NCBI RefSeq assembly: GCF_000421745.1
Contig: NZ_ATXP01000005.1
Coordinates: forward strand, 62,001 to 126,000
DNA from: Nesterenkonia alba DSM 19423
Lineage (GTDB): Bacteria; Actinomycetota; Actinomycetes; Actinomycetales; Micrococcaceae
Reading direction: 5' to 3'
DNA: 64,000 nt
Below the pieces are notes generated by a model, which was not told where the DNA came from, did not search any database, and saw only the letters and a program-made list of their open reading frames with translations. Position numbers and translations under genes: made by a program. Positions 1-64,000 of the stretch are shown piece by piece (position 1 is the stretch's first letter; every line of letters starts with the position of its first letter).

Positions 1-2
1 CT

Positions 3-1139
3 GCCTCTCTGCTCGGTGACATGCGGATCACCGGGGGCTTCGAGGCCGACATCGCCGTACTCGAACTCGATGAAGCCCACGCGGTGCACTTCGTCAAACA
101 GGTCCCCCCGCGGTACTGCCTGCTGCTGAACGTCATGCGGGATCAGCTCGACCGTTTCGGGGAGATCGACACCACCGCGGGGATGCTGCGGGCCATTGCC
201 GAGGCCACCACGGAGGGTGTGGTACTCAACCGGGAGGATCCGCGGGTCGCGGCAATCGCTGAGGCCCTGACCGACCAGCAGGTCCGCTATTTCGGGCTGG
301 GAGAGGCGGTCAAGCACCACTTCCCCTCCGACGACGACCTGCACAGTGCTGATTTACACGATAGCCCGTCACACCACACCGCTTCCCCCGGTGCCCGGTC
401 AGACAGTGCCAGTTCACACCATGCCCGCTCCGACAGTGCCGCTGTGGAGACCTCGCCCACCTCCGCCGTATCAGGTGACCTACAGCATCAGGCGAGAACG
501 ACCAAACAGGTCGCCGCCGACGTCGTCCTCACTGGGTTAGGAACTCAGGAGGGCACCTTCCGCATCGGTGGGGAGGAGATCACCACCCCGCTGCGGGTCA
601 ACGGGGCGTACAACACCTACAACGCCGCCGCCGCACTGGCCCTGGTGCGCCTGGCCCTGGGGGAGGACCGGGACAACACGGCCCTGCTGCGCAGCCTGGC
701 GGAGGTCTCCCCTGCTTTCGGGCGTGGTGAGTCGTTGACAGTTGGCGGGCAGCCATTGGATCTGGTGCTGGTGAAGAACCCGGCGGGATTCCGGCTGGGA
801 CTGAGCAGCTTCCCGCATGCCGGCACTGCCACGATGATCGCCATTAATGACAACTACGCCGACGGGCGGGATATGAGCTGGCTGTGGGATGTCTCCTTCG
901 GCCTGTTGGCTGCCGGTGGGGTGCGGATGGTCTCGGGGGTGCGGGCTTATGACATGGCCCTGCGTCTGGTGTACGACGACGTCGCCGTCGCCGCCGTGGA
1001 ACCGGATCTCGCCTCCGCGTTGGATTCCTTCATCGCTGAGCACCCCGATGAGCCCAAGCGCATCTACTGCACGTACACGGCGATGCTCACCCTGCGCCGT
1101 GAACTGGCCCGCTACACCGAGGTGGAGGCTTTCGCATGA
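3..1139 (+). CDS. murT: MurT, lipid II isoglutaminyl synthase Mur-ligase-like subunit (5' truncated)
   Basis: With GatD it amidates the alpha-carboxyl of D-glutamate in lipid II, using ATP and ammonia. The frame is open to the left edge of the window, so the N-terminus and its Walker loop lie outside. Visible family marks are NVMRDQLDRFGE in the central domain, then ADGRDMSWLWD and LVKNPAGF in the C-terminal DUF1727 part. It overlaps gatD by 4 bp (ATGA), the usual arrangement. Odd feature: the region after VRYFGLGE, where many MurT proteins have a four-cysteine zinc ribbon, has no cysteines. It holds a Ser/His/Ala-rich stretch of about 55 residues with an internal near-duplication (ARSDSASSHH then ARSDSA). 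Identity is secure; the ribbon loss is inferred from memory of the family. Confidence 0.93.
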   Translation, partial: ASLLGDMRITGGFEADIAVLELDEAHAVHFVKQVPPRYCLLLNVMRDQLDRFGEIDTTAGMLRAIAEATTEGVVLNREDPRVAAIAEALTDQQVRYFGLGEAVKHHFPSDDDLHSADLHDSPSHHTASPGARSDSASSHHARSDSAAVETSPTSAVSGDLQHQARTTKQVAADVVLTGLGTQEGTFRIGGEEITTPLRVNGAYNTYNAAAALALVRLALGEDRDNTALLRSLAEVSPAFGRGESLTVGGQPLDLVLVKNPAGFRLGLSSFPHAGTATMIAINDNYADGRDMSWLWDVSFGLLAAGGVRMVSGVRAYDMALRLVYDDVAVAAVEPDLASALDSFIAEHPDEPKRIYCTYTAMLTLRRELARYTEVEAFA

Positions 1140-1891
1140 GCCCCGTTGCCCCCAAACCTGTGCACGTGGTGCAGCTCTACCCCCGGGATATGAACATCTA
1201 CGGGGACTTCGGCAATGCCTTAGTGCTCAAGCAACGGTTGGCCTGGTACGGCTACGAACCGGTCATGCACTCCTATGACCCCGGAGATGAGTTCCCCGAG
1301 CAGGCCGATATTCTCATCGGCGGCGGCGGGCAGGACTCCGGACAGGACACTATTCAGGCGGATCTGTTGGAGTGCGGAGACCGGTTACGCGCTCTGGCGG
1401 AGGCGGGGACTCCCATGCTGATGATCTGCGGGTTGTATCAGCTCTTCGGGCATTACTTTCAGACTCGGTCGGGTTCACGGATCCAGGGGATTGGTGTGCT
1501 GGACGTGACCACTTACGGCACCGATGAGCGGCTGATCGGCAATGTCGTCGTCGAATCGGAGGAGTTCGGCCGGATCATCGGCTATGAGAACCACTCCGGG
1601 CAGACCCGGCTCGGTGCCGAGGTCCAGCCGCTGGGGCGGGTGAGCAAAGGGGCCGGTAATGACGCCGACTCCGGGTATGAGGGCGCCCGGTGGCGCAATG
1701 TGCTGGGCAGCTACCTTCACGGTGCGCTGCTGCCAAAGAATCCCGCGGTGGCTGATTTCCTCATCGCTACAGCGGTGCAGCGCCGTTACGGGGACTCGTT
1801 GGGGGCTCTGGATGCCCCGCAGCTGGGGCCGGTGAGTTTGACTGAACTGACGGAGAAGGCCCGAGTCACCGCGGCTTCCCGGCCGCGCTGA
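1136..1891 (+). CDS. gatD: GatD, lipid II isoglutaminyl synthase glutaminase subunit
   Basis: Class I (CobB/CobQ-like) glutamine amidotransferase that hydrolyses glutamine and passes ammonia to MurT. The 251-residue protein begins with VVQLYPRDMNIYGDFGN, has a glycine-rich IGGGGQDSGQD, the nucleophile Cys98 in MLMICGLYQLFG, and a catalytic-type His195 in GSYLHGALLPKNP. The ATG overlaps the murT stop, so translation is probably coupled. There is no obvious T-rich terminator before the convergent crgA gene. Confidence 0.95.
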   Translation: MSPVAPKPVHVVQLYPRDMNIYGDFGNALVLKQRLAWYGYEPVMHSYDPGDEFPEQADILIGGGGQDSGQDTIQADLLECGDRLRALAEAGTPMLMICGLYQLFGHYFQTRSGSRIQGIGVLDVTTYGTDERLIGNVVVESEEFGRIIGYENHSGQTRLGAEVQPLGRVSKGAGNDADSGYEGARWRNVLGSYLHGALLPKNPAVADFLIATAVQRRYGDSLGALDAPQLGPVSLTELTEKARVTAASRPR

Positions 1892-1918
1892 GCGTCCGCG
1901 CGCTTATCAGGGTGCGAG

Positions 1919-2254
1919 TTATTTCCACCGCATCATCATGAAGAAGCCAACCATGGCGACCACGAATCCGATGATGATGTTCCAGCCGCCCACGCTCAGC
2001 GGCAACTCGGGAAGACCCTCCGCCGAGGTGGTCACGTACCAGGTGACGATCCACAGCAGACCCACTAGCAGCAGACCCACCATGGTCGCCTTGTACCAGG
2101 TGGGTAGCTGGCCTTCGGCCTCGAGGTCCTTTCCGAGCTCGAGCGCGCTGGAGTCGCGCAGCGGGGAGTCCGAGGGCTGCTCGGCTCCGGATTCGGAAGC
2201 AGCACTGCCCTTGGCGCGCTTGCCGCGGTTCTTCCGGTGCTTGGACTCTGGCAC
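1919..2254 (-). CDS. crgA: CrgA, cell division regulator
   Basis: Small septal membrane protein that in mycobacteria and Streptomyces helps assemble the FtsZ/FtsI division complex. A basic N-terminal tail (PESKHRKNRGKRAK) is followed by an acidic linker and two membrane segments, around YKATMVGLLLVGLLWIVTWYV and WNIIIGFVVAMVGFFMM, ending MRWK as usual. Two GTG starts are possible. The inner one at 2254 has GAGGAG five bases upstream and matches the family N-terminus; the outer one at 2260 overlaps that ribosome site. Divergent from the sortase gene, as in other actinobacteria. Confidence 0.9.
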   Translation of the reverse strand: MPESKHRKNRGKRAKGSAASESGAEQPSDSPLRDSSALELGKDLEAEGQLPTWYKATMVGLLLVGLLWIVTWYVTTSAEGLPELPLSVGGWNIIIGFVVAMVGFFMMMRWK

Positions 2255-2356
2255 TGGCACTCCTCAGCTGAAATCTGCGATGCTTGTAACCGCACGGCGT
2301 CCGCCGTGTCAGTGTTCGGCTGTGCGCCATTCTACGCAACTGTGAGAACAGGACCT

Positions 2357-3262
2357 ATGACTGTCACTGCTCCCCGCCACGCGGCCACCGGTCAGCGCGG
2401 TGCCCCGCCGTCCGGTCCGCCGGCTCCGCCTTCGCGTCGGGACTCCCGTTCCGGGGGTCGTCCGCGCCGACGGCGCAGTGTCGCCTCCACCATCATTGGC
2501 GGCATCGGGGAGTTGCTCATCACCCTGGGTGTGCTTGGGTTGCTGTTTGTGGTGTGGGAGTTGTGGTGGACCGGGATCGAAGCCGACAGCGAACGTCAGG
2601 AGACCCTCGAACAGTTCTACTCCGATGACGGGCTGCAGGCGGCACCCGCCCGGGAGACCGGCGGGCCGGACCCGGCCGACTTCGAGGTGTGTATGACGCT
2701 CGAAGACGGCACCGAGATCGGCTGTGCTGACTACATGGCCGAGCAAACCGGCTGGGATGACGTCATGGGGGTGATGTACGCCCCGCGCCTGGGTGAGGAC
2801 TGGGCTGCACCCATCCGTCACGGCGTGGGACGTGAACAGATTGACCGCGGCGGAGTCGGCCACTACCCAGACACCCAGTTGCCCGGAGAGCTGGGAAACT
2901 TCGCAGTGGCCGGTCACCGGAACACCTACGCCTCCATGCTCGGCAATCAGGATGCCTTGCAGACCGGGGATCAGATCTATGTGGTCTCCGCCGGCGATGG
3001 CATGTTCATCTACGAGGTAGCCGAACGCCGTGTGGTCCAGCCCAACGAGACCGATGTTCTCCTCCCGGTCCCGGGAGAACCGGACCTTGAGCCGGAGACT
3101 GGCATCTTGACCCTGACCACCTGCCACCCGATGTACTCCAATGCCGAACGTCTCATCCACCACGCGGAGATCGTGGACTTCATCCCCCTCGGCGGTGAGG
3201 CCCCCGAGGACATCGCCCACCACGAGGGCATCGACCAGTTGTTCTACACCGGAGACGAGTAG
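2357..3262 (+). CDS. Class E sortase
   Basis: Membrane-anchored cysteine transpeptidase that attaches LPXTG/LAXTG-type proteins to peptidoglycan. The ATG at 2357 gives 301 residues: an Arg/Pro-rich cytoplasmic tail (about 1-38), one membrane helix (about 42-68), then the sortase beta-barrel. The catalytic residues are visible: His187 in VAGHRNTY, Cys256 in TLTTCHP and Arg265 in NAERLI. The next gene follows after 2 bp and pabA after it, which is the crgA-srtE-pabA order of actinobacteria. No sortase substrate with a C-terminal sorting signal was seen in this window. Confidence 0.93.
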   Translation: MTVTAPRHAATGQRGAPPSGPPAPPSRRDSRSGGRPRRRRSVASTIIGGIGELLITLGVLGLLFVVWELWWTGIEADSERQETLEQFYSDDGLQAAPARETGGPDPADFEVCMTLEDGTEIGCADYMAEQTGWDDVMGVMYAPRLGEDWAAPIRHGVGREQIDRGGVGHYPDTQLPGELGNFAVAGHRNTYASMLGNQDALQTGDQIYVVSAGDGMFIYEVAERRVVQPNETDVLLPVPGEPDLEPETGILTLTTCHPMYSNAERLIHHAEIVDFIPLGGEAPEDIAHHEGIDQLFYTGDE

Positions 3263-3264
3263 CC

Positions 3265-3429
3265 ATGTACGCCTGGATTTTCAATGAGGTGCTCCCCGGC
3301 CCCCTGTGGCTGCGCATCATCCTGGCCCTGCTGTTGGTCGCCGCCACCGTCTTCGTGCTCATGGAGTTCGTCTTCCCCGTGGTGAGCGAATACAGCCCGC
3401 TGAATGACTCCACCCTGGACGGGAGCTGA
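3265..3429 (+). CDS. Small single-pass membrane protein of 54 residues
   Basis: Starts 2 bp after the sortase stop and ends 1 bp before pabA, so it is co-transcribed. The sequence begins MYAWIFNEVLPGPLWLR, continues with one hydrophobic helix of about 22 residues (IILALLLVAATVFVLMEFVF) and ends in a short polar tail. Similar tiny proteins occupy this slot between sortase and pabA in related genomes. Function unknown; its position suggests an envelope role. Coding character is supported by the tight spacing on both sides. Confidence 0.8.
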   Translation: MYAWIFNEVLPGPLWLRIILALLLVAATVFVLMEFVFPVVSEYSPLNDSTLDGS

Positions 3430-3430
3430 T

Positions 3431-4126
3431 ATGGCAGACACTTCTGACCGGCAGGACCGTCCGACCCCCGGCACCGAGGGTTTCACCGCCCGTATCCTGG
3501 TCATCGATAACTACGACAGCTTCGTCTACACCCTGGTCGGTTATCTGCGTGAGCTCGGAGCCGAGACCACCGTGATCCGTAACGACGACGTCAGCCTCGC
3601 TGAAGCGAAGACACTGGCCGCTGAACACGACGGTGTGCTCATCTCCCCAGGGCCCGGAACCCCCGCCGAGGCCGGCATCTCCGTGGAGCTGATCCGCTGG
3701 TGTGCTCAGGCACGCTCCCCGATGCTCGGTGTCTGCCTGGGGCACCAGGGCCTCGGGGAGGCTTTCGGCGCGGAGGTCACCCACGCCCCGGAGTTGATGC
3801 ACGGTAAGACCTCCCCGGTGCGGCACACTGGGCATGTGTCCTTCGCTGGGCTGCCGGAGACCTTTGAGGCCACCCGGTACCACTCTCTGACCGTCGCTCC
3901 AGACTCGGTACCGGACGTTCTAGAGATCACCGCGACGACCGAGGACGGCGTCATCATGGGGCTGGCCCACCGGGATGCTCCCCTGTGGGGGATGCAGTAC
4001 CACCCGGAGTCAGTGCTCACCGAAGGCGGATACCGCATGCTAGGCAACTGGTTGGAATCCCTGGGCCAACTCGGCGCCGCCGAGAAAGCCGCCCAGCTGA
4101 ACCCCATCAGCCGCAGCACACCCTGA
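3431..4126 (+). CDS. pabA: Glutamine amidotransferase, aminodeoxychorismate/anthranilate synthase component II
   Basis: Class I glutaminase subunit that supplies ammonia to a chorismate-converting partner for p-aminobenzoate (folate) or anthranilate synthesis. The 231-residue protein has VIDNYDSFVYTL at the N-terminus, the oxyanion region SPGPGTPAEAG, the nucleophile Cys102 in GVCLGHQG and the His-Glu pair in MQYHPESVLTEGG. ATG 3431 is preceded by GGGAGCTG. No component I gene is nearby. In mycobacteria this locus continues into pknB and pknA; here a terminator follows instead. Confidence 0.92.
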   Translation: MADTSDRQDRPTPGTEGFTARILVIDNYDSFVYTLVGYLRELGAETTVIRNDDVSLAEAKTLAAEHDGVLISPGPGTPAEAGISVELIRWCAQARSPMLGVCLGHQGLGEAFGAEVTHAPELMHGKTSPVRHTGHVSFAGLPETFEATRYHSLTVAPDSVPDVLEITATTEDGVIMGLAHRDAPLWGMQYHPESVLTEGGYRMLGNWLESLGQLGAAEKAAQLNPISRSTP

Positions 4127-4245
4127 CCGAGCCGGCAGAGGCCGAAACCACCCGGTGATAACGAACCACGCGGCAGGCACGTCACCAGCAGGTCACCCAC
4201 CCGGATTGTGACCGATAACCCTCACTCGGATCGGGAGGTCGCACG

Positions 4246-4289
4246 CAGAGAAAAAGGACCCGGCGTAGTTGCCGAGTCCTTTTTCTCTG
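4246..4289. terminator. Bidirectional intrinsic terminator
   Basis: A 14-bp perfect inverted repeat, CAGAGAAAAAGGAC at 4246-4259 with its complement at 4276-4289, extended by an inner CGGC/GCCG pair. The A-run and T-run at the outer ends let it act on both strands. It sits between the convergent pabA and DUF5324-like genes. Confidence 0.9.
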
Positions 4290-4317
4290 TACTGCGGTCA
4301 GCGGTGAGACATCGTCT

Positions 4318-5088
4318 TCAGCTGGTGGCCGGCTTGGGCGAGGGAACCTCGGCCTCAGTCGGCTTGGTGTCAGCGTTGGTCTCCGCCTGAGCACCGGGGG
4401 CACCGGAGTCCTGCTGTGGCTTGGAGACCGGCTCCGGCTTCTTCCACGGGTCCTCCACCGGCTGGGAGGCCCGCCACACGGCCACACCGGCAGTAACACC
4501 GGCAGCCACAAGGCCGAAGACCAGCAGGGCCTTCTTCTTGCCGCTGCCCTTCTGCTGCTTCTTCAACTCCTTGGACGCCTTTTTGGCGTATTTCTCGGAG
4601 TTCTTCCGCAGCTTCTTGACGATCTTCTTATCGCCAGTGGCCTTGATGAGCGCCTTCTCCACCCGCGGGTCAACCTCCGCCTTGTGGATGAGCTTGGCGG
4701 TTTTGTCCGCGTAGCCGCCGAGGGTACCGGCTGCAGCGGGGACGTACTTTTTGCGCACATCCGCTTTGGCACTGTCGTACTTCTTCAGCACCTTCTGGAT
4801 GTCCTTCTTCGCCTTGGGGGGCAGCTTGTCGTACTGACCGCTGAGCCCCTTGCTGGCCTGGGATGAGACCTTCTTGACCTGCTCTCCGGCCACAGCGGCA
4901 CCGTCTCCGACGGCGTGGAGAGCCTTGGCCGAAGCGTCCTGAACCATCGGAGCGCCTTTCCGGTAGGTGTCCTCCGCCCAGTTAGCGGCAGTACCCACCG
5001 CGGGCGCGGCCCATTCCACGGCAGTGTCGACGCCGGCGAGCACTTTGTGCCCCCAGGTGTGGCTCGGTTTTTTCTTCTTACCGAACAT
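4318..5088 (-). CDS. Lys/Ala-rich helical protein with C-terminal membrane helix, DUF5324-like
   Basis: 256 residues starting MFGKKKKPSHTWG, with GGAGGA seven bases upstream. About 190 residues of Lys/Ala-rich amphipathic helix are followed by one hydrophobic segment (ALLVFGLVAAGVTAGVAVW), the short motif EDPWKKPEP, and a Pro/Glu-rich disordered tail. This architecture and the position next to a cyclophilin gene near crgA resemble the DUF5324 family; the assignment is by pattern only. Function unknown. The tail orientation suggests a membrane-anchored protein with a large basic helical domain that could bind DNA or the cell envelope. Confidence 0.7.
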   Translation of the reverse strand: MFGKKKKPSHTWGHKVLAGVDTAVEWAAPAVGTAANWAEDTYRKGAPMVQDASAKALHAVGDGAAVAGEQVKKVSSQASKGLSGQYDKLPPKAKKDIQKVLKKYDSAKADVRKKYVPAAAGTLGGYADKTAKLIHKAEVDPRVEKALIKATGDKKIVKKLRKNSEKYAKKASKELKKQQKGSGKKKALLVFGLVAAGVTAGVAVWRASQPVEDPWKKPEPVSKPQQDSGAPGAQAETNADTKPTEAEVPSPKPATS

Positions 5089-5231
5089 GCGTTTCCTCCG
5101 AATCAGGATCGGTGACAGGGCTTAGCCTACGTGAGCAAGGGGGACCACTGCCATGGCACGCCGCCCTTGATACGGATTCACTCAGGTTTATTTCAGAGTG
5201 CGTAAAGCAAGGCCCGTGCGAGAATGGCCTC

Positions 5232-5777
5232 ATGAGCGCTATTGCTACCCACACTGCCACGATCCGCACCAACCGCGGAGACATCGTCGTCGACCTCTTC
5301 GGCAATCACGCCCCCAAGACGGTGAAGAACTTCATCGGCCTGGCCACCGGCGAACAGCCCTGGAAGCACCCGGAGACCGGGGAAGACAAAACCGGCACGC
5401 CCCTGTACGACGGCACGGTTTTCCACCGCGTCATCGCCGACTTCATGATTCAGGGCGGGGACCCGCTGGGTCTGGGCGTGGGGGGTCCCGGCTACCAGTT
5501 TGAGGACGAGATCCACCCGGAGCTGGACTTCACGCAGCCCTACAAGTTGGCCATGGCCAACGCCGGTCCCGGCACCAACGGCTCGCAGTTCTTCATCACC
5601 ACTGTGGCGACCACGTGGCTGCAGGGCAAGCACACGATCTTCGGCGAGGTCCGTGACACCGCCTCCCAGCAGGTGGTCAACCAGCTGAACACTGTCTCCA
5701 CCGATATGCGTGACCGTCCCACTGAGGACATCGTCATCACCACCATCGACGTCGCTCCCGCTGCCCCGGCGAACTGA
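5232..5777 (+). CDS. ppiA: Cyclophilin-type peptidyl-prolyl cis-trans isomerase
   Basis: Catalyses proline isomerisation in protein folding. The 181-residue protein is close to a minimal cyclophilin and has no signal peptide, so it is cytoplasmic. Core motifs are FHRVIADFMIQGGDP (active-site Arg-Val-Ile), GPGTNGSQFFITT and WLQGKHTIFGEV. ATG 5232 was chosen because the conserved start of the fold (ATIRTNRGDIVVDLF) follows at once. The equivalent gene in mycobacteria lies in the same origin-proximal cluster. The rhomboid gene follows after 11 bp. Confidence 0.95.
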   Translation: MSAIATHTATIRTNRGDIVVDLFGNHAPKTVKNFIGLATGEQPWKHPETGEDKTGTPLYDGTVFHRVIADFMIQGGDPLGLGVGGPGYQFEDEIHPELDFTQPYKLAMANAGPGTNGSQFFITTVATTWLQGKHTIFGEVRDTASQQVVNQLNTVSTDMRDRPTEDIVITTIDVAPAAPAN

Positions 5778-5788
5778 CCTTCCCCGCG

Positions 5789-6670
5789 GTGAACGTCTGC
5801 TTCTTCCACCCAGACCGGCCGGCGTATATCCAGTGCCAACGCTGTGACCGGCCGGTCTGTCCGGAATGCCAGATCACCGCCCCGGTGGGGTTCCACTGCC
5901 CCAGTTGCGTCCAACAGGCGGCAGCCCGTCGCCCCATTCAGCGCACGCAGTTCGGCGCCGCTGTCCGGGCGGATGAGAAACCGAAGGTGACCTACACGGT
6001 CATCGCGATCTGCGCGGTGATGTACCTGCTGCAACTGGCCACCTGGCAACACGGCGGTGCCGCGCAGCGACTCACGGGTGTGGATCTGCCAGATGTCACC
6101 CGATTGATGTGGTTTGCTCCCATGGATGCCTCGGCCCACGCTGTGGCCACCGGGACCTTTGAGCCGTGGCGGATGCTGACCTCAGCGATCCTCCACCACC
6201 CTCAGGCCGGGGTGCACATCCTGTTCAATATGCTCGCCCTGTGGTTCGTGGGCCGGGTCATCGAGCCGACCATCGGTCGTGCCCGCTTCGCCGCACTGCT
6301 GGGTCTGTCCGCTTTCGGCGGCTCAGTGGCCGTGCTGTTCCTGACCCACCCCGCTGTGCCCACCCTGGGCGCTTCCGGGGCTGTCTTTGGCCTGTTCGGA
6401 GCGTTGTTCATCCTCATGCGCGCCACCGGTGGGGAAACCGGCGGGATTGTTGCGCTCATTGCGGTGAACATGGTGGTCAGCTTCATCTTCGACGGGATCT
6501 CCTGGCAGGGTCATCTCGGCGGTCTGCTCACTGGTGCCCTGGTGGCCTTCGTGATCGTCCGCGCACCCCGACGTGGGCGCACCCTGTGGCACACTTTGGG
6601 GCTTGCCGGCGTCGGCGTCGTGCTCCTGATCCTGGCAACCATCGGGGCCTTCACCGTCCCCAGCGCATAA
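5789..6670 (+). CDS. Rhomboid family intramembrane serine protease with N-terminal zinc finger
   Basis: 293 residues from a GTG start. Residues about 1-45 form a B-box-like zinc finger with paired cysteines (CFFHPDRPAYIQCQRC, CPEC, CPSC). Six to seven membrane helices follow, with the catalytic Ser196 in GASGAVFG and His242 in QGHLGGLLTG. It would cleave single-pass membrane proteins inside the bilayer. Likely co-transcribed with ppiA. Confidence 0.93.
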   Translation: MNVCFFHPDRPAYIQCQRCDRPVCPECQITAPVGFHCPSCVQQAAARRPIQRTQFGAAVRADEKPKVTYTVIAICAVMYLLQLATWQHGGAAQRLTGVDLPDVTRLMWFAPMDASAHAVATGTFEPWRMLTSAILHHPQAGVHILFNMLALWFVGRVIEPTIGRARFAALLGLSAFGGSVAVLFLTHPAVPTLGASGAVFGLFGALFILMRATGGETGGIVALIAVNMVVSFIFDGISWQGHLGGLLTGALVAFVIVRAPRRGRTLWHTLGLAGVGVVLLILATIGAFTVPSA

Positions 6671-6686
6671 GCCTCGCTGTGAATCC

Positions 6687-6760
6687 CTGGGGATAACCCT
6701 GTGGATATGTGGGAATTACACACGTGTAGTTCTCCACACTGGGGATAACCCTGTGGAAAA
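6687..6760. repeat. Two 19-bp direct repeats forming a DnaA-box-like cluster
   Basis: CTGGGGATAACCCTGTGGA occurs exactly at 6687-6705 and 6739-6757, 52 bp apart. Each copy holds TGGGGATAA (complement TTATCCCCA) and a second box-like string, TGTGGATAT at 6700-6708 and TGTGGAAAA at 6752-6760. The cluster lies in the 111-bp gap between the convergent rhomboid and CoA-transferase genes and is followed by a GACGACGTCGTC palindrome. It is 27 kb from oriC. Confidence 0.6.
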
Positions 6761-6781
6761 CGACGACGTCGTCGTCAGTGG

Positions 6782-8287
6782 TCACATCTGACCGTGAGCT
6801 TGGTAGTTCTCATGCCAGCTGAGCGCTTCGGCCAGCAAGTGCGGAGTGTGGCGGCCAGTGGGGTTGCCCGCCACTGCGCGGTCCAGGTAATCCTGCAGCC
6901 GGTCCTGGTAGTCCGGGTGGGCGCACTGGGCGATGATCCTCCTCGCCCGTGCCTGCGGGGAGAGCCCGCGCAGATCAGCGAGTCCCTTCTCCGTGACGAG
7001 GATCTGCACATCGTGCTCGGTGTGGTCCACATGGGAGGCAAACGGCACGATCGCGGAGATGGCCCCGCCCTTGGCGGTCGAAGGGGAGACAAAGAAGTTC
7101 AGGTAGGCGTTGCGGGCGAAGTCCCCCGAACCGCCAATCCCGTTGATGATGGAAGAGCCCATCACATGGGTGGAGTTCACATTCCCGTAGATATCGGCTT
7201 CGACCATCCCATTGATGGCGATGATCCCGAGCCGACGGACGGCCTCCGGGTGGTTGGAGATCTCCTGAGTGCGCAGCAGAATCCGACCCTTGTAGGACTC
7301 GATGTTGCGGTTAAAGTCCTCGGCCCGTTCCGCGGAGAGAGAAAACGACGTCGCCGAGACAGCGGTCAGCTTGCCGGTGTCGATGAGGTCGAGCATTCCG
7401 TCTTGGATGACCTCGGTATAGGCGGTGAGGTCCTCGAATTCGCTGTGGGCCAGGTTGGCCATCACCGCGTTGGCCACATTGCCCACCCCGGACTGGATGG
7501 GCAGGAGGTTCTTCGGCAACCTGCCCTGTTGGATTTCGAAACGCAGGAAGTCCACCACGTGGTCAGCCATCGCCCGGGAGGTCTCGTCGGCGGGTTTGAA
7601 CGCAGCGTTGCGGTCCGGGGCATCAGTTTCGACCACGGCGATGACTTTCTCCGCATCGACCCGCAGGTAGGGGTCTCCGATCCGCTGCATCGGTTCGAAC
7701 AGCTCGATGGGTCGACGCTCCGGTGGCAGCCGGGTGCCGTAGTAGACGTCGTGGAAGCCTTCGTACTCCCGGGGGTGCCAGGAGTTGACCTCCAGGATGA
7801 CCTTATCGGCCAGGTCCAGCCAGGTCTTGTTGTTTCCCACCGAGCTGGAGGGCACCAACAAACCGTTGGGCAGGATGGCAGAGACCTCGATGACGGCCAC
7901 GGTGATGTCCCCGTAGAACCCGAACCAGGCCTGCTGGGCGGAGTGGCTCAGGTGGGTATCGACGTACTCGGTCTGGCCGGTGTTGATGGCCTTGCGCAGA
8001 GCCGGGTCAGACTGGAAAGGCGTGCGCTTGCGGATCGCTCCGGCCTCGGCGAGCACCCCGTCAGCTTCCGGTGCGGTGGAGGCGCCGGTGAGTAGTTCGA
8101 CGCCGAAGCTCTCCCCGCGTGCGTGCGCTTCCCGGGCGCGTTCGGCCAGTGCACTGGGAACCGCCTTGGGGTACCCGGACCCGGTGAAGCCGCTCATGCC
8201 GATCCGGTCGCCGTCGCTGATGAAGCTCGCCGCCTCGTCGGCGGTGGTCACCTTGGTGCTCAGAACCGGACACGTGATGCGAGACAT
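6782..8287 (-). CDS. Acetyl-CoA hydrolase / succinyl-CoA:acetate CoA-transferase family protein
   Basis: 501 residues, full length for the Ach1/Cat1/AarC family, which moves CoA between succinate, acetate or propionate. It opens with the two-fold GDRIGMSGFTGSGYPKAVP and has SGVGNVANAV followed by the probable catalytic Glu292 in YTEVIQDG. GSSIINGIGGSGDFARNAYL lies in the C-terminal half. This family interconverts acetate and acetyl-CoA during acetate stress or growth on fatty acids. No neighbour shares its pathway. Three phased repeats lie about 100 bp upstream of its start and may be operator sites. Confidence 0.93.
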   Translation of the reverse strand: MSRITCPVLSTKVTTADEAASFISDGDRIGMSGFTGSGYPKAVPSALAERAREAHARGESFGVELLTGASTAPEADGVLAEAGAIRKRTPFQSDPALRKAINTGQTEYVDTHLSHSAQQAWFGFYGDITVAVIEVSAILPNGLLVPSSSVGNNKTWLDLADKVILEVNSWHPREYEGFHDVYYGTRLPPERRPIELFEPMQRIGDPYLRVDAEKVIAVVETDAPDRNAAFKPADETSRAMADHVVDFLRFEIQQGRLPKNLLPIQSGVGNVANAVMANLAHSEFEDLTAYTEVIQDGMLDLIDTGKLTAVSATSFSLSAERAEDFNRNIESYKGRILLRTQEISNHPEAVRRLGIIAINGMVEADIYGNVNSTHVMGSSIINGIGGSGDFARNAYLNFFVSPSTAKGGAISAIVPFASHVDHTEHDVQILVTEKGLADLRGLSPQARARRIIAQCAHPDYQDRLQDYLDRAVAGNPTGRHTPHLLAEALSWHENYQAHGQM

Positions 8288-8382
8288 GGCGGAATCAGCT
8301 CTTTCTAGGTGGGGACAGAGGCTGCGCTGGCGGCACAGACCTCTCCACTCTATGTCTCAGGTCACGCTCACGCATCTCGACA

Positions 8383-8438
8383 GGCCCGTTCATCTGTCAA
8401 AACGGACCGTTCATCGGCTGTTTTCGACCGTTTGCATC
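8383..8438. promoter_or_regulatory. Three repeats with 21-bp period upstream of the CoA-transferase gene
   Basis: GGCCCGTTCATC at 8383, GGACCGTTCATC at 8404 and CGACCGTTTGCATC at 8425 start exactly 21 bp apart (two helical turns). They lie in the 284-bp gap between the divergent CoA-transferase and copper ATPase genes. Their distance to the ATPase start and the separate CsoR boxes make the CoA-transferase the likelier target. The binding protein is unknown. Confidence 0.5.
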
Positions 8439-8504
8439 GCCAAGCAACCGCCCATCACTGCGCCAGAGAGCGCCTGTGACCCCTGCGACTCCGTTTTACA
8501 CCTG

Positions 8505-8521
8505 ATACCCCTACCAGGTAT
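8505..8521. promoter_or_regulatory. Second, imperfect CsoR-like operator
   Basis: ATACCCCTACCAGGTAT keeps the outer ATACC...GGTAT arms of the perfect copper box that follows 8 bp later, with a degenerate centre. It is probably a weaker CsoR site in the copA promoter. Confidence 0.55.
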
Positions 8522-8529
8522 ATGTATAG

Positions 8530-8546
8530 ATACCCCCTGGGGGTAT
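8530..8546. promoter_or_regulatory. CsoR copper operator
   Basis: ATACCCCCTGGGGGTAT is a perfect palindrome around a central T and matches the TACCC...GGGTA type of CsoR box. It lies 25 bp before the copper ATPase start, so CsoR bound here would block transcription until Cu(I) is present. The csoR gene is the second gene of the same operon, giving self-control. Confidence 0.85.
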
Positions 8547-8571
8547 AGATTCTATGAAGGAGACGACGTCG

Positions 8572-10776
8572 ATGCGCCCCACAGATCATCAGCACGGTCA
8601 CCCCCAGCATGCAGACCACCACCACGACCCCCACGTAGCGTCTTCCCCTGACCACGATCACTCCCACGATCATCACGGGAGTGCAATGCATCCCAAAGGC
8701 GACGGCGCCCACGGACACGCTGCTTCCGACCCTGCAGGGCATGGCCACGCAGCTCACCATGGCCACGCAGGGCATGGTGGTCATGGCGACCATGGTGCTC
8801 ACGTCGGGCAGTTCCGGCGGTTGTTCTGGATCATGCTGGTGTTGGCGGTGCCGGTGGTGGGGTTCAATGAGATGTTCGCCCACCTGGTCGGCTACCACCT
8901 GCCCGAGGTGGGTTGGGTGTGGTGGGTCTCCCCCGTGCTGGGCACTGTGATCTATGCCTGGGGTGGTTGGCCCTTCCTCACCGGGGCGGTCTCGGAGATT
9001 CGTTCCGGCAAGCCGGGGATGATGCTGCTGATCGGGCTGGCGATCACGGTGGCGTTCATCGCCTCCTGGGGTGCCAGCCTGCATCTGTTGGATCATGAGC
9101 TGAACTTCTGGTGGGAACTGGCCCTGCTGGTGGTGATCATGCTGGCCGGCCACTGGATCGAGATGCGCTCCTTGGCCCGGACCAGCTCAGCTTTGGACTC
9201 GCTGGCCGCCCTGCTGCCTGATGAGGCGGAGAAGGTCACCGACCACGGCGTTGAAAAGGTCTCACCGGACGACCTGGCTGTCGGTGATGTCGTGATCGTC
9301 CGTCCCGGGGCCTCCGTGCCTGCTGACGGTGAGGTGATTGATGGTTCGGCCAGTATGGATGAGTCGATGGTCACCGGGGAGTCCAAACCCGTTCGGCGTG
9401 ACCAGGGGGATCCTGTGGTGGCCGGGACGGTGGCCACCGACTCCGGCATCCGGGTACGGATCACCGCTACTGGTGGCGATACCGCCCTCGCCGGTATTCA
9501 ACGTTTGGTTGCTGATGCTCAGGCCTCGTCCTCCCGGGCTCAGCGGATCGCTGATACTGCGGCCGGGTGGCTGTTCTGGTTCGCCCTGGCCGCTGCGCTG
9601 ATCACCGCCGCAGCCTGGAGTCTGCTGGGAATGCCTGAACCGGCAGTGGTGCGCACTATCACCGTGTTGGTGATCGCCTGCCCGCACGCCCTCGGGCTGG
9701 CGATCCCACTGGTGGTTTCCATTGCCACCGAACGCGCAGCCCGCGGCGGGGTGCTCATCAAGGACCGCCTGGCCCTGGAATCGATGCGCACTGTGGATGC
9801 AGTGCTGTTCGATAAGACCGGCACCCTCACCAAGGGAGAACCCACCGTCACCGGGATCGAACCCACCCAGGGCTACACCGGCGATGAGGTCCTGACCCTG
9901 GCCGCAGCTGCAGAGTCTGACAGTGAACACCCGCTGGCCCGCGCCATCCTCAGCGCAGCACACCACCGCAGCCTGGATGTCCCTGCTGCCGGAGACTTCT
10001 CCTCCTCACCCGCGGTCGGGGTCCGTGCCACCGTCGAGGGCACCGTGATCCAAGTCGGTGGCCCTTACCTGCTGACCGAGCAGGGCCGGGCCGAACTGCC
10101 CATCGCCGAGCAATGGAGGAACGAGGGAGCGATCATCCTTCACGTCCTGGCCGATGGTGAGGTGATCGGTGCCCTGCGCCTGGCCGATGAGATCCGCCCT
10201 GAATCCAAGGAGACCGTCCAGGCGCTGCACGCTGTAGGCGCTCAGGTAGTCATGATCACCGGGGACGCCCAAGCAGTCGCCGACACCGTCGCCGCTGAGC
10301 TGGGCATCGACCGAATCTTCGCCGGGGTCCGGCCTGAGGACAAAGCCGCCAAAGTTGCCGAACTCCAGCAGGAGGGGCAGAAGGTGGCTATGGTCGGTGA
10401 CGGGGTCAACGACGCCCCCGCCCTAGCCCAGGCCGATGTGGGCATCGCCATCGGGGCCGGCACTGATGTGGCCATCGGCTCCGCCGGGGTGATCCTGGCC
10501 AGCTCCGACCCGCGCTCAGTGCTCTCAGTGATCGAGCTCTCCCGCGCCAGCTACCGGAAGATGAAGCAGAACCTCTGGTGGGCCGCAGGGTACAACCTCA
10601 TCTCCGTACCCCTGGCCGCAGGCATCCTTGCCCCCATCGGGTTCGTGTTGCCGATGAGCATCGGCGCGATCTTGATGTCAGCCTCTACTGTCGTCGTCGC
10701 GCTCAATGCTCAGCTGCTACGCCGCCTCGATCTGCGCCCGGACACCAGTGCACGCACCCTGGCGGAGAATGCCTGA
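8572..10776 (+). CDS. Copper-translocating P-type ATPase, CPH (CopB-like) type
   Basis: P1B ATPase that exports copper across the membrane. ATG 8572 has AAGGAG nine bases upstream, giving 734 residues. The first 80 residues are a His-rich tail rather than a CxxC metal-binding domain. Eight membrane helices are expected. Visible motifs are TGES in the actuator domain, the intramembrane metal site CPH at Cys370 (ACPHALGLAIP), the phosphorylated Asp414 in DKTGTLT, HP in SEHPLARAI and GDGVNDAPAL near 608. The CPH motif with a His-rich tail marks the CopB-like (P1B-3) group. It is coupled to csoR downstream. Confidence 0.95.
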   Translation: MRPTDHQHGHPQHADHHHDPHVASSPDHDHSHDHHGSAMHPKGDGAHGHAASDPAGHGHAAHHGHAGHGGHGDHGAHVGQFRRLFWIMLVLAVPVVGFNEMFAHLVGYHLPEVGWVWWVSPVLGTVIYAWGGWPFLTGAVSEIRSGKPGMMLLIGLAITVAFIASWGASLHLLDHELNFWWELALLVVIMLAGHWIEMRSLARTSSALDSLAALLPDEAEKVTDHGVEKVSPDDLAVGDVVIVRPGASVPADGEVIDGSASMDESMVTGESKPVRRDQGDPVVAGTVATDSGIRVRITATGGDTALAGIQRLVADAQASSSRAQRIADTAAGWLFWFALAAALITAAAWSLLGMPEPAVVRTITVLVIACPHALGLAIPLVVSIATERAARGGVLIKDRLALESMRTVDAVLFDKTGTLTKGEPTVTGIEPTQGYTGDEVLTLAAAAESDSEHPLARAILSAAHHRSLDVPAAGDFSSSPAVGVRATVEGTVIQVGGPYLLTEQGRAELPIAEQWRNEGAIILHVLADGEVIGALRLADEIRPESKETVQALHAVGAQVVMITGDAQAVADTVAAELGIDRIFAGVRPEDKAAKVAELQQEGQKVAMVGDGVNDAPALAQADVGIAIGAGTDVAIGSAGVILASSDPRSVLSVIELSRASYRKMKQNLWWAAGYNLISVPLAAGILAPIGFVLPMSIGAILMSASTVVVALNAQLLRRLDLRPDTSARTLAENA

Positions 10777-10838
10777 TGACCCCAGCTCAGCGACCCGGGC
10801 ACAATGGGACCAACCCCTGTCCGCCCCCGGAGGAGACC

Positions 10839-11141
10839 ATGGACACTGAGCACACCGGAACACACGGCTATATCTCCGATAAAGCCCGCTACCTCTCACG
10901 TCTGAAACGGATCGAAGGCCAAGCCCGAGGCATCCATCGGATGGTCGAAGAAGACACCTACTGCATCGAGATTCTGACCCAGATCAGCGCGCTCACCTCA
11001 GCCTTAGAAAACGTCGCCCTCGGCCTCCTCGACGACCACTTGAAACACTGTGTCGTTGATGCCGCTCAAACCGGCGGGGACGAAGCTGACGTAAAAATCA
11101 AGGAGGCCAGCGACGCCATCGCCCGTCTGGTGAAGTCCTAA
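10839..11141 (+). CDS. csoR: CsoR-type copper-sensing transcriptional repressor
   Basis: All-helical DUF156 repressor that releases DNA when Cu(I) binds a Cys-His-Cys site. RYLSRLKRIEGQARGI is the DNA-binding first helix; the copper ligands are Cys in EDTYCIEIL and His-Cys in HLKHCV. ATG 10839 has GGAGGA just upstream and gives 100 residues. A start at 10776 would overlap the ATPase stop (ATGA) and add 21 residues of low-complexity sequence, so the shorter form is preferred. Probable targets are the two boxes before the ATPase gene. Confidence 0.92.
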   Translation: MDTEHTGTHGYISDKARYLSRLKRIEGQARGIHRMVEEDTYCIEILTQISALTSALENVALGLLDDHLKHCVVDAAQTGGDEADVKIKEASDAIARLVKS

Positions 11142-11221
11142 CCCGACGCCGCTGGAGGCACCTTCAGGCCCGGCACCCTCAGCAACCAGCCATCGCAGGC
11201 GGACCCGACCGGTACGTGAAC

Positions 11222-12049
11222 CTAGGCGTTAATGATGCCGAAACTGAGCATGATGTAGACGAAGATACCCAGTAGGATCCGGTAGCCCACGAACAGGTTG
11301 TAGCTGTTGCGGGACACATAGGTCAGGAACCAGCCGATGATCACGTAAGCGACCACGAAACCGACCGCGGTAGCCAGGATAGTTTGTCCCATCGTGTAGG
11401 GGCCGGCCTGTTCACCGAAGGCCCCGATCAGCTTGTAGAGTCCGGAACCGAATACCGCCGGAATCGCTAGCAGGAATGAGTACCGGGCCGCGGCTTCACG
11501 GGTGTACCCCATCAGGAGGCCCGCGGTGATGGTACCTCCGGAGCGGGAGACTCCGGGGATCAGCGCCATGGCCTGGGCGAAGCCGAAGATGATGCCGTCG
11601 CGCACACTGAGCCGCTCCAGGGGTTTGCGCTGGGTGCTTACGTGGTCGGCGAATCCCAGCAGGATTCCGAAGGCGATCAGCATGGTGGCCACCAGCCACA
11701 GGCTGCGGAATGCGGACATGATGTAGTCCTCCAGCAGCAGCCCCAACACCACGATCGGGATAGTGCCGACAATGATCAGCCAGCCCATCCGCGCATCCGG
11801 GTCACTGTGGGAACCGTGGCCGAACACGGCAGCGAACCATGCCTTCAGAATTCGGACAATGTCTCGCCAGAAGAACACCAGCACAGCGGCCTCGGTGCCG
11901 AGCTGGGTGATGGCGGTGAACGCCGCACCCGGGTCCTGAGCCCCGGGGAGGAATTCCCCGACGATCCGCAGGTGGGCAGACGACGAAATCGGGAGAAATT
12001 CAGTCAGGCCCTGAACCAGGCCCAGAATGATCGCTTCGATCCATTGCAC
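11222..12049 (-). CDS. uppP: Undecaprenyl-diphosphatase
   Basis: Membrane phosphatase that recycles undecaprenyl pyrophosphate for peptidoglycan synthesis; overproduction gives bacitracin resistance. 275 residues with the family motifs [20 protein letters not shown] (N-terminal Glu-rich site) and the PGVSRSG loop, and about eight membrane helices. ATG 12049 follows an AGGTG ribosome site. It stands alone between the copper operon and the defence island. Confidence 0.96.
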
Positions 12050-12142
12050 CTGCTGAGTTTACTGGGCTTCGTAGACTGCAGAGCGAGGAATGTCCCCGAC
12101 TTGGGGCAATATTCGTGTGGACCCGCTATCTGACGCGGATTC

Positions 12143-12388
12143 GTGCTGTGTTCGGTGGACGCGGGTGGACTAAAACCGAACACCTGGCAGCGGTTCGAGC
12201 GGCTCAGTTCCGCTTGGAGTCAGGCGAAAAGCCGTATCGGTGACGCGCCCGACTGTACCTCTGACGATGAGCTGAGGGTCCTCTCGAACTCTAGGAGACG
12301 AGGAGCGAACGGTGAGAGGGTCATGTCCGTCTCTCGGCGGTTCGACGTGCACCGGATGACGGTGTGGACTCACACGAAACACGTGTGA
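12143..12388 (+). pseudogene. Relic of a recombinase-type helix-turn-helix protein
   Basis: An open frame of 81 codons. Only its C-terminus is recognisable: VMSVSRRFDVHRMTVWTHTK reads as a resolvase-type helix-turn-helix. It resembles the C-terminus of the gene at 17002-17292 (VKTLVRRFRIHRATVWTKTR), and both share an upstream W.Q segment. The two therefore look like diverged copies on either side of the large STAND gene. No catalytic domain is present. Likely a degraded fragment. Confidence 0.5.
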
Positions 12389-12663
12389 CGGACAAAAGCC
12401 GGCGCGGTCAGCTCGTTTCAACAACAGTGCTGACAGGCCGTCAGGACCGGGGCCGACGGCCGGACCTGACGATCCACCACCTTCGCCACACAGCGCTCAC
12501 GGTCGCTGGGCAACACGGCGCAACCGGCGCCGAGCTCGAGGCCCACGCGGGCAACGCCTCCCAGGCGCCCATAGTGATCTACCAGCACGCAACCCTCGAC
12601 CGCGATAAGGCGCTGGCGGAGCGGATCGGCGCAACGTACGACGCTTGGCACAGCTTCCCATCC
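12364..12663 (+). pseudogene. C-terminal fragment of a tyrosine recombinase (integrase)
   Basis: About 70 residues align by eye to the catalytic C-terminus of phage-type integrases: IHHLRHTALTVAGQHGAT carries the HxxR box, and VIYQHATLDRDKALAERI carries the nucleophilic Tyr. The usual GH of the second box is replaced by GN in HAGNASQAP. The core-binding domain and first catalytic Arg region are missing, and the frame runs on into the next gene, so this is a relic. It marks the left border of the island. Confidence 0.75.
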
Positions 12664-12727
12664 CGACTCGGTGAACTTCCATACGCATTTAACGCGTTCG
12701 CACGCATCTATTGCGTACCGTATAGTC

Positions 12728-15700
12728 ATGGCAGACCTTGGCGACATGCTGCGCGCGGCTCGTGGTCGACTCGGAATCGATCAAGCCGAGCTCGGCCGGC
12801 GCGTTGGCGTAGGCCAGCAGGCAGTCAGCCGCTGGGAGAGCGGAGGCAGTCGACCGCGGCCCCCAACGGCTGAGAAGGTGGGCCGTGCCCTTAACCTGCG
12901 CGTCGAGGACGTCCTCGAGGCCGCTGGCCACAGTTCCATCCCTTCCGCGGAGGCAGAGACGGTTCCCGTGCGGCCTTTGCTACGCACTCTGCCTTTCCAT
13001 GAGCTGAGCGCGGAGCGCTTTGAGGACGCTTGCGCTGAGGTTCTCGGATACCTACATCCGGAAGGTCACGCATCACGGTTCGGCGGGGCTGGTGAGAAAC
13101 AAGATGGCATCGATCTTCTCGTCGACGGCGAGCTGACCGTCAAAGGGCAATGCAAGCGTCATCGTCAATTCGGTCCCAAGCAGGTCCGAGATGCAATCGC
13201 TGCGGTTGACGTGCCGGCGACCATCAACTACCTATTCCTCTCGCGCACAACGGCTTCCGCTGCCGCTCGCAAGGAGATCGCAAAGGTGCCCGCCTGGCAG
13301 CTGTGGGATGGTGAGGATCTGTCCCGTTGGGTGAGGTCCAACCTGTTCGTCAGCTCGCCGGAGTCCGCGGTGCGCTTCGTCGAGACCTACTTCCCGAACC
13401 ATCGGGAGTCGTTCCTCGGCGTTCCTGAGCCGAGTTCATGGCAGACCCCCGACCAGTTCTTCGCCACTTTCACTGGAACAAGTGGGTTCAATCACGATTG
13501 GGCATTGGTTGGGCGCTCGAACGAACTCGCTTCGCTCCGAGACGAGATTGGAGGCGGCGAGGTGCCTGTCTCGGTTCTCGTCGGGCGGGGCGGGATCGGC
13601 AAGACGCGATTGATCCGAGAGGTTGCGGTCGCCTTGGAAGCAAGTCATTGGCTAGTGCGGTTACTCCCCGCAGGCGCCGTGCCGACAGCTCACGATTTCG
13701 AGCTTCTCCCCGCCAGCGGGAACGTCCTCATAGTCATCGATGACGCTCACGATCGAAACGACTGCGCGAATGTCGTTGCGGGCATCTGCGCCCGGAATGA
13801 CAGCGCGAAGGTTCTGATCGCGACCCGACCTTACGGCAGGCCTGAGCTTGCTGCCCAGTTTGCGCGGATATCGATGCGCCTCTCTGACCTCCACACCGTG
13901 GAGTTGGACGACCTGACGCAATCCGCGGTCGTTGAGCTCGCTCAGCAGGCCCTGGGACCGGAGAACGAGATCTTCTCCGAGCGCCTTGCCTCTGTATCGC
14001 GCGACTGCCCACTCATCACTACAGTCGGCGGGTTCCTGATCCGCACCAGGTCTCTGGACCCAAGGCTGTTGGAGCAGGACGAAGACATCAGGTCAGAGGT
14101 CCTCTTGAAATTCAAGGACATTCTTGTTCCAACCAGCGGGGGCGCTGACCCAGACGCTCGCAGCGAGGTACTCAACTGCGTAGCTGCGCTCCAGCCCTTC
14201 AGAATCGGGAATGTCGGGTTCCGGGAGGCACTTGAGTCCCTGATCAGCCGGCCATTCGACCGGCTACTCCCTCACTTGATCGCTCTCGAGGAATCGGGTG
14301 CTCTTCTGCGCCGAGGCGACAGCCTTCGTATCGTGCCCGATCTCCTGGGTGACGTGATCCTCGCCGACGCAGCGATCGACCGTCGTTCGGGGACAGACAG
14401 TGGCTTTCTCAAGCGCCTATATGAAGCGGCGACCGGTGACGCCCTGGCGAACGCGTTCGTGAACACGGCGCGGGTGGACTGGCAGATCGATCGACAAGTC
14501 GTCCGCCTTAGCACGCGCTTCTGGGATGCGCTGATGACCGGGATCAGCAGCTCGGCCAGCGTCGCCGCGTACAGCCAGCTGCTCAGCGTGCTAAAGCGGG
14601 TGGCGCAGTATCAGCCGTCGCGCACGATCGAGGCAGTGAACAAAATCCTCTGCCATCCCGTTGAGGACGAGGATCCGCCTGCTACCGACGGCTGGCAGTG
14701 GCACACAACCTGGCGGGACGTTCTCGCAACTATACCGGACGTGCTCAAGCCGACCACCTACTCCCTCGATCACATCCGTGATGCTTGCGAGCTTCTTTGG
14801 AAGCTGGCGCAGTCGGATCGACGTGCGACACATCAACACCCCAGTCACCCACTCCGAGTACTCCAAGAGCTCGCAGAGTACGACGTCTCCAAACCGGTGG
14901 CATTCAACCGAGCAATGCTCAACATGGCGATCTCTTGGTCGAAAGACTTTCCTTCAATCTCGCCACTGGCTCCAATCAAGGGCCTCGTTGAGACCGAGGG
15001 GCATTCGACGACATTCCGCGACAATGCGCTGCACTTCCATCCTTTCTCACTAAATCAGGATGTCGTGCGCCCGATTAGGCAGTCAGCCTTGGATCTAGCG
15101 TTCCGCGAACTCGGCCACCCTGATACGTGGCGAGGGATAGCGGCTGCGAAGTTCATCGGATCCGCGATCAGGTACCCGCGCGGAGTATTTGGACGACAGG
15201 TGAGCCTCGATGAGCGTCACTCTTGGGATGACGATTTCGTCGCTACGGCAGGTGCGGTTGCGCAGGCTGTGTCGAACGCGGAGCTCGATCCCGCGGTGGC
15301 TGTTGCGCTGATGGAGGCGCTGCACTGGCATGCTGACTACGGGTCCGGGATGGTCCAGGATGCTGCCGAAACTGCTCTCCTTCAGCTACCCACGTCCCTC
15401 TCATTTGAGGTCGCGCTGATGGTCCACGATGGGTGGGGGCACCTCGTACGAGAGCGCGACATGACGTTCGAGGAGCATCAGCAGGTCACTGTGGAGATGC
15501 TCGCACGAATCTCCCGCCGGGTCCTCGATGAATGCGACGACGGCCGGGCCGTCGATCTCGTCCTGGAGCGTCTCGCTGTCGAGCGCACGGATCCCGATCG
15601 TGATCCGACTGGTGTGAACCGCCTGATCTCGGAGATGGCTCAACAGCGGCCGAGCATCCTCCCCGAGATTGCAACGAGGGCAGTGACATCAGATGATCCG

Positions 15701-16816
15701 AGCCTAATCAGTCTTCTTCCAACAATGATTGACATGTCGGGCAGGCTGATGCCTGAACGACTGATCGATACCTATCGACGCTTGGCCGAAGCCGATCATG
15801 TCGCCATCCGCGTCTCAGCCGCATGTGGCTTAGCGGCACGCACCCGCTACGACTACCCACTCGTGCCCCACGAACTCGAGATTCTCCACGGGTTGGCTAG
15901 ACACGACGATGCGGCCGTGCGACTGGCGGTCGTCGACGGCGCCGCATCACTAGCCAGGTCCGACCTCGCGTCGGCCAGCAGCTTGCTCTGCAACGTGCCG
16001 TTCGCCGACTCCTCGGCGGTCTCGCACCGGGTTCTGTCGTATCTAACATGGGAGCGCGGCGAACTGACCTGGACCGCGCTCGATCCAGAGGCAAAAGAGT
16101 CGCTCTTGGCCGAAGTAAGTCGGATGATCTCCTTCGATGGCCACGAGATCGAGGAGTTCCTCCGACACAGGTCCGCAGAAGATCCCCGTCGGATCCTCCG
16201 GATGCTACAAGGCCGAGTTGAGTTGGCGGAGCGGGAGGACGCTCCCCCGAGATACCGGCCTGTCCCAATTCTCTGGCACGGGTCGCTTGACCTTCGGCGC
16301 GATCCCGCCTTCTTAGAGTACCTGACAGAGCTCCTGAGTTGGATTGGTTCTAGCGAGGCTTGGCAGCGCCGGCATATGGGCAAGGAATTGTTTGCCGCGG
16401 CGGCAGAATCCTTCGATGATGCGGTTCTTTCTCTGTTGCTCAAGTTCGTCCAGACCGGAACAGCTGAGGATTGTGCGACCGTCGCGGAAGTACTCTCAGA
16501 GGCATCTCCCAGCATGGTCTTCGACCAAGTCGATATGGTTTCAGAATTGCTCGACGCCGCTGCTCGTCTTGGCTCTCAGTCGCTAAAGCGAATGAGAAGC
16601 GGTCTGTGGGCGTCCGCGGTCGCCGGCACCCGAACAGGCGCTGTCGGGGAGCCATTCGATGAAGATGTTCGCATGCGTGACGAAGGAGCGGCCATTGCAT
16701 CGCGGTTGCCCCCCGGCTCGCCGACGGAAGCATTTTACCGGGATCTGAGCGAGTCGGGAGCCCGAGCTGTCGAGCAAGAGCGCGATCGTGACGTGTTCGA
16801 CTCCCGCGAATGGTAA
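12728..16816 (+). CDS. XRE - Mrr-like nuclease - STAND NTPase - helical repeat protein (candidate defence gene)
   Basis: 1362 residues. Residues 5-62 are an XRE helix-turn-helix (QAELGRRVGVGQQAVSRWESG). Residues 85-210 are a restriction-endonuclease fold with the Mrr pattern: Asp129 in DGIDLL, then Gln141 and Lys143 in KGQCKRH. Residues 255-420 are a STAND-type P-loop ATPase with Walker A GRGGIGKT (Lys292), Walker B VLIVIDDAHD (Asp338-Asp339) and sensor VLIATRP. About 900 residues of alpha-helical, HEAT/TPR-like sequence follow and could sense a ligand. This is the plan of Avs-type anti-phage ATPases, but with an added XRE domain I do not know from described Avs families. Recombinase relics flank it. 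No good ribosome site precedes ATG 12728; TATAGT ends 1 bp before it, so ATG 12746 is possible. Confidence 0.85.
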   Translation: MADLGDMLRAARGRLGIDQAELGRRVGVGQQAVSRWESGGSRPRPPTAEKVGRALNLRVEDVLEAAGHSSIPSAEAETVPVRPLLRTLPFHELSAERFEDACAEVLGYLHPEGHASRFGGAGEKQDGIDLLVDGELTVKGQCKRHRQFGPKQVRDAIAAVDVPATINYLFLSRTTASAAARKEIAKVPAWQLWDGEDLSRWVRSNLFVSSPESAVRFVETYFPNHRESFLGVPEPSSWQTPDQFFATFTGTSGFNHDWALVGRSNELASLRDEIGGGEVPVSVLVGRGGIGKTRLIREVAVALEASHWLVRLLPAGAVPTAHDFELLPASGNVLIVIDDAHDRNDCANVVAGICARNDSAKVLIATRPYGRPELAAQFARISMRLSDLHTVELDDLTQSAVVELAQQALGPENEIFSERLASVSRDCPLITTVGGFLIRTRSLDPRLLEQDEDIRSEVLLKFKDILVPTSGGADPDARSEVLNCVAALQPFRIGNVGFREALESLISRPFDRLLPHLIALEESGALLRRGDSLRIVPDLLGDVILADAAIDRRSGTDSGFLKRLYEAATGDALANAFVNTARVDWQIDRQVVRLSTRFWDALMTGISSSASVAAYSQLLSVLKRVAQYQPSRTIEAVNKILCHPVEDEDPPATDGWQWHTTWRDVLATIPDVLKPTTYSLDHIRDACELLWKLAQSDRRATHQHPSHPLRVLQELAEYDVSKPVAFNRAMLNMAISWSKDFPSISPLAPIKGLVETEGHSTTFRDNALHFHPFSLNQDVVRPIRQSALDLAFRELGHPDTWRGIAAAKFIGSAIRYPRGVFGRQVSLDERHSWDDDFVATAGAVAQAVSNAELDPAVAVALMEALHWHADYGSGMVQDAAETALLQLPTSLSFEVALMVHDGWGHLVRERDMTFEEHQQVTVEMLARISRRVLDECDDGRAVDLVLERLAVERTDPDRDPTGVNRLISEMAQQRPSILPEIATRAVTSDDPSLISLLPTMIDMSGRLMPERLIDTYRRLAEADHVAIRVSAACGLAARTRYDYPLVPHELEILHGLARHDDAAVRLAVVDGAASLARSDLASASSLLCNVPFADSSAVSHRVLSYLTWERGELTWTALDPEAKESLLAEVSRMISFDGHEIEEFLRHRSAEDPRRILRMLQGRVELAEREDAPPRYRPVPILWHGSLDLRRDPAFLEYLTELLSWIGSSEAWQRRHMGKELFAAAAESFDDAVLSLLLKFVQTGTAEDCATVAEVLSEASPSMVFDQVDMVSELLDAAARLGSQSLKRMRSGLWASAVAGTRTGAVGEPFDEDVRMRDEGAAIASRLPPGSPTEAFYRDLSESGARAVEQERDRDVFDSREW

Positions 16817-16898
16817 TTGTTCCTGGGCGAGCTGAGTGTCAGCTAGATCTACATTTTCGCAGCGTCGAGATCACCGCTTCGCCGCTGCTTGTAAGACT

Positions 16899-16926
16899 CG
16901 GCCGACGAGGGGCAAGTCGTCGGCCG
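16899..16926. terminator. Strong hairpin downstream of the STAND gene
   Basis: CGGCCGACGA at 16899-16908 and TCGTCGGCCG at 16917-16926 form a perfect 10-bp stem with an 8-base loop. There is no T-run, so termination is only likely. A second stem (GGCGAC at 16950, GTCGCC at 16975) follows. The 185-bp gap holds nothing else recognisable. Confidence 0.45.
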
Positions 16927-17001
16927 TGACGTTACAGCGAAGACGAAAGGGCGACGAGCCGACTCGCTGAGCCGGTCGCCGCCCTCACCAGAACGGAAAT
17001 T

Positions 17002-17292
17002 GTGGGCCTAATGAAGCACTGCCGGAACAGGCGACAGCACATCCAGAAGCTGGTTTCCGCGTGGAATCAGGGCCTTCTTGAGGGCGACAAGCGTGTCCCT
17101 GAGCAAGGTGCTTCCCTCATCGGCGTGTTAGCAGAGGCAACGAGACAACCTCGAACACCGCTGACTGCGAGAGAAGTGGACGCTTTGCGAACAGCCCACG
17201 CTAATGGAGTCAGCGTCAAGACTCTCGTCAGACGATTCAGAATCCATCGTGCCACGGTATGGACGAAGACCAGGAAATCATTTGGGGACTAG
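17002..17292 (+). CDS. Small protein with resolvase-type C-terminal helix-turn-helix
   Basis: 96 residues. The C-terminal half, LTAREVDALRTAHANGVSVK then TLVRRFRIHRATVWTKTR, is a typical Hin/resolvase DNA-binding helix-turn-helix. The N-terminal half (HIQKLVSAWNQGLLEG) has no recognised domain and no serine-recombinase catalytic residues. It is either an orphan DNA-binding protein or a recombinase relic. The related fragment at 12143-12388 suggests the latter. Confidence 0.5.
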   Translation: MGLMKHCRNRRQHIQKLVSAWNQGLLEGDKRVPEQGASLIGVLAEATRQPRTPLTAREVDALRTAHANGVSVKTLVRRFRIHRATVWTKTRKSFGD

Positions 17293-17368
17293 GAGTAAAC
17301 CAATGTGAATACAAAGATACTGAGATTGACGTCAAGAGTCAGAAGGACAGGAGGGGTCTACTCGGCGA

Positions 17369-17797
17369 TTAGGCCCAAGGCTCTTCAGTGGTTAACTCTT
17401 CATCATCACCTTCGTCAAGCATACCCATGTAATCAACAACTCTGGACTGCACAAGCTCGAGACGAGCTGCATCAAGGAGCCCTACCCTATCTTCCAACAT
17501 GGCCTTCTCAAGCGGTTGGAGTGCGGGGACACGTATCCACGTCTTTTTACTTTGTCCGAACTCGCCCTTGTTGATCTGGACACAATAACTTGTGCGCCAG
17601 GAGGTCTGCGAGGAAAGTGGACAACCAAGAACTAGTGGCCAGCCTTCATTTCGATTCGTCTCCGGGCCGGACAACACAACAAACGGCCGTCGCTCCTTGT
17701 GAAGACGACGCTTGCTCTCTGGTGGCAAGGAGAGCGACTCATCCGTAACTAGGTAGATACCGCCCAAAATTGGGCGTAATACAGAATCTGCCCTCAC
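17369..17797 (-). CDS. MazF/PemK-like toxin
   Basis: 142 residues with the MazF/PemK fold pattern: PILGGIYLVTDESL at the N-terminus, then RRPFVVLSGPETN, WPLVLGCPLSS and TWIRVPALQPLEKA. Such toxins are usually sequence-specific ribonucleases. It starts with GTG overlapping the stop of the Panacea gene by 4 bp (GTGA), so the antitoxin is made first. Base composition from 17.3 to 18.5 kb is visibly more AT-rich than the neighbours, which suggests transfer. The C-terminus is an acidic tail (DEGDDEELTTEEPWA). Confidence 0.75.
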   Translation of the reverse strand: MRADSVLRPILGGIYLVTDESLSLPPESKRRLHKERRPFVVLSGPETNRNEGWPLVLGCPLSSQTSWRTSYCVQINKGEFGQSKKTWIRVPALQPLEKAMLEDRVGLLDAARLELVQSRVVDYMGMLDEGDDEELTTEEPWA

Positions 17798-18426
17798 AGA
17801 ATCTTCTCATTCGCCCTTCTGATCCAGCCTTTATTCTCTCGGAACTCAGCAACAAGACCTGTCTGCACTTCCTCGGGAACAGTCCCGACGGGCTGGCGCG
17901 ATTCGCGATGTTTCGCAAGTTTCTTAAGCGTTTTTGCCATTGGCTTTACTGGCCGTCGTCCCGTGAGATCTAACCGAACACCCCGCTGCGTCTTCTGAGC
18001 TTCGAGCATCGGAGCTGTGGTGTACGTTAAGTCTTTAAGAGAACTGGGTGATAATCTCCCATACTCACGAACTGTAGCAGCCATCAACTCATAGAATTCT
18101 TCGTCAACCGCATACCGAGGCGCATGTTTCAATGAAAGTGTCGTCTGGGGCGTCCCGTAGTAATTCTCACCCACCTCGCGCTCAGCAATGCCCTCTCGAA
18201 CCAACGCCTCTTCGGCAACGATTAACTCCCGTGCCCATGGACCGTAGTTGTACCAGATCCAGGGAGTTCCAGAGGTAGCAGCAAGGCCATCTTCGGTTGC
18301 TTGAAGGTCAGCAAGATACAGAAGCTTGGCGAGCTTCGTCCGTGTGACCGAGATTCCCTCCCGTGCAGCTAGCTCCAAAAGAGCAATGAGGGAGGCGGCA
18401 GGGCCAGCATAACGATACTTGGTCAT
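17794..18426 (-). CDS. Panacea (DUF4065/SocA-like) domain antitoxin
   Basis: 210 residues. The DUF4065 signature covers the N-terminal two thirds: LIALLELAAREGISVTRTKL then AKLLYLADLQA, and TPWIWYNYGPWAREL. Panacea domains neutralise many unrelated toxins, and here the partner is the MazF/PemK-like protein encoded directly downstream. The C-terminal 60 residues are basic (KPMAKTLKKLAKHRESR) and could bind the toxin or DNA. Identity rests on the domain pattern and the overlapping gene order. Confidence 0.8.
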   Translation of the reverse strand: MTKYRYAGPAASLIALLELAAREGISVTRTKLAKLLYLADLQATEDGLAATSGTPWIWYNYGPWARELIVAEEALVREGIAEREVGENYYGTPQTTLSLKHAPRYAVDEEFYELMAATVREYGRLSPSSLKDLTYTTAPMLEAQKTQRGVRLDLTGRRPVKPMAKTLKKLAKHRESRQPVGTVPEEVQTGLVAEFRENKGWIRRANEKIL

Positions 18427-18450
18427 GACGCTCCCTTCCTCAACCCCATT

Positions 18451-18486
18451 GATCGAACAGGGATCTTAACCTATTGAACAGAATAG
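18451..18486. promoter_or_regulatory. Possible toxin-antitoxin operator repeats
   Basis: GATC-GAACAGG-GATC at 18451-18465 and CTATT-GAACAG-AATAG at 18471-18486 are two short inverted repeats that share a GAACAG centre, 20-30 bp before the Panacea gene. They look like tandem autoregulatory sites. Support is pattern only. Confidence 0.35.
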
Positions 18487-18628
18487 TCTACTACACCGTC
18501 ACTGAGGACAGGCGCGCCTCAAACCTTCAATATTAGCCGTAGCTGGAGAACACGCCGAGCTACCAAGCCCCTGACGCAAAGGGCTTGGGGCAGCTGCGCT
18601 GCCTGTGATCTGCACGAGGCGTGGCCGC

Positions 18629-19528
18629 TCAGTGCGAAGTCTCCGTGTCCGGGTTCCAGGTGTGGCGTAGGTGATTGAGCACGGCGTCTGTGGCTGGGGT
18701 GCGGTAGCGGCGTGGGTGGATGAGCGCGTGGACTTCGCAGTCCGGCAGCTCCGGTCCATTCAAGACTTGCAGAGTGCCATCGGTGAACTGTTCGGCAGCA
18801 GTAATGGCAGGGAGTGCGGCCCATCCGAGTCCGACGGCGACACATCGTTTGATGGCTTCGATACTGCCGAAGTGCGATCGGCGCCCAGCCGCCTCACCGC
18901 GGTGGCGGAGATTCGCGGCGATGTTATCGCTGTAGCCACAGCCTTCTTCGATAAGCAGGGCATCTTCCCGAGCCAGGCGATCCCACGTCACAGTGGTTTC
19001 AGGCGCACTGCCTGGTGGGGCGAGTAGGACCAGTTCCTCGTAGCCGAGCAGTTCTGTTCTCAGCTCCGAGGCGGGAAGCTGAGGTTCCAAGGTGAGCCCA
19101 AGGTCTACATTGCCGCGCCGGACTTCCTCGATGGTGTGATTGATCCCGCCCGGCGTGAGCCATATATCGATACCAGGTTCTGTGTCTCGCAGAGCAGTCA
19201 CCAGGTCAGGCAACCGGTAGGTGCACAGTGACTCCGGCGCCATAATCCGCACAGTGCCAGCAATCTCGCCCTCACCCTCCTTAGTGACAGCTTGGAGCTG
19301 ATTCTCCGCGTCCAAGACATCTTCGGCACGAGGAATGAGCCGCGCTCCGGCCTCGGTCACTTGAACCCCGGTAGGCAAACGATCCAGCAGGCTAGTGCCG
19401 AGCTGATGCTCCAGTTTCTGGATGTGGCTGGTCACCGTGGATTGGGTGTACCCGAGGTCCAGAGCAGCATCAGTGAAGCTCTGCAGACGCGCCACTGCCA
19501 AGAAGCTGCGCAAAAGCCGGGTATCCAC
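18629..19528 (-). CDS. LysR family transcriptional regulator
   Basis: 299 residues from a GTG start. The N-terminal winged helix is canonical (LLRSFLAVARLQSFTDAALD, then LGYTQSTVTSHIQKLE), followed by a two-lobe effector domain. It is divergent from the MFS gene, so it probably controls that exporter and itself through the palindrome between them. The ligand is unknown. Confidence 0.93.
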   Translation of the reverse strand: MDTRLLRSFLAVARLQSFTDAALDLGYTQSTVTSHIQKLEHQLGTSLLDRLPTGVQVTEAGARLIPRAEDVLDAENQLQAVTKEGEGEIAGTVRIMAPESLCTYRLPDLVTALRDTEPGIDIWLTPGGINHTIEEVRRGNVDLGLTLEPQLPASELRTELLGYEELVLLAPPGSAPETTVTWDRLAREDALLIEEGCGYSDNIAANLRHRGEAAGRRSHFGSIEAIKRCVAVGLGWAALPAITAAEQFTDGTLQVLNGPELPDCEVHALIHPRRYRTPATDAVLNHLRHTWNPDTETSH

Positions 19529-19548
19529 ACCGCCCCTATCGAAATAAC

Positions 19549-19563
19549 CGATCGAATCGATCG
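19549..19563. promoter_or_regulatory. Palindrome between LysR and MFS genes
   Basis: CGATCGAATCGATCG is a perfect 15-bp palindrome around a central A, located 20 bp before the LysR start in the 82-bp divergent gap. LysR proteins bind T-N11-A palindromes at such places, so this is a likely operator. Confidence 0.5.
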
Positions 19564-19610
19564 TGATTCATCGTTGGACACGATACCAGGGCAAGCCTCA
19601 CTGTGGAGGC

Positions 19611-20796
19611 ATGAGCAGTCCAGAACATCGCCACCATCACCCCGCATCAGGTGGCCCCGCCCCGGTGGCCGGGATGGTGGTGTTGTTGGTGGTGACCTTC
19701 TTAGCGTTTCTCAACTATGCCGCGCTGCTGCCCGTAGTGCCGATGTGGGCTTCCAGCGGCGGGGCGGAGGGCGTCGCAGTGGGAAGCACCACAGCAGTGA
19801 TGATGGGCGCAACGGTGGCCACCCAATGTGCAGCACCTGTTCTCTTCAGACTGCTCCAGTTACGCGAGATGATGATCCTTGGAGCAGTCCTTCTGGGAGC
19901 CCCTGCCCCGTTCTATGCCCTCTCTACAGACATAGGGGGCATCACTGCTCTGACGGTTCTCCGCGGTGTCGGGTTTGCCCTGGTGGTCATCGCCGGTGCC
20001 ACCCTGGCTGCCGATCTCGCTAAGACCGGCCGGCTCTCATCCTCGGCTTCCCTGAACGGGGCAGCGGCGGCACTTCCCAATCTGGCTGCACTGGCTGGTG
20101 GGGGTCTGGGTCGCTGAGAACCTCGGGTTCGACCTCGTGTTCTGGCTCTCAGGTGCAGCATCCCTTGTTGCTGCGGCCCTCTCTTTCATGCTCCCTGGAA
20201 AAGCCCACGGCAGATTCACACTCGCCGGTCTCAGGGACCTACGGCGGATTGCTGTTCCAGTTGGGCTGTTCCTCCTTGCCGCGGCAGCCTTTGGGGCCAC
20301 CACCACGTTCCTACCCATCTCCGGGCCAAGCACTGGGGAGGCTTCCCTGGCCCTGTTAGTGGCCTCGGTGATGCTTATTGCAGGACGACTCGCATCAGGC
20401 ATCATTGACGACCGGATCCAGCCCGGAAAGCTCCTGTTTGTCTCAGTCCTGCTGACAGCAGCAGGACTGGCCCTGACCTCAGAGGCCCTGCGCGAGAGCC
20501 CAGCAGCGGTTCTCATCGTCGGCGCCGGGCTTGTCGGGCTTGGGTTCGGTGCTGGTCAGAACGACTCCTTTGTCCTCACCGTCCACCGCCTGGGCCGCTC
20601 GCAATCAGGGACAGCCAGCACCGTGTGGAACATGGCCTACGACGGCGGACTCGGAGTCGGCGCACTCATCCTCGGCTGGTTCATCGGCACCACCGGATAC
20701 GCCGACGCATTCCTGATCACCAGCATCGGCATTGTCGTGGTCGCCCTATTGACCCAATGGCTTGCCCCAGTCAGCTCGGCGCAACGCTCTCCATGA
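19611..20796 (+). pseudogene. MFS transporter, interrupted by a frameshift
   Basis: Two frames together make one complete 12-helix major facilitator protein. The first (to 20117) covers helices 1-5 and the second (from about 20098) covers the rest. The break is in GGTGGGGGTCTGGGTCGCTGAG: removing one G from the five-G run at 20100-20104 restores LAGGVWVAENLGFDLVFWLSG-type sequence and removes the TGA. The gene is either inactive, a sequencing error, or phase-variable. ATG 19611 has GGAGG unusually close; GTG 19563 is an alternative. The substrate is unknown. Confidence 0.85.
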
Positions 20797-20920
20797 TCGC
20801 TCAGCCCATCCGCGCGAGTTCGGGACATGGTTCACGGGTTAGAAAACCTTTGCTCCCCGTCACGAGGCCGACGTCCATCTGCGTAAGAGCTCCGGTGATT
20901 GAGCGGGAGCACGTGGTTTG

Positions 20921-21919
20921 TCATCTTCTGCTGCGCGGCCGCATCTGGGAGAGCGCAACGCCGGTGAGGCAGATCGCCCCGCCGATGATAGCCAGCAGCG
21001 GCGGGAGCTCCCCGAGGGTCAGAGCTGACATAAGCACCACGAGGGCGGGGACGGCCAGAGTTGCGGAGGCGACCCGTCCGGTGGCGAAGTAGTTCATGGC
21101 GTAACCCCAGAACCAGAATCCCAAGGCGGTGGGCCCTATACCCATATAGATCGCGCCGATGATGGTTCCGGTCGATATATCGCTGACCTCGTTGAGCGTC
21201 TGAGGCAAGAAGAACAAGAGTGCCGCCGCGCCGGAGATACAGCCCAGCCACGTGGCGGTCAGCGGGTCCACATCGCGCAGGACCAGTTTCTGCAGCAGCA
21301 TCCCTGCCGCGTAGAGCACCGCGGCGGCGAAGGCGATCATCAGCCCCGTCCAGGCCAGCTGCCCGGTGGTGCCGGAGGCGGTAATGAACCCGATGCCGGA
21401 GAGCGAGACCAGCATCCCGATGAACAGCCGGCGGGAGAAGGCCTCTTTGAACAGAACCACGGCTCCGATGCCGACCATCAGCGGGGCAAAGTTGACCACC
21501 ATGGCCACGGTGCCGGCGTCGAGGTAATGACCGGCCCAGTTAAGCACCAGCGTGTAAAGAGCGAACCAGCTGACGCCGAAAGCAACCGTCAGCCCCAGGG
21601 CCTTGCCGCGCGGGATCGAGAGTCTGCCGCGACGAACCCACAGCACCATGACAGTTAAGGTCAAGGACCCGGCGATGAGCCGGATCAGCGCCAGCGGACC
21701 GGGCGAAATGTCGGCGGAAGCCCAACGCATGATGACAAAGGTCGAAGCCCACATCAGCACAGTAGCCACGATGGCCAGGACGGGAAGCGCAGGGACAGGC
21801 GAGACGCTAGATGCGGTGCTGCCCGGGGGTTGGGCAGGTTCAGTGTGGAGGCTCATAGGACGATCATCCCGCCGAGCCTTCGACCAGGGAACAGGGGAGT
21901 CATCTGTAGCGGTTTTCAC
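20921..21919 (-). CDS. EamA/DMT superfamily transporter
   Basis: 332 residues with ten predicted membrane helices in two EamA repeats (VLMWASTFVIMRWASADISP opens the first). Drug/metabolite transporters export amino acids, metabolites or drugs. Its GTG start overlaps the ogt stop by 4 bp (GTGA), so it appears to be the third gene of an alkylation-repair operon. That pairing hints at efflux of an alkylating compound but is not proof. A start at 21856 (MSLHTEP) is possible. Confidence 0.88.
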   Translation of the reverse strand: MKTATDDSPVPWSKARRDDRPMSLHTEPAQPPGSTASSVSPVPALPVLAIVATVLMWASTFVIMRWASADISPGPLALIRLIAGSLTLTVMVLWVRRGRLSIPRGKALGLTVAFGVSWFALYTLVLNWAGHYLDAGTVAMVVNFAPLMVGIGAVVLFKEAFSRRLFIGMLVSLSGIGFITASGTTGQLAWTGLMIAFAAAVLYAAGMLLQKLVLRDVDPLTATWLGCISGAAALLFFLPQTLNEVSDISTGTIIGAIYMGIGPTALGFWFWGYAMNYFATGRVASATLAVPALVVLMSALTLGELPPLLAIIGGAICLTGVALSQMRPRSRR

Positions 21920-22437
21920 GAAAGAGATCGCTGCCGCCGCTGTGTTTCTCTGCTGAGCAGCCTGGCCTTGAGATCAAGGCCGTAGCGGAATCCGCCGAGC
22001 GTGCCATCAGTGCGGATAATCCGATGGCAGGGGACGAAAAGGGCAGCTGCGTTCATGGCGCACGCACTTGCCGCTGCACGTGCCGCTGTGGGGTTCCCGA
22101 TGCGAGTGGCGTATTCGGTATAGGTCAGTGGCGCCCCCGGCTCCACCGCACGCAGCACCTCCCAGGCCCGCTCCCGGAAGGGACCGGAGTGTTGTCTGAC
22201 CGGGATCTGCGCCGGTGCTGACACATCGCCGTCGTAATAGGCTACGACCGCCTTCACGGCCTCCTGCACCACGGGAGAGGTGTGACTCGTGAGATCTGCA
22301 CGCAGACGGGGATGGATCAGTGCCACCAGCGTCTCAAGGTCTTGAGTCCATCCGGAGGCCACCACATGGGCATCATCAGCCACGACGGTGAAGATGCCGT
22401 CGGCGGTGGTGACCTGTCCTGAGCTGAGGCCGTTCAT
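21916..22437 (-). CDS. ogt: Methylated-DNA-protein cysteine methyltransferase
   Basis: Suicide repair protein that moves methyl groups from O6-methylguanine to its own cysteine. 173 residues with the acceptor Cys137 in FVPCHRII, the preceding NAAALF region and TLGGFRYG after it. ATG 22437 overlaps the stop of the ada-alkA gene, so translation is coupled. Together these genes cover both direct reversal and base excision of alkylation damage. Confidence 0.96.
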   Translation of the reverse strand: MNGLSSGQVTTADGIFTVVADDAHVVASGWTQDLETLVALIHPRLRADLTSHTSPVVQEAVKAVVAYYDGDVSAPAQIPVRQHSGPFRERAWEVLRAVEPGAPLTYTEYATRIGNPTAARAAASACAMNAAALFVPCHRIIRTDGTLGGFRYGLDLKARLLSRETQRRQRSLS

Positions 22438-24041
22438 GTCTGGTGTCCTTTCGAGAGGACGGCAGCCTTCCACAGATGCATCGCGGCATAAGACCGCCAC
22501 GGAGACCATGCTTCGGCGTGTTTGGCCAGCTTCCGGTGAGCAGCTGGTGTCGGTGTCTCATCATCGATGAGGCCGAGATCCCGTCCTCCAGCGACCAGAG
22601 CCACATCACCGGTCATCCACGTATCCGGGTGATTCAGCAGGCGCAGTGACAGATAGGCCGCTGTCCACTCCCCGATCCCAGGCAGGGCGGTCAGTTGACT
22701 CCGCAATGTCTCAGGCTCGATTCCGGCGTGCACCTGAAGCTCCCGGTTGACCAGCGCTTCTGCAGCCCGGCGCACAGTACGGATGGACCGGGCCGTCAAC
22801 CTCAAAGGCCGCTGGGGGTCTAGGGGCCGCTCAGCGGGGTCTCCTGGATCCGGAACACCGTGGAGGATTCTCTCCGGAGACGGGAAAACCGTGGTGAGAC
22901 CGGTGAAGGCCGACTCATAAGGAGTTCCCAACTGGGAGACGAGTCTGCTGAGCTGGGTACGGGCAGCGGCCACCGAGATCTGTTGCCCGACGATCGCGCG
23001 GGTCACATATTCTTCCGGGTCAGCAGCACCTGGCAGTCGAATCCCCGGGGTGCGTTCTGCCAACGGTGCCAGGGCGGGGTCCTCGCTCAAGGCGGCGTCG
23101 ACTGCTCCAGGGTCAGCGTCGAGGTCCAGGAGCCGGCGGACCGTGGCCACAACGTTCGGCACATCGGCTAACGAGGTGAGCTCACAACGAAGGCTCAAGC
23201 GCCATCTGACACTTTCTCCATCGGCTGTCACTTCCATGGCGCCCGGTCCTGAGGGCAGGGGCAGAGTCCGCGCGTAGACCAGACGGTCCTCAGCGAGTTG
23301 AGCGAATTCGACACCGGGCAGTGCCCGCTCAGCGAGGAAGCCGAACACCTCGTAAGCGTCAAAGGGCTCTCGTACGGGAAGGTCCAAGGACAGGACAATG
23401 GGAGCCTGTCCCTTTCCCGGATGAGGAGCCTCTGGGTGATCCGGAGGATGGCCTTTAGGGCCGCTGGTTGAACGTGAACGGATCTCGCCAGGGGTGGCAT
23501 CGAAGACCTCCCGCATCGTGTCGTTGAACTGCCGCAGTGATCTAAACCCGGCAGCAAAGGCGATATCAGAGACGCTCAGGTCTGTGCTCGTCAGCAAGTT
23601 GCGTGCCGTTTGAGCCCGATGGGCGCGCGCCAAAGCCAGAGGCCCAGCTCCCAGCTCCGCCGAAAGGCTGCGGTGAATATGCCGAGGGCTATAGCCCAGC
23701 TGGTCACTGAGGGCTTGCACTCCGCCCCGGTTCATCGCTCCTTCCCGGATCAGGCGCATCGCCCGACCTGCCAGATCCTGCCTCAGGTTCCATTCCGGAG
23801 TACCTGGCACAGCCTCAGGGAGACACCTCTTACAGGCCCGGTAACCGGCTTCATGCGCTGCAGCCGATGTGGTGTAGAAGGTGAGGTGTTCCGGCTTCGG
23901 GGTCCGGGCCGGGCAGGACGGACGGCAGTAGATTCCGGTGGAGGAAACAGCGAAGAAGAACTGCCCGTCGAAGCGAGCATCCCGCGCTCGAACAGCGCGA
24001 TACCTCTCCGCAAACCCGACGTCCTGATTCATGCAGTCCAT
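22434..24041 (-). CDS. alkA: Ada-AraC-AlkA fusion, DNA-3-methyladenine glycosylase II
   Basis: 535 residues in three parts. Residues 10-80 are an Ada zinc/methyl-acceptor domain with Cys39, Cys43, Cys70 and Cys73 (IYCRPSCPARTPK, RACKRC). Residues 90-190 are an AraC-type helix-turn-helix (DIAFAAGFRSLRQFNDTMRE). Residues 215-530 are AlkA-N plus a HhH-GPD glycosylase with LPGIGEWTAAYLSLR and the likely catalytic Asp in TGDVALV. Such fusions sense methyl phosphotriesters, activate their own operon and excise alkylated bases. ATG 24032 is an alternative start. Confidence 0.95.
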   Translation of the reverse strand: MDCMNQDVGFAERYRAVRARDARFDGQFFFAVSSTGIYCRPSCPARTPKPEHLTFYTTSAAAHEAGYRACKRCLPEAVPGTPEWNLRQDLAGRAMRLIREGAMNRGGVQALSDQLGYSPRHIHRSLSAELGAGPLALARAHRAQTARNLLTSTDLSVSDIAFAAGFRSLRQFNDTMREVFDATPGEIRSRSTSGPKGHPPDHPEAPHPGKGQAPIVLSLDLPVREPFDAYEVFGFLAERALPGVEFAQLAEDRLVYARTLPLPSGPGAMEVTADGESVRWRLSLRCELTSLADVPNVVATVRRLLDLDADPGAVDAALSEDPALAPLAERTPGIRLPGAADPEEYVTRAIVGQQISVAAARTQLSRLVSQLGTPYESAFTGLTTVFPSPERILHGVPDPGDPAERPLDPQRPLRLTARSIRTVRRAAEALVNRELQVHAGIEPETLRSQLTALPGIGEWTAAYLSLRLLNHPDTWMTGDVALVAGGRDLGLIDDETPTPAAHRKLAKHAEAWSPWRSYAAMHLWKAAVLSKGHQT

Positions 24042-24327
24042 CTCACTGCCTGCCGAGCCCTAAGTCCAGCGGAAATCGGACATGTGACTCCTATGTGGCC
24101 TGACAAATCGACGAGACATCAGATGGTCGCAGGGCATGCTTCGTTCACCACCACGTTCGATGACTCGGCACTGATGATGGCCTCAGGGCATCACTAATGA
24201 TCCTGTTCGGCCCGGCACTGCGAGTGCTATTTGCCTTCGATTCGGATCCTCGGACGATCCTACTTATCGCTGGGGAACAAGCCACATCCTCTGATGTCGC
24301 CTATTCCCGTCACCAACATTGATTCGG

Positions 24328-24400
24328 TGGAGGCTAGGGGACTCGAACCCCTAACCCTCTGCTTGCAAAGCAGATGCGCTACCAATTGCGCCAAGCCCCC
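24328..24400 (-). tRNA. tRNA-Ala (UGC anticodon)
   Basis: 73 bases. The acceptor stem GGGGGCT pairs with AGCCTCC (one G-T pair). The D-loop has TTGGTAGCGC, the anticodon stem-loop has CTTTGCAAG with anticodon TGC, and GGTTCGAGTCC forms the T-arm. The CCA end is not fully encoded (ACCG follows). It is part of the conserved gyrA-downstream tRNA-Ile/tRNA-Ala block. Confidence 0.96.
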
Positions 24401-24412
24401 GTGGGTGAAACG

Positions 24413-24529
24413 TCAGCGGACCTCGTCCGTGGTCGATGACCAGACGTCTCGGGTTTCTTCCTGCTTCTTCCACTCCCGATAGGCGACGACGCCGACCACA
24501 GCCGCAGCCAGCAGCAGAACTCGTTTCAC
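24413..24529 (-). CDS. DLW-39 family microprotein
   Basis: A 38-residue protein between the two tRNA genes. It starts GTG after AAAGGGA, has one hydrophobic helix (VLLLAAAAVVGVVAY is close to what is read) followed by REWKKQEETRDVW and ends DEVR. Length, position beside tRNA-Ala/Ile and the near C-terminal D-x-W motif match the DLW-39 family of actinobacteria, here with Val in place of Leu. Function unknown. Confidence 0.8.
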   Translation of the reverse strand: MKRVLLLAAAVVGVVAYREWKKQEETRDVWSSTTDEVR

Positions 24530-24656
24530 GGCGTCCCTTTCGTCAGTGGAGCTGGGCGTTCCGAACCGTTTGAACAGTTCAGTCCACCTTGCACTCCGCT
24601 TCAGTGTGCATCCGGAGAAAGCAAGCTTTCGAACAACACACGTTCACGAGGCGCTG

Positions 24657-24730
24657 TGGGCGTACGAGGACTTGAACCTCGGACCTCATCGTTATCAGCG
24701 ATGCGCTCTAACCGCCTGAGCTATACGCCC
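24657..24730 (-). tRNA. tRNA-Ile (GAU anticodon)
   Basis: 74 bases. The acceptor stem is GGGCGTA with TACGCCC, the D-arm has AGCTCAGGCGGTTAGAGC, the anticodon loop is CTGATAA with GAT, and the T-arm is GAGGTTCAAGTCCTC. Lies just downstream of the DUF3566 gene, as is usual in this order. Confidence 0.97.
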
Positions 24731-24809
24731 GCATGTGCCGCCCGACGTCCGGACGACCACTACACATTACACCAGCCACCTCAGGGCCGACAAACCCGTG
24801 CTCAGCGGA

Positions 24810-25457
24810 TCAGTCGTCCGTGAGGGTCACGCCGATACCGCCGACCAGAGAGGCCGACAAGTTATACAACACGGCCGCCAACATGGACAGCACCGTCAAC
24901 AGCACGACGTTCACCACCGCGATGATCGTCGCGAAGGAAGCGATCTGCCCGGTAGTTACCAGTTCTTCAACCCGGAAGCCGGTCCCGCCACCTTCGGTAC
25001 CTAGAACTTGCTCAGCCAGGCTGTTGATGCGGTCAAAGATTCCGGTGATGTCCATGGCAGTCCACAGGGTCACCGCGCAGACCACCGTCATAATGCCCAG
25101 CGCCACCGAGAGCAAAAAGCTCATCTTCAGCACAGACCAGGCGTCCACCTTGGAGACCAGCAAACGAGCCTTGCGGACCTTCGCCTTCGGGGTAGGGCGC
25201 ACCAGCTGCTGCCGAGGCTGCCCCCCGCGGGCACCGCTGGGACGCTGGCCCTGCTGTGGAACTCGTCCGGTGGGACGCGGAGCAGCCTGGGGGCGGCCCT
25301 GCGGGCGTGGTGCGGCCGGGCGAGGCCGGGACGCTGACACCGGCCGGGTGGCGTGGGTGTCCTGCTCAGCGGGGGCAGAAGCGCGGGGCCGCGGCGCGGG
25401 AAAGCGGTTGGCCGTGCGCTGGCCTTTCTGATCGTCGGCGCCGCTGCTATCGCTCAC
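24810..25457 (-). CDS. DUF3566 membrane protein
   Basis: 215 residues. A long Pro/Arg-rich disordered N-terminus (about 1-95) is followed by the DUF3566 domain: KARLLVSKVDAWSVLKMSF, a first membrane helix, a loop with DRINSLAEQVLG, and a second helix ending YNLSASLVGGIGVTLTDD. It is conserved downstream of gyrA in actinobacteria; its function is unknown, probably cell-envelope related. The GTG start lies 86 bp after gyrA. Confidence 0.93.
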   Translation of the reverse strand: MSDSSGADDQKGQRTANRFPAPRPRASAPAEQDTHATRPVSASRPRPAAPRPQGRPQAAPRPTGRVPQQGQRPSGARGGQPRQQLVRPTPKAKVRKARLLVSKVDAWSVLKMSFLLSVALGIMTVVCAVTLWTAMDITGIFDRINSLAEQVLGTEGGGTGFRVEELVTTGQIASFATIIAVVNVVLLTVLSMLAAVLYNLSASLVGGIGVTLTDD

Positions 25458-25543
25458 TGGCTTTCCTCCATCGGGCTGTCACATCGTTGCAGGCCCCGGA
25501 GCCGGGGCGGTGGAATATCAGAGACCCACGGTACTGCATGGAT

Positions 25544-28123
25544 CTAGCTGGTTTCCTCAGGTTCTTTGAGTTCAGCTTCAGGTGTTTCGGCGTCGTCGCC
25601 GGCTTCTTCCCCGACAGCGGCCAGTGCGGCTCCAGAAGCACGGGCCACTTTGAGGATCCGGTCGTTCTTCCGCGGCTTGGCGAAGATCACGCCCATCGTG
25701 TCGCGACCCTTGGCCGGAACCCCGGAGACTGCGGAGCGGACCACATTGCCGCTGGCCATGACCACCAGCACCTCATCATCCTCTTCGACGACCATCGCGC
25801 CGACCAGGTCGCCGCGGTCTTCGACGAGTTTGCCGACCTTGATCCCTAGACCACCGCGGCCCTGCACCCGGTATTCGTCAACGTGGGTGCGCTTGGCGTA
25901 ACCGGCCTCGGTGACGACGAAGACGTAGGAGTCTTCGGTGACGACGTCGGCGGCAAGCAGTTCATCATCGTCGCGGAACTTCATCCCGGTCACCCCGGAC
26001 GTGGCACGGCCCATAGGACGCAACGCCTCGTCGGTGGCGGTAAACCGCAACGACTGACCCTTCCGGGAGACCAGCATGAGGTCATCAGTGGCTGAGACCA
26101 GCTTGGCCGAGACCAGCTCATCGTCCTCACGCAGGTTGATGGCAATGACTCCGGCCTGGCGCGGAGTGTCGTAGTCGGTCAGGCGGGTCTTCTTCACCAG
26201 ACCGGACTTCGTGGCCAGAACCAGGTAATCGGCGTCGTCGTAGGAACGCAGGGCGAGCACTCCGGCAATATGCTCCTCCGGCTGGAAGGCGACAATATTG
26301 GCCACATGCTGGCCCTTGGAGTCCCGGCCCGCCTCGGCGATGTCATAGCACTTGGTGCGGTACACCCGGCCGAGGTTGGTGAAGAAGAGGATCCAGTGGT
26401 GGGTTGTGGTGACGAAGAAATGCTCGACGACGTCGTCGGCGCGCAGCTGCGCCCCTCGCACCCCTTTGCCCCCACGGTTTTGCGCACGGAAGTTATCGAT
26501 CTTGGTCCGCTTGACGTAGCCATCGCGGGTGATGGAGACGACGACGTCCTCTTCGGGGATCAGATCTTCCATCGACATATCGCCGTCGTAGCCATAGAGG
26601 ATAGTGGTGCGCCGTTCGTCACCGTGCTTTTCGACGATGCCGTCGAGCTCCTCACCGATGATCGCGCGCTGACGATCCTCGGAGGCGAGGATCTCCTTGA
26701 AATCAGCGATCATGCGCATCAGCTCGTCGTACTCGTCCTGCAGACGCTGCCGCTCCAGCCCCACCAGACGGCGCAGCTGCATATCGACAATGGCGGTGGC
26801 CTGGTCGTCGTCGATGTCGAGTAGGGTCTTCAGGCCCTCACGAGCCTCGTCCACACTGGCCGAACCGCGGATGGTCTCGATGACTCGGTCGATGTCGTCG
26901 AGAGCCTTGAGCAGACCCACCTTGATGTGGGCTTCCTTTTCCGCCTTGTTCAGCCGGAACTGGGTGCGCCGGACGATGACGTCGATCTGGTGCATCACCC
27001 AGTGGTGGACGAAAGCATCCAAGCTCAGGGTGCGGGGGACACCATCGACCAGGGCCAGCATGTTGGCGGAGAAGTTCTCCTGCAGCTGGGTGTGCTTGTA
27101 GAGGTTGTTCAGCACGACCTTGGCCACGGCGTCGCGCTTGAGCACGATGACCAGCCGCTGACCGGTCCGCCCGGAGGACTCATCTCGGATCTCAGCGATC
27201 CCGGAGATCTTGCCGTCCTTGACCAGTTCAGCGATCTTCACCGCCAGCCGGTCCGGGTTGGCGTGGTACGGCAGCTCGGTCACCACCAGGCAGGTGCGGT
27301 TCTGGATCTCTTCGACGTTGACCACCGCGCGCATGGTGATCGACCCCCGCCCGGTGCGGTACGCCTCCTCGATTCCCTTAGTACCCAGGATCTGCGCACC
27401 CGTGGGGAAATCAGGTCCTTTGATCCGCTGCAAGAGAGCTTCGAGCAGTTCCTCCCGGGAAGCCTGCGGATTGGCCAAGTACCACTTCACGCCGTCGGCG
27501 ACTTCACGCAGATTGTGCGGAGGGATATTGGTGGCCATACCAACGGCGATCCCCGAGGAACCGTTGACCAGCAGGTTGGGGAACCGACTGGGCAGAACAA
27601 CCGGCTCCTGTTGCTTGCCGTCGTAGTTGTCCTGGAAATCGACAGTGTTCTCGTGGATGTCCCGGACCATCTCCATGGCCAGCGGGGCCATTTTGGTCTC
27701 GGTGTACCGGGGTGCGGCGGGACCATCGTCACCGGGGGAACCGAAGTTCCCCTGCCCGGCCACCAGCGGGTAGCGCATGACCCAGTCCTGGATGAGACGA
27801 GCCAGGGCATCATAGATCGCCGAGTCACCGTGCGGGTGGTAGGAGCCCATGACATCCCCGACCACACGGGAACACTTATTGAAGCTGCGATCTGGTCGGT
27901 AGCCGCCGTCGTACATCGCGTAGAGCACCCGGCGGTGAACTGGTTTCAGTCCGTCCCGGACGTCCGGCAACGCGCGGCCGACGATCACCGCCATCGCGTA
28001 GTCGAGGTAGGAGCGTTTCATCTCCGTCTGCAGGTCGATCTGCTCGACCTTGTCGGCGGGCAGGCCTCCGGGCAGCACGGGACCGTCGACGGCCTCGGGG
28101 TTCTCTGGCGGGTTCTCGCTCAC
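25544..28123 (-). CDS. gyrA: DNA gyrase subunit A
   Basis: Cuts and rejoins DNA in the gyrase tetramer. 859 residues, with the catalytic Tyr140 in APRYTETKM, the breakage-reunion domain, and C-terminal beta-pinwheel blades including the GyrA box QNRGGKG. The quinolone-resistance loop reads [12 protein letters not shown] with Ser101 and Asp105, the unmutated residues at those positions. An acidic tail ([16 protein letters not shown]) closes the protein. It starts GTG, 58 bp after gyrB. Confidence 0.98.
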
Positions 28124-28181
28124 TGGAAGCTGTGTCCTTACGTGCGGTCGGTATCAGATAAAGGCGACGGCGGGCGGCCGG

Positions 28182-30365
<2,184 letters not shown>

Positions 30366-30488
30366 CTATCTGCCGCTGAGCGGGCCGGGAAGTGTGCTCG
30401 GACCGATTCGGACTCCGCAGCATGATGGTGGGATCATCTGCGGCCCCCTCAGCGCGGCACAGCGCCGCCTGCGCTTCGAATACCTTGA

Positions 30489-30615
30489 GCGCGGCCACGG
30501 AGGAAAACCGCGGAGGATCCCTTGTGGGAGCACGTTTACCTTTGGGAGCTAGGTTCTTGAGCTCTCAAAGGTAAACGGCGAGTGAAGGAGGAGGGGTTTT
30601 CCGTAGTGGCCGCGC
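30489..30615. repeat. Structured repeat element, copy 1 (three-stem)
   Basis: The outer arms 30489-30509 and 30595-30615 pair over 18 of 21 positions. Inside are GGAGGAT, a small hairpin TCCC-TTGT-GGGA at 30518-30529, and an 18-bp hairpin 30533-30550/30560-30577 with the 9-base loop AGGTTCTTG. GCGAGTGAAGGAGGA then leads to the right arm. Copy 2 at 33721-33903 has the same plan and the same conserved unpaired blocks, but different stem sequences that still pair. A possible 34-codon frame starts at GTG 30606 on the plus strand after AAGGAGGAGG. It reads TRFSRDEALELG then IVSVAAWIQLHRR and weakly resembles N-termini of AbiEi/DUF559-type proteins. Confidence 0.75.
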
Positions 30616-30713
30616 GGACTCGGTTTTCTCGGGATGAGGCATTGGAGCTTGGAATCGTCTCTGTGGCCGCGTGGATTCAGCTCCACCGGCGAGCCGGCGC
30701 TTCAGAGTGATTC

Positions 30714-31268
30714 TTACCCGTAGGTGTCACGGGGACCGCGGCCGCGCACAGAGTAGCGCCCCTTTTTCCAACTAGGTGCTGCGGGCCCGCGGATCTCAAC
30801 ATCAGTGACAATGCCTGGACCCAGTTCGCGTTCAAAAACATCCATCAGCTGCGGTTTCATCAATTTCAGGTTCGTCGCCCAAGCAGTGGAATCACAGATC
30901 ACGACGACGACGCCGTCGGCGAAGCTCTCCGGAGTGCAGTGCTCGGCGATGCTCGGCCCCACCAACTGATCCCACCGGGTGATGACCGATCCCACCGCCA
31001 CCGGGGCGCTCCACCCCCTCGAGCGGATCAGGCCTTTGACCAGACCGCCCAGGGGTTTGGGATCCCGAAGATCGCCGGGTTGCCGCGGAGCCTTGGCCTC
31101 GCGGGCCGTACTGCGCGGGTTCTTCGCCAAACCATGGGAGCTCAGCGGTTTGCGCAGCCGGTACTCTCCCCGATCTTCAGCGGCACGGCGGAACCGCCGA
31201 TAGAGCACCACCGCGGCATCCTCGTACTCCGGGGTGGTCGGTTCTTCCGGGGAAACAGCAGAGCTCAT
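30714..31268 (-). CDS. dciA: DciA-like protein (DUF721)
   Basis: 184 residues. The C-terminal half is a DUF721 domain (VITRWDQLVGPSIAEHCTPE, LKLMKPQLMDVFERELG); the N-terminus is basic and disordered. DciA is the replicative helicase operator or loader in bacteria without DnaC. Position between recF and gyrB is the actinobacterial standard. The ATG overlaps the recF stop by 4 bp. Confidence 0.9.
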   Translation of the reverse strand: MSSAVSPEEPTTPEYEDAAVVLYRRFRRAAEDRGEYRLRKPLSSHGLAKNPRSTAREAKAPRQPGDLRDPKPLGGLVKGLIRSRGWSAPVAVGSVITRWDQLVGPSIAEHCTPESFADGVVVVICDSTAWATNLKLMKPQLMDVFERELGPGIVTDVEIRGPAAPSWKKGRYSVRGRGPRDTYG

Positions 31269-32473
31269 GATCTCGAGTTTGCCGGGGGGCTTTGGTGGGG
31301 TTCAACGCTGCTGATCTGTTCGACGGAACGGACCCGGTAGGCGTTGGCCAAGAGGTGTTCGGGCACGTCGTCGTCAACGGCAGCGGTGACGATAACCTGT
31401 TCAGCCTCGCCGGTGAGATCGGCCAGCCGGGCCCGGCGCCGGGCATCGAGTTCAGCGAATACGTCGTCGAGGATGAGGATGGGTTCCGCCCCTTCGGTGG
31501 GGTCATCTTCCGCCAGGGCACGGTAGGAAGCGATCCGCAGTGCTAAGGCATAAGACCAGGTTTCCCCGTGGGAGGCGTAGCCTTTGACCGGGGTGTCATC
31601 CAGGGTGAAGCGCACGTCATCACGGTGCGGTCCCACCAAGGTTAATGCCCGGTCACGTTCCTGCTTGTGGACTTCGTGTAGTCGGCGCAGTAAGGCCTCG
31701 GTGAGCTCCTCAGTCGTGAGGCTCTCTAGGTTTTGATCCTGTTCGCCGGAGTCGCCGGCGTCGTCGTCATATCCGCTTAAGGAACTGAGCTGGCTCATCC
31801 GGGCAGTCCGGACACTCTGCGAAATCTGGTGGTAGGCCTCTGTGACGTGCGGGCGCAACGCGGCGATGACATCACCCCGGGCCCGGAGCAGCCGGGCTCC
31901 GGAGGTGGCCAACTGCTGATCCCACACCGCCAATGTGGACTCATGAGTGGGGGTGAATCCCTCATGACGGATGGACTTCAGCAGGGCGTTGCGCTGACGC
32001 AGCACCTTCTCATATTCCTGCCGGACCGTGGCCAGGGCAGGACGCAACTGGACAACCAGGGTGTCGAAGAACTTCCGCCGGGCACTGGGAGATCCTTTGA
32101 TGAGTTCAAGGTCTTCCGGGGCGAAGAGCACAGTGCGCAACACGCCGAGAATCTCCGCGGCACGTACCGGTGACCCCCGGTTGATCCGGGCGCGATTCGC
32201 TCGCCCAGGGTTGATCTCCACCTCCAGGACAGCTTCCCTGTTCCCCCGGTGGGCGTTGGCGCGGATAAAGGCCTGGTCTTGCCCGTGGCGGACCAGAGGC
32301 GCATCAGCAGAGACCCGGTGTGAGGACAAGGTAGAGAGGTACCCGACGGCCTCAGCGATATTGGTCTTGCCCACACCGTTGAACCCAAGCAGCACATTGG
32401 GGCCCGGTTCTAGGGTCAGCTGGGCGTGGTCATAGCTGCGGAAATTCTCCAGGGTTAGCTGGCTCAGCCGCAC
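31265..32473 (-). CDS. recF: RecF recombination/repair protein
   Basis: SMC-like ATPase that loads RecA at gapped DNA with RecOR. 402 residues with Walker A GFNGVGKTNI at the N-terminus (after LTLENFRSYDHAQL), the signature region GSPSARRKFFD, and Walker B PILILDDVFAELDARRR near the C-terminus. It starts GTG, 19 bp after dnaN. Confidence 0.97.
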   Translation of the reverse strand: MRLSQLTLENFRSYDHAQLTLEPGPNVLLGFNGVGKTNIAEAVGYLSTLSSHRVSADAPLVRHGQDQAFIRANAHRGNREAVLEVEINPGRANRARINRGSPVRAAEILGVLRTVLFAPEDLELIKGSPSARRKFFDTLVVQLRPALATVRQEYEKVLRQRNALLKSIRHEGFTPTHESTLAVWDQQLATSGARLLRARGDVIAALRPHVTEAYHQISQSVRTARMSQLSSLSGYDDDAGDSGEQDQNLESLTTEELTEALLRRLHEVHKQERDRALTLVGPHRDDVRFTLDDTPVKGYASHGETWSYALALRIASYRALAEDDPTEGAEPILILDDVFAELDARRRARLADLTGEAEQVIVTAAVDDDVPEHLLANAYRVRSVEQISSVEPHQSPPANSRS

Positions 32474-32492
32474 AACACGGCCCCCTTTCCCG

Positions 32493-33620
32493 CTACTGGT
32501 TGAGCAGGCGCACCGGCATCAGCAGGTACCGGAAATCCGTGGAGTTCTCCCCATCGGGGGCCTCCTGCGGGGTGATCATGGCCGGTTTGGGGGCTGAGAC
32601 AAAGGAGAACCGCAGGTACTCAGTGTCCACCACGTTGAGCCCCTCGTTGAGGTAGGCCGGGTTAAAGCCCACAGTGATCGGCTCACCGGTGAGCTGAGCC
32701 TCAATGACTTCTGAGGCCGAGGCGTTGTCATCGACGCCGGCATCCAGGGTGACCCGGTTGTCCTCGGTGAATTGCAACCGGACATGACCGTTGCGTTCTG
32801 AGACCAAGGAAACACGGCGGGCCGCTTCAATGAGGTCAGAGGTCCGCACCACCGCGTGGATGGGTGTTTCCTCCGGGAAAAGTTGCCGGATCTTCGGGTA
32901 GTCACCATCCACCAGTGTGCTGGTGGTCCGACGGCCACCGGAGGAAAACCCGACCAGACCGTCATCCTCAGACAGTGCGATCGACAACTCCCCGCCGCCG
33001 GCCAGTGACTTGGCCACATCGTTGAGCGTCTTGGCTTTAATGAGCAGCGAGGTGGAGATATCCGGTTGTGCCGGCGACCAGTGAATCTCCCGCATCGCCA
33101 GGCGATATCGGTCGGTGGCGAGGAAGGTGATGGTATCCCCCTCCAGTTCGACCTTCACCGCGGTGAGAATGGGCAGTGTGTCATCCCGTGAAGCCGCGGT
33201 GATGACCTGGGAAACAGCCTTGGCGAACCCTGCTCCGTCGATACTGCCTGCAGTCTCCGGTTGACCCGGCAGATCTGGGTACTCGTCTACCGGCATCGTG
33301 GCCAGAGTGAACCGAGACGACTTACACGTCACCAAGACCTTGGAGTCTTCTAAAGTGAGGGTCACCGGAGCGTTCGGCAGGGACTTCACAATGTCATTGA
33401 GCAGCCGCCCGGAGACCAAGACGGTGCCCTCGGTGCTGACCTCGGCTTCGATGTGCAGCTGCGCGGAGACTTCGTAGTCAAAGCTAGAAATCGTAACGAT
33501 GGAATTCTCCGCGGTGACCAACAACCCGGAGAGAACAGGTGCCGGGGGGCGGAGGGAGAGTGCGCGTGCTGCCCAGGAGACGGCTTCAGTCAGCACGTCA
33601 CGGTCCACGGTGAACTGCAC
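32493..33620 (-). CDS. dnaN: DNA polymerase III beta sliding clamp
   Basis: Processivity clamp that encircles DNA. 375 residues in three repeated clamp domains, starting MQFTVDRDVLTEAVSWAARAL and ending in the conserved RYLLMPVRLLNQ type of terminus. The GTG start at 33620 follows GAGGGA. It lies across the oriC gap from dnaA. Confidence 0.98.
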   Translation of the reverse strand: MQFTVDRDVLTEAVSWAARALSLRPPAPVLSGLLVTAENSIVTISSFDYEVSAQLHIEAEVSTEGTVLVSGRLLNDIVKSLPNAPVTLTLEDSKVLVTCKSSRFTLATMPVDEYPDLPGQPETAGSIDGAGFAKAVSQVITAASRDDTLPILTAVKVELEGDTITFLATDRYRLAMREIHWSPAQPDISTSLLIKAKTLNDVAKSLAGGGELSIALSEDDGLVGFSSGGRRTTSTLVDGDYPKIRQLFPEETPIHAVVRTSDLIEAARRVSLVSERNGHVRLQFTEDNRVTLDAGVDDNASASEVIEAQLTGEPITVGFNPAYLNEGLNVVDTEYLRFSFVSAPKPAMITPQEAPDGENSTDFRYLLMPVRLLNQ

Positions 33621-33720
33621 AGAGTCTCCCTCAGGTCAAGCGTCAAACTGGTCGTGTCTGATGGTTGAGCTTACTAGATGAGCTGTGTGCACGATACAAA
33701 ACCCCAAGATATGGGTGCAC

Positions 33721-33903
33721 GGTGGGGTGGTACAGCACCCGGAGGATTCTCCCTGACGTGGCCCGCACAAACAGAACCCTGTGTTTGCACGGGTCCCTAA
33801 CGTCAGGGGCCCCTGTGCGAGCGCGTTTACCTACGCGAGCTAGTTTCGTGAGCTCGCGTAGGTAAACGGCGAGTGAAGGAGGAGGGTGCTGTACCACCCC
33901 ACC
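33721..33903. repeat. Structured repeat element, copy 2 (three-stem), in the dnaA-dnaN gap
   Basis: A perfect 20-bp outer stem, GGTGGGGTGGTACAGCACCC at 33721-33740 with its complement at 33884-33903. Inside are GGAGGAT (33741), a long second arm closed by CCCTGACGT/ACGTCAGGG (33751-33759 with 33800-33808), and a perfect 18-bp hairpin 33824-33841/33851-33868 with the 9-base loop AGTTTCGTG. GCGAGTGAAGGAGGA precedes the right arm. The hairpin keeps CGTTTACCT and AGCT ends from copy 1, but its middle differs on both strands, so pairing is preserved. Confidence 0.8.
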
Positions 33904-34364
33904 CTCAGGTCGCTACCGGGCGCTCACTGTGCGTTGTTGAGAGTTTGATGGATGAAAAGGGTAGAAGTGTGAGTAGCGGGTGTGGATTCTGTGGATAACC
34001 GCCCTCTTCGCGCTCATCCGGAGAGTTTGCCTGTGAGTTCACCGGTGGACTGTCCACGGCGTGGTTGTGCATGAGGGGTGGAGAGAAAACCGCATGGTGA
34101 TGCGGATTCCTCAGGTTCGGCGTCGTCGTCCCCAATCATCGACCAGTTCTGCACTGTATTTTCCACGAGGTTTTCCACAGGTGTGCGAGGCGGGTGTACC
34201 GTCCTCCACTTCAGCTTGTGGAAATGTGGGGAAAACTGTGGAGATTCGAGATGTCAAAACCCGTGCCGGGCGCTGATGGAGCGGAACTACATCAGTGAAA
34301 GTTGTGCACGACGCCGATTCCCACACCCGTGGACCACGAACTTGACGGCCCAGGGCGACTCAGT
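33904..34364. other. Chromosomal replication origin (oriC), DnaA-box cluster
   Basis: The dnaA-dnaN gap is the actinobacterial origin. DnaA-box-like 9-mers include a perfect TGTGGATAA at 33990-33998 (complement TTATCCACA), TGTGGATTC at 33981, TTTTCCACA at 34171, TTGTGGAAA at 34216, CTGTGGAGA near 34236 and TTGTGCACG at 34302. They occur in both orientations. No clear AT-rich unwinding element is visible. The remaining 100 bases from 33621 to 33720 hold the dnaN promoter area and nothing else recognised. Confidence 0.88.
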
Positions 34365-35864
34365 TCACCGCTGCTGCTTGATCTTGTTTGTCAGTTCTGT
34401 GACCTGGTTGAACACGGCACGACGTTCGGCCATGAGTTCCCGGATTTTCCGTTCGGCATAGATCACCGTGGTGTGGTCACGCCCGCCCAGAGCCTGACCG
34501 ATCTTCGGCAGCGACATCTCCGTCAGCTCCCGCAACAGGTACATGGCGATCTGCCGGGCGGTGACGAGATTGCGGCTGCGGGACTTCGACATCAGGTCGT
34601 CTACGGTGAAGTTGTAGTACTCGGCCGTGGCGTTGATGATCTGCTCGGCGGTGATCTCCTGGAGGTGGTCATCGGAGATCAGATCCCGCATCACGTGCTC
34701 GGCCAGATCCAGGTCCACGTGCTGCTTGTTGAGGTTGGCATAGGCGTTGACTCGAATGAGGGCACCCTCTAGCTCCCGGATATTCGTGGAGATCTTCGAG
34801 CCGATGTACTCCAAGACATCATCAGGGCAGGAGAAATTCTCCGCATTGGCTTTTTTCCGCAGAATCGCGATGCGGGTTTCCAGTTCGGGCGGCTGGATGT
34901 CGGTGATGAGACCCCACTCGAACCGGGATCGTAGACGTTCTTCGAAACCGGAGAGCTGCTTTGGTGGCAGGTCCGAGGTGATGACTACTTGTTTGTTGTT
35001 GTTGTACAGCGTGTTGAAAGTGTGGAAGAACTCTTCGACAGTGCGTTCCTTATCCGCCAGGAACTGGATGTCATCGAGTAGCAGGATGTCTACATTGCGG
35101 TAGAGGTGCTTGAAACTGGCCCCCTCGTCATCGCGGATGGAGTTGATGAAGTCATTGGTGAACTCCTCCGAGTTCACGTACCGCACCCGGATCCCGGAGT
35201 AGAGCCGTTGGGCGTAGTGGCCGATGGCATGGAGTAAGTGAGTCTTGCCGAGACCGGAGTCACCGTAGATGAACAGCGGGTTGTAGGCCTTAGCGGGGGC
35301 TTCAGCGACCGCGTTGGCTGCAGCGTGAGCAAACCGGTTAGAGGACCCGATGACGAACGTGTCGAAGGTATACCGCGGGTTCAACCGAGAGGCCTCAAAG
35401 GTCTCACCGCTGTGTGGAACGCCGAAAGAGGTTCTCGGTGCTGCCGGTGCGGGTTCCGGTGACATCACCAGCGGGGTCTCAGCAGACGACGGCGCCGGCT
35501 CGGGATGTTCTGCCTGATCGCCGGCAGTTTCCGGGGAGGCTGTAGTGGGTGTGGCCGCCGAATCACCGGAGCGCTGCTGTTTCTTGCCCAGCTCGGGGTC
35601 GATGACATAGGCGCAGAGCACTTCTTTGCCGAAGACGGTCCGCAAAGCACCGGAGAGCTGGGACTGCAATGTCGACTGCATCAATTCACGGACCCGCTCA
35701 TGGGGCACCGCCAATAAAAGGGTGTCTCCGATGAGTTGGTCACTTTGAGGGACGGCGCGCCCGACGTCGGTCAGCTTCAGCCCGGTGATCCCGTGGTTCT
35801 CCCGCAGTTCGGTGAGCACCTGCTGCCATTTGGCGGATACGCTGGTCTCCTCGTCCTCCGACAC
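34365..35864 (-). CDS. dnaA: Chromosomal replication initiator DnaA
   Basis: AAA+ initiator that melts oriC. The GTG at 35864 has GGAGGA eight bases upstream and gives 499 residues beginning [17 protein letters not shown]. After domain I and a Pro/Ala/Ser-rich domain II (about 100-160) come Walker [12 protein letters not shown], Walker [12 protein letters not shown], and the C-terminal DNA-binding signature [16 protein letters not shown] longer reading back to 35963 adds 33 residues unlike DnaA and was rejected. Confidence 0.97.
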
Positions 35865-36135
35865 GCTGTGGATCCTCCGGCACTGGGTCTCGACGTCATG
35901 GTATTGCCCAGACAGTATTCCACAGGTTGTGAACTTCGCTGTGGGAAAGATGTGGGCGACCACCCAGTGTGACGTAGTTTGCGCGGATCCGCATGTGGAG
36001 ACACAGCAGCAAATTGACTCAGGACAAAGACGGCGCGTAGTGTTGACAGGTCACCCTGTCGACTTCGCGCGCCTTTGGGCCGCGCGACCAGGGACTGAAC
36101 CAGACTTTCACATCCATCACTTTGGGAGTACTACA
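35865..36135. promoter_or_regulatory. Divergent dnaA / rpmH promoter region
   Basis: The 271-bp gap carries DnaA-box-like strings near dnaA (TTCCACAGGTTGTGAAC about 35918-35934, and GTGGGAAAGATGTGGG), consistent with dnaA self-regulation. For rpmH, TTGACA at 36043-36048 is a good -35 hexamer and lies inside a perfect hairpin GACAGG-TCAC-CCTGTC (36045-36060). No obvious -10 hexamer is seen at the standard distance. Confidence 0.55.
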
Positions 36136-36273
36136 GTGAGCAAGCGGACTTTCCAGCCGAGCAACCGCCGTCGCAGCCGCAAGCACGGCTTCCGTTCCCG
36201 GATGCGCACCCGCGCCGGCCGGTCCATCATCTCTGCGCGCCGAAGCAGCGGGCGTAAGAAGCTCTCCGCCTGA
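36136..36273 (+). CDS. rpmH: Ribosomal protein bL34
   Basis: 45 residues, [20 protein letters not shown] then [16 protein letters not shown]; a full-length L34 of the large subunit. It starts GTG after GGGAG. First gene of the rightward rpmH-rnpA-yidD-yidC-jag-rsmG cluster. Confidence 0.98.
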
Positions 36274-36287
36274 GCTGCCAGCACATA

Positions 36288-36322
36288 ACGGCCCGCCACC
36301 GGCTTCGGGGCGGGCCGTTTTT
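36288..36322 (+). terminator. Intrinsic terminator/attenuator between rpmH and rnpA
   Basis: ACGGCCCGCC at 36288-36297 pairs with GGCGGGCCGT at 36309-36318, followed by a T-run. Only 20 bp before rnpA, so it probably sets the high rpmH to low rnpA ratio by partial termination. Confidence 0.9.
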
Positions 36323-36341
36323 GCATCCACAAGGCTGAACT

Positions 36342-36767
36342 ATGCTGCCGCGCGAACATCGGATCACCCGTAAGCGGGACTTCTCTGCCGTGATGAAACG
36401 CGGCGCGCGTGCTGGGACAAGCACCGTGGTGGTGAGTGTCCTGCCGGTGGAGGCTGGGCCGGTGCGCTGGCGCTGCGGCTTCATCGTCTCCAAAGCCGTG
36501 GGCAATGCCGTGATGCGTCACCGGACCACGCGCAGGCTGCGGCACATCATCGCGGAACTGATGGCCCAGAGGGACGACTTCCCAGGCAACGGTGGAATCG
36601 ACGTCGTCGTGCGTGCCCTGCCGGCTGCCGCCGCAGCAGAGCACTCCGTGTTAGTGACAGATCTCAGCAGCGGTCTGCGCCGGGCTGTGAAAAAAGCTGC
36701 TGGCCGGGAGAAGCACCGCGGACAGCCGAGCCACAAGCACCGTGCCATGGGTGAGCATGATGGGTGA
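36342..36767 (+). CDS. rnpA: Ribonuclease P protein component
   Basis: 141 residues; assists the RNase P RNA in 5' tRNA maturation. The signature SKAVGNAVMRHRTTRRLRH holds the RNA-binding arginines. The C-terminus is extended by about 20 basic residues (GREKHRGQPSHKHRAMGEHDG region). Overlaps yidD. Confidence 0.96.
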   Translation: MLPREHRITRKRDFSAVMKRGARAGTSTVVVSVLPVEAGPVRWRCGFIVSKAVGNAVMRHRTTRRLRHIIAELMAQRDDFPGNGGIDVVVRALPAAAAAEHSVLVTDLSSGLRRAVKKAAGREKHRGQPSHKHRAMGEHDG

Positions 36768-37245
36768 GCACCAGCCACCCCAGATGAGGGAAACCTCCGC
36801 CTCAGCCCATGGGTGGCTCCGCCACGCCGACTATTACGTAGCACCGGGGCAAACACCCGGGCAGCCCGGTCCCGCTCCTGGTGAAGAGGAGCTGCGTCGC
36901 GGGCACTGGGGATGGCTACGCCAAGCGCCCTCCTACCCCTTCATCCTGTTCATCAAAGCTTGGCGACTGTTGATCTCGCCGCTGTACGGGCAGGTGTGCA
37001 GCTTTTACCCCAGTTGCTCGGCCTATGGGCTGGAAGCGGTCACCTCCCACGGGTTGATCCGCGGCAGTCTCTACACTGTGTGGCGGATTCTGCGGTGCAA
37101 TCCATGGTCCGGTGGAGGTATCGACCACGTGCCTGTTTCGGGCAGGATTTGGCGCGAGGACGCGATCCCCGGGATCATAGAGCAAAACCATCCACCGATG
37201 GACGCTGAAGAAGAGACCCTGGAGCCGGACGAGAAGTCAGGTTGA
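36757..37245 (+). CDS. yidD: YidD membrane protein insertion efficiency factor
   Basis: The core is standard (FIKAWRLLISPLYGQVCSFY then PSCSAYGLEAV, and TVWRILRCNPWSGGG). It aids YidC-dependent insertion. At 162 residues it is about twice the usual length because of an N-terminal extension of some 55 residues and an acidic tail. The start is uncertain among 36742, 36757 and 36760, all overlapping the end of rnpA. Confidence 0.93.
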   Translation: MMGEHQPPQMRETSASAHGWLRHADYYVAPGQTPGQPGPAPGEEELRRGHWGWLRQAPSYPFILFIKAWRLLISPLYGQVCSFYPSCSAYGLEAVTSHGLIRGSLYTVWRILRCNPWSGGGIDHVPVSGRIWREDAIPGIIEQNHPPMDAEEETLEPDEKSG

Positions 37246-37333
37246 TCCCGTACTCTGGGCCTGTTCTGTGCGCGTTCATACACACCGGGCAGCCAACGAG
37301 GCACTGCGCTCGGTCTGAGACTCTGAGAGATAC

Positions 37334-38338
37334 ATGGCATTTCTAGACGCGATTATGTGGCCCTTCAGCTGGGCTGTGTCCTTCATCCTGAGCGTCGCCC
37401 ACACTGTGCTGACCTGGCTTGGGCTGGATTACGACTCCGGGTGGACGTGGACCATTTCCATCGTCCTGCTGGTGTTGGTGATCCGTACTCTGTTGATCCC
37501 GCTGTTCGTCAAACAGATTAAGTCCCAGCGCGGTATGCAGCTGGTGCAGCCGGAGATGCAGAAGCTGCAGGCCAAATACAAGGGGAAGAAGGACCCCGAA
37601 TCCCGGCAGAAGATGGTCGCGGAGCAGCAGGCGCTGTTCAAACAGCACGGGGTTAACCCGTTTATGACCTGTCTGCCGCTGTTGGCGCAGATGCCGATCT
37701 TCTTCGCCCTGTTCTGGATGCTCAACCGGGCCACCACCCGGGACCCCAGCGTGCCCAATCAGTACCGGGAAGAAGGCTACTTCGCGCTGACCGGCGGGGA
37801 GATCGCCAGCCTGGACGACTCCACTATTTTCGGCGTCGGGATGAGCGATGTGTTCTGGCTGGCGGTCCAAGAAGACCCCATTCGCTGGAACGTGGTCTTC
37901 TTGGCGGTCATCCTCATCATCGCCATGGTCGGCAGCCAGTTCTTCACCCAAAAGCAGCTGATGGCCAAGAACATGTCCGAAGCGGCCAAGACCGGACAGT
38001 TCGCCCAGATGCAGAAGATGATGCTCTACGTCTTCCCCCTGGCCATGGTCATCGGTGGTGTGAACTTCCCCATCGCCCTGGTCATCTACTGGACCGCGAC
38101 GAACTTCTGGACCCTCGGGCAGCAGTGGTGGGTCATCCGGAACAACCCCACACCCGGGTCCGACGCCGAAAAGGAACTGAATCTGCGGCGTGCGGCGAAG
38201 GGTCTGCCCCCCATTGGGGAAGAGCTGCGGAAGTCCAAAGAGCCCGAGCAGCCCAAGCCGACCGGCAAGCATTTAGGACACCAGGCACAGCCGGCCAAAA
38301 AACGTAAGAAGAAGAAAAAGAAAAAGGGACAACGATGA
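37334..38338 (+). CDS. yidC: YidC/Oxa1 membrane protein insertase
   Basis: 334 residues with five membrane helices, the coiled cytoplasmic loop KSQRGMQLVQPEMQKLQAKY and the hydrophilic-groove region RTLLIPLFVKQ. It ends in a run of basic residues (KKRKKKKKKKGQR), which can bind the ribosome. It overlaps jag by 4 bp. Confidence 0.97.
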   Translation: MAFLDAIMWPFSWAVSFILSVAHTVLTWLGLDYDSGWTWTISIVLLVLVIRTLLIPLFVKQIKSQRGMQLVQPEMQKLQAKYKGKKDPESRQKMVAEQQALFKQHGVNPFMTCLPLLAQMPIFFALFWMLNRATTRDPSVPNQYREEGYFALTGGEIASLDDSTIFGVGMSDVFWLAVQEDPIRWNVVFLAVILIIAMVGSQFFTQKQLMAKNMSEAAKTGQFAQMQKMMLYVFPLAMVIGGVNFPIALVIYWTATNFWTLGQQWWVIRNNPTPGSDAEKELNLRRAAKGLPPIGEELRKSKEPEQPKPTGKHLGHQAQPAKKRKKKKKKKGQR

Positions 38339-38916
38339 CCGAACAGACCAATCCGCCCTCTGCTGAGGACGTCGTCGACGAGGGCAACGAGACCGTGGCG
38401 CCCGAAGAGGCGCACCTGGTGGAGAACACCGAGGAACTTACCGAAGCAGCCGAAGAAGGCCCCGATGAGGGTGATGTGGCCGCCGATTACCTCGAGGAAC
38501 TGCTCGACATCGCCGATCTCGACGGTGACCTGGAGATTGAGATTCGGGGGGATCGCACCTTTATCTCCATCCAGGCCGAAGAAGGCAGTGCCGAACTCGA
38601 TGATCTGGTGGGCCCGAAAGGCGAAGTCCTCGACGCACTCCAGGAACTGACGCGTCTGGCGGTGTTGACGGCCACTGGCAACCGCACCCGCCTGGTCCTG
38701 GATATCAACGGCCATCGGGCCCAGCGCCATGACGAGCTGCAGAAGCTGGCTGCCGAGGCCGTCGAAGAGGCTAGGGACACCGGTGAGCCGGTGCACTTGG
38801 AGCCGATGAGCGCCTATGAGCGCAAGATCGTCCACGACTACGTAGCCGAGGCCGGACTGGTTTCTGAGTCCGAGGGCGAAGGCAAGCGTCGGCACGTGGT
38901 GGTCTCTGCATCGTGA
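38335..38916 (+). CDS. jag: Jag/KhpB, KH-R3H RNA-binding protein
   Basis: 193 residues: an acidic N-terminal tail (about 1-55), a KH domain around VGPKGEVLDALQELTRLAV, and an R3H domain with MSAYERKIVHDYVAE. The Jag-N domain of Firmicutes is absent, as is typical of actinobacteria. Likely an RNA chaperone linked to cell-wall growth. Confidence 0.95.
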   Translation: MTEQTNPPSAEDVVDEGNETVAPEEAHLVENTEELTEAAEEGPDEGDVAADYLEELLDIADLDGDLEIEIRGDRTFISIQAEEGSAELDDLVGPKGEVLDALQELTRLAVLTATGNRTRLVLDINGHRAQRHDELQKLAAEAVEEARDTGEPVHLEPMSAYERKIVHDYVAEAGLVSESEGEGKRRHVVVSAS

Positions 38917-39554
38917 CCTCCGTACCGCAGCCGACTGATGCTGAACTCGGCGCCGCCGAGACGCTCTTCGGTGAGCGGCTCGAACACGCTGAGCGCTATG
39001 TCACTCACCTGTGCACTACGGGTGTGGAGTACGGCCTGCTCGGTCCCCGGGAAGTACCGCGGATGTGGTCCCGCCATGTGCTCAACTGTGCGGTGTTGGG
39101 CCCCGAGCTCGCCGAGGACGCAGAAGTGGCCGACGTCGGTTCCGGCGCTGGTTTGCCGGGCATCGCCGCAGCGCTGGCCGCACCTGGGGCGCACTTCACG
39201 CTCATTGAACCCATGGAGCGGCGTGTGGACTGGCTGGCCGAGGTTGTTGGTGATCTCGGGTTGGAGAACATCGATATTATCCGGGCGCGCGCGGAGGAAG
39301 TGACCGATGAGGTGATGGCCGATGTCGTCACCGCACGCGCAGTGTCAGCACTGAAGAAGTTAATACCCCTGACGGCGCCTTTGTTGGCTGACGACGGCGA
39401 ATTGCTCCTCATCAAAGGCCGCAGCGCCGCGGAGGAAGTGGACAACGCGGCCAAAGCGGTCAAGCGATTCAAGCTCCAACAGCCGACCGTGGAACTGCTC
39501 GGAGAGGATATCCTCGAGGAACCGACGACTGTGGTGCGCATCCGCCGCCGCTAA
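38913..39554 (+). CDS. rsmG: 16S rRNA (guanine527-N7)-methyltransferase
   Basis: 213 residues with the S-adenosylmethionine site VADVGSGAGLPGIAAALA and IRARAEEV. Loss of this enzyme gives low-level streptomycin resistance. The GTG at 38913 overlaps the jag stop. Confidence 0.96.
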   Translation: MTSVPQPTDAELGAAETLFGERLEHAERYVTHLCTTGVEYGLLGPREVPRMWSRHVLNCAVLGPELAEDAEVADVGSGAGLPGIAAALAAPGAHFTLIEPMERRVDWLAEVVGDLGLENIDIIRARAEEVTDEVMADVVTARAVSALKKLIPLTAPLLADDGELLLIKGRSAAEEVDNAAKAVKRFKLQQPTVELLGEDILEEPTTVVRIRRR

Positions 39555-39574
39555 TGAAGGAGGAGGCTGCTGTG

Positions 39575-40555
39575 ATGCACAGACCTGCTGACGATCCAGC
39601 TGCCGGTGCCGTTTCACGTGAAACGCCCGCGACCGAAGATGTTCCCTCCGCCGAGCAGGAGCGCTCCGTACTCGATTCCCTGGATGCCTCACCACTGGCG
39701 GCTGAACTCGCCGATGAGAGCAAGCGGCGGCGGAAACTCTCTGAAACCACTTTGGAACCCCCGGAACAGACCCGGGTCATCACGGTGTCCAATCAGAAGG
39801 GCGGAGTCGGCAAAACGACGACCACGGTCAACCTCGCCGCGGCCCTAGCTGACCACGGGTTCCACGTGCTCGTCATTGATATCGATCCGCAGGGCAACGC
39901 TTCCACAGGTCTGGGCATCCCCCATTCGGCGGAGACGGAGTCTATCTACGATGTGCTCATCGACGACCTCACCTTCGCTGATGTCATCGCCGAGTGTCCC
40001 GACGTCGATAACCTCTCGGTCATTCCGGCGACCATTCATCTGGCCGGGGCGGAGATTGAACTGGTCTCGCTTGTGGCACGGGAACAGCGACTCCAACGCG
40101 CACTGCAGGAGTATGTCACCCAGCGGGAGCAGCAGGGTCTACCCCGGTTGGATTACGTGTTCATCGATTGCCCACCGAGCCTGGGACTGCTGACAGTCAA
40201 CGCCTTCGTGGCCGCCGATGAAGTGCTCATCCCCATCCAATGTGAGTACTACGCGCTCGAGGGGCTGAGCCAGCTGCTCAATAATATTCGGATGATCCAG
40301 AAGCACCTGAACCCGCCTCTACGTGTTTCCACCATCCTGCTCACCATGTACGACGCACGCACCAACCTCGCTGCGCAGGTTGTCGATGAGGTCAAGGAGC
40401 ACTTCCCTGAAGAGGTCCTCGATACCAAGATCCCGCGTAGTGTGCGCATTGCTGAGGCCCCCAGCTATCAGCAGAGTGTGATCTCCTACGACCGGTCTTC
40501 CACTGGAGCCCTGGCGTATCTTGAGGCAGCTGCGGAATTGGTTCAGCGCGGCTGA
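39575..40555 (+). CDS. parA: ParA chromosome partitioning ATPase
   Basis: 326 residues. The deviant Walker A is NQKGGVGKTTTTVNLA and Walker B FIDCPPSLG; DIDPQGNASTGLG is canonical. ATG 39575 has AAGGAGGAGG eight bases upstream. The first 65 residues are a disordered extension that contains a parS site (39611) read as AVSRETPA. With ParB it separates newly copied origins. Confidence 0.97.
   Translation: MHRPADDPAAGAVSRETPATEDVPSAEQERSVLDSLDASPLAAELADESKRRRKLSETTLEPPEQTRVITVSNQKGGVGKTTTTVNLAAALADHGFHVLVIDIDPQGNASTGLGIPHSAETESIYDVLIDDLTFADVIAECPDVDNLSVIPATIHLAGAEIELVSLVAREQRLQRALQEYVTQREQQGLPRLDYVFIDCPPSLGLLTVNAFVAADEVLIPIQCEYYALEGLSQLLNNIRMIQKHLNPPLRVSTILLTMYDARTNLAAQVVDEVKEHFPEEVLDTKIPRSVRIAEAPSYQQSVISYDRSSTGALAYLEAAAELVQRG
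39611..39624. promoter_or_regulatory. parS: parS site 1 (inside parA)
   Basis: Perfect GTTTCACGTGAAAC palindrome, encoding Val-Ser-Arg-Glu-Thr in the ParA N-terminal extension. Confidence 0.95.
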
Positions 40556-40565
40556 GCCTGTTCGC

Positions 40566-40579
40566 GTTTCACGTGAAAC
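40566..40579. promoter_or_regulatory. parS: parS site 2 (between parA and parB)
   Basis: Perfect GTTTCACGTGAAAC, 10 bp after the parA stop. Confidence 0.96.
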
Positions 40580-40667
40580 GCAAGGTGATTCTCTGCCGTA
40601 CCTCAGGCGCTGTCAGGTTGTGGCCGTAAAATGGCGGCAGATGTCGATCCGGTGAAAGTGAGAGGGC

Positions 40668-41846
40668 ATGGCAGAACGTAAACGGCGCGGCCTCGGGCGG
40701 GGACTTGGCGCTCTCATCAACACCGACGAAACGACTCCTGAGGCCACCGGAGCGACGGCTCACGCTGTGCCGCCGGTGGAACCGGAGATCGAAGCCGAGC
40801 CCGTTTCACGTGAAACGACCACACCCGAACGCCCCATCGATGTCTTCTTCTCAGCCAAGTCTCACCTGGAGACTCAACGCGTTTCACGTGAAACGAACGC
40901 GCGGACGGCCCCCCGGACTCGGATGACCACCGCGCGCCGAGCCACCCAGCGAGGCCGGGCAGAGATGCCGGATGTGCTCAACCCCCGGAAGGCACAGGAG
41001 GCACCGACTGGGCAGGAATCCGAGGGAGCAAGCTTTCGTGCCATCCCCGTCGAAAGCATCCAGCCGAATCCGCGCCAGCCTCGCCAGGTCTTTGACGAGG
41101 AGGAGATGGCCGAGCTGGTGCACTCCATTCGCGAGATCGGCGTGCTCCAGCCCATCGTGGTGCGTCCCTTAGAAGACGATCACTATGAGCTCATTATGGG
41201 TGAACGCCGCTGGCGGGCCTCCCAGGCGGCGGGGAAGGAGACCATCCCCGCTGTTATCCGACAGACGCAGGACGAGAACCTGCTTCGGGACGCCCTGTTG
41301 GAGAATATTCACCGTTCCCAACTCAATCCCCTCGAAGAAGCCGCGGCTTACCAACAGCTACTGGATGACTTCGACATCAGCCAGGAAGAGCTCTCCCAAC
41401 GGATTGGACGCTCCCGGCCGCAGATCTCCAATACTCTCCGGTTGATGCGCCTGCCCGCTTCGGCACAGCGCCGTGTGGCTGCCGGTGTGCTCTCCTCGGG
41501 CCATGCCCGGGCCTTGCTGAGCTTGGAGAACGAGGAGCAGATGGAAGAGCTGGCCCAGCGGATCGTGGCCGAAGGCCTGTCTGTGCGTGCCGCCGAGGAA
41601 CAGGCGACCTTGCTGAAGTCAGAGAAGTCGGCCCAGCAGCGGGACGTTTCACGTGAAACGGACCGGCTGCCGACGGCGTCTCGTTATGAGCAGTTGGATG
41701 AGTATGCTGAGGCACTCACGGACAAATTGGACACTCAGGTAAAGATCACCTTGGGTGCCAAGAAGGGGCGCATTGCCATTGATTTTGCGGGAGTCGAGGA
41801 TCTCGAACGCATCCTGCAGGAACTCGGGGCGTACGTTCCGCGCTGA
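40668..41846 (+). CDS. parB: ParB/Spo0J chromosome partitioning protein
   Basis: 392 residues. After an N-terminal [13 protein letters not shown] box (ParA-contact region) and a disordered linker come the CTPase/ParB core ([46 protein letters not shown]), the helix-turn-helix ([17 protein letters not shown]) and a C-terminal dimer domain. Three parS sites lie inside the gene, each read as V-S-R-E-T. Confidence 0.97.
40803..40816. promoter_or_regulatory. parS: parS site 3 (inside parB)
   Basis: Perfect GTTTCACGTGAAAC, encoding PVSRETT in the disordered linker. Confidence 0.95.
40881..40894. promoter_or_regulatory. parS: parS site 4 (inside parB)
   Basis: Perfect GTTTCACGTGAAAC, encoding RVSRETN; 78 bp after site 3. 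Confidence 0.95.
41646..41659. promoter_or_regulatory. parS: parS site 5 (inside parB)
   Basis: Perfect GTTTCACGTGAAAC, encoding DVSRETD between the helix-turn-helix and the dimer domain. Confidence 0.95.
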
Positions 41847-41901
41847 GTGTCCCACCGGTGGGCGTTCGACGAACTGTGAGATGGCGTGGGACGGACCGGG
41901 A

Positions 41902-42081
41902 TTAGGCGTTGTCCCGCTGATTGAGATACACCATCACCAGTCCGACCATGAACAAGCCGCCCGCGAGGGACCATAGAAGAACCTGGATAGTGCGTGAGAC
42001 AGGAAAGTAGGACAGCGCCACACACAGTGGGGCAGCCAGTACCAGCAGTATGGGACCAAGGTTCCCAGTACGCTTGCTCAT
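41902..42081 (-). CDS. Small two-helix membrane protein
   Basis: 59 residues from ATG 42081, which has GGAGGTGAGA directly upstream. Two hydrophobic helices (LGPILLVLAAPLCVALSYF and VLLWSLAGGLFMVGLVMVYL) and a short charged C-terminus. Convergent with parB. No family recognised. Confidence 0.7.
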   Translation of the reverse strand: MSKRTGNLGPILLVLAAPLCVALSYFPVSRTIQVLLWSLAGGLFMVGLVMVYLNQRDNA

Positions 42082-42127
42082 TCTCACCTCCATGTCATGA
42101 CGTCGAGTAGCCATCTAGAGGTCATTT

Positions 42128-42164
42128 AAAACGGGCCCAGTCCCCATGGAGACCGGACCCGTTT
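42128..42164. terminator. Terminator-like inverted repeat after trxA
   Basis: AAACGGGCCCAGTCC at 42129 pairs imperfectly with GGACCGGACCCGTTT-type sequence ending at 42164, with A- and T-rich edges. It overlaps the start of parS site 6. Confidence 0.6.
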
Positions 42165-42174
42165 CACGTGAAAC
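42161..42174. promoter_or_regulatory. parS: parS site 6 (after trxA)
   Basis: Perfect GTTTCACGTGAAAC in the gap between trxA and the small membrane protein gene. Confidence 0.95.
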
Positions 42175-42184
42175 ATGTGATTGT

Positions 42185-42511
42185 TTACTTCAGAAGGTCG
42201 GCGAACTCCTGCTCGAGCGCCGGCTTCGGCTTAGCGCCGATGGAGCTGGCTACGTGCTCACCATCCTTGAAGCCGTAGACGGCGGGGATGGAGGTGATGC
42301 CGAACTTCGCGGCTGTGCCTGGGTTCTCGTCGACATTGACCTTGACGACTTCGATCTTGTCCGAGTTCTCCTCAGCAAGTTCCTCAAGCACTGGTGCCAA
42401 GGCGCGGCAGGGACCGCACCATTCGGCCCAGAAATCAACGAGGACGGGCTTATCAGCCTTGAGGACGTCCTGCTCGAAGCTGGCGTCAGTGACATTCTTC
42501 AGATCTGCCAT
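42185..42511 (-). CDS. trxA: Thioredoxin
   Basis: 108 residues, a minimal cytoplasmic thioredoxin with the redox site WCGPC (Cys32, Cys35) after VLVDFWAE and the cis-Pro region [13 protein letters not shown] 42511 has a GATCACCTC-complement ribosome site. Paired with trxB, 38 bp away. Confidence 0.97.
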
Positions 42512-42549
42512 GAGGTGATCCTTCCGTTGAGGTGGTCCGGTGACAGTGG

Positions 42550-43497
42550 TCAGGGGAGATTGGCGAGGTATTCTTCGACGTCGAGGGCGGCGACACACCC
42601 CGAGCCTGCGGCAGTCACAGCTTGCCGGTAGTGCGGGTCGAGCACATCCCCGGCAGCGAAGACACCGGGCAGGGTCGTCTTCGAGGTCCGGCCTTCGACT
42701 TCAACGGTGCCCTCTGCGGTCAGTTCCAGCTGGTCGGCGAAAAGTTCTGTCCGCGGATCGTGACCGATGGCGACGAACAGACCCGTCACATCGAGGGTGG
42801 ACTCCTCACCGGTGACAGTGTTGCGCAGGGCCAGCTGGTTGACTTTTCCGTCGCCTTCGACCCGAATGACCTCGTGGTTCCACAGGAACTCGATCTTGTC
42901 ATTGGCCAGAGCGCGGTCCGCCATGATCTTGGAGGCACGCAGTTCGTCACGCCGGTGAATGACGGTGACCTTGGAGGCGAACTTCGTCAGGAACGTTGCC
43001 TCTTCCATGGCCGAATCGCCGCCACCGACCACGGCGATGTGCTGTTCGCGGAAGAAGAATCCATCACAGGTGGCACACCAACTCACCCCGTGTCCGGAGA
43101 GTTCCTTCTCGCCGGGCACGCCGAGCTCACGATAGGCCGAACCGGTAGCCAGGATGATCGACCGGGCGTGCAGCACTTCACCGGAGCCGGTGGTGATCTC
43201 CTTGATGTCGCTGGTCAGCTTCAGTGCAGTGGCGTCCTCGTGGCGGATATCAGCACCGAATCGCCGGGCCTGAGCTTCCATATTCATCATCAGGTCCGGG
43301 CCTTGGATGCCTTCGGGGAAACCGGGGAAGTTCTCCACTTCCGTGGTGTTCATCAATTCCCCACCGGCGGTGACAGACCCGGCCAGCACGATCGGATTGA
43401 GGTTCGCCCGGGCAGTGTAGATCGCCGCCGTGTAGCCCGCAGGACCGGAGCCGACGATGACGACGTCGTGCACCTGGTCAGGTGTCAGTTCTGTCAC
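42550..43497 (-). CDS. trxB: Thioredoxin-disulfide reductase
   Basis: 315 residues from GTG 43497. FAD site [20 protein letters not shown], redox pair WCATCDG, NADPH site [15 protein letters not shown] and the C-terminal FAD contact [17 protein letters not shown]. Reduces thioredoxin with NADPH. Operon with trxA. Confidence 0.97.
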
Positions 43498-43595
43498 GAG
43501 TGATGAATCCTTACATGGTCTGAGCGCTGTACCAGTGATACACAACGCTGGGGATTAAGTGCTCATTCCGCAAGCCTGCGACGACGGCGCCGGTC

Positions 43596-45506
43596 CTAGT
43601 CGACAGTGATCTCACCGATGCTCAGCCGGTAGGGCATACCACCAACCGTCGGGGTGTCCTCAGCGGGCAATTCGGTGATGCTGACCACCACGTAGGACCC
43701 TTCGACGCCATCGCCACTGACAGCGGCCTCGGCGGAAGAGAAATCCCCGGTGCCGAGCTGCTCGCCGCCGAGGCTGCCGTCGTCGTTGACATACACCTCG
43801 AAGGAACCACCCGAGTAGCCACCCTGTGTGACAACTGTCACTTCACTGACGTCGGTGGGTTCAGCCAGTTCGACCACGAACTCCACGGAGTCGGTGAAAC
43901 CACCGAAGGCGGCGTTGTTATACGAATAGGTCTGCCACGTGGTGTCGGTATCGCCGTCGGCGAGGTTCTCAGCACTTCCGGAGGAGGTCACATCGGCCCC
44001 GGCGTCCAGGCTGATGGATGCCACCTCGGCAGCGGGCAGGTCCTCCTCGGGCTCTTCTTCCTCGGTGGCCTCCTCGGTGGCCTCGCCGGTCTCCTCGGTG
44101 TCAGGATCCTCCCCGCCGGTGGTCTCCTCCTCAGCCGGAGGCTGCTGTTCGGTCTCCTCGGGTACCTCAGCGGCCTCATCCGCTCCACCGCGTAGGGAGA
44201 AGAAGACGATGAGCGCGGCCAGCAGCACCAGAACACCCAGGACCGCCGGCGCCAGCCAGCGCAGCCAGACGGGGCGCTGGTCATCCTCGTAGGCGCTGCG
44301 CCCGTAGGGGTCTGCGTACTCATCAAAGCCGGGGTCCTCCGACCCGCCGTCGTCGAAGCTGCCGGCTGCGGATGCCGAGTCTGCACTGGGGAAACTGCTG
44401 CGATCCCGGGCGGGCACTGCAGTGATGAGTCCGGTGAAGCTGCTGCGGTCGGCTTGCTGCTGTTCAGCAGTGCCAGAGGCCGGTTCCTCGACGACGTCGG
44501 CAGGTCGGGTCACCGGGTGTGCGGGCTCCTCCGTACCCACCGGGACATCGGCGACATCATAGGCCGGATCCGGGTACTGCGGCGGATCGTCGATGACCTC
44601 CTCGCCTTCGACGGTGGTCTCATCCGTAGGCGTCGAAACGTGCTCAGAGGGGGTGTAACCCACGGTGGCGATCGCCGTAGAGGGCGCATGCTCCACGTGT
44701 TCTCCGGGCTCGTGGGTGGCATCGGGATCTTCATCCGCAGTCGCATCCTCTGTGTGGGCTGTCTGCTGCTCGGACGCGGTGTGCTCCTCCGGCGCTGGCG
44801 GCAGGTGCTCATCGAGCACGTCACTACCCAGCCGGTCTCCACTGGCGACTTCACCGGCCACAGGCGCTGGTGGTCCGGCTGCGAATGCGGCTTCCAGGGT
44901 CTCGTCCTGTTGGTCGGCAGCAGGATCGGCCTCAACAACATCGAGGTCAGAGGCCAGCCCCAAACCGGCATCGAACTGCTTGAGTCCGGCGTCGTCGTCC
45001 TGAAGCCGATGCGGAATGACTTTGTCCAGGAACGCCGGGCGCTTAGACCACGGCAGGCTCCGCGAGCGGGAGGATTCCTCGTGTAGACGAGCGTAGTATT
45101 CGGCGTCGTCCTCATACGTCTGCGGTTCCATTTGCCGGGACTGACCGAAGATCTCAGAACCTAGGGAGTCGGTGTAATACGGCTCCACATAGGGGGCGGC
45201 ATCGGGGACCACGAGATCGAGCAGCTGGTTGGGGTCCACCAGTGTGGAGATCAGGTAGGTTCGTTCATCAGCCAAACCGAGGTCGAGCACCTCCACCAGC
45301 GAATCCCGAGCACCGGTGGCCAGTTCTTTGGCGCTGGTAGCCACCTGTTTGGCATTGGCCCGCGAGGCCAGCAGCACGGAGACGTCCCGGTCCAGCACCT
45401 CGTCCACCGCCTGGAAGACGACGTCTTGATCCGCGGAGGTCACCACGTGGTGGGTGATGCGGTATCGGCCCCCCACCACGTCTCCGACGCCGAACGGCTG
45501 CGCCAC
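43596..45506 (-). CDS. Pseudokinase membrane protein with C-terminal discoidin-like domain, MurJ partner
   Basis: 636 residues. The N-terminus (VGGRYRITHHVVTSADQDVV then FQAVDEVLDRDVSVLL) resembles a protein-kinase N-lobe but has no catalytic loop or DFG motif. An acidic low-complexity region (about 190-405), one membrane helix (LAPAVLGVLVLLAALIVFF), a Glu/Thr-rich stalk and an extracellular jelly-roll domain follow (DTTWQTYSYNNAAFGGFTDS, EVTVVTQGGYSGGSFEVYV). In mycobacteria the same parts are fused to MurJ (MviN) and bind the FHA protein FhaA. Here it is a separate gene downstream of murJ. Confidence 0.82.
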   Translation of the reverse strand: MAQPFGVGDVVGGRYRITHHVVTSADQDVVFQAVDEVLDRDVSVLLASRANAKQVATSAKELATGARDSLVEVLDLGLADERTYLISTLVDPNQLLDLVVPDAAPYVEPYYTDSLGSEIFGQSRQMEPQTYEDDAEYYARLHEESSRSRSLPWSKRPAFLDKVIPHRLQDDDAGLKQFDAGLGLASDLDVVEADPAADQQDETLEAAFAAGPPAPVAGEVASGDRLGSDVLDEHLPPAPEEHTASEQQTAHTEDATADEDPDATHEPGEHVEHAPSTAIATVGYTPSEHVSTPTDETTVEGEEVIDDPPQYPDPAYDVADVPVGTEEPAHPVTRPADVVEEPASGTAEQQQADRSSFTGLITAVPARDRSSFPSADSASAAGSFDDGGSEDPGFDEYADPYGRSAYEDDQRPVWLRWLAPAVLGVLVLLAALIVFFSLRGGADEAAEVPEETEQQPPAEEETTGGEDPDTEETGEATEEATEEEEPEEDLPAAEVASISLDAGADVTSSGSAENLADGDTDTTWQTYSYNNAAFGGFTDSVEFVVELAEPTDVSEVTVVTQGGYSGGSFEVYVNDDGSLGGEQLGTGDFSSAEAAVSGDGVEGSYVVVSITELPAEDTPTVGGMPYRLSIGEITVD

Positions 45507-45587
45507 AGATCCTCCTGAGGTCTAAAGAATGAGAGTCAGCACTCCAGCGTACCGCCGCCTGGGCTGATCTGCGCGCTGTGCACCGCC

Positions 45588-47381
45588 TCAGGCGCGCTGG
45601 AACCGTTGCAGGGCGGGGACCCGGCGGGCCAGCGGTTCCAGGAACTCGTCGAACTCCCGGACCCGCATCACGCGCAGCGCTACCACGTAGACCCCGGCCA
45701 TCACGATCCCGGTGGCGGCACAGCTGAGTATGGTAGTGGGCAGTGAACTCCACGCGAAACCCCAGGTGTAGCCGCCCAGCAGTGCCAGAACCCCCGCCCC
45801 GGAGGCCCCGGCAGCCAGTGCGGCGAACCCGGCCCGGGTATAGGCCCCCAGCACATCGGTGAAACCGAAGCTGCCCCATCGGCGCACCACAAGCACATGC
45901 CAGAAGACGTACTGGAGAACGTTGATCGCCCCGAACAGCCCGATGATGAAATACGGCAGATGCTCATTGGCCAGCAGCGCCGCCCCGGTGTAGGCGATCG
46001 CCAGGCTCAGCGCGGAGCAGATGGAGTACACCACCATGGGGGTGCGGGCATCCTCAGCGGCGTAGAAGGTGCGCATCAGGTAGAAGTTCGCTGAGCGGAA
46101 CGGCAGGGCCACGGCGTAGAGCACCAGCAACTGGCCGATGGCAGCCCCGGCCAGGTGTGCATCGGCCGCGGTGCCGCCGAAGAGCCGGCCCAGGGGCCCA
46201 GCCAGGACGATCATCGCCACCGCGGAGAACATGATGGGGATCGCGAAGATCCGCAAACCCCGGTTGACCAGCCCCATGGCGTCGTCGTACTGCTTCAGGT
46301 CCATCGCCCGGGAGAGCTGATTGAACAACACAGTGGCGATCGTCAGTACGAACACCGAATGCGGTAGCAGCACAATGAGCTCAGCAATATTCGCAGCGGT
46401 CTCCCCGGGGACGGCAGCACCGCCGGTTTCCATCTGTTCACGGGAGGCGGTGGCACCGGAGATCAACCGCATATGCAGCAGGTTGGAGATATTGCCCACC
46501 GCCATGGCTCCCAGGGTCCAGGCAGCAATCTTGCCGGTTTGCCCCAGGCCCATACCCCGGAAACCGAACTTAGGTCGCAGCCCGATGCCCAGTTTGGACA
46601 GTGGCCACAGCAGCAACAGCGCCTGGGCGATCACCCCCAGGGTGTGGCCCCCGGCCAGCCAGATGGTCTGAGTGGTGGTCCACTCGGCGGCCTGGTTGTC
46701 CTCGGCACTGTAGGCACCGAAGCTGACGATGTAGGTGAGGATGAACCCGATGGCGATGATGTTGTTCAGCACCGGGGCCCACATGTACCAGCCGAATTTC
46801 GCGTTCGCGTTGAGGATCTGTCCGACTACCGCGTAGAGCCCGTAGAAGAAGATCTGCGGCAGGGTCCACATCGCGAAGGCGGTACCTAGGGCCAGCATCG
46901 GTTCGGTCCAGTCCAAGGTCAGCGCACTGATGATCGGGTAGGCCGCGGCAGTGATGAGCACGGTGGCCACACCCATGACAATGACCGCCAAGGTCAGCAG
47001 ACGCGAGGTGTAATCCGCTCCGCGGTCGGGCTGTTTGGCGGCCTTGATGAGCTGAGGCACCAGCACCACATTGAACATCCCACCCAGCAGCAGCACATAA
47101 ATGACATTGGGAACACTGTTGGCCTTTTCGAAGACATCGGCCATCAGGGTGGTTGAGCCGATGGCGATCGCCAGCAGGAAGGCCCGCAGGAACCCCAGCC
47201 CCCGGGAGACCAGCGTGCCGGCGGCCATGAGCGCACTGGCTGCAGCCATTCCCTGCTTGGGCAGATGCGAGGCAGCAGCCTCCTGGGGCTCAGCTGGCGG
47301 GGAGTCAGTCTCCTCTTCCGGCTCAGGGGCGCGCCAGGCACCAGTGTGCCGCGGACGGTAGGGGGACGATGCGGGGCTCAT
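45588..47381 (-). CDS. murJ: MurJ lipid II flippase
   Basis: 597 residues with about 14 membrane helices; the N-terminal 50 residues are a disordered Pro/Glu tail. Family marks include SRGLGFLRAFLLAIAIGSTT, NVIYVLLLGGMFNVVLVPQL and PHSVFVLTIATVLFNQLSRA. It flips lipid II across the membrane for peptidoglycan assembly. It precedes the pseudokinase gene by 81 bp. Confidence 0.95.
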   Translation of the reverse strand: MSPASSPYRPRHTGAWRAPEPEEETDSPPAEPQEAAASHLPKQGMAAASALMAAGTLVSRGLGFLRAFLLAIAIGSTTLMADVFEKANSVPNVIYVLLLGGMFNVVLVPQLIKAAKQPDRGADYTSRLLTLAVIVMGVATVLITAAAYPIISALTLDWTEPMLALGTAFAMWTLPQIFFYGLYAVVGQILNANAKFGWYMWAPVLNNIIAIGFILTYIVSFGAYSAEDNQAAEWTTTQTIWLAGGHTLGVIAQALLLLWPLSKLGIGLRPKFGFRGMGLGQTGKIAAWTLGAMAVGNISNLLHMRLISGATASREQMETGGAAVPGETAANIAELIVLLPHSVFVLTIATVLFNQLSRAMDLKQYDDAMGLVNRGLRIFAIPIMFSAVAMIVLAGPLGRLFGGTAADAHLAGAAIGQLLVLYAVALPFRSANFYLMRTFYAAEDARTPMVVYSICSALSLAIAYTGAALLANEHLPYFIIGLFGAINVLQYVFWHVLVVRRWGSFGFTDVLGAYTRAGFAALAAGASGAGVLALLGGYTWGFAWSSLPTTILSCAATGIVMAGVYVVALRVMRVREFDEFLEPLARRVPALQRFQRA

Positions 47382-47411
47382 CAGTGGCTGACTATAGCCG
47401 GATCAGCTGCA

Positions 47412-47957
47412 TCAGACCGAGTCCTGGATGACCTGCTTGGCCACCGCGACAATACGCCGCTCATTGGGGAAGGACAGCCGGCGTTCGAGTTCCTCGAGGT
47501 TCACCCAGGCGACATCAACCGCCTCATGGTCCGGGTCATTCTCCGTGGTGAGCTCCCCACCGACTGCCTCCATGAGGAAGTGGTGGACGGTCTTGTGGAC
47601 CCGGTGAGTCGGCACTGTGAACCAGTACTCGATGCTGCCCAGACTGGTGAGGATGGAGCCGTCAATGCCGGTCTCCTCGGCTACTTCACGCACCGCGGCT
47701 TCCTGGTAGGTCTCGCTGCCCTCGGGGTGTCCCTTCGGCAGGCACCATTCGAGCCGTCCGCCGCGGTTGTACCGGGCGATGATTGCGACGTCGAAGCCGC
47801 GGGCGGCCGGGCGGATCACCACCCCCCCGGCACTGACTTCTTCCACAGTGGGCAGGTGACCGTTGAGGCGCGGTTGTGGCACAGCAGTGCTGCGGCGCTG
47901 CCCCATGGACACCGTCAGTGGCGTCCGCGCCTCATCTGCTGCACCTGCCTTGTCCAT
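47412..47957 (-). CDS. NUDIX hydrolase
   Basis: 181 residues from ATG 47957. The NUDIX box is complete: GHPEGSETYQEAAVREVAEE followed by TGI. It resembles the MutT4-type protein encoded beside murJ and the tRNA nucleotidyltransferase gene in mycobacteria. The substrate is unproven; a nucleoside diphosphate derivative is likely. Divergent from cca. Confidence 0.93.
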   Translation of the reverse strand: MDKAGAADEARTPLTVSMGQRRSTAVPQPRLNGHLPTVEEVSAGGVVIRPAARGFDVAIIARYNRGGRLEWCLPKGHPEGSETYQEAAVREVAEETGIDGSILTSLGSIEYWFTVPTHRVHKTVHHFLMEAVGGELTTENDPDHEAVDVAWVNLEELERRLSFPNERRIVAVAKQVIQDSV

Positions 47958-48022
47958 GATTCCTACTTTAACGGTGCCGATGTAAACGCCGGATCTCACC
48001 GCTGTGGGACACTGTGGTCGCT

Positions 48023-49447
48023 ATGGTTGATCTTCCCCAGGGCTTCCCCGATGGAGCGTGGCTTCCCGACGTCGTCGTCGAATGCGGCGAACGCTTTGCC
48101 GCCGCCGGATACGACCTCTCCCTAGTGGGCGGACCGGTGCGGGACCTGTTTCTGGGCCGCACCTCCGGCGATTTGGACTTCACCACCGATGCCACCCCCG
48201 ATGAGATCCTCCAGGTGATCCGCGGCTGGGCGGACGCCACCTGGGAGATCGGACGGGATTTCGGCACCATCGGGTTGCGCAAGGCCGACTACCAGCTCGA
48301 GATCACCACCTACCGGGCTGAGGCCTATGATCCCGCCTCCCGGAAACCACAGGTGCGCTTCGGCACCAGTTTGGACGATGACCTCATCCGGCGGGATTTC
48401 ACCGTTAACGCCATGGCTCTACGGTTGCCGTCGATGGAGCTGGTCGACCCCCACGGCGGGGTCCGCGACCTCGTCGCCAAGCGGCTGCGCACCCCCGCCA
48501 CCCCCCAGGAGAGCTTCTCCGATGACCCGTTACGGATGATGCGGGCAGCCCGTTTCGCCTCCCAGCTGGGGCTCGGTGTGGCCGAAGAGGTCCGGGAGGC
48601 GATCATCCACATGGCAGGCCGGATCGAGATCGTCTCCGCTGAACGGGTCCGGGAGGAACTGGTCAAGCTCATCACCGGTGCCCACCCACGCCACGGTGTG
48701 GATCTGATGGTGGAGACCGGCCTGGCCGATATTGTGCTGCCGGAGATCCCAGCGTTGAAGCTCACCGATGATGAGCACCACCGGCACAAGGACGTCTACC
48801 AGCACTCCCTGCAGGTGTTGGAACAGGCCACAGCCCTGGAGACCGATGAAGACGGTCCGGTGCCGCGCCCGGACTTCATCCTGCGCTTCGCCGCATTGAT
48901 GCATGACATCGGCAAACCGAAGACCCGGCGGTTCGAACCCGGTGGTGGAGTGAGCTTCCGCCACCACGACGTCGTCGGCGCGAAGATGACCCGCAAACGC
49001 ATGCGGGCGCTGAAGTTCGACAAGGAGACCATCCGTGCGGTGAGCCACCTGGTGGAACTGCACATGCGGTTCTACGGCTACGGTGAACAGGACTGGACCG
49101 ACTCCGCGGTGCGCCGCTACGTCACCGACGCCGGGGACCAACTGGAACGACTGCACCGGCTGACCCGCTCCGATGTCACCACCCGGAACAAGAAGAAAGC
49201 CGCCCGCCTGGCCCGGGCCTATGACGACCTCGAACAGCGCATCGCTGAGCTGCGCGAGAAAGAGGAACTGGCCAAGATCCGTCCGCACCTCAACGGTGAA
49301 CAGATCATGGACACCCTGGGCATCGGTCCCGGCCCGCAGGTGGGCAAGGCCTACCGATTCCTTCTTGACCACCGGATGGAACACGGGCCCATGGGTGAGG
49401 ACGAAGCCCGCGTGCTGCTGAAGCGCTGGGCAGCCGACAACCTCTAG
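48023..49447 (+). CDS. cca: CCA tRNA nucleotidyltransferase
   Basis: 474 residues. The nucleotidyltransferase head has LVGGPVRDLFLGRTSGDLDF with the metal-binding DLD, then DLIRRDFTVNAMAL; a C-terminal HD domain has LRFAALMHDIGKPKTR. It adds or repairs the 3' CCA of tRNAs, needed here since tRNA-Ala does not encode a full CCA. ATG 48023 chosen; GTG 48014 is possible. Confidence 0.95.
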   Translation: MVDLPQGFPDGAWLPDVVVECGERFAAAGYDLSLVGGPVRDLFLGRTSGDLDFTTDATPDEILQVIRGWADATWEIGRDFGTIGLRKADYQLEITTYRAEAYDPASRKPQVRFGTSLDDDLIRRDFTVNAMALRLPSMELVDPHGGVRDLVAKRLRTPATPQESFSDDPLRMMRAARFASQLGLGVAEEVREAIIHMAGRIEIVSAERVREELVKLITGAHPRHGVDLMVETGLADIVLPEIPALKLTDDEHHRHKDVYQHSLQVLEQATALETDEDGPVPRPDFILRFAALMHDIGKPKTRRFEPGGGVSFRHHDVVGAKMTRKRMRALKFDKETIRAVSHLVELHMRFYGYGEQDWTDSAVRRYVTDAGDQLERLHRLTRSDVTTRNKKKAARLARAYDDLEQRIAELREKEELAKIRPHLNGEQIMDTLGIGPGPQVGKAYRFLLDHRMEHGPMGEDEARVLLKRWAADNL

Positions 49448-49471
49448 GAAACACCGCGCAGGTGCCGGGTT

Positions 49472-51049
49472 TTATGTGCGGAGCTTCCCGGTGCCGGCGG
49501 ACGAGGTGCCGGTGGATGAGGTGTCGGCGGTTCGAGTGCCGGTGGGTGGGGTGTTCGTGGAGGGGACGCTGCCGGCTTCACCGGTGCCCTCGGGAGGCAG
49601 ACTAGTGCGGGGATCAGTGGCGCGGACGACGTCGTGCTCGGGTCGGTAGATATCCCGTACCACGATCGCGCAGATGTAGCCGGTGGCGGCCATATGCCCA
49701 ATCGCCGCGGCGACGTAGAGGTTCGGATCGAAGCTGTGCTGAGGCTGGTAGTCGCCGACGATATCGGCCAAATGCATCCAGATGGCCCAGAAGTGCAGCA
49801 CCTGGAAGGCGTGCCAGATCACCACATCCCGCACTCGCGGCACCGCGAGGGCGATCAGTGGCACCAGCCAGATCATGAACTGCGGGGAATACACCTTGTT
49901 GAACACCATGAAGGCCGCGACGATCAGCAGCAGCAGCTGAACCATCCGTGGGGGTACCGGTGCGCTGAGACCCACTGCGAAGACCCCCACACAGGCCGCA
50001 GCGAAGAGCAGAAAACTCCACAGGGAGACCGTCTCCGCGCTGGGGCCGGTCTCACCGAGGGTCATCCACACGTGCCAGATCGAGGAATACCCGGCCCCCC
50101 GCTCGGCGGAGAATTCGAAGAACCGGGCCCAGGACTCAAAGCTGATGAGCATCACCGGCACGTTGATGACACCCCAGGTGAGCACCATGGAGCCGGTGAA
50201 CCAGCCCAGAGCGGGGAGGTCGACGTCGTCGTCGGTCCCCTCAGTATCCCCGCGGAGGTAGTGACGGGCCGCCAGAGTGACCAGAGCCCCCAGCATGAAC
50301 AGCGGGTAGAGCTTGAAGGAGACGCCGACGCCGATCATCACCCCGGCCAGCCCCCACCGCCGTCGCTGGGCGAAGAGCACCGCCAGGGCCAAGGCCGCGG
50401 CCGGGAAGATATCCCAGTTGATGCCGATGCCGAAAATGATCGCTGGGGAGACCGCCACGATGACCGCATCCCAGGGTCGATGCCGGGCGGCCTTCATGGT
50501 CGCCAGCACCAGGATCATCCACGCCAGGGCGGCCAGAAGGAAGGTCAGATCCCAGTAGAGCAGCCCGGTGCGCTCCCCCCAATACCCGCCGGTGAGCGTA
50601 TCCAGCGCATGAGTCACCGCCGCGACGAGCGAGGCGAAGACCATGGTCAAGGCCGGGTATTCGAAGGTGTGGTGCTGCTCGCTGAACGGTGCCCAGGGGG
50701 TCTGGGCGAAGTCCCGGGTCCCCCACAGGGCGGCGACATCGGAGTAACAGCCGTAGTGGTAGACCCCCACCCCGCCCCAACCGTTGAGCCGGCAGTACTG
50801 AGAGGACAGCACAGACAGGACAATCGCCACTGTGGTCAACAGCATGAGGATCCGGGGGATGGTCCACCAACTGCTCCCACGGCGCCCGGTGGAATCCGGT
50901 GCGCGCAGATGCTCCCCGGCCGGGCCACCCCAGCGGTCCGCCAGGTGCCGTACCAGTGGGTCGGTAGTGGACAGCGGAACCACCGCGGGGGGCTCGGGGG
51001 AAGGGCGCCGGGTCATCACCTCAACCTTAATGGGCGGGGGCAGAGTCAT
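49472..51049 (-). CDS. Glycosyltransferase family 87-like membrane protein
   Basis: 525 residues with about ten membrane helices, GIGINWDIFPAAALALAVLF, GVSFKLYPLFMLGAL and VYSPQFMIWLVPL. These GT-C features fit the GT87 (polyprenol-phosphate-mannose-type) mannosyltransferases. A gene of this type commonly precedes rpsF in Micrococcales. The C-terminus is a Thr/Gly/Ser repeat tail (about 475-525). Start may instead be 51016. Confidence 0.85.
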   Translation of the reverse strand: MTLPPPIKVEVMTRRPSPEPPAVVPLSTTDPLVRHLADRWGGPAGEHLRAPDSTGRRGSSWWTIPRILMLLTTVAIVLSVLSSQYCRLNGWGGVGVYHYGCYSDVAALWGTRDFAQTPWAPFSEQHHTFEYPALTMVFASLVAAVTHALDTLTGGYWGERTGLLYWDLTFLLAALAWMILVLATMKAARHRPWDAVIVAVSPAIIFGIGINWDIFPAAALALAVLFAQRRRWGLAGVMIGVGVSFKLYPLFMLGALVTLAARHYLRGDTEGTDDDVDLPALGWFTGSMVLTWGVINVPVMLISFESWARFFEFSAERGAGYSSIWHVWMTLGETGPSAETVSLWSFLLFAAACVGVFAVGLSAPVPPRMVQLLLLIVAAFMVFNKVYSPQFMIWLVPLIALAVPRVRDVVIWHAFQVLHFWAIWMHLADIVGDYQPQHSFDPNLYVAAAIGHMAATGYICAIVVRDIYRPEHDVVRATDPRTSLPPEGTGEAGSVPSTNTPPTGTRTADTSSTGTSSAGTGKLRT

Positions 51050-51097
51050 CCGTGAGGATGACGGCGATGATGTCAGGGTGTCCGTAGGCTAACGGGT

Positions 51098-52429
51098 ATG
51101 GAACACCACCAGCAGCCCGGAACCCACGACGCCGCCGGCCACCCTGCTTCCGATCCCCGTACCGGGGCGGGTACGTCACCACAGCCGGGACACCCCGGGT
51201 GGGGGCAGCAGCCTCCCCAGGCACCGGAGGCGAGCGCGACTCCGCGTCGACTCGACGCCGTGGATGCTCTGCGTGCCTTGGCGCTGCTGGGGATCATCAG
51301 CGTCAACGTGTGGTTCTTCACCTCCCCGGAGGCCATCCTCGGGGAGATGACCAACCCGCCGGAGAGTAGCGCAGACCAGCTGGTGCGGTTTGCCTCCACG
51401 GCGATCTTCGAAGGCAAGTCCTATGTGGTGTTCAGTTTCCTCTTCGGGCTGAGCTTTGTGCTCGCCTGGGCCAGTGCCCACCGGCAAGGGGCCGACGTCA
51501 AACGCCGGGCTAAACGACGCTCGGTGGGGCTGATCGTGCTCGGTGTGCTGCACGGGTTCTTCCTCTTCATGGGTGACATTCTGCTGGCCTACGGTCTGCT
51601 GGGCCTGCTGCTGTTCGCCATGCGGAACACCCGCACCAAGACGGCGCTGATCGTCGCCGGGGTCTTCTACGCGGTGGGGGCCACGCTCTTTGTGGGGCTC
51701 GGGGCACTTTCGGCAGTATTTGACGCCATCACGGTGGAAGGTGACGCCGATATCAAGTTCACCCTGGTGGATCCTGCCCTGCTGCAAGAGTGGTACTCCG
51801 GCGGGGTGCTCTCCTACTTTGGGTTCCAGGCGATCGCTTACCCGCTGGCGGCCATCAATATCATCTTCGGGCAGGGCATTCTCGCCTTCGCCTGCCTGCT
51901 GGTGGGACTGGTGGTCGGCCGAGAGCGGATCATTGAACGGACCATGGCCGGGGAGTTCAGCACCGCCCGGCTGCTCAGTATTGGGCTGCCCTGTCTGCTG
52001 GCCGGTGGCGCGGTGAGCCTCATCGGTGCCTGGTTGGCCTGGGGGCCACCGGGTTCGGCCTTCGACGTCGGCGTGGGCACCCATATGTTGGGACAGACCC
52101 TGGCAGTGGCGGCCGGGCCCTTCCAGGCCGCCGGCTACGTCATCTTGTTGCTGCTGGCCTTCCGCTCCGGGGCCTTCGACCTGGTGCTGCGTGTGCTGGC
52201 CCCGGCGGGGCGGATGTCCCTGTCGAACTACTTGGGCCAGTCCCTGGTGTTGGCGCTGCTGTTCTCCGGGCTCGGGTTTGGGTTGGCCGGGGAGCTCAAC
52301 GCCGGCTTGGTCGGGCTGATCGTCGTGCTCATCTGGTTGGGGCAGATCATCTTCTCCCACCTGTGGCTGGCACGGTTCAAGCGCGGACCGGTGGAGATCC
52401 CCTTCCGCGCATGGACGTATAAGGCCTAA
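51098..52429 (+). CDS. DUF418 family membrane protein (YeiB-like)
   Basis: 443 residues. RLDAVDALRALALLGIISVN opens the membrane part, and the C-terminal DUF418 domain has GPFQAAGYVILLLLAFR, PAGRMSLSNYLGQS and GPVEIPFRAWTY. Role unknown. Divergent from the GT87 gene, sharing a 48-bp promoter gap. Confidence 0.9.
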   Translation: MEHHQQPGTHDAAGHPASDPRTGAGTSPQPGHPGWGQQPPQAPEASATPRRLDAVDALRALALLGIISVNVWFFTSPEAILGEMTNPPESSADQLVRFASTAIFEGKSYVVFSFLFGLSFVLAWASAHRQGADVKRRAKRRSVGLIVLGVLHGFFLFMGDILLAYGLLGLLLFAMRNTRTKTALIVAGVFYAVGATLFVGLGALSAVFDAITVEGDADIKFTLVDPALLQEWYSGGVLSYFGFQAIAYPLAAINIIFGQGILAFACLLVGLVVGRERIIERTMAGEFSTARLLSIGLPCLLAGGAVSLIGAWLAWGPPGSAFDVGVGTHMLGQTLAVAAGPFQAAGYVILLLLAFRSGAFDLVLRVLAPAGRMSLSNYLGQSLVLALLFSGLGFGLAGELNAGLVGLIVVLIWLGQIIFSHLWLARFKRGPVEIPFRAWTYKA

Positions 52430-52456
52430 CACTTTTCGGCGCGGGGCGGCCTCGGG

Positions 52457-52526
52457 ATGAGTCAGTCGCGATGCGTCTCATCGGCAAGATCCGCCCTGGG
52501 GCGGATGTGCTCCACCCAGGGGCGGA
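52457..52526. promoter_or_regulatory. Possible operator sites of the ABC/two-component operon
   Basis: Direct repeats CCCTGGGGCGGA at 52494 and CCCAGGGGCGGA at 52515 are 21 bp apart, and an inverted pair GATGAG/CTCATC lies at 52456-52482. They precede the ABC-kinase-regulator operon and could bind its LuxR-type regulator. Confidence 0.4.
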
Positions 52527-52603
52527 CCTAGCGTAAGGAAGTGAGCAAGCCGGTGATCCGGCCACCAAGCACGCTAGTGACGTGAACGGGAAGCGAGCGA
52601 ACG

Positions 52604-53539
52604 ATGATAACCGCGGAGAACCTACGCAAGACGTACGGCTCGACCACCGCCGTGGACGGGATCAGCTTCCAGCTGGCCCCCGGTCAGGTGACCGGCTTCC
52701 TTGGTCCCAACGGGTCGGGGAAATCCACCACCATGCGCATGGCGGTGGGCCTCGACCGCCCCACCTCCGGGTCGATCACCATTGACGGCCGACCCTTCGC
52801 CGCCCACGCGGCCCCGTTGCGCACTGTCGGTGCGGTCTTAGACGCTGGGGCCACCCACCCCGGCCGTACCGGCCGGCAGCATCTGAGCACACTGGCGGCC
52901 ACCCACGGCATCGAAAAACGCCGGGTCGACCACGTCATCGAGCTCACTGGCCTAGGACCAGCGGCTGGCAAACGGATCAAGTCCTACTCCCTGGGGATGA
53001 ATCAGCGCCTGGGGATCGCCGCTGCGCTGCTGGGGGACCCCGCGGTGCTCATCTTCGATGAACCCGTCAACGGATTGGACCCGGAAGGGGTCCGATGGGT
53101 CCGCGGATTGGCCCGGGAGATGGCCGCCGAAGGGCGCACCGTCTTTGTCTCCTCCCACCTGATGAGCGAGATGTCCCAAACCGCCGACCACCTCATCGTG
53201 CTCGGCCGGGGTCGCATCCTGGCGGATCAACCCATTAAATCGTTCATCGCCGACGGCGCCGAACAGCGGGTACTGGTCCGCACCGAACAGGCCACTGACC
53301 TGATGAATGCGCTCAGCGCCCGGGGTGTGACCCTCACCCATGTGGACGCCGAAACCTTTGAGGCGACCGGCGTGGACCCCCGCACCATTGGCCGGCGCGC
53401 CCTGGAAGCCGGCGTCGTCGTCCACGAACTCACCCCGCTGCAGTCCTCGCTGGAGGAGTCCTATATGCGGCTCACCGGCGAACACGTCGAATTCCGCTCC
53501 GGGGGCCGTAGCCCCGCCACCACAGGAGGTCAGGCATGA
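52604..53539 (+). CDS. ABC transporter ATP-binding protein
   Basis: 311 residues of the bacitracin/daunorubicin-resistance type: Walker A GPNGSGKSTT, signature LGMNQRLGIAAALLGDP (variant of LSGGQ), Walker B VLIFDEPVNGLDPEG, H-loop SSHLMSE. It overlaps the permease gene by 4 bp. Downstream kinase and regulator suggest a peptide-antibiotic or envelope-stress sensing module. Confidence 0.95.
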   Translation: MITAENLRKTYGSTTAVDGISFQLAPGQVTGFLGPNGSGKSTTMRMAVGLDRPTSGSITIDGRPFAAHAAPLRTVGAVLDAGATHPGRTGRQHLSTLAATHGIEKRRVDHVIELTGLGPAAGKRIKSYSLGMNQRLGIAAALLGDPAVLIFDEPVNGLDPEGVRWVRGLAREMAAEGRTVFVSSHLMSEMSQTADHLIVLGRGRILADQPIKSFIADGAEQRVLVRTEQATDLMNALSARGVTLTHVDAETFEATGVDPRTIGRRALEAGVVVHELTPLQSSLEESYMRLTGEHVEFRSGGRSPATTGGQA

Positions 53540-54384
53540 ATCCGAACATTGCCACCGGGGTGCAGCGGCGCCCGCACGTCTTTGAGGTCGACCCCACACT
53601 GCCGGGGGTGAGCTTCCTCGGGGTGCTGCGCAGTGAGCTGACCAAACTGCTGACCCTGCGTACCACGTTCTGGCTGTGCAGCATCAGCCTGGGGATCAGT
53701 CTGCTGGCCGGCCTAGCCGTGGGGGTCACCGCCGGCACCTTGGACAACGTGCTCGGGGATGAGTCCACCATCATCGCCCAGGCGGCCGTCTCCGGAATGT
53801 ACTTTGTGATGATCCTGCTGGGAGCACTGGGGGTGATTGCCTTCACCACTGAATTCACCACCGGGGCCATCCGCTCCACCTTGACCGCAGTACCCCGGCG
53901 CGGGGTGCTCTACACCGCCAAACTCCTGGCCCTGATCCTGATCACCGGTGCGGTCACCGCGGTCATCCTGGTGTTGACCCACCTGCTCACCGCGGTACTG
54001 ACCGAACACCTGCCCCTGCTGTCTGTGGTGACCAATTCAGAGGTGGCGATGCTGTATCTGAGCACCTGGGTCACGGTGCTGACCACCGCGGTTCTTGGTT
54101 TTGGGCTCGGGCTGCTGTTGCGCAGCTCCGCCGGCGGGATTGTGGTGCTGACGGTGCTGCTGTTCGTGGTGGACTTCGCCCTAGCGCTGCTGTTCGGCTT
54201 CACCCAGGCCGACTGGGTGGAGACAGTCAACCAGTTCCAGTACAACTACTTCGTCGGTGAGTTCACCCGCGTGGATGAGTCACTGCGGAACCTGGCCCCA
54301 CCGCTGGCGCTGCTGGGGCTGATCGGCTGGGCGGCGGTGCCGAACATCGCCGGCCTGGTCACCTTCATCAAACGCGACGCGTGA
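53536..54384 (+). CDS. ABC transporter permease
   Basis: 282 residues with six hydrophobic segments (for example TFWLCSISLGISLLAGLAVG, VLTVLLFVVDFALALLFGF). SELTKLLTLRTTFW at the N-terminus is typical of ABC-2 type permeases. Pairs with the ATPase encoded just upstream. Confidence 0.92.
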   Translation: MNPNIATGVQRRPHVFEVDPTLPGVSFLGVLRSELTKLLTLRTTFWLCSISLGISLLAGLAVGVTAGTLDNVLGDESTIIAQAAVSGMYFVMILLGALGVIAFTTEFTTGAIRSTLTAVPRRGVLYTAKLLALILITGAVTAVILVLTHLLTAVLTEHLPLLSVVTNSEVAMLYLSTWVTVLTTAVLGFGLGLLLRSSAGGIVVLTVLLFVVDFALALLFGFTQADWVETVNQFQYNYFVGEFTRVDESLRNLAPPLALLGLIGWAAVPNIAGLVTFIKRDA

Positions 54385-54456
54385 TGTGTGGCCCGGTTCT
54401 TCCCACTCCACCGGCCACTGCGGACTCCCTGAGGGGCCCGTGCAACGATTGATGCT

Positions 54457-55902
54457 GTGAGCACCCACGACGACGCCACCGCACCCGCGCGCTGGAGCGC
54501 ACCAGAGGGCTTCGAGCAGCTTGGGCTGGTGCGCCGCAGGGGAGTGCGGGGCTGGTTCCGCCGGCATCCGAAGTGGATGAACGGCGTCGTCGTCGCCATC
54601 TACGGGATGGTTGCCCTGTGGGGGTTCCCCTTGGCGATGGCGGATATGGGTCAAGACGCCTTCTGGCTCATCCCCGGCTACCTCATCATCATGGGGTTGC
54701 TGTGCTTCCGGCACGCCGCCCCGGTGAGCGTGCTGCTGCCGATCGCTCTGGCGGAGGCGGTACTGCTCATCCTCTACCCGTGGCAGCCCGCCCAGATGCT
54801 GGGAGTCTGCTTCATCGCCTACTGTGTGGGGCTGCACCGGGGGCTGGTCTGGGGCCTGGGCACCTCTGTGCCGGCCTGTCTGGTGGGGTATAGCACTTAC
54901 TTCTGGATTGAGCAGTGGCAGCACCGCTATGGGGACAGCCGCTGGGTGCAGGCGGGTCTGCCCGCGGCGGATCTGCCGGTGGTGGCGGTCACCCTGGTGG
55001 TGATTATGGTTTTCGCCACCGCGGCCTGTGCCGCCATCGGTGCGGCGGTGCGCCGGGGCCGGGAGCACGAACGCGAGATCCTCGACTGGGCGCGGCGTTC
55101 CCACGAACTGGCCCAGGTGGGCGAACGCAACCGCATCGCACGGGAGATGCACGACGTCGTCGCCCACTCGCTATCGGTGATGATCTCCTTAGCTGACGGT
55201 GCCCGGGTGGTGGTCCGGCGGGACCCCGAACGGGCCGGAGAGGTGCTGGATGAGTTGTCCTCCACCGGGCGAACCGCGTTGGCGGATATGCGCCGAGTCA
55301 TCGGGGTGCTGAAGAAGGGCGAAGACGTCGTCGAGGCCCGCAAACCCGTCCAAGAGAGTCTGGAGGAACTCTTCGAGGGGTTTCGTCAGGCCGGATTACC
55401 GCTGAAGATCACCACCTCCGGGCCGGCGTTGCCCGAAGATGCCGCCTTCGGGTTGACCGTGCACCGGATTATCCAGGAGTCGTTGACCAATGTGCTGCGC
55501 TACGGCCAATCAGTCACCGATGTGGAAGTCAGCATCGAACACCACCCGGCTACCTCCCAGCAGGAGTGGGAGCGACTCCAACAGCAGGGGTACAGCGAGA
55601 AGGAGGCCGAGGCGCTCGGGTTGGCGGGACCGGCGCGGGTCATCATCAGTGTCGCCGACGACGGCGTCGTGATCCCTGGGGAGACTCAGCGGAAGTCGGT
55701 AGGCTCAGGGTTGGGGATCAAAGGTATGCAAGAACGGGCGAGCTTCTACAACGGATCGGTGTGGGCCGGTCCCGGTAAGTACCGCGGATGGACGGTCCGG
55801 GCGGTGCTGGAACCACCAGAGGAGAAAACCAGTACCGCCCGGGCGGCAGGAACGGACCCGGAGGGTTCCGGGCAGGCCGGGCAGCAGAGAGGACAGGAAT
55901 GA
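54457..55902 (+). CDS. Sensor histidine kinase, HisKA_3 (NarL-partner) family
   Basis: 481 residues. Five to six membrane helices in residues 40-200, then the phospho-acceptor His232 in REMHDVVAHSLSVMI, and a HATPase domain with IIQESLTNVLRYG and GSGLGIKGMQERA. Little sensor domain is exposed, so it likely senses membrane events together with the ABC pair. The stop overlaps the regulator start. Confidence 0.95.
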   Translation: MSTHDDATAPARWSAPEGFEQLGLVRRRGVRGWFRRHPKWMNGVVVAIYGMVALWGFPLAMADMGQDAFWLIPGYLIIMGLLCFRHAAPVSVLLPIALAEAVLLILYPWQPAQMLGVCFIAYCVGLHRGLVWGLGTSVPACLVGYSTYFWIEQWQHRYGDSRWVQAGLPAADLPVVAVTLVVIMVFATAACAAIGAAVRRGREHEREILDWARRSHELAQVGERNRIAREMHDVVAHSLSVMISLADGARVVVRRDPERAGEVLDELSSTGRTALADMRRVIGVLKKGEDVVEARKPVQESLEELFEGFRQAGLPLKITTSGPALPEDAAFGLTVHRIIQESLTNVLRYGQSVTDVEVSIEHHPATSQQEWERLQQQGYSEKEAEALGLAGPARVIISVADDGVVIPGETQRKSVGSGLGIKGMQERASFYNGSVWAGPGKYRGWTVRAVLEPPEEKTSTARAAGTDPEGSGQAGQQRGQE

Positions 55903-56675
55903 CTCACGACGACGCCATCAAGGTGATGTTGGTCGACGACCAACACCTGCTGCGCATGGGATTTAAGCTGATCCTGGAGGGAGAAGACGATGTAGAGGTG
56001 GTCGCTGAAGCCGCCGATGGTGCCGAGGCACTGCGACTGATGGATACGCTGGGGGATAAGCGCCCCGACGTCGTGCTCATGGACGTGCGGATGCCCACCA
56101 TGGACGGCATCGAAGCCACCCGCCGGATCGTTGATCAGCACAGTGAGACCCGGGTCATCATCTTGACCACCTTTGATCTTGACGAGTATGCCTTCTCCGG
56201 CTTGCAGGCCGGGGCCAGCGCGTTTCTGCTCAAGGATGTGGAACCGGCCGAGCTGGTCAACGCGGTGCGGGTGGTGGCCTCCGGGGACGCAGTGGTGGCC
56301 CCACGGATTACCCAACGGCTGCTCGATATCTACTTGCGCAAAGGCACCGGGGAGGTTCCCTCCCAACTGGCGCAGGCGGTCGCTCAGGACACCGCCTCAA
56401 CCCCACAGAGCCCGGAGACGGTGACCCCCACCGGGGAGCAGATCGCCCAGGCCTTGGATGACGGGGTGCCCCGGGAGCCGCTCACCGCACGGGAGACCGA
56501 GGTCCTCTTCGCTGTGGCGGAGGGGCTCTCCAATGCGGAGATTGCCGGGAAGTTCTTCCTCTCCGAGGCGACGGTGAAAACGCATGTCCGCCGTATCCTG
56601 ACCAAACTGCAGCTGCGCGACCGAGTCCAGGCGGTGGTCTACGTCTACCAGACAGGACTAGTGGGCTCCGGGTGA
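55899..56675 (+). CDS. LuxR/NarL-type response regulator
   Basis: 258 residues. The receiver has DD near residue 13 and Asp62 in VVLMDVRMP; the C-terminus is a LuxR helix-turn-helix (LTARETEVLFAVAEGLSNAE, TVKTHVRRIL). The linker between them (about 135-195) is some 40 residues longer than usual and rich in Gln/Thr/Pro. Translationally coupled to the kinase (ATGA). Confidence 0.95.
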   Translation: MTHDDAIKVMLVDDQHLLRMGFKLILEGEDDVEVVAEAADGAEALRLMDTLGDKRPDVVLMDVRMPTMDGIEATRRIVDQHSETRVIILTTFDLDEYAFSGLQAGASAFLLKDVEPAELVNAVRVVASGDAVVAPRITQRLLDIYLRKGTGEVPSQLAQAVAQDTASTPQSPETVTPTGEQIAQALDDGVPREPLTARETEVLFAVAEGLSNAEIAGKFFLSEATVKTHVRRILTKLQLRDRVQAVVYVYQTGLVGSG

Positions 56676-56688
56676 GTAGCCTGATGTC

Positions 56689-58026
56689 ATGAGCGAACCA
56701 CACCGTCGTGACGTACCAGCCCAGACACCGCCGAGCACCGAGACCCTGAGCACCGATGTCCTGATCGGGCAGCTCGGTGACTATATTGCCGCTTCGCCGT
56801 CGTCGTATCATGCGGCGCGGGTTGCCGCCGATCGGCTCAGCGCCGCTGGGTTTACCGAACTGGCCGAGGACGCCGACTGGCCTACCGAGCCCGGGCGGTA
56901 CACCGTGGTCCGGGACGGTGCCGTACTGGCCTGGATCCTGCCGCAGGGTGCCACCTCAACCACCCCGGTGCGCCTGCTGGGGGCCCACACCGACTCACCG
57001 GGGTTCAAGCTCAAACCTAAACCGACTCTGCTCAAGCACGGATGGGTGCAGGTCGGCACCGAGATCTACGGCGGACCGCTGCTGAACTCCTGGCTGGATC
57101 GGGAGCTTCGCCTGGCCGGCCGGATCGTCACCCGCGACGGCGCCACGCACCTGGCGGCCACTGCGCCGGTGGCCCGCATCCCACAGTTGGCGATCCACCT
57201 GGACCGTCAGGTCAATGACGGGCTGAAGCTGGGCCGCCAACAGCACACCGCTCCGGTGCTCAGTGTGGACAGCGGCGACGGTGATGTCCTCGCCGTGGTC
57301 GCAGAATCCGCCGGTATCAGCCCGGCCGACATTGACGGATACGATCTGGTGGTCGCTGACGCCCAGGCCCCGGCACGGTTTGGTCCCGACAACGAGTTCT
57401 TCGCCGCGGGCCGGCTGGATAACCTCTCTTCGGTCTTCGCCGGTATCGCCGCATTGGAGCAGGTGGCCGCAGAGGCTGACTCTGGTGCGGTGATCCCCAT
57501 GCTGGGCGCTTTCGATCACGAAGAGCTCGGCTCGGCCTCCCGCTCTGGTGCGGCCGGACCCTTCTTGGCAGAAGTCCTCGAGCGGATCTATGAGGGGCTC
57601 GGGGCTACTGCCGGGGCGAAGGCACGGGCCCTGGCGGCTTCCTGGCACCTCTCCTCCGATGCCGGACATGCGGTTCACCCCAACTACCCGGAGCGTCACG
57701 ATCCGGCGAACCGTCCGTTGCCCAACCGCGGACCGTTGTTGAAGATCAACGCCAATCAGCGGTACACCACTGACGCCGCAGGGGCCGCCCTCTGGCAGCG
57801 GGTGTGCCGGGCAGCGGGGGTGCCCACCCAGGAGTTCGTCTCGCATAACGACATTCCCTGTGGTTCGACGATCGGCCCGTTGACGGCCACGCGGCTGGGG
57901 ATCCGGACGGTGGATGTGGGGATCCCTTTGCTGAGTATGCATTCGGCCCGGGAGATGTGTGGAGTCGACGACGTCGGCTACCTCACCGCCACTGTCGCTG
58001 AGTTCTTCACCACTGGGTCCGCCTAA
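56689..58026 (+). CDS. M18 family aminopeptidase
   Basis: 445 residues of the aspartyl-aminopeptidase-like M18 family. Metal ligands are visible: His100 in LLGAHTDSPGFKLKP, Asp in FAAGRLDNLSS, Glu-Glu in FDHEELGS and His in LSMHSAREM. Cytoplasmic, cleaves N-terminal residues from peptides with two metal ions. A GGCTCC/GGAGCC hairpin follows the stop. Confidence 0.95.
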   Translation: MSEPHRRDVPAQTPPSTETLSTDVLIGQLGDYIAASPSSYHAARVAADRLSAAGFTELAEDADWPTEPGRYTVVRDGAVLAWILPQGATSTTPVRLLGAHTDSPGFKLKPKPTLLKHGWVQVGTEIYGGPLLNSWLDRELRLAGRIVTRDGATHLAATAPVARIPQLAIHLDRQVNDGLKLGRQQHTAPVLSVDSGDGDVLAVVAESAGISPADIDGYDLVVADAQAPARFGPDNEFFAAGRLDNLSSVFAGIAALEQVAAEADSGAVIPMLGAFDHEELGSASRSGAAGPFLAEVLERIYEGLGATAGAKARALAASWHLSSDAGHAVHPNYPERHDPANRPLPNRGPLLKINANQRYTTDAAGAALWQRVCRAAGVPTQEFVSHNDIPCGSTIGPLTATRLGIRTVDVGIPLLSMHSAREMCGVDDVGYLTATVAEFFTTGSA

Positions 58027-58074
58027 GCGGAACAGCGGCTCCGCCGCGGTGGAGCCACCCTCTCTGTGTGGCCG

Positions 58075-58132
58075 ACCGTTTGCCGGGTTCCTACCCGACC
58101 ATTTGTCGGACGCCAACTCTACCGTTTGTCGA
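58075..58132. repeat. Left 23-bp repeat array (three units)
   Basis: ACCGTTTGCCGG at 58075, ACCATTTGTCGGA at 58098 and ACCGTTTGTCGA at 58121 start exactly 23 bp apart. They lie in the 164-bp gap after the M18 gene and 59 bp from the end of the DUF4143 ATPase gene. Spacers are about 10 bp; the second is CGCCAACTCT, matching the right array. Confidence 0.8.
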
Positions 58133-58190
58133 GTGGTGGGGGTGAGGAATGGGGTGGTGGTGTGCTCGTGCAGTTCCGGTCCCCGTCCGG

Positions 58191-59459
58191 TTAGGGTCCC
58201 AGCAGACTCAAGGGCACTACGGCCACCCCGTCATCTCGGCGGTATGCGGTCGGCCCCGTGGTGACTATCACCCGGTCCAGCAGACGATCTCCCAGTTGGT
58301 GGTCCAACCAGTTGAGGTGCTTGACGTCTTCATTCTGAACTTCGTGGGACAGTTTCACTTCGATGGCGAGGACTGAGTGATCCGGTCGCTCAATGATGAG
58401 GTCGATTTCGCGTTCCCCGCCGCGGGTGCGCATGTGGTGCACGCTGGCTTCAGCGGCTTCGGCATAGACCCGCACTGACTGGGTGACCAGTGATTCGAAG
58501 AGAGCTCCCAGCCACGTCTCGACGTGGGTGGCGGGACCTTCGCCACGCAGTAGTCCCTTGTCATCAATACCGGCGAGCTGTGCCGCTAGGGACGGGTCCA
58601 CGAGGTGGTGCTTGGGTGCTTCGGTCAGCCGCTTCAAGGGGGAGAATGTGGGCAGCCAAGCATTGAGCGGTTCTAGGACGAAGATGCGGGCTAAGTGGTC
58701 CCGGTAGCTCAGGGTGGTCTCTTTGGCTGGTTTGTCATCCTCCCCAGCGGTCGCTGCATGCATCAACTTGGTGTAGCTGAGGTTCGTCGAGACGGCGGCG
58801 GCGTAGGCCTCCAGCCACCGCTGCAGGGTGTGTGGCTTGCGTACGTGAACGCCGTTCTCCGGCAGTTCCCGGGAGACGATACGGCGCACGTAGCCGTCCA
58901 GCTGGAGCCTGCGCGCCCGCGGGGGAAGGTCTCGGATTCCGGGGAATCCGGAGCGTAGGATTTCGTCCACATAGGTGGGAAGGTCGACGTGTGTTGTTCC
59001 CGAAATGGCCGGTTGGGTTCCGTTGAGGAGCTCCTTCAAGGAGACCACCGGTTCTTCGATGCCCCGTTCAGCTATGGAGAGCGGACGCATGGTGAGGCTG
59101 ATGATCCGACCGGCACCGGAGTGGATGCGGGCGTGGGACGGCACATCGGCAGATCCGGTGAGAAGGAAGGTGCCGCCGGCGGTGGGGTTTTTGTCCACGG
59201 CCCGGCGTACCTGGTCCCAGACCGTGGGAACCAGCTGCCACTCATCGATCAATACAGGGGAATCAGCTTCGGTGATCTGGGCTGGATAGTTCTTCACGGC
59301 GAATTGAGTCCGCTCGTCGTCTAGGGAGAAGACGGAGGCGGCGCGTTGAAGCCCGGTGAGAGTTTTCCCGACTCCCTTAGCGCCCTCCAGGGCTACTGCG
59401 GGGAGGTATGGAAATACCTCATCGAGGACGTCGTCGACCACTCTCCGTCGGTACTCCAT
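58191..59459 (-). CDS. DUF4143-type P-loop ATPase with C-terminal nuclease-like motif
   Basis: 422 residues. Walker A is GAKGVGKT (Lys32) and Walker B VLIDEWQLV; SGFPGIRDLPPRARRLQLDG and VRRIVSREL fit the AAA_14/DUF4143 family. The C-terminal DUF4143 domain holds EREIDLIIERPDHSVLAIEV followed by KLS. This is the D...E-x-K spacing of the PD-(D/E)xK fold. Such ATPases are multicopy and poorly understood in actinobacteria. Only 12 bp separate its start from the right repeat array, which therefore replaces a normal promoter and leader. The start codon has only a weak, very close ribosome site. Confidence 0.88.
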   Translation of the reverse strand: MEYRRRVVDDVLDEVFPYLPAVALEGAKGVGKTLTGLQRAASVFSLDDERTQFAVKNYPAQITEADSPVLIDEWQLVPTVWDQVRRAVDKNPTAGGTFLLTGSADVPSHARIHSGAGRIISLTMRPLSIAERGIEEPVVSLKELLNGTQPAISGTTHVDLPTYVDEILRSGFPGIRDLPPRARRLQLDGYVRRIVSRELPENGVHVRKPHTLQRWLEAYAAAVSTNLSYTKLMHAATAGEDDKPAKETTLSYRDHLARIFVLEPLNAWLPTFSPLKRLTEAPKHHLVDPSLAAQLAGIDDKGLLRGEGPATHVETWLGALFESLVTQSVRVYAEAAEASVHHMRTRGGEREIDLIIERPDHSVLAIEVKLSHEVQNEDVKHLNWLDHQLGDRLLDRVIVTTGPTAYRRDDGVAVVPLSLLGP

Positions 59460-59470
59460 TCCCCTATTCT

Positions 59471-59529
59471 ACTGTCTGCCGGACTCCAACTCTACCGTTT
59501 GTCGGATTTCTATCCTTCCATCTGTCAGG
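59471..59529. repeat. Right 23-bp repeat array (three units)
   Basis: ACTGTCTGCCGGA at 59471, ACCGTTTGTCGGA at 59494 and TCCATCTGTCAGG at 59517, again exactly 23 bp apart and in the same orientation as the left array. CCAACTCTACCGTTTGTCG (59486-59504) is shared base for base with 58113-58131. It fills the 83-bp gap between tctA and the ATPase gene. Confidence 0.8.
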
Positions 59530-59542
59530 CTATGGAGCCTTC

Positions 59543-61093
59543 CTACGACACCTCAGCCTCAGTGAGACGTCTCTGTCGGGTGGTTCGAATGCTACGGATA
59601 GTGCTCAACACGAGGGTCACCAAGAGACCCGCCCACAGGATTTGGGAGATACCGGAGGAAAAGAAGTAGGACAGTTCGTAGTTACCCAACTGCAGGGCTC
59701 GGAGCATGCTTTCCTCGGCGATGGGTCCAAGTACTAGTCCAAGCACCAGCGGAACGATCGGGTATCCGAGCCGCTGCATGACGAAGCTTAGAACGCCGAA
59801 AATCAACATGAGTCCGACGTCGAACATAGAGTTGCGGAAGCTGTACGTGCCAACGATGCAGCAGACCAGGACTGCCGGCACGAGAAAGGGTGGGCGAACC
59901 CGGGTTACCAACGCCATCGGAGCAGCCAGGACGGCGCCGATGGGAAGGATCAGCAGACTGCAGAGAATGAGCGCGAGAACCAAGGCGTAGACCAGGGGCG
60001 CCTCGTTGTCGATGAGTCGTGGCCCGGGCTGGATGCCATGGAGATACAGCGCGGCGAGAACAATTGCCATGGTGGCACTGCCCGGGATGCCCAGGGCCAG
60101 GGTGGGAATTAAAGACCCGTTACCCACCGCGTTGTCACAGGATTCGGAAGCGACAATCCCTTCAGGGTTTCCCTTGCCAAAGGTCTTGGGTTGCTTGGAG
60201 AACTGTTTGGCCACTCCATAGCTAACGAAGTTCGCCGTCGAGGTCCCCATGCCCGGCACGATGCCGATGAGCAGGCCAAGACCCGAGGAGCGCAGCAAAG
60301 TGATCGGGTAGCGGAACGTGGCAGCGATGCCCGCACCGACTTCCCGCAGGGCCGCCGACAGCCCGGAGAGCAGAGTGCGCTCGGCGTTCCCCACGGCTCC
60401 GGAGGCCCGGGTCCCACCGAGGCGATCCTGGCTGGCGATCATGAGCATTTGAGCGACACCGAAGATCCCGATGACAGCCGGAACGAAAGGCACCTCTCCA
60501 TAGAGTTCGGGAAAGCCCATGGTGAACCGAGGCTCGCCGGTGTAGGGGTTCGCAGCCATACTGGCGATCAGCAGCCCCAGACCTGCTGAGATGAGTCCTT
60601 TGCGGATGTCATCCCCAACGGTTACTGCAATCACGGTCAGTCCGAAAAGCGCGACGATGAAGATCTCGGCGGCACCGAAGCGCAAGGCTAGGTTTCCCAG
60701 CGGGCCGATGACCATCAGAACTACTAGCCCGGCGAGCACTCCGCCGATAACCGAGGCCATGCGGGCGATACCGATGGCTCGTTCGGCCTGTCCCTGCATG
60801 GCCAGTGGATACCCGTCGAGGGCAGTGGCCCCGGAACCCGGCTCGCCAGGGGCGTTGACGAGGATCGCCGGAATCGCAGAAGCGAAGAGCGCGCCGGCAT
60901 AGAGCCCGCAGATCAGAAGCAGCGAACTCTCTACAGCCAATCCCACGGCGAAGGGCAGGAGCAGTGCGGCCGCGTTAGGGGCCCCGACCCCGGGAATCGC
61001 GCCGACGAGGAACCCGATGAGCAGTCCGAGGACAAGCCAACTCAGCGCTTCGGGCTGAAGAAGGAGTTCCGCTCCTGCAAGAATGCTCTCCAT
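59543..61093 (-). CDS. tctA: TctA, tripartite tricarboxylate transporter large permease
   Basis: 516 residues, about 11-12 membrane helices, with GAIPGVGAPNAAALLLPFAV and the second repeat GIVPGMGTSTANFVSYGVAK. Uses an ion gradient to import the ligand delivered by TctC (a carboxylate). Third gene of the tctCBA operon, 3 bp after tctB. Confidence 0.96.
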   Translation of the reverse strand: MESILAGAELLLQPEALSWLVLGLLIGFLVGAIPGVGAPNAAALLLPFAVGLAVESSLLLICGLYAGALFASAIPAILVNAPGEPGSGATALDGYPLAMQGQAERAIGIARMASVIGGVLAGLVVLMVIGPLGNLALRFGAAEIFIVALFGLTVIAVTVGDDIRKGLISAGLGLLIASMAANPYTGEPRFTMGFPELYGEVPFVPAVIGIFGVAQMLMIASQDRLGGTRASGAVGNAERTLLSGLSAALREVGAGIAATFRYPITLLRSSGLGLLIGIVPGMGTSTANFVSYGVAKQFSKQPKTFGKGNPEGIVASESCDNAVGNGSLIPTLALGIPGSATMAIVLAALYLHGIQPGPRLIDNEAPLVYALVLALILCSLLILPIGAVLAAPMALVTRVRPPFLVPAVLVCCIVGTYSFRNSMFDVGLMLIFGVLSFVMQRLGYPIVPLVLGLVLGPIAEESMLRALQLGNYELSYFFSSGISQILWAGLLVTLVLSTIRSIRTTRQRRLTEAEVS

Positions 61094-61096
61094 AGC

Positions 61097-61597
61097 TCAC
61101 CCCACCACCAATCCGCCGGGCAGCCGCACATTGAGCACTAGATCGAAGAGAAGGTAAACCCCGGCGATCAAACCTACGTTGAAAGCGATCACCGTCAGCG
61201 GTCGCCGGACACCTAGTACAGGAAGCAGCACGAGTCCGTAGAGTGCCAAGGACTCGTAGAAACCGATGGTGCCGATGCCCCAGAGGAACACGGCAGTACA
61301 CAAAGCAGCTAGTGCGGTGCGGTGCCACGGGCGCCAGAGTGTGGAGAAGGTGGTTGTATCGGGGGTTTTCCACCACCGCACCATCTCGGTGATCGCTTGG
61401 CTCAGAAGAAGAACCAGCAGTACGGCGATGATGCCCTGCGGATAGGCCCGCGAATCGAGTCCGAGGTCGGCGACGCTGAAATGAAACGCCACAGCGTAGA
61501 CCCCAACAGAGGCAGGAACCGATATCAACAGCGCCAGTCGCAGCCAGGAACGCTGGGAGACCACCGGCGGGTGTGTCATCTGTGCCGGCTCGCTCAT
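61097..61597 (-). CDS. tctB: TctB, tripartite tricarboxylate transporter small permease
   Basis: 166 residues, four membrane helices; ADLGLDSRAYPQGIIAVLLV is typical of TctB. The ATG overlaps the tctC stop by 4 bp. Confidence 0.9.
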   Translation of the reverse strand: MSEPAQMTHPPVVSQRSWLRLALLISVPASVGVYAVAFHFSVADLGLDSRAYPQGIIAVLLVLLLSQAITEMVRWWKTPDTTTFSTLWRPWHRTALAALCTAVFLWGIGTIGFYESLALYGLVLLPVLGVRRPLTVIAFNVGLIAGVYLLFDLVLNVRLPGGLVVG

Positions 61598-62607
61598 GGG
61601 GCCTCGACCCCGAAGAGCTCTGGATTCTCGTCGATCATCTCGGTGATGATGTCGATCTCGTCCAGGATGTAGGCGTCGAACTCCTCTGAGGTTTCATAGG
61701 CCAGCTTGTCGAGTTCTCCGTTCTCTTCGAGCATGGCCCGGTAATCCTCGTTCTCTACGGCGCGTTCGACGGCGCCAGTTAGGGTCTCGAAGCGCTCAGG
61801 ATGTTCTTGGCGGCACTCGTTCGCTACCAGGAAGCCGTATCGTTCGGCGCTTTCGTCGAGATTCAGACCGAGGGCGTCGTTGACGGTGGGGGCATCATGA
61901 GTGAGGTCTCCCCACTGGTTCTCCTCTTGGAAAACACCGAGGGGGTGGGCGTCCTCGGCGATGGTCTGACCGGAGAAGACCCCGGCCATCGTGGCTTCGA
62001 CTTCTCCGGCGACGAGGGCATTCCGGGCGGGTCCGCCGCCGTCGTAGGAGACAATATTGAACTCTGCGCCGGTCTCCTCCTGGAGCCTCAGCAGCGCGAT
62101 GTAGTTGGCGTTGGTTAGGTTGGATACGCTCACCCGTAGCTCACCGGGACGCTGTTGAGCCTCCTCGATGAACTCCTCGATCGTCTGCCAGGGCGCACCG
62201 TCGGCCACCCACAAGGCGGAGGGTTCGATGGTGAATCCGGCCAGTGGCTCGAAGTCGTCGTAGGTGTATTCCACGGTGCGAGTCAGGTAGGAGAAGATCA
62301 CGTCCGGGATAGCGTGGATCATGAACGGTTCACAGTCACCGCCGTTTTGCGCGACATACGTGGTTCCGACGGTGAACTGTCCGCCTTCGCGATACTCCAC
62401 TTCCAGTGGTTGCCCCAACTCCTCTTCGACGTAGGGCTGCACTTCGCGGAAGACCGTGTCCAGTGCGCCTCCGGCAGCAGTGGGAATGACGAACTGTACC
62501 GGGTCCTCCGGCCAATCGGCGTCATCGGCCCCTCCAGTCCCACAGGCGGCCACCGCGCCCATTGCGGCGATCGAGAGTATGCCTAGAGAAGTCGTGCGTA
62601 CGTTCAT
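61594..62607 (-). CDS. tctC: TctC, tripartite transporter substrate-binding lipoprotein
   Basis: 337 residues. A lipoprotein signal peptide ends AVAACG, so Cys22 is the lipid anchor. The Bug/TctC receptor fold follows (VQFVIPTAAGGALDTVFREV, FNIVSYDGGGPARNALVAGE). The ligand is probably a carboxylate. First gene of the operon; one XRE operator copy lies 38 bp before its start. Confidence 0.94.
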   Translation of the reverse strand: MNVRTTSLGILSIAAMGAVAACGTGGADDADWPEDPVQFVIPTAAGGALDTVFREVQPYVEEELGQPLEVEYREGGQFTVGTTYVAQNGGDCEPFMIHAIPDVIFSYLTRTVEYTYDDFEPLAGFTIEPSALWVADGAPWQTIEEFIEEAQQRPGELRVSVSNLTNANYIALLRLQEETGAEFNIVSYDGGGPARNALVAGEVEATMAGVFSGQTIAEDAHPLGVFQEENQWGDLTHDAPTVNDALGLNLDESAERYGFLVANECRQEHPERFETLTGAVERAVENEDYRAMLEENGELDKLAYETSEEFDAYILDEIDIITEMIDENPELFGVEAP

Positions 62608-62644
62608 CGTTGTCCCCTTCGACAGATAGTGATTCCGCTCACAT

Positions 62645-62676
62645 GCTACTTATAAGTGTGTAGATTGAAAAGTAGC
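62645..62676. promoter_or_regulatory. Operator copy A before tctC
   Basis: 32 bp, GCTACT...AGTAGC, enclosing TATAAGTGTGTAGAT. It matches copy B except at the base after TAT and in the five bases before AGTAGC. The start-to-start distance is exactly 100 bp. Confidence 0.7.
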
Positions 62677-62744
62677 AACTCAGTGCGTCTCTCAAGGTGC
62701 AGAACTTGGGTGAGGGAAGACAGTTAGCGAGATTCACACCCGTT

Positions 62745-62776
62745 GCTACTTATGAGTGTGTAGATCTTCGAGTAGC
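62745..62776. promoter_or_regulatory. Operator copy B before the XRE regulator gene
   Basis: 32 bp, GCTACT...AGTAGC, enclosing TATGAGTGTGTAGAT, ending 20 bp before the regulator start. Same strand orientation as copy A. Confidence 0.7.
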
Positions 62777-62796
62777 AGACTCTCATTGTTGAATGC

Positions 62797-63036
62797 GTGG
62801 CAAAGGGAGACCTGCAAAGACGAGTGGGGGCAAACCTCCGCCGATATCGTCTGGAGCGTGGGCTCTCTCAGGAAGCCTTCGCAGAGGTCCTCGACGTACA
62901 CCGCACCTATATGGGAGGGGTCGAGCGCGGTGAACGTAACCTCACCTTGCAATCCGTGGAATCGATTGCTGAGCGTCTCGGACTTGACCCCCTCGAGTTG
63001 CTCACCCCTGGGTCTCCCCACGAGTACACCCGATAG
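62797..63036 (+). CDS. XRE-family regulator of the tct genes
   Basis: 79 residues, almost entirely one helix-turn-helix: RRYRLERGLSQEAFAEVLDV then HRTYMGGVERGERNLTL. It resembles controller (C) proteins of restriction systems, but no such genes are nearby. Starts GTG. Divergent from tctC with matching operators at both promoters, so it probably controls the transporter and itself. Confidence 0.88.
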   Translation: MAKGDLQRRVGANLRRYRLERGLSQEAFAEVLDVHRTYMGGVERGERNLTLQSVESIAERLGLDPLELLTPGSPHEYTR

Positions 63037-63086
63037 TGTTCGAACAGCCCTTCTGCTGACACGCTTGAGGGGCCCACTACCACTGG

Positions 63087-63116
63087 TTGGCGGTCTTGGG
63101 GCTGAAGCCGTAAGAT
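63087..63116 (+). promoter_or_regulatory. Probable rpsF promoter
   Basis: TTGGCG at 63087-63092 and TAAGAT at 63111-63116 with an 18-bp spacer, about 95 bp before the rpsF start. Confidence 0.45.
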
Positions 63117-63209
63117 AGGCGAGTTGTGCGCACTTGAGCGCACGTACGCAGTAGAACCTCCTGTTACGGAAAGCCCGTGACCGCAAGACCAGAGGAGGTG
63201 GGTTCATTC

Positions 63210-63509
63210 ATGCGTCACTACGAACTGATGGTGATCGTCGACCCCGAGGTGGACGAGCGCACCGTTGAGCCGACTCTCGGCAAGTACATGGAGCTGGTGA
63301 AGAAAGAAGGCGGCTCCGTGGACAACATCGACGTCTGGGGACGTCGTCAGCTCGCCTACGAGATCGACAAGAAGTCTGAAGGCATCTACGCCGTCGTCGA
63401 CTTCCACTCCACACCGGACTCCGCCAAGGAGCTGGACCGACTGCTGCGCCTGAACGAGACAATCATGCGCACCAAGATCACCCGTCCCGAAGAAATGCGG
63501 GTGGCCTGA
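63210..63509 (+). CDS. rpsF: Ribosomal protein bS6
   Basis: 99 residues starting [20 protein letters not shown], full-length S6 of the small subunit. Start 63210 chosen because the conserved RHYELM follows; GAGGTGG lies upstream. Followed by ssb after 52 bp, the standard order. Confidence 0.97.
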
Positions 63510-63561
63510 TAGGCCCACCACATCTAGGTACACGAACAGAAAGAAACTAGGTACACCACTA

Positions 63562-64000
63562 TGGCCAACGAAACCATCATCACCGTCGTCGGGAACCTCA
63601 CCGCGGACCCGGAGCTGCGCTTCACACCCTCCGGTGCAGCAGTGAGCAACTTCGTCATCGCATCCACCCCACGGTACTTCGACCGTCAGGCCAATGAATT
63701 CAAGGACGGCGAAACGCTGTTCGTGCGCTGCTCGCTGTGGCGGGAAGCCGCGGAGAACGCCGCCGAATCCCTGACCAAGGGCACTCGGGTCATCGCCCAG
63801 GGGCGGTTGAAGGCACGCAGCTTCCAGGACAAAGAAGGCAACAACCGGACCTCCTGGGAACTCGATGTCGACGAGATCGGCCCCTCCCTGCGTTTCGCCA
63901 CGGCCCAGGTCAACCGCCAGGGTCGCAGTGGCGGCGGAGGCGGCGGCTTCGGTGGCGGCCCCCAGCAAGGCGGAGGCTTCGGCGGAGGGGGAGACTCCTT
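63562..64000 (+). CDS. ssb: Single-stranded DNA-binding protein (3' truncated by window)
   Basis: 146 residues are visible: an OB-fold ([20 protein letters not shown] to [16 protein letters not shown]) followed by a Gly/Gln-rich linker ([13 protein letters not shown]). The acidic C-terminal tip lies outside the window. Confidence 0.96.

What the first reader, a model, noticed from the sequence alone, without database searches (positions are those of the whole stretch)
12728..16816. Single-gene candidate defence system: XRE + Mrr-like nuclease + STAND ATPase + long helical sensor
Seen: a 1362-residue protein with an XRE helix-turn-helix, a nuclease motif (Asp129, Gln141-x-Lys143), a P-loop ATPase (Lys292, Asp338-339, ATRP sensor) and about 900 helical residues, between recombinase relics. 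Known: Avs-type STAND proteins couple a nuclease to phage sensing through a C-terminal repeat region. Inferred: this is an Avs-like abortive-infection protein. The XRE part could bind its own promoter or target the nuclease to specific DNA, which would be a new arrangement.
Basis: partly seen in the sequence, partly recalled or inferred. Interest (0 to 1): 0.88.

Follow-up and report, generated by a model that had tools for sequence, protein, structure and literature searches.

The report
Self-repressing NLR-like nuclease defence gene
One bacterial gene appears to join a DNA-cutting immune enzyme, its likely infection sensor and the repressor that keeps the gene switched off, which could show how a dangerous defence protein is kept safe before attack.

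Summary
Window 12728-16816 encodes an intact 1362-residue protein with an XRE helix-turn-helix, an Mrr nuclease domain and an nSTAND5 NTPase, each over Pfam's cut-off, then about 800 predicted helical residues, probably HEAT-like. The nuclease residues E99, D129, Q141 and K143 are kept in 17 of 17 family members that carry the domain, and the nuclease is the most constrained part. A 4.6-kb block with the gene also lies in another genus with unrelated flanks. It works like an Avs/NLR nuclease but matches no Avs model in PADLOC.

The new result concerns XRE. 9 of 11 XRE-type genes, but 0 of 8 relatives without XRE, carry a palindrome ACGCATnnnATGCGT (at least 10 of 12 positions) in the 100 bases before the start. 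10 of 11, against 0 of 8, have a -10-like hexamer in a fixed place beside it. In the host genome three sites come within one mismatch; two are this promoter's. XRE therefore most likely represses its own gene. Sensor, nuclease and autorepressor in one chain is a new variant of a known kind. Phage defence itself is untested.

The parts
12683..12697 (+). distal operator-like palindrome ACGCATTTAACGCGT (11 of 12 consensus positions)
12702..12716 (+). proximal operator-like palindrome ACGCATCTATTGCGT (11 of 12), at -26 to -12 from the start codon
12716..12721 (+). -10-like hexamer TACCGT at -12, same place in 10 of 11 XRE loci; a generic scan instead picks the overlapping TATAGT at 12721-12726
12728..16816 (+). 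the gene: 1362-aa XRE-Mrr-nSTAND5-helical solenoid protein
12749..12907 (+). XRE helix-turn-helix (residues 8-60)
   Evidence: HTH_3, 46.4 bits
12998..13333 (+). Mrr nuclease domain (residues 91-202), E99, D129, Q141, K143
   Evidence: Mrr_cat over cut-off; residues kept in 17 of 17 rows with the domain
13505..14014 (+). STAND NTPase (about residues 260-429), K292, D338-D339, R367-P368
   Evidence: nSTAND_NTPase5, AAA_16, NB-ARC matches; K292 and D339 in 20 of 20 rows
14525..16813 (+). C-terminal helical region (residues 600-1362), probably HEAT-like, putative sensor
12303..16929 (.). block shared with genome G001 (another genus) at 87.9%, with unrelated flanks
12364..12873 (+). ORF with a decayed tyrosine-recombinase C-terminal piece upstream of the gene
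   Evidence: Phage_integrase E 0.15; no codon bias against G001
17002..17292 (+). resolvase-type HTH piece downstream
   Evidence: HTH_23 E 0.001, HTH_7 E 0.16

Best explanation
The gene encodes a single-chain NLR-like (STAND) immune nuclease that represses its own transcription. At rest the XRE domain binds one or two palindromic operators that overlap its promoter and keeps the protein scarce (sites shown, binding inferred). When the C-terminal helical solenoid meets a trigger, probably a phage or mobile-element protein, the STAND NTPase oligomerises (inferred from the superfamily). This brings the N-terminal Mrr domains together to cut double-stranded DNA and stop the invader, probably at the cost of the cell (inferred).
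For: Three domains over Pfam cut-offs. E, D, Q, K of the nuclease kept in 17 of 17 rows with the domain, and Walker A lysine and D339 in 20 of 20. Purifying selection against G001: dN/dS 0.063/0.287 for the gene, 0.019/0.275 for the nuclease. Relatives carry EAD1, NNH1 or another N-terminus before the same STAND core. Operator-like sites in 9 of 11 XRE loci against 0 of 8 without XRE, hexamer at -12/-13 in 10 of 11 against 0 of 8, two of the own genome's three best sites at this promoter. Sporadic presence, shared block in another genus, defence neighbours at 3 of 10 loci looked at, the window included.
Against: No experiment. The nuclease fold rests on sequence; the model of that half is poor (mean pLDDT 52). 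Defence neighbours were found at only 3 of 10 loci, with few genes scanned at most of them and no background rate. G746 and G1491 lack the consensus site. The consensus was read from 8 of the 11 loci, so only 3 are held out, and 2 of these 3 fit. One control, G374, scores 9 of 12, reached by 8 of 1000 shuffles. The promoter stretch is not significantly better conserved than the relic next to it between the window and G001 (p 0.38). Between these two copies the HTH evolves fastest (0.130/0.238).
Confidence: 0.62

Rival explanations
1. A STAND-type transcription regulator (MalT/AfsR-like, recalled) that controls other genes; the nuclease domain is secondary or repurposed.
For: XRE plus STAND plus helical repeats resembles STAND regulators; conserved DNA-site evidence.
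Against: The nuclease is the most constrained part (dN/dS 0.019/0.275) with all four catalytic residues kept in 17 of 17 rows. Only one site within one mismatch lies outside the gene's own promoter in the host genome. G747 and G238 do have 11 and 7 such sites (control pattern 5 and 2), which leaves some room for other targets.
Confidence: 0.1
2. A single-chain toxin-antitoxin or addiction gene: the XRE part acts as an antitoxin-like autorepressor of a DNA-cutting toxin, serving to keep a mobile element rather than to fight phage.
For: XRE resembles antitoxin HTHs (TIGR03070 and MqsA-type matches below cut-off; RmrA models). Recombinase-type genes lie near several copies. A PemK/SocA-like pair lies next door.
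Against: A sensor-like solenoid of about 800 residues and a STAND switch are not needed for addiction; relatives without XRE keep nuclease and STAND, so XRE is not required to hold the nuclease.
Confidence: 0.14
3. The XRE domain aims the nuclease at operator-like sequences in invader DNA, a sequence-specific restriction-like enzyme.
Against: The conserved site is at the gene's own promoter in 9 of 11 loci, which such an enzyme would cut. G747 and G238 carry 11 and 7 sites within one mismatch. No methylase lies in the shared block.
Confidence: 0.06

Closest known systems
Avs (AVAST) STAND nucleases, above all Avs4 (PDB 8dgf)
   Same: N-terminal nuclease, central STAND NTPase, long C-terminal helical part; Avs1-Avs4 nuclease effectors cut phage and host DNA on sensing phage proteins (PMC12931631, passages). 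The family's STAND profile matches Avs4 weakly (E 0.016, behind other P-loop ATPases). That Avs4's nuclease is Mrr-like is recalled.
   Different: No Avs model among all 13 PADLOC families matched at E<=1; nuclease profile does not find Avs4; HEAT-like rather than TPR-type repeats; XRE autorepressor fused in front.
Separate HTH repressors of immune operons: CapH/CapP, CapW/BrxR, CapS; XRE protein CdxB over the CARD-NLR-like lypABC
   Same: HTH repression of a toxic immune gene through palindromic or promoter sites (PMC13373217 and PMC13236601, passages).
   Different: There the repressor is its own protein; here it is part of the receptor-nuclease chain, and no protease, kinase or WYL partner is in the shared block.
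Mrr-family restriction enzymes (Mrr_cat; LlaBIII nuclease domain, PDB 4xqk; Mrr-beta-propeller defence protein of PMC9519451)
   Same: Same nuclease family by Pfam and catalytic pattern; the profile's only PDB hit is LlaBIII (E 0.037).
   Different: Coupled to a STAND switch, not to a helicase-methylase or a propeller.
nSTAND/EAD conflict systems of actinobacteria and others (PMC7159879, PMC8195603, passages)
   Same: Same class of NTPase (PF25199 in 15 of 16 members at E<=0.1) and swappable N-terminal effector or adaptor; Mrr-like effectors and HTH domains are noted there.
   Different: No XRE-Mrr-STAND single chain with a conserved operator was seen in the passages read.

Membership tests
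STAND NTPase superfamily (nSTAND5) | match to the curated nSTAND_NTPase5 model with Walker A and B residues | tested here: met
   35.6 bits, cut-off 34; K292 and D339 in 20 of 20 rows, D338 in 19 of 20
Mrr nuclease (PD-(D/E)xK) | match to Mrr_cat with E, D, QxK residues | tested here: met
   25.0 bits, cut-off 21; residues in 17 of 17 rows with the domain
Mrr nuclease (PD-(D/E)xK) | PD-(D/E)xK fold | tested here: inconclusive
   model of residues 1-640 has mean pLDDT 52; no fold search was run on it
XRE autorepressor | XRE helix-turn-helix with a conserved palindrome at its own promoter | tested here: met
XRE autorepressor | binding and repression | not testable with these tools
   needs EMSA or a reporter
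Avs (AVAST) | effector - STAND - C-terminal repeat layout | tested here: met
Avs (AVAST) | match to PADLOC Avs models | tested here: not met
   all 13 families at E<=1 listed, none an Avs; for 16 members, none among the 25 of 34 families shown
Avs (AVAST) | recognition of phage terminase, portal or other phage proteins | not testable with these tools
   needs co-expression or phage escape tests
anti-phage defence system | association with known defence genes | tested here: inconclusive
   3 of 10 loci, the window included, have PADLOC neighbours; few genes scanned at most, no background rate

The most novel reading that the evidence does not exclude
A self-regulating immune receptor: the same molecule is repressor, sensor and DNA-degrading effector, and trigger-induced oligomerisation pulls it off its operator, so that infection both activates the existing protein and opens the gene for a burst of more. 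This would be a built-in feed-forward switch that needs no partner protein.
Probability: 0.3. Interest if true: 0.8.

Novelty: new variant of a known kind. Interest (0 to 1): 0.62.

Why it matters
How cells keep lethal immune proteins quiet until needed is an open question. The answers met in the papers read here use a separate repressor (CapH, CapW, CapS, CdxB). This family puts the repressor on the receptor itself and leaves a legible, conserved operator, so the link between immune activation and gene control can be tested with one gene and one 50-base promoter. It also marks out an nSTAND5 nuclease subfamily with swappable N-termini in actinomycetes and in plasmids of alphaproteobacteria.

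Tried and rejected
Structure of the N-terminal half: the model from two sequences was poor (mean pLDDT 52), so no fold search was run on it. The C-terminal fold search gave generic HEAT-type solenoids at low TM-score (0.15-0.44 in the 50 rows shown). Phage records and three viral-contig scans gave no relative. A clean empty site could not be shown: in regions from 4 congeners similarity stops just past uppP, at 12061-12063, and the LysR gene on the other side has no close ortholog in the genus (best other matches 38-39% identity, besides a 66-residue piece at 74%). A test of whether the promoter stretch is better conserved than the neighbouring relic was not significant (40 of 49 against 282 of 376, p 0.38). 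Operator-directed cutting of invader DNA was considered and ranked low.

Caveats on rows: the start of control G1518 was 3 bases off (corrected). The Xanthobacter copy was left out of the operator test because its 5' end with the HTH is missing. G329 and G1293, which match only in the C-terminal part, were not pursued. Short or weak matches (35 of the 40 genomes) were not pursued beyond reading some frames.

Literature: nine searches listed no paper whose title or abstract start describes an XRE-Mrr-STAND protein; 'nSTAND5' is in no held paper. This is no proof of absence: only openly licensed papers are held. I read passages (term finds) of ten papers: PMC7159879, PMC8195603, PMC10907252, PMC10853773, PMC12839542, PMC12931631, PMC9519451, PMC13236601, PMC13092281 and PMC13373217; none was read whole.
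Full report
What is there. At 12728-16816 (+) an intact ORF encodes 1362 residues. Pfam finds HTH_3 (8-60), Mrr_cat (91-202) and nSTAND_NTPase5 (272-368), each over its curated cut-off. Residues 560-1362 are predicted all-helical; AlphaFold with two sequences gave mean pLDDT 63, with the best ten-residue blocks at 80-92. Foldseek's top matches are karyopherins, SF3B-type spliceosome chains, CAND1 and a PP2A holoenzyme, that is HEAT-type solenoids, but at TM 0.15-0.44. HEAT_2 is matched in 4 of 16 members, below its cut-off in the two members looked at with it, and a profile of the C-terminal region weakly hits HEAT-type chains in the PDB (best E 0.004). The N-terminal model is poor (mean 52) except for the HTH, so the nuclease rests on sequence: Pfam, and E99, D129, Q141 and K143 kept in 17 of 17 rows that carry the domain, out of 20 rows in the family.

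Relatives. A scan of GTDB contigs found one relative, in a Nanopelagicales MAG (39%). In 295 genomes of the window's own family 40 have some match at E<=0.001; 4, its own included, are near full length: G000, G001 (87%), G208 (39%) and G238 (30%). G104 matches over residues 79-848, without XRE; the other 35 are short or weak. Plasmids gave Rhizobium etli (27.5%, 99% covered) and Xanthobacter dioxanivorans, whose copy lacks the HTH at its 5' end, besides two partial matches. Class, order and phylum draws of 394, 396 and 396 genomes gave 7, 4 and 2 genomes with strong matches, the window's own included each time, so the family is rare. Draws of 130 and 150 genomes around G747 and G208 added G1408 and G1520, G1491 and G1518; 18 genomes of G238's genus added nothing. 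No phage record matches, and three viral-contig scans found no relative.

Family structure. A tree of the STAND domain (20 rows, 354 columns) puts the 11 XRE-Mrr proteins on one side of a 100/99 branch, together with the truncated Xanthobacter copy and with G667, whose N-terminus is a short different sequence. The other side holds five Mrr-STAND proteins without XRE and two with other N-termini, EAD1 (G349) and NNH1 (G374). The XRE label needs three changes on this tree, which may be one gain and two losses. So the part before the NTPase is a swappable effector or adaptor slot, the usual STAND layout (PMC12931631 and PMC8195603, passages), and XRE was most simply joined to a nuclease-STAND protein once.

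Selection and movement. Window 12303-16929 aligns to G001, another genus, at 87.9% over 4627 bp; nothing else in the 19.9-kb G001 stretch aligns to the window. In the gene, differences fall 120/67/244 on codon positions 1/2/3; in the integrase relic 20/26/25. NG86 dN/dS: whole gene 0.063/0.287; nuclease 0.019/0.275; STAND 0.051/0.300; HTH 0.130/0.238; C-terminal segments 0.067-0.079 over 0.276-0.327. The nuclease is the most constrained part and the HTH the least, although its recognition segment GQQAVSRWESGGSRPR is identical in both copies.

The operator. The 250 bases upstream of the 8 XRE members then known showed a recurrent palindrome just before the start. With the consensus ACGCATnnnATGCGT read from these, 9 of 11 XRE loci have at least one site of 10 of 12 or better in the last 100 bases; the exceptions are G746 and G1491. 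None of 8 relatives without XRE does, though G374 reaches 9 of 12 (8 of 1000 shuffles do as well) and G1518 also 9 (46 of 1000). Of the three loci found after the consensus was set, G1408 (two sites at 10 of 12) and G1520 (one at 10 of 12 and a weaker one) fit. G1491 does not; it seems to have two tandem copies of another element and a changed recognition helix, QQTLS for QQAVS (read by eye). A query made from the window's own site alone gives the same split more weakly: 13-17 of 19 matches in 7 other XRE loci (0 to 16 of 1000 shuffles as good), while R. etli, G746 and G1491 (11-12 of 19) lie within the range of the controls, 9-12 of 19. The proximal site sits at -26 to -12 in the window, G001, G208 and G1408. 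A TAnnnT hexamer starts at -12 or -13 in 10 of 11 XRE loci against 0 of 8 controls; its background in the XRE upstream sequences is 0.008 per position. The site thus abuts or overlaps the -10 element of what looks like a nearly leaderless promoter; a generic scan prefers an overlapping hexamer five bases on. In the window alone, two matches at up to two mismatches are no more than chance (mean 2.2); the point is that both fall at this promoter. In the whole own genome three sites come within one mismatch and these are two of them; at two mismatches there are 41 against 31 for the reversed control pattern. In the genomes of G001, G208, G238, G1520, G747 and G1408 the counts within one mismatch are 2, 1, 7, 4, 11 and 0, against control counts of 1, 3, 2, 3, 5 and 2. 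One of these is the gene's own site in G001, G208, G238 and G747; the promoter sites of G1520 and G1408 have two or more mismatches and are not counted. So site rarity is not universal. Between the window and G001 the promoter stretch is not significantly better conserved than the relic beside it (p 0.38).

Surroundings. Upstream lies a gene I recognise as uppP (11222-12049; name recalled; a match in 30 of 30 genomes of the genus), then recombinase pieces. Downstream lie another resolvase-type piece and, on the other strand, a PemK/MazF-like toxin gene with a SocA/Panacea-like neighbour. In regions from four congeners DNA similarity stops just past uppP, so the insert lies in variable DNA. PADLOC was run on 4 neighbours in the window (only a weak match, PDC-M19A E 0.008) and on neighbours of 9 other XRE-type loci, chosen by size and place. 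Three have known or candidate defence genes: G001 (8 genes scanned), type I R-M and a piece of LmuA; R. etli (5 scanned), GajA and GajB with a HEPN/RES-type gene between them and the XRE gene; G1491 (4 scanned), PDC-S37/Hhe-like and PbeA-like genes. G208, G238, L001, G746, G1408 and G1520 gave none for the single gene scanned in each; G747 was not scanned. Recombinase, integrase or transposase genes lie near L001 (below cut-off), G1520, G238 and G747 and the Xanthobacter copy. This is suggestive, not a measured enrichment.

How it probably works. Shown: domains, kept catalytic residues, purifying selection, presence in two unrelated contexts, and an operator-like element tied to the presence of XRE. 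Inferred: XRE binding and autorepression; trigger recognition by the solenoid; ATP-dependent oligomerisation; DNA cutting by clustered Mrr domains; arrest or death of the infected cell. The Avs parallel is one of mechanism. By model matching it is not an Avs; its STAND profile reaches Avs4 only weakly (E 0.016, behind Clp and other ATPases), and its nuclease profile hits only LlaBIII (E 0.037).

What is new. Immune operons with separate HTH repressors are known (CapH, CapW and CapS, PMC13373217; CdxB over a CARD-NLR-like system, PMC13236601; passages). Mrr-like effectors and HTH domains in NTP-dependent conflict systems are known (PMC7159879, PMC8195603; passages). I found no description of an autorepressor fused to a STAND nuclease in the searches listed in Tried and rejected. 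I rate it a new variant of a known kind, with the interest resting on the operator, which makes the coupling of immune activation and gene control testable.

Noticed in passing
window 17369-18426 (-): PemK/MazF-like toxin gene (17369-17797) overlapping a SocA/Panacea-like gene (17794-18426), a likely toxin-antitoxin pair just downstream of the finding.
   Followed up: no
L052 8227-11781 and 1611-5876 (genome G667): A STAND protein with the same core and C-terminal region but a short N-terminus with an NGxQ-type motif, and a nearby large NTPase protein with a similar motif; by eye (recalled) it resembles bacterial amyloid signalling motifs. A PNP_UDP_1 gene lies next to the second.
   Followed up: partly
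L051 1330-2937 (genome G746): A second Mrr_cat protein (535 aa) lies convergent to, and a few bases from, the XRE-Mrr-STAND gene.
   Followed up: no
L066 upstream of 7701 (genome G1491): Instead of the family operator, what looks by eye like two tandem copies of another element with a TTGACAC start, along with a changed recognition helix (QQTLS): a possible case of operator and helix changing together.
   Followed up: partly
L037 6243-8780 (-) (genome G238): A large ORF (845 aa as called, 814 aa scanned) directly downstream of the family gene and overlapping it as called, without any Pfam match at E<=0.01 or PADLOC match at E<=1e-4.
   Followed up: partly
L032 14006-15226 (R. etli plasmid): A 406-aa gene 7 bases downstream of the R. 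etli family gene with only a weak TIR-type match (CAP12-PCTIR_TIR E 0.009), possibly co-transcribed.
   Followed up: partly
window 30519-30595 and 33810-33886: Two 77-bp copies at 85.7% identity, the only repeat found in the window by self-BLAST at E<=1e-4.
   Followed up: no
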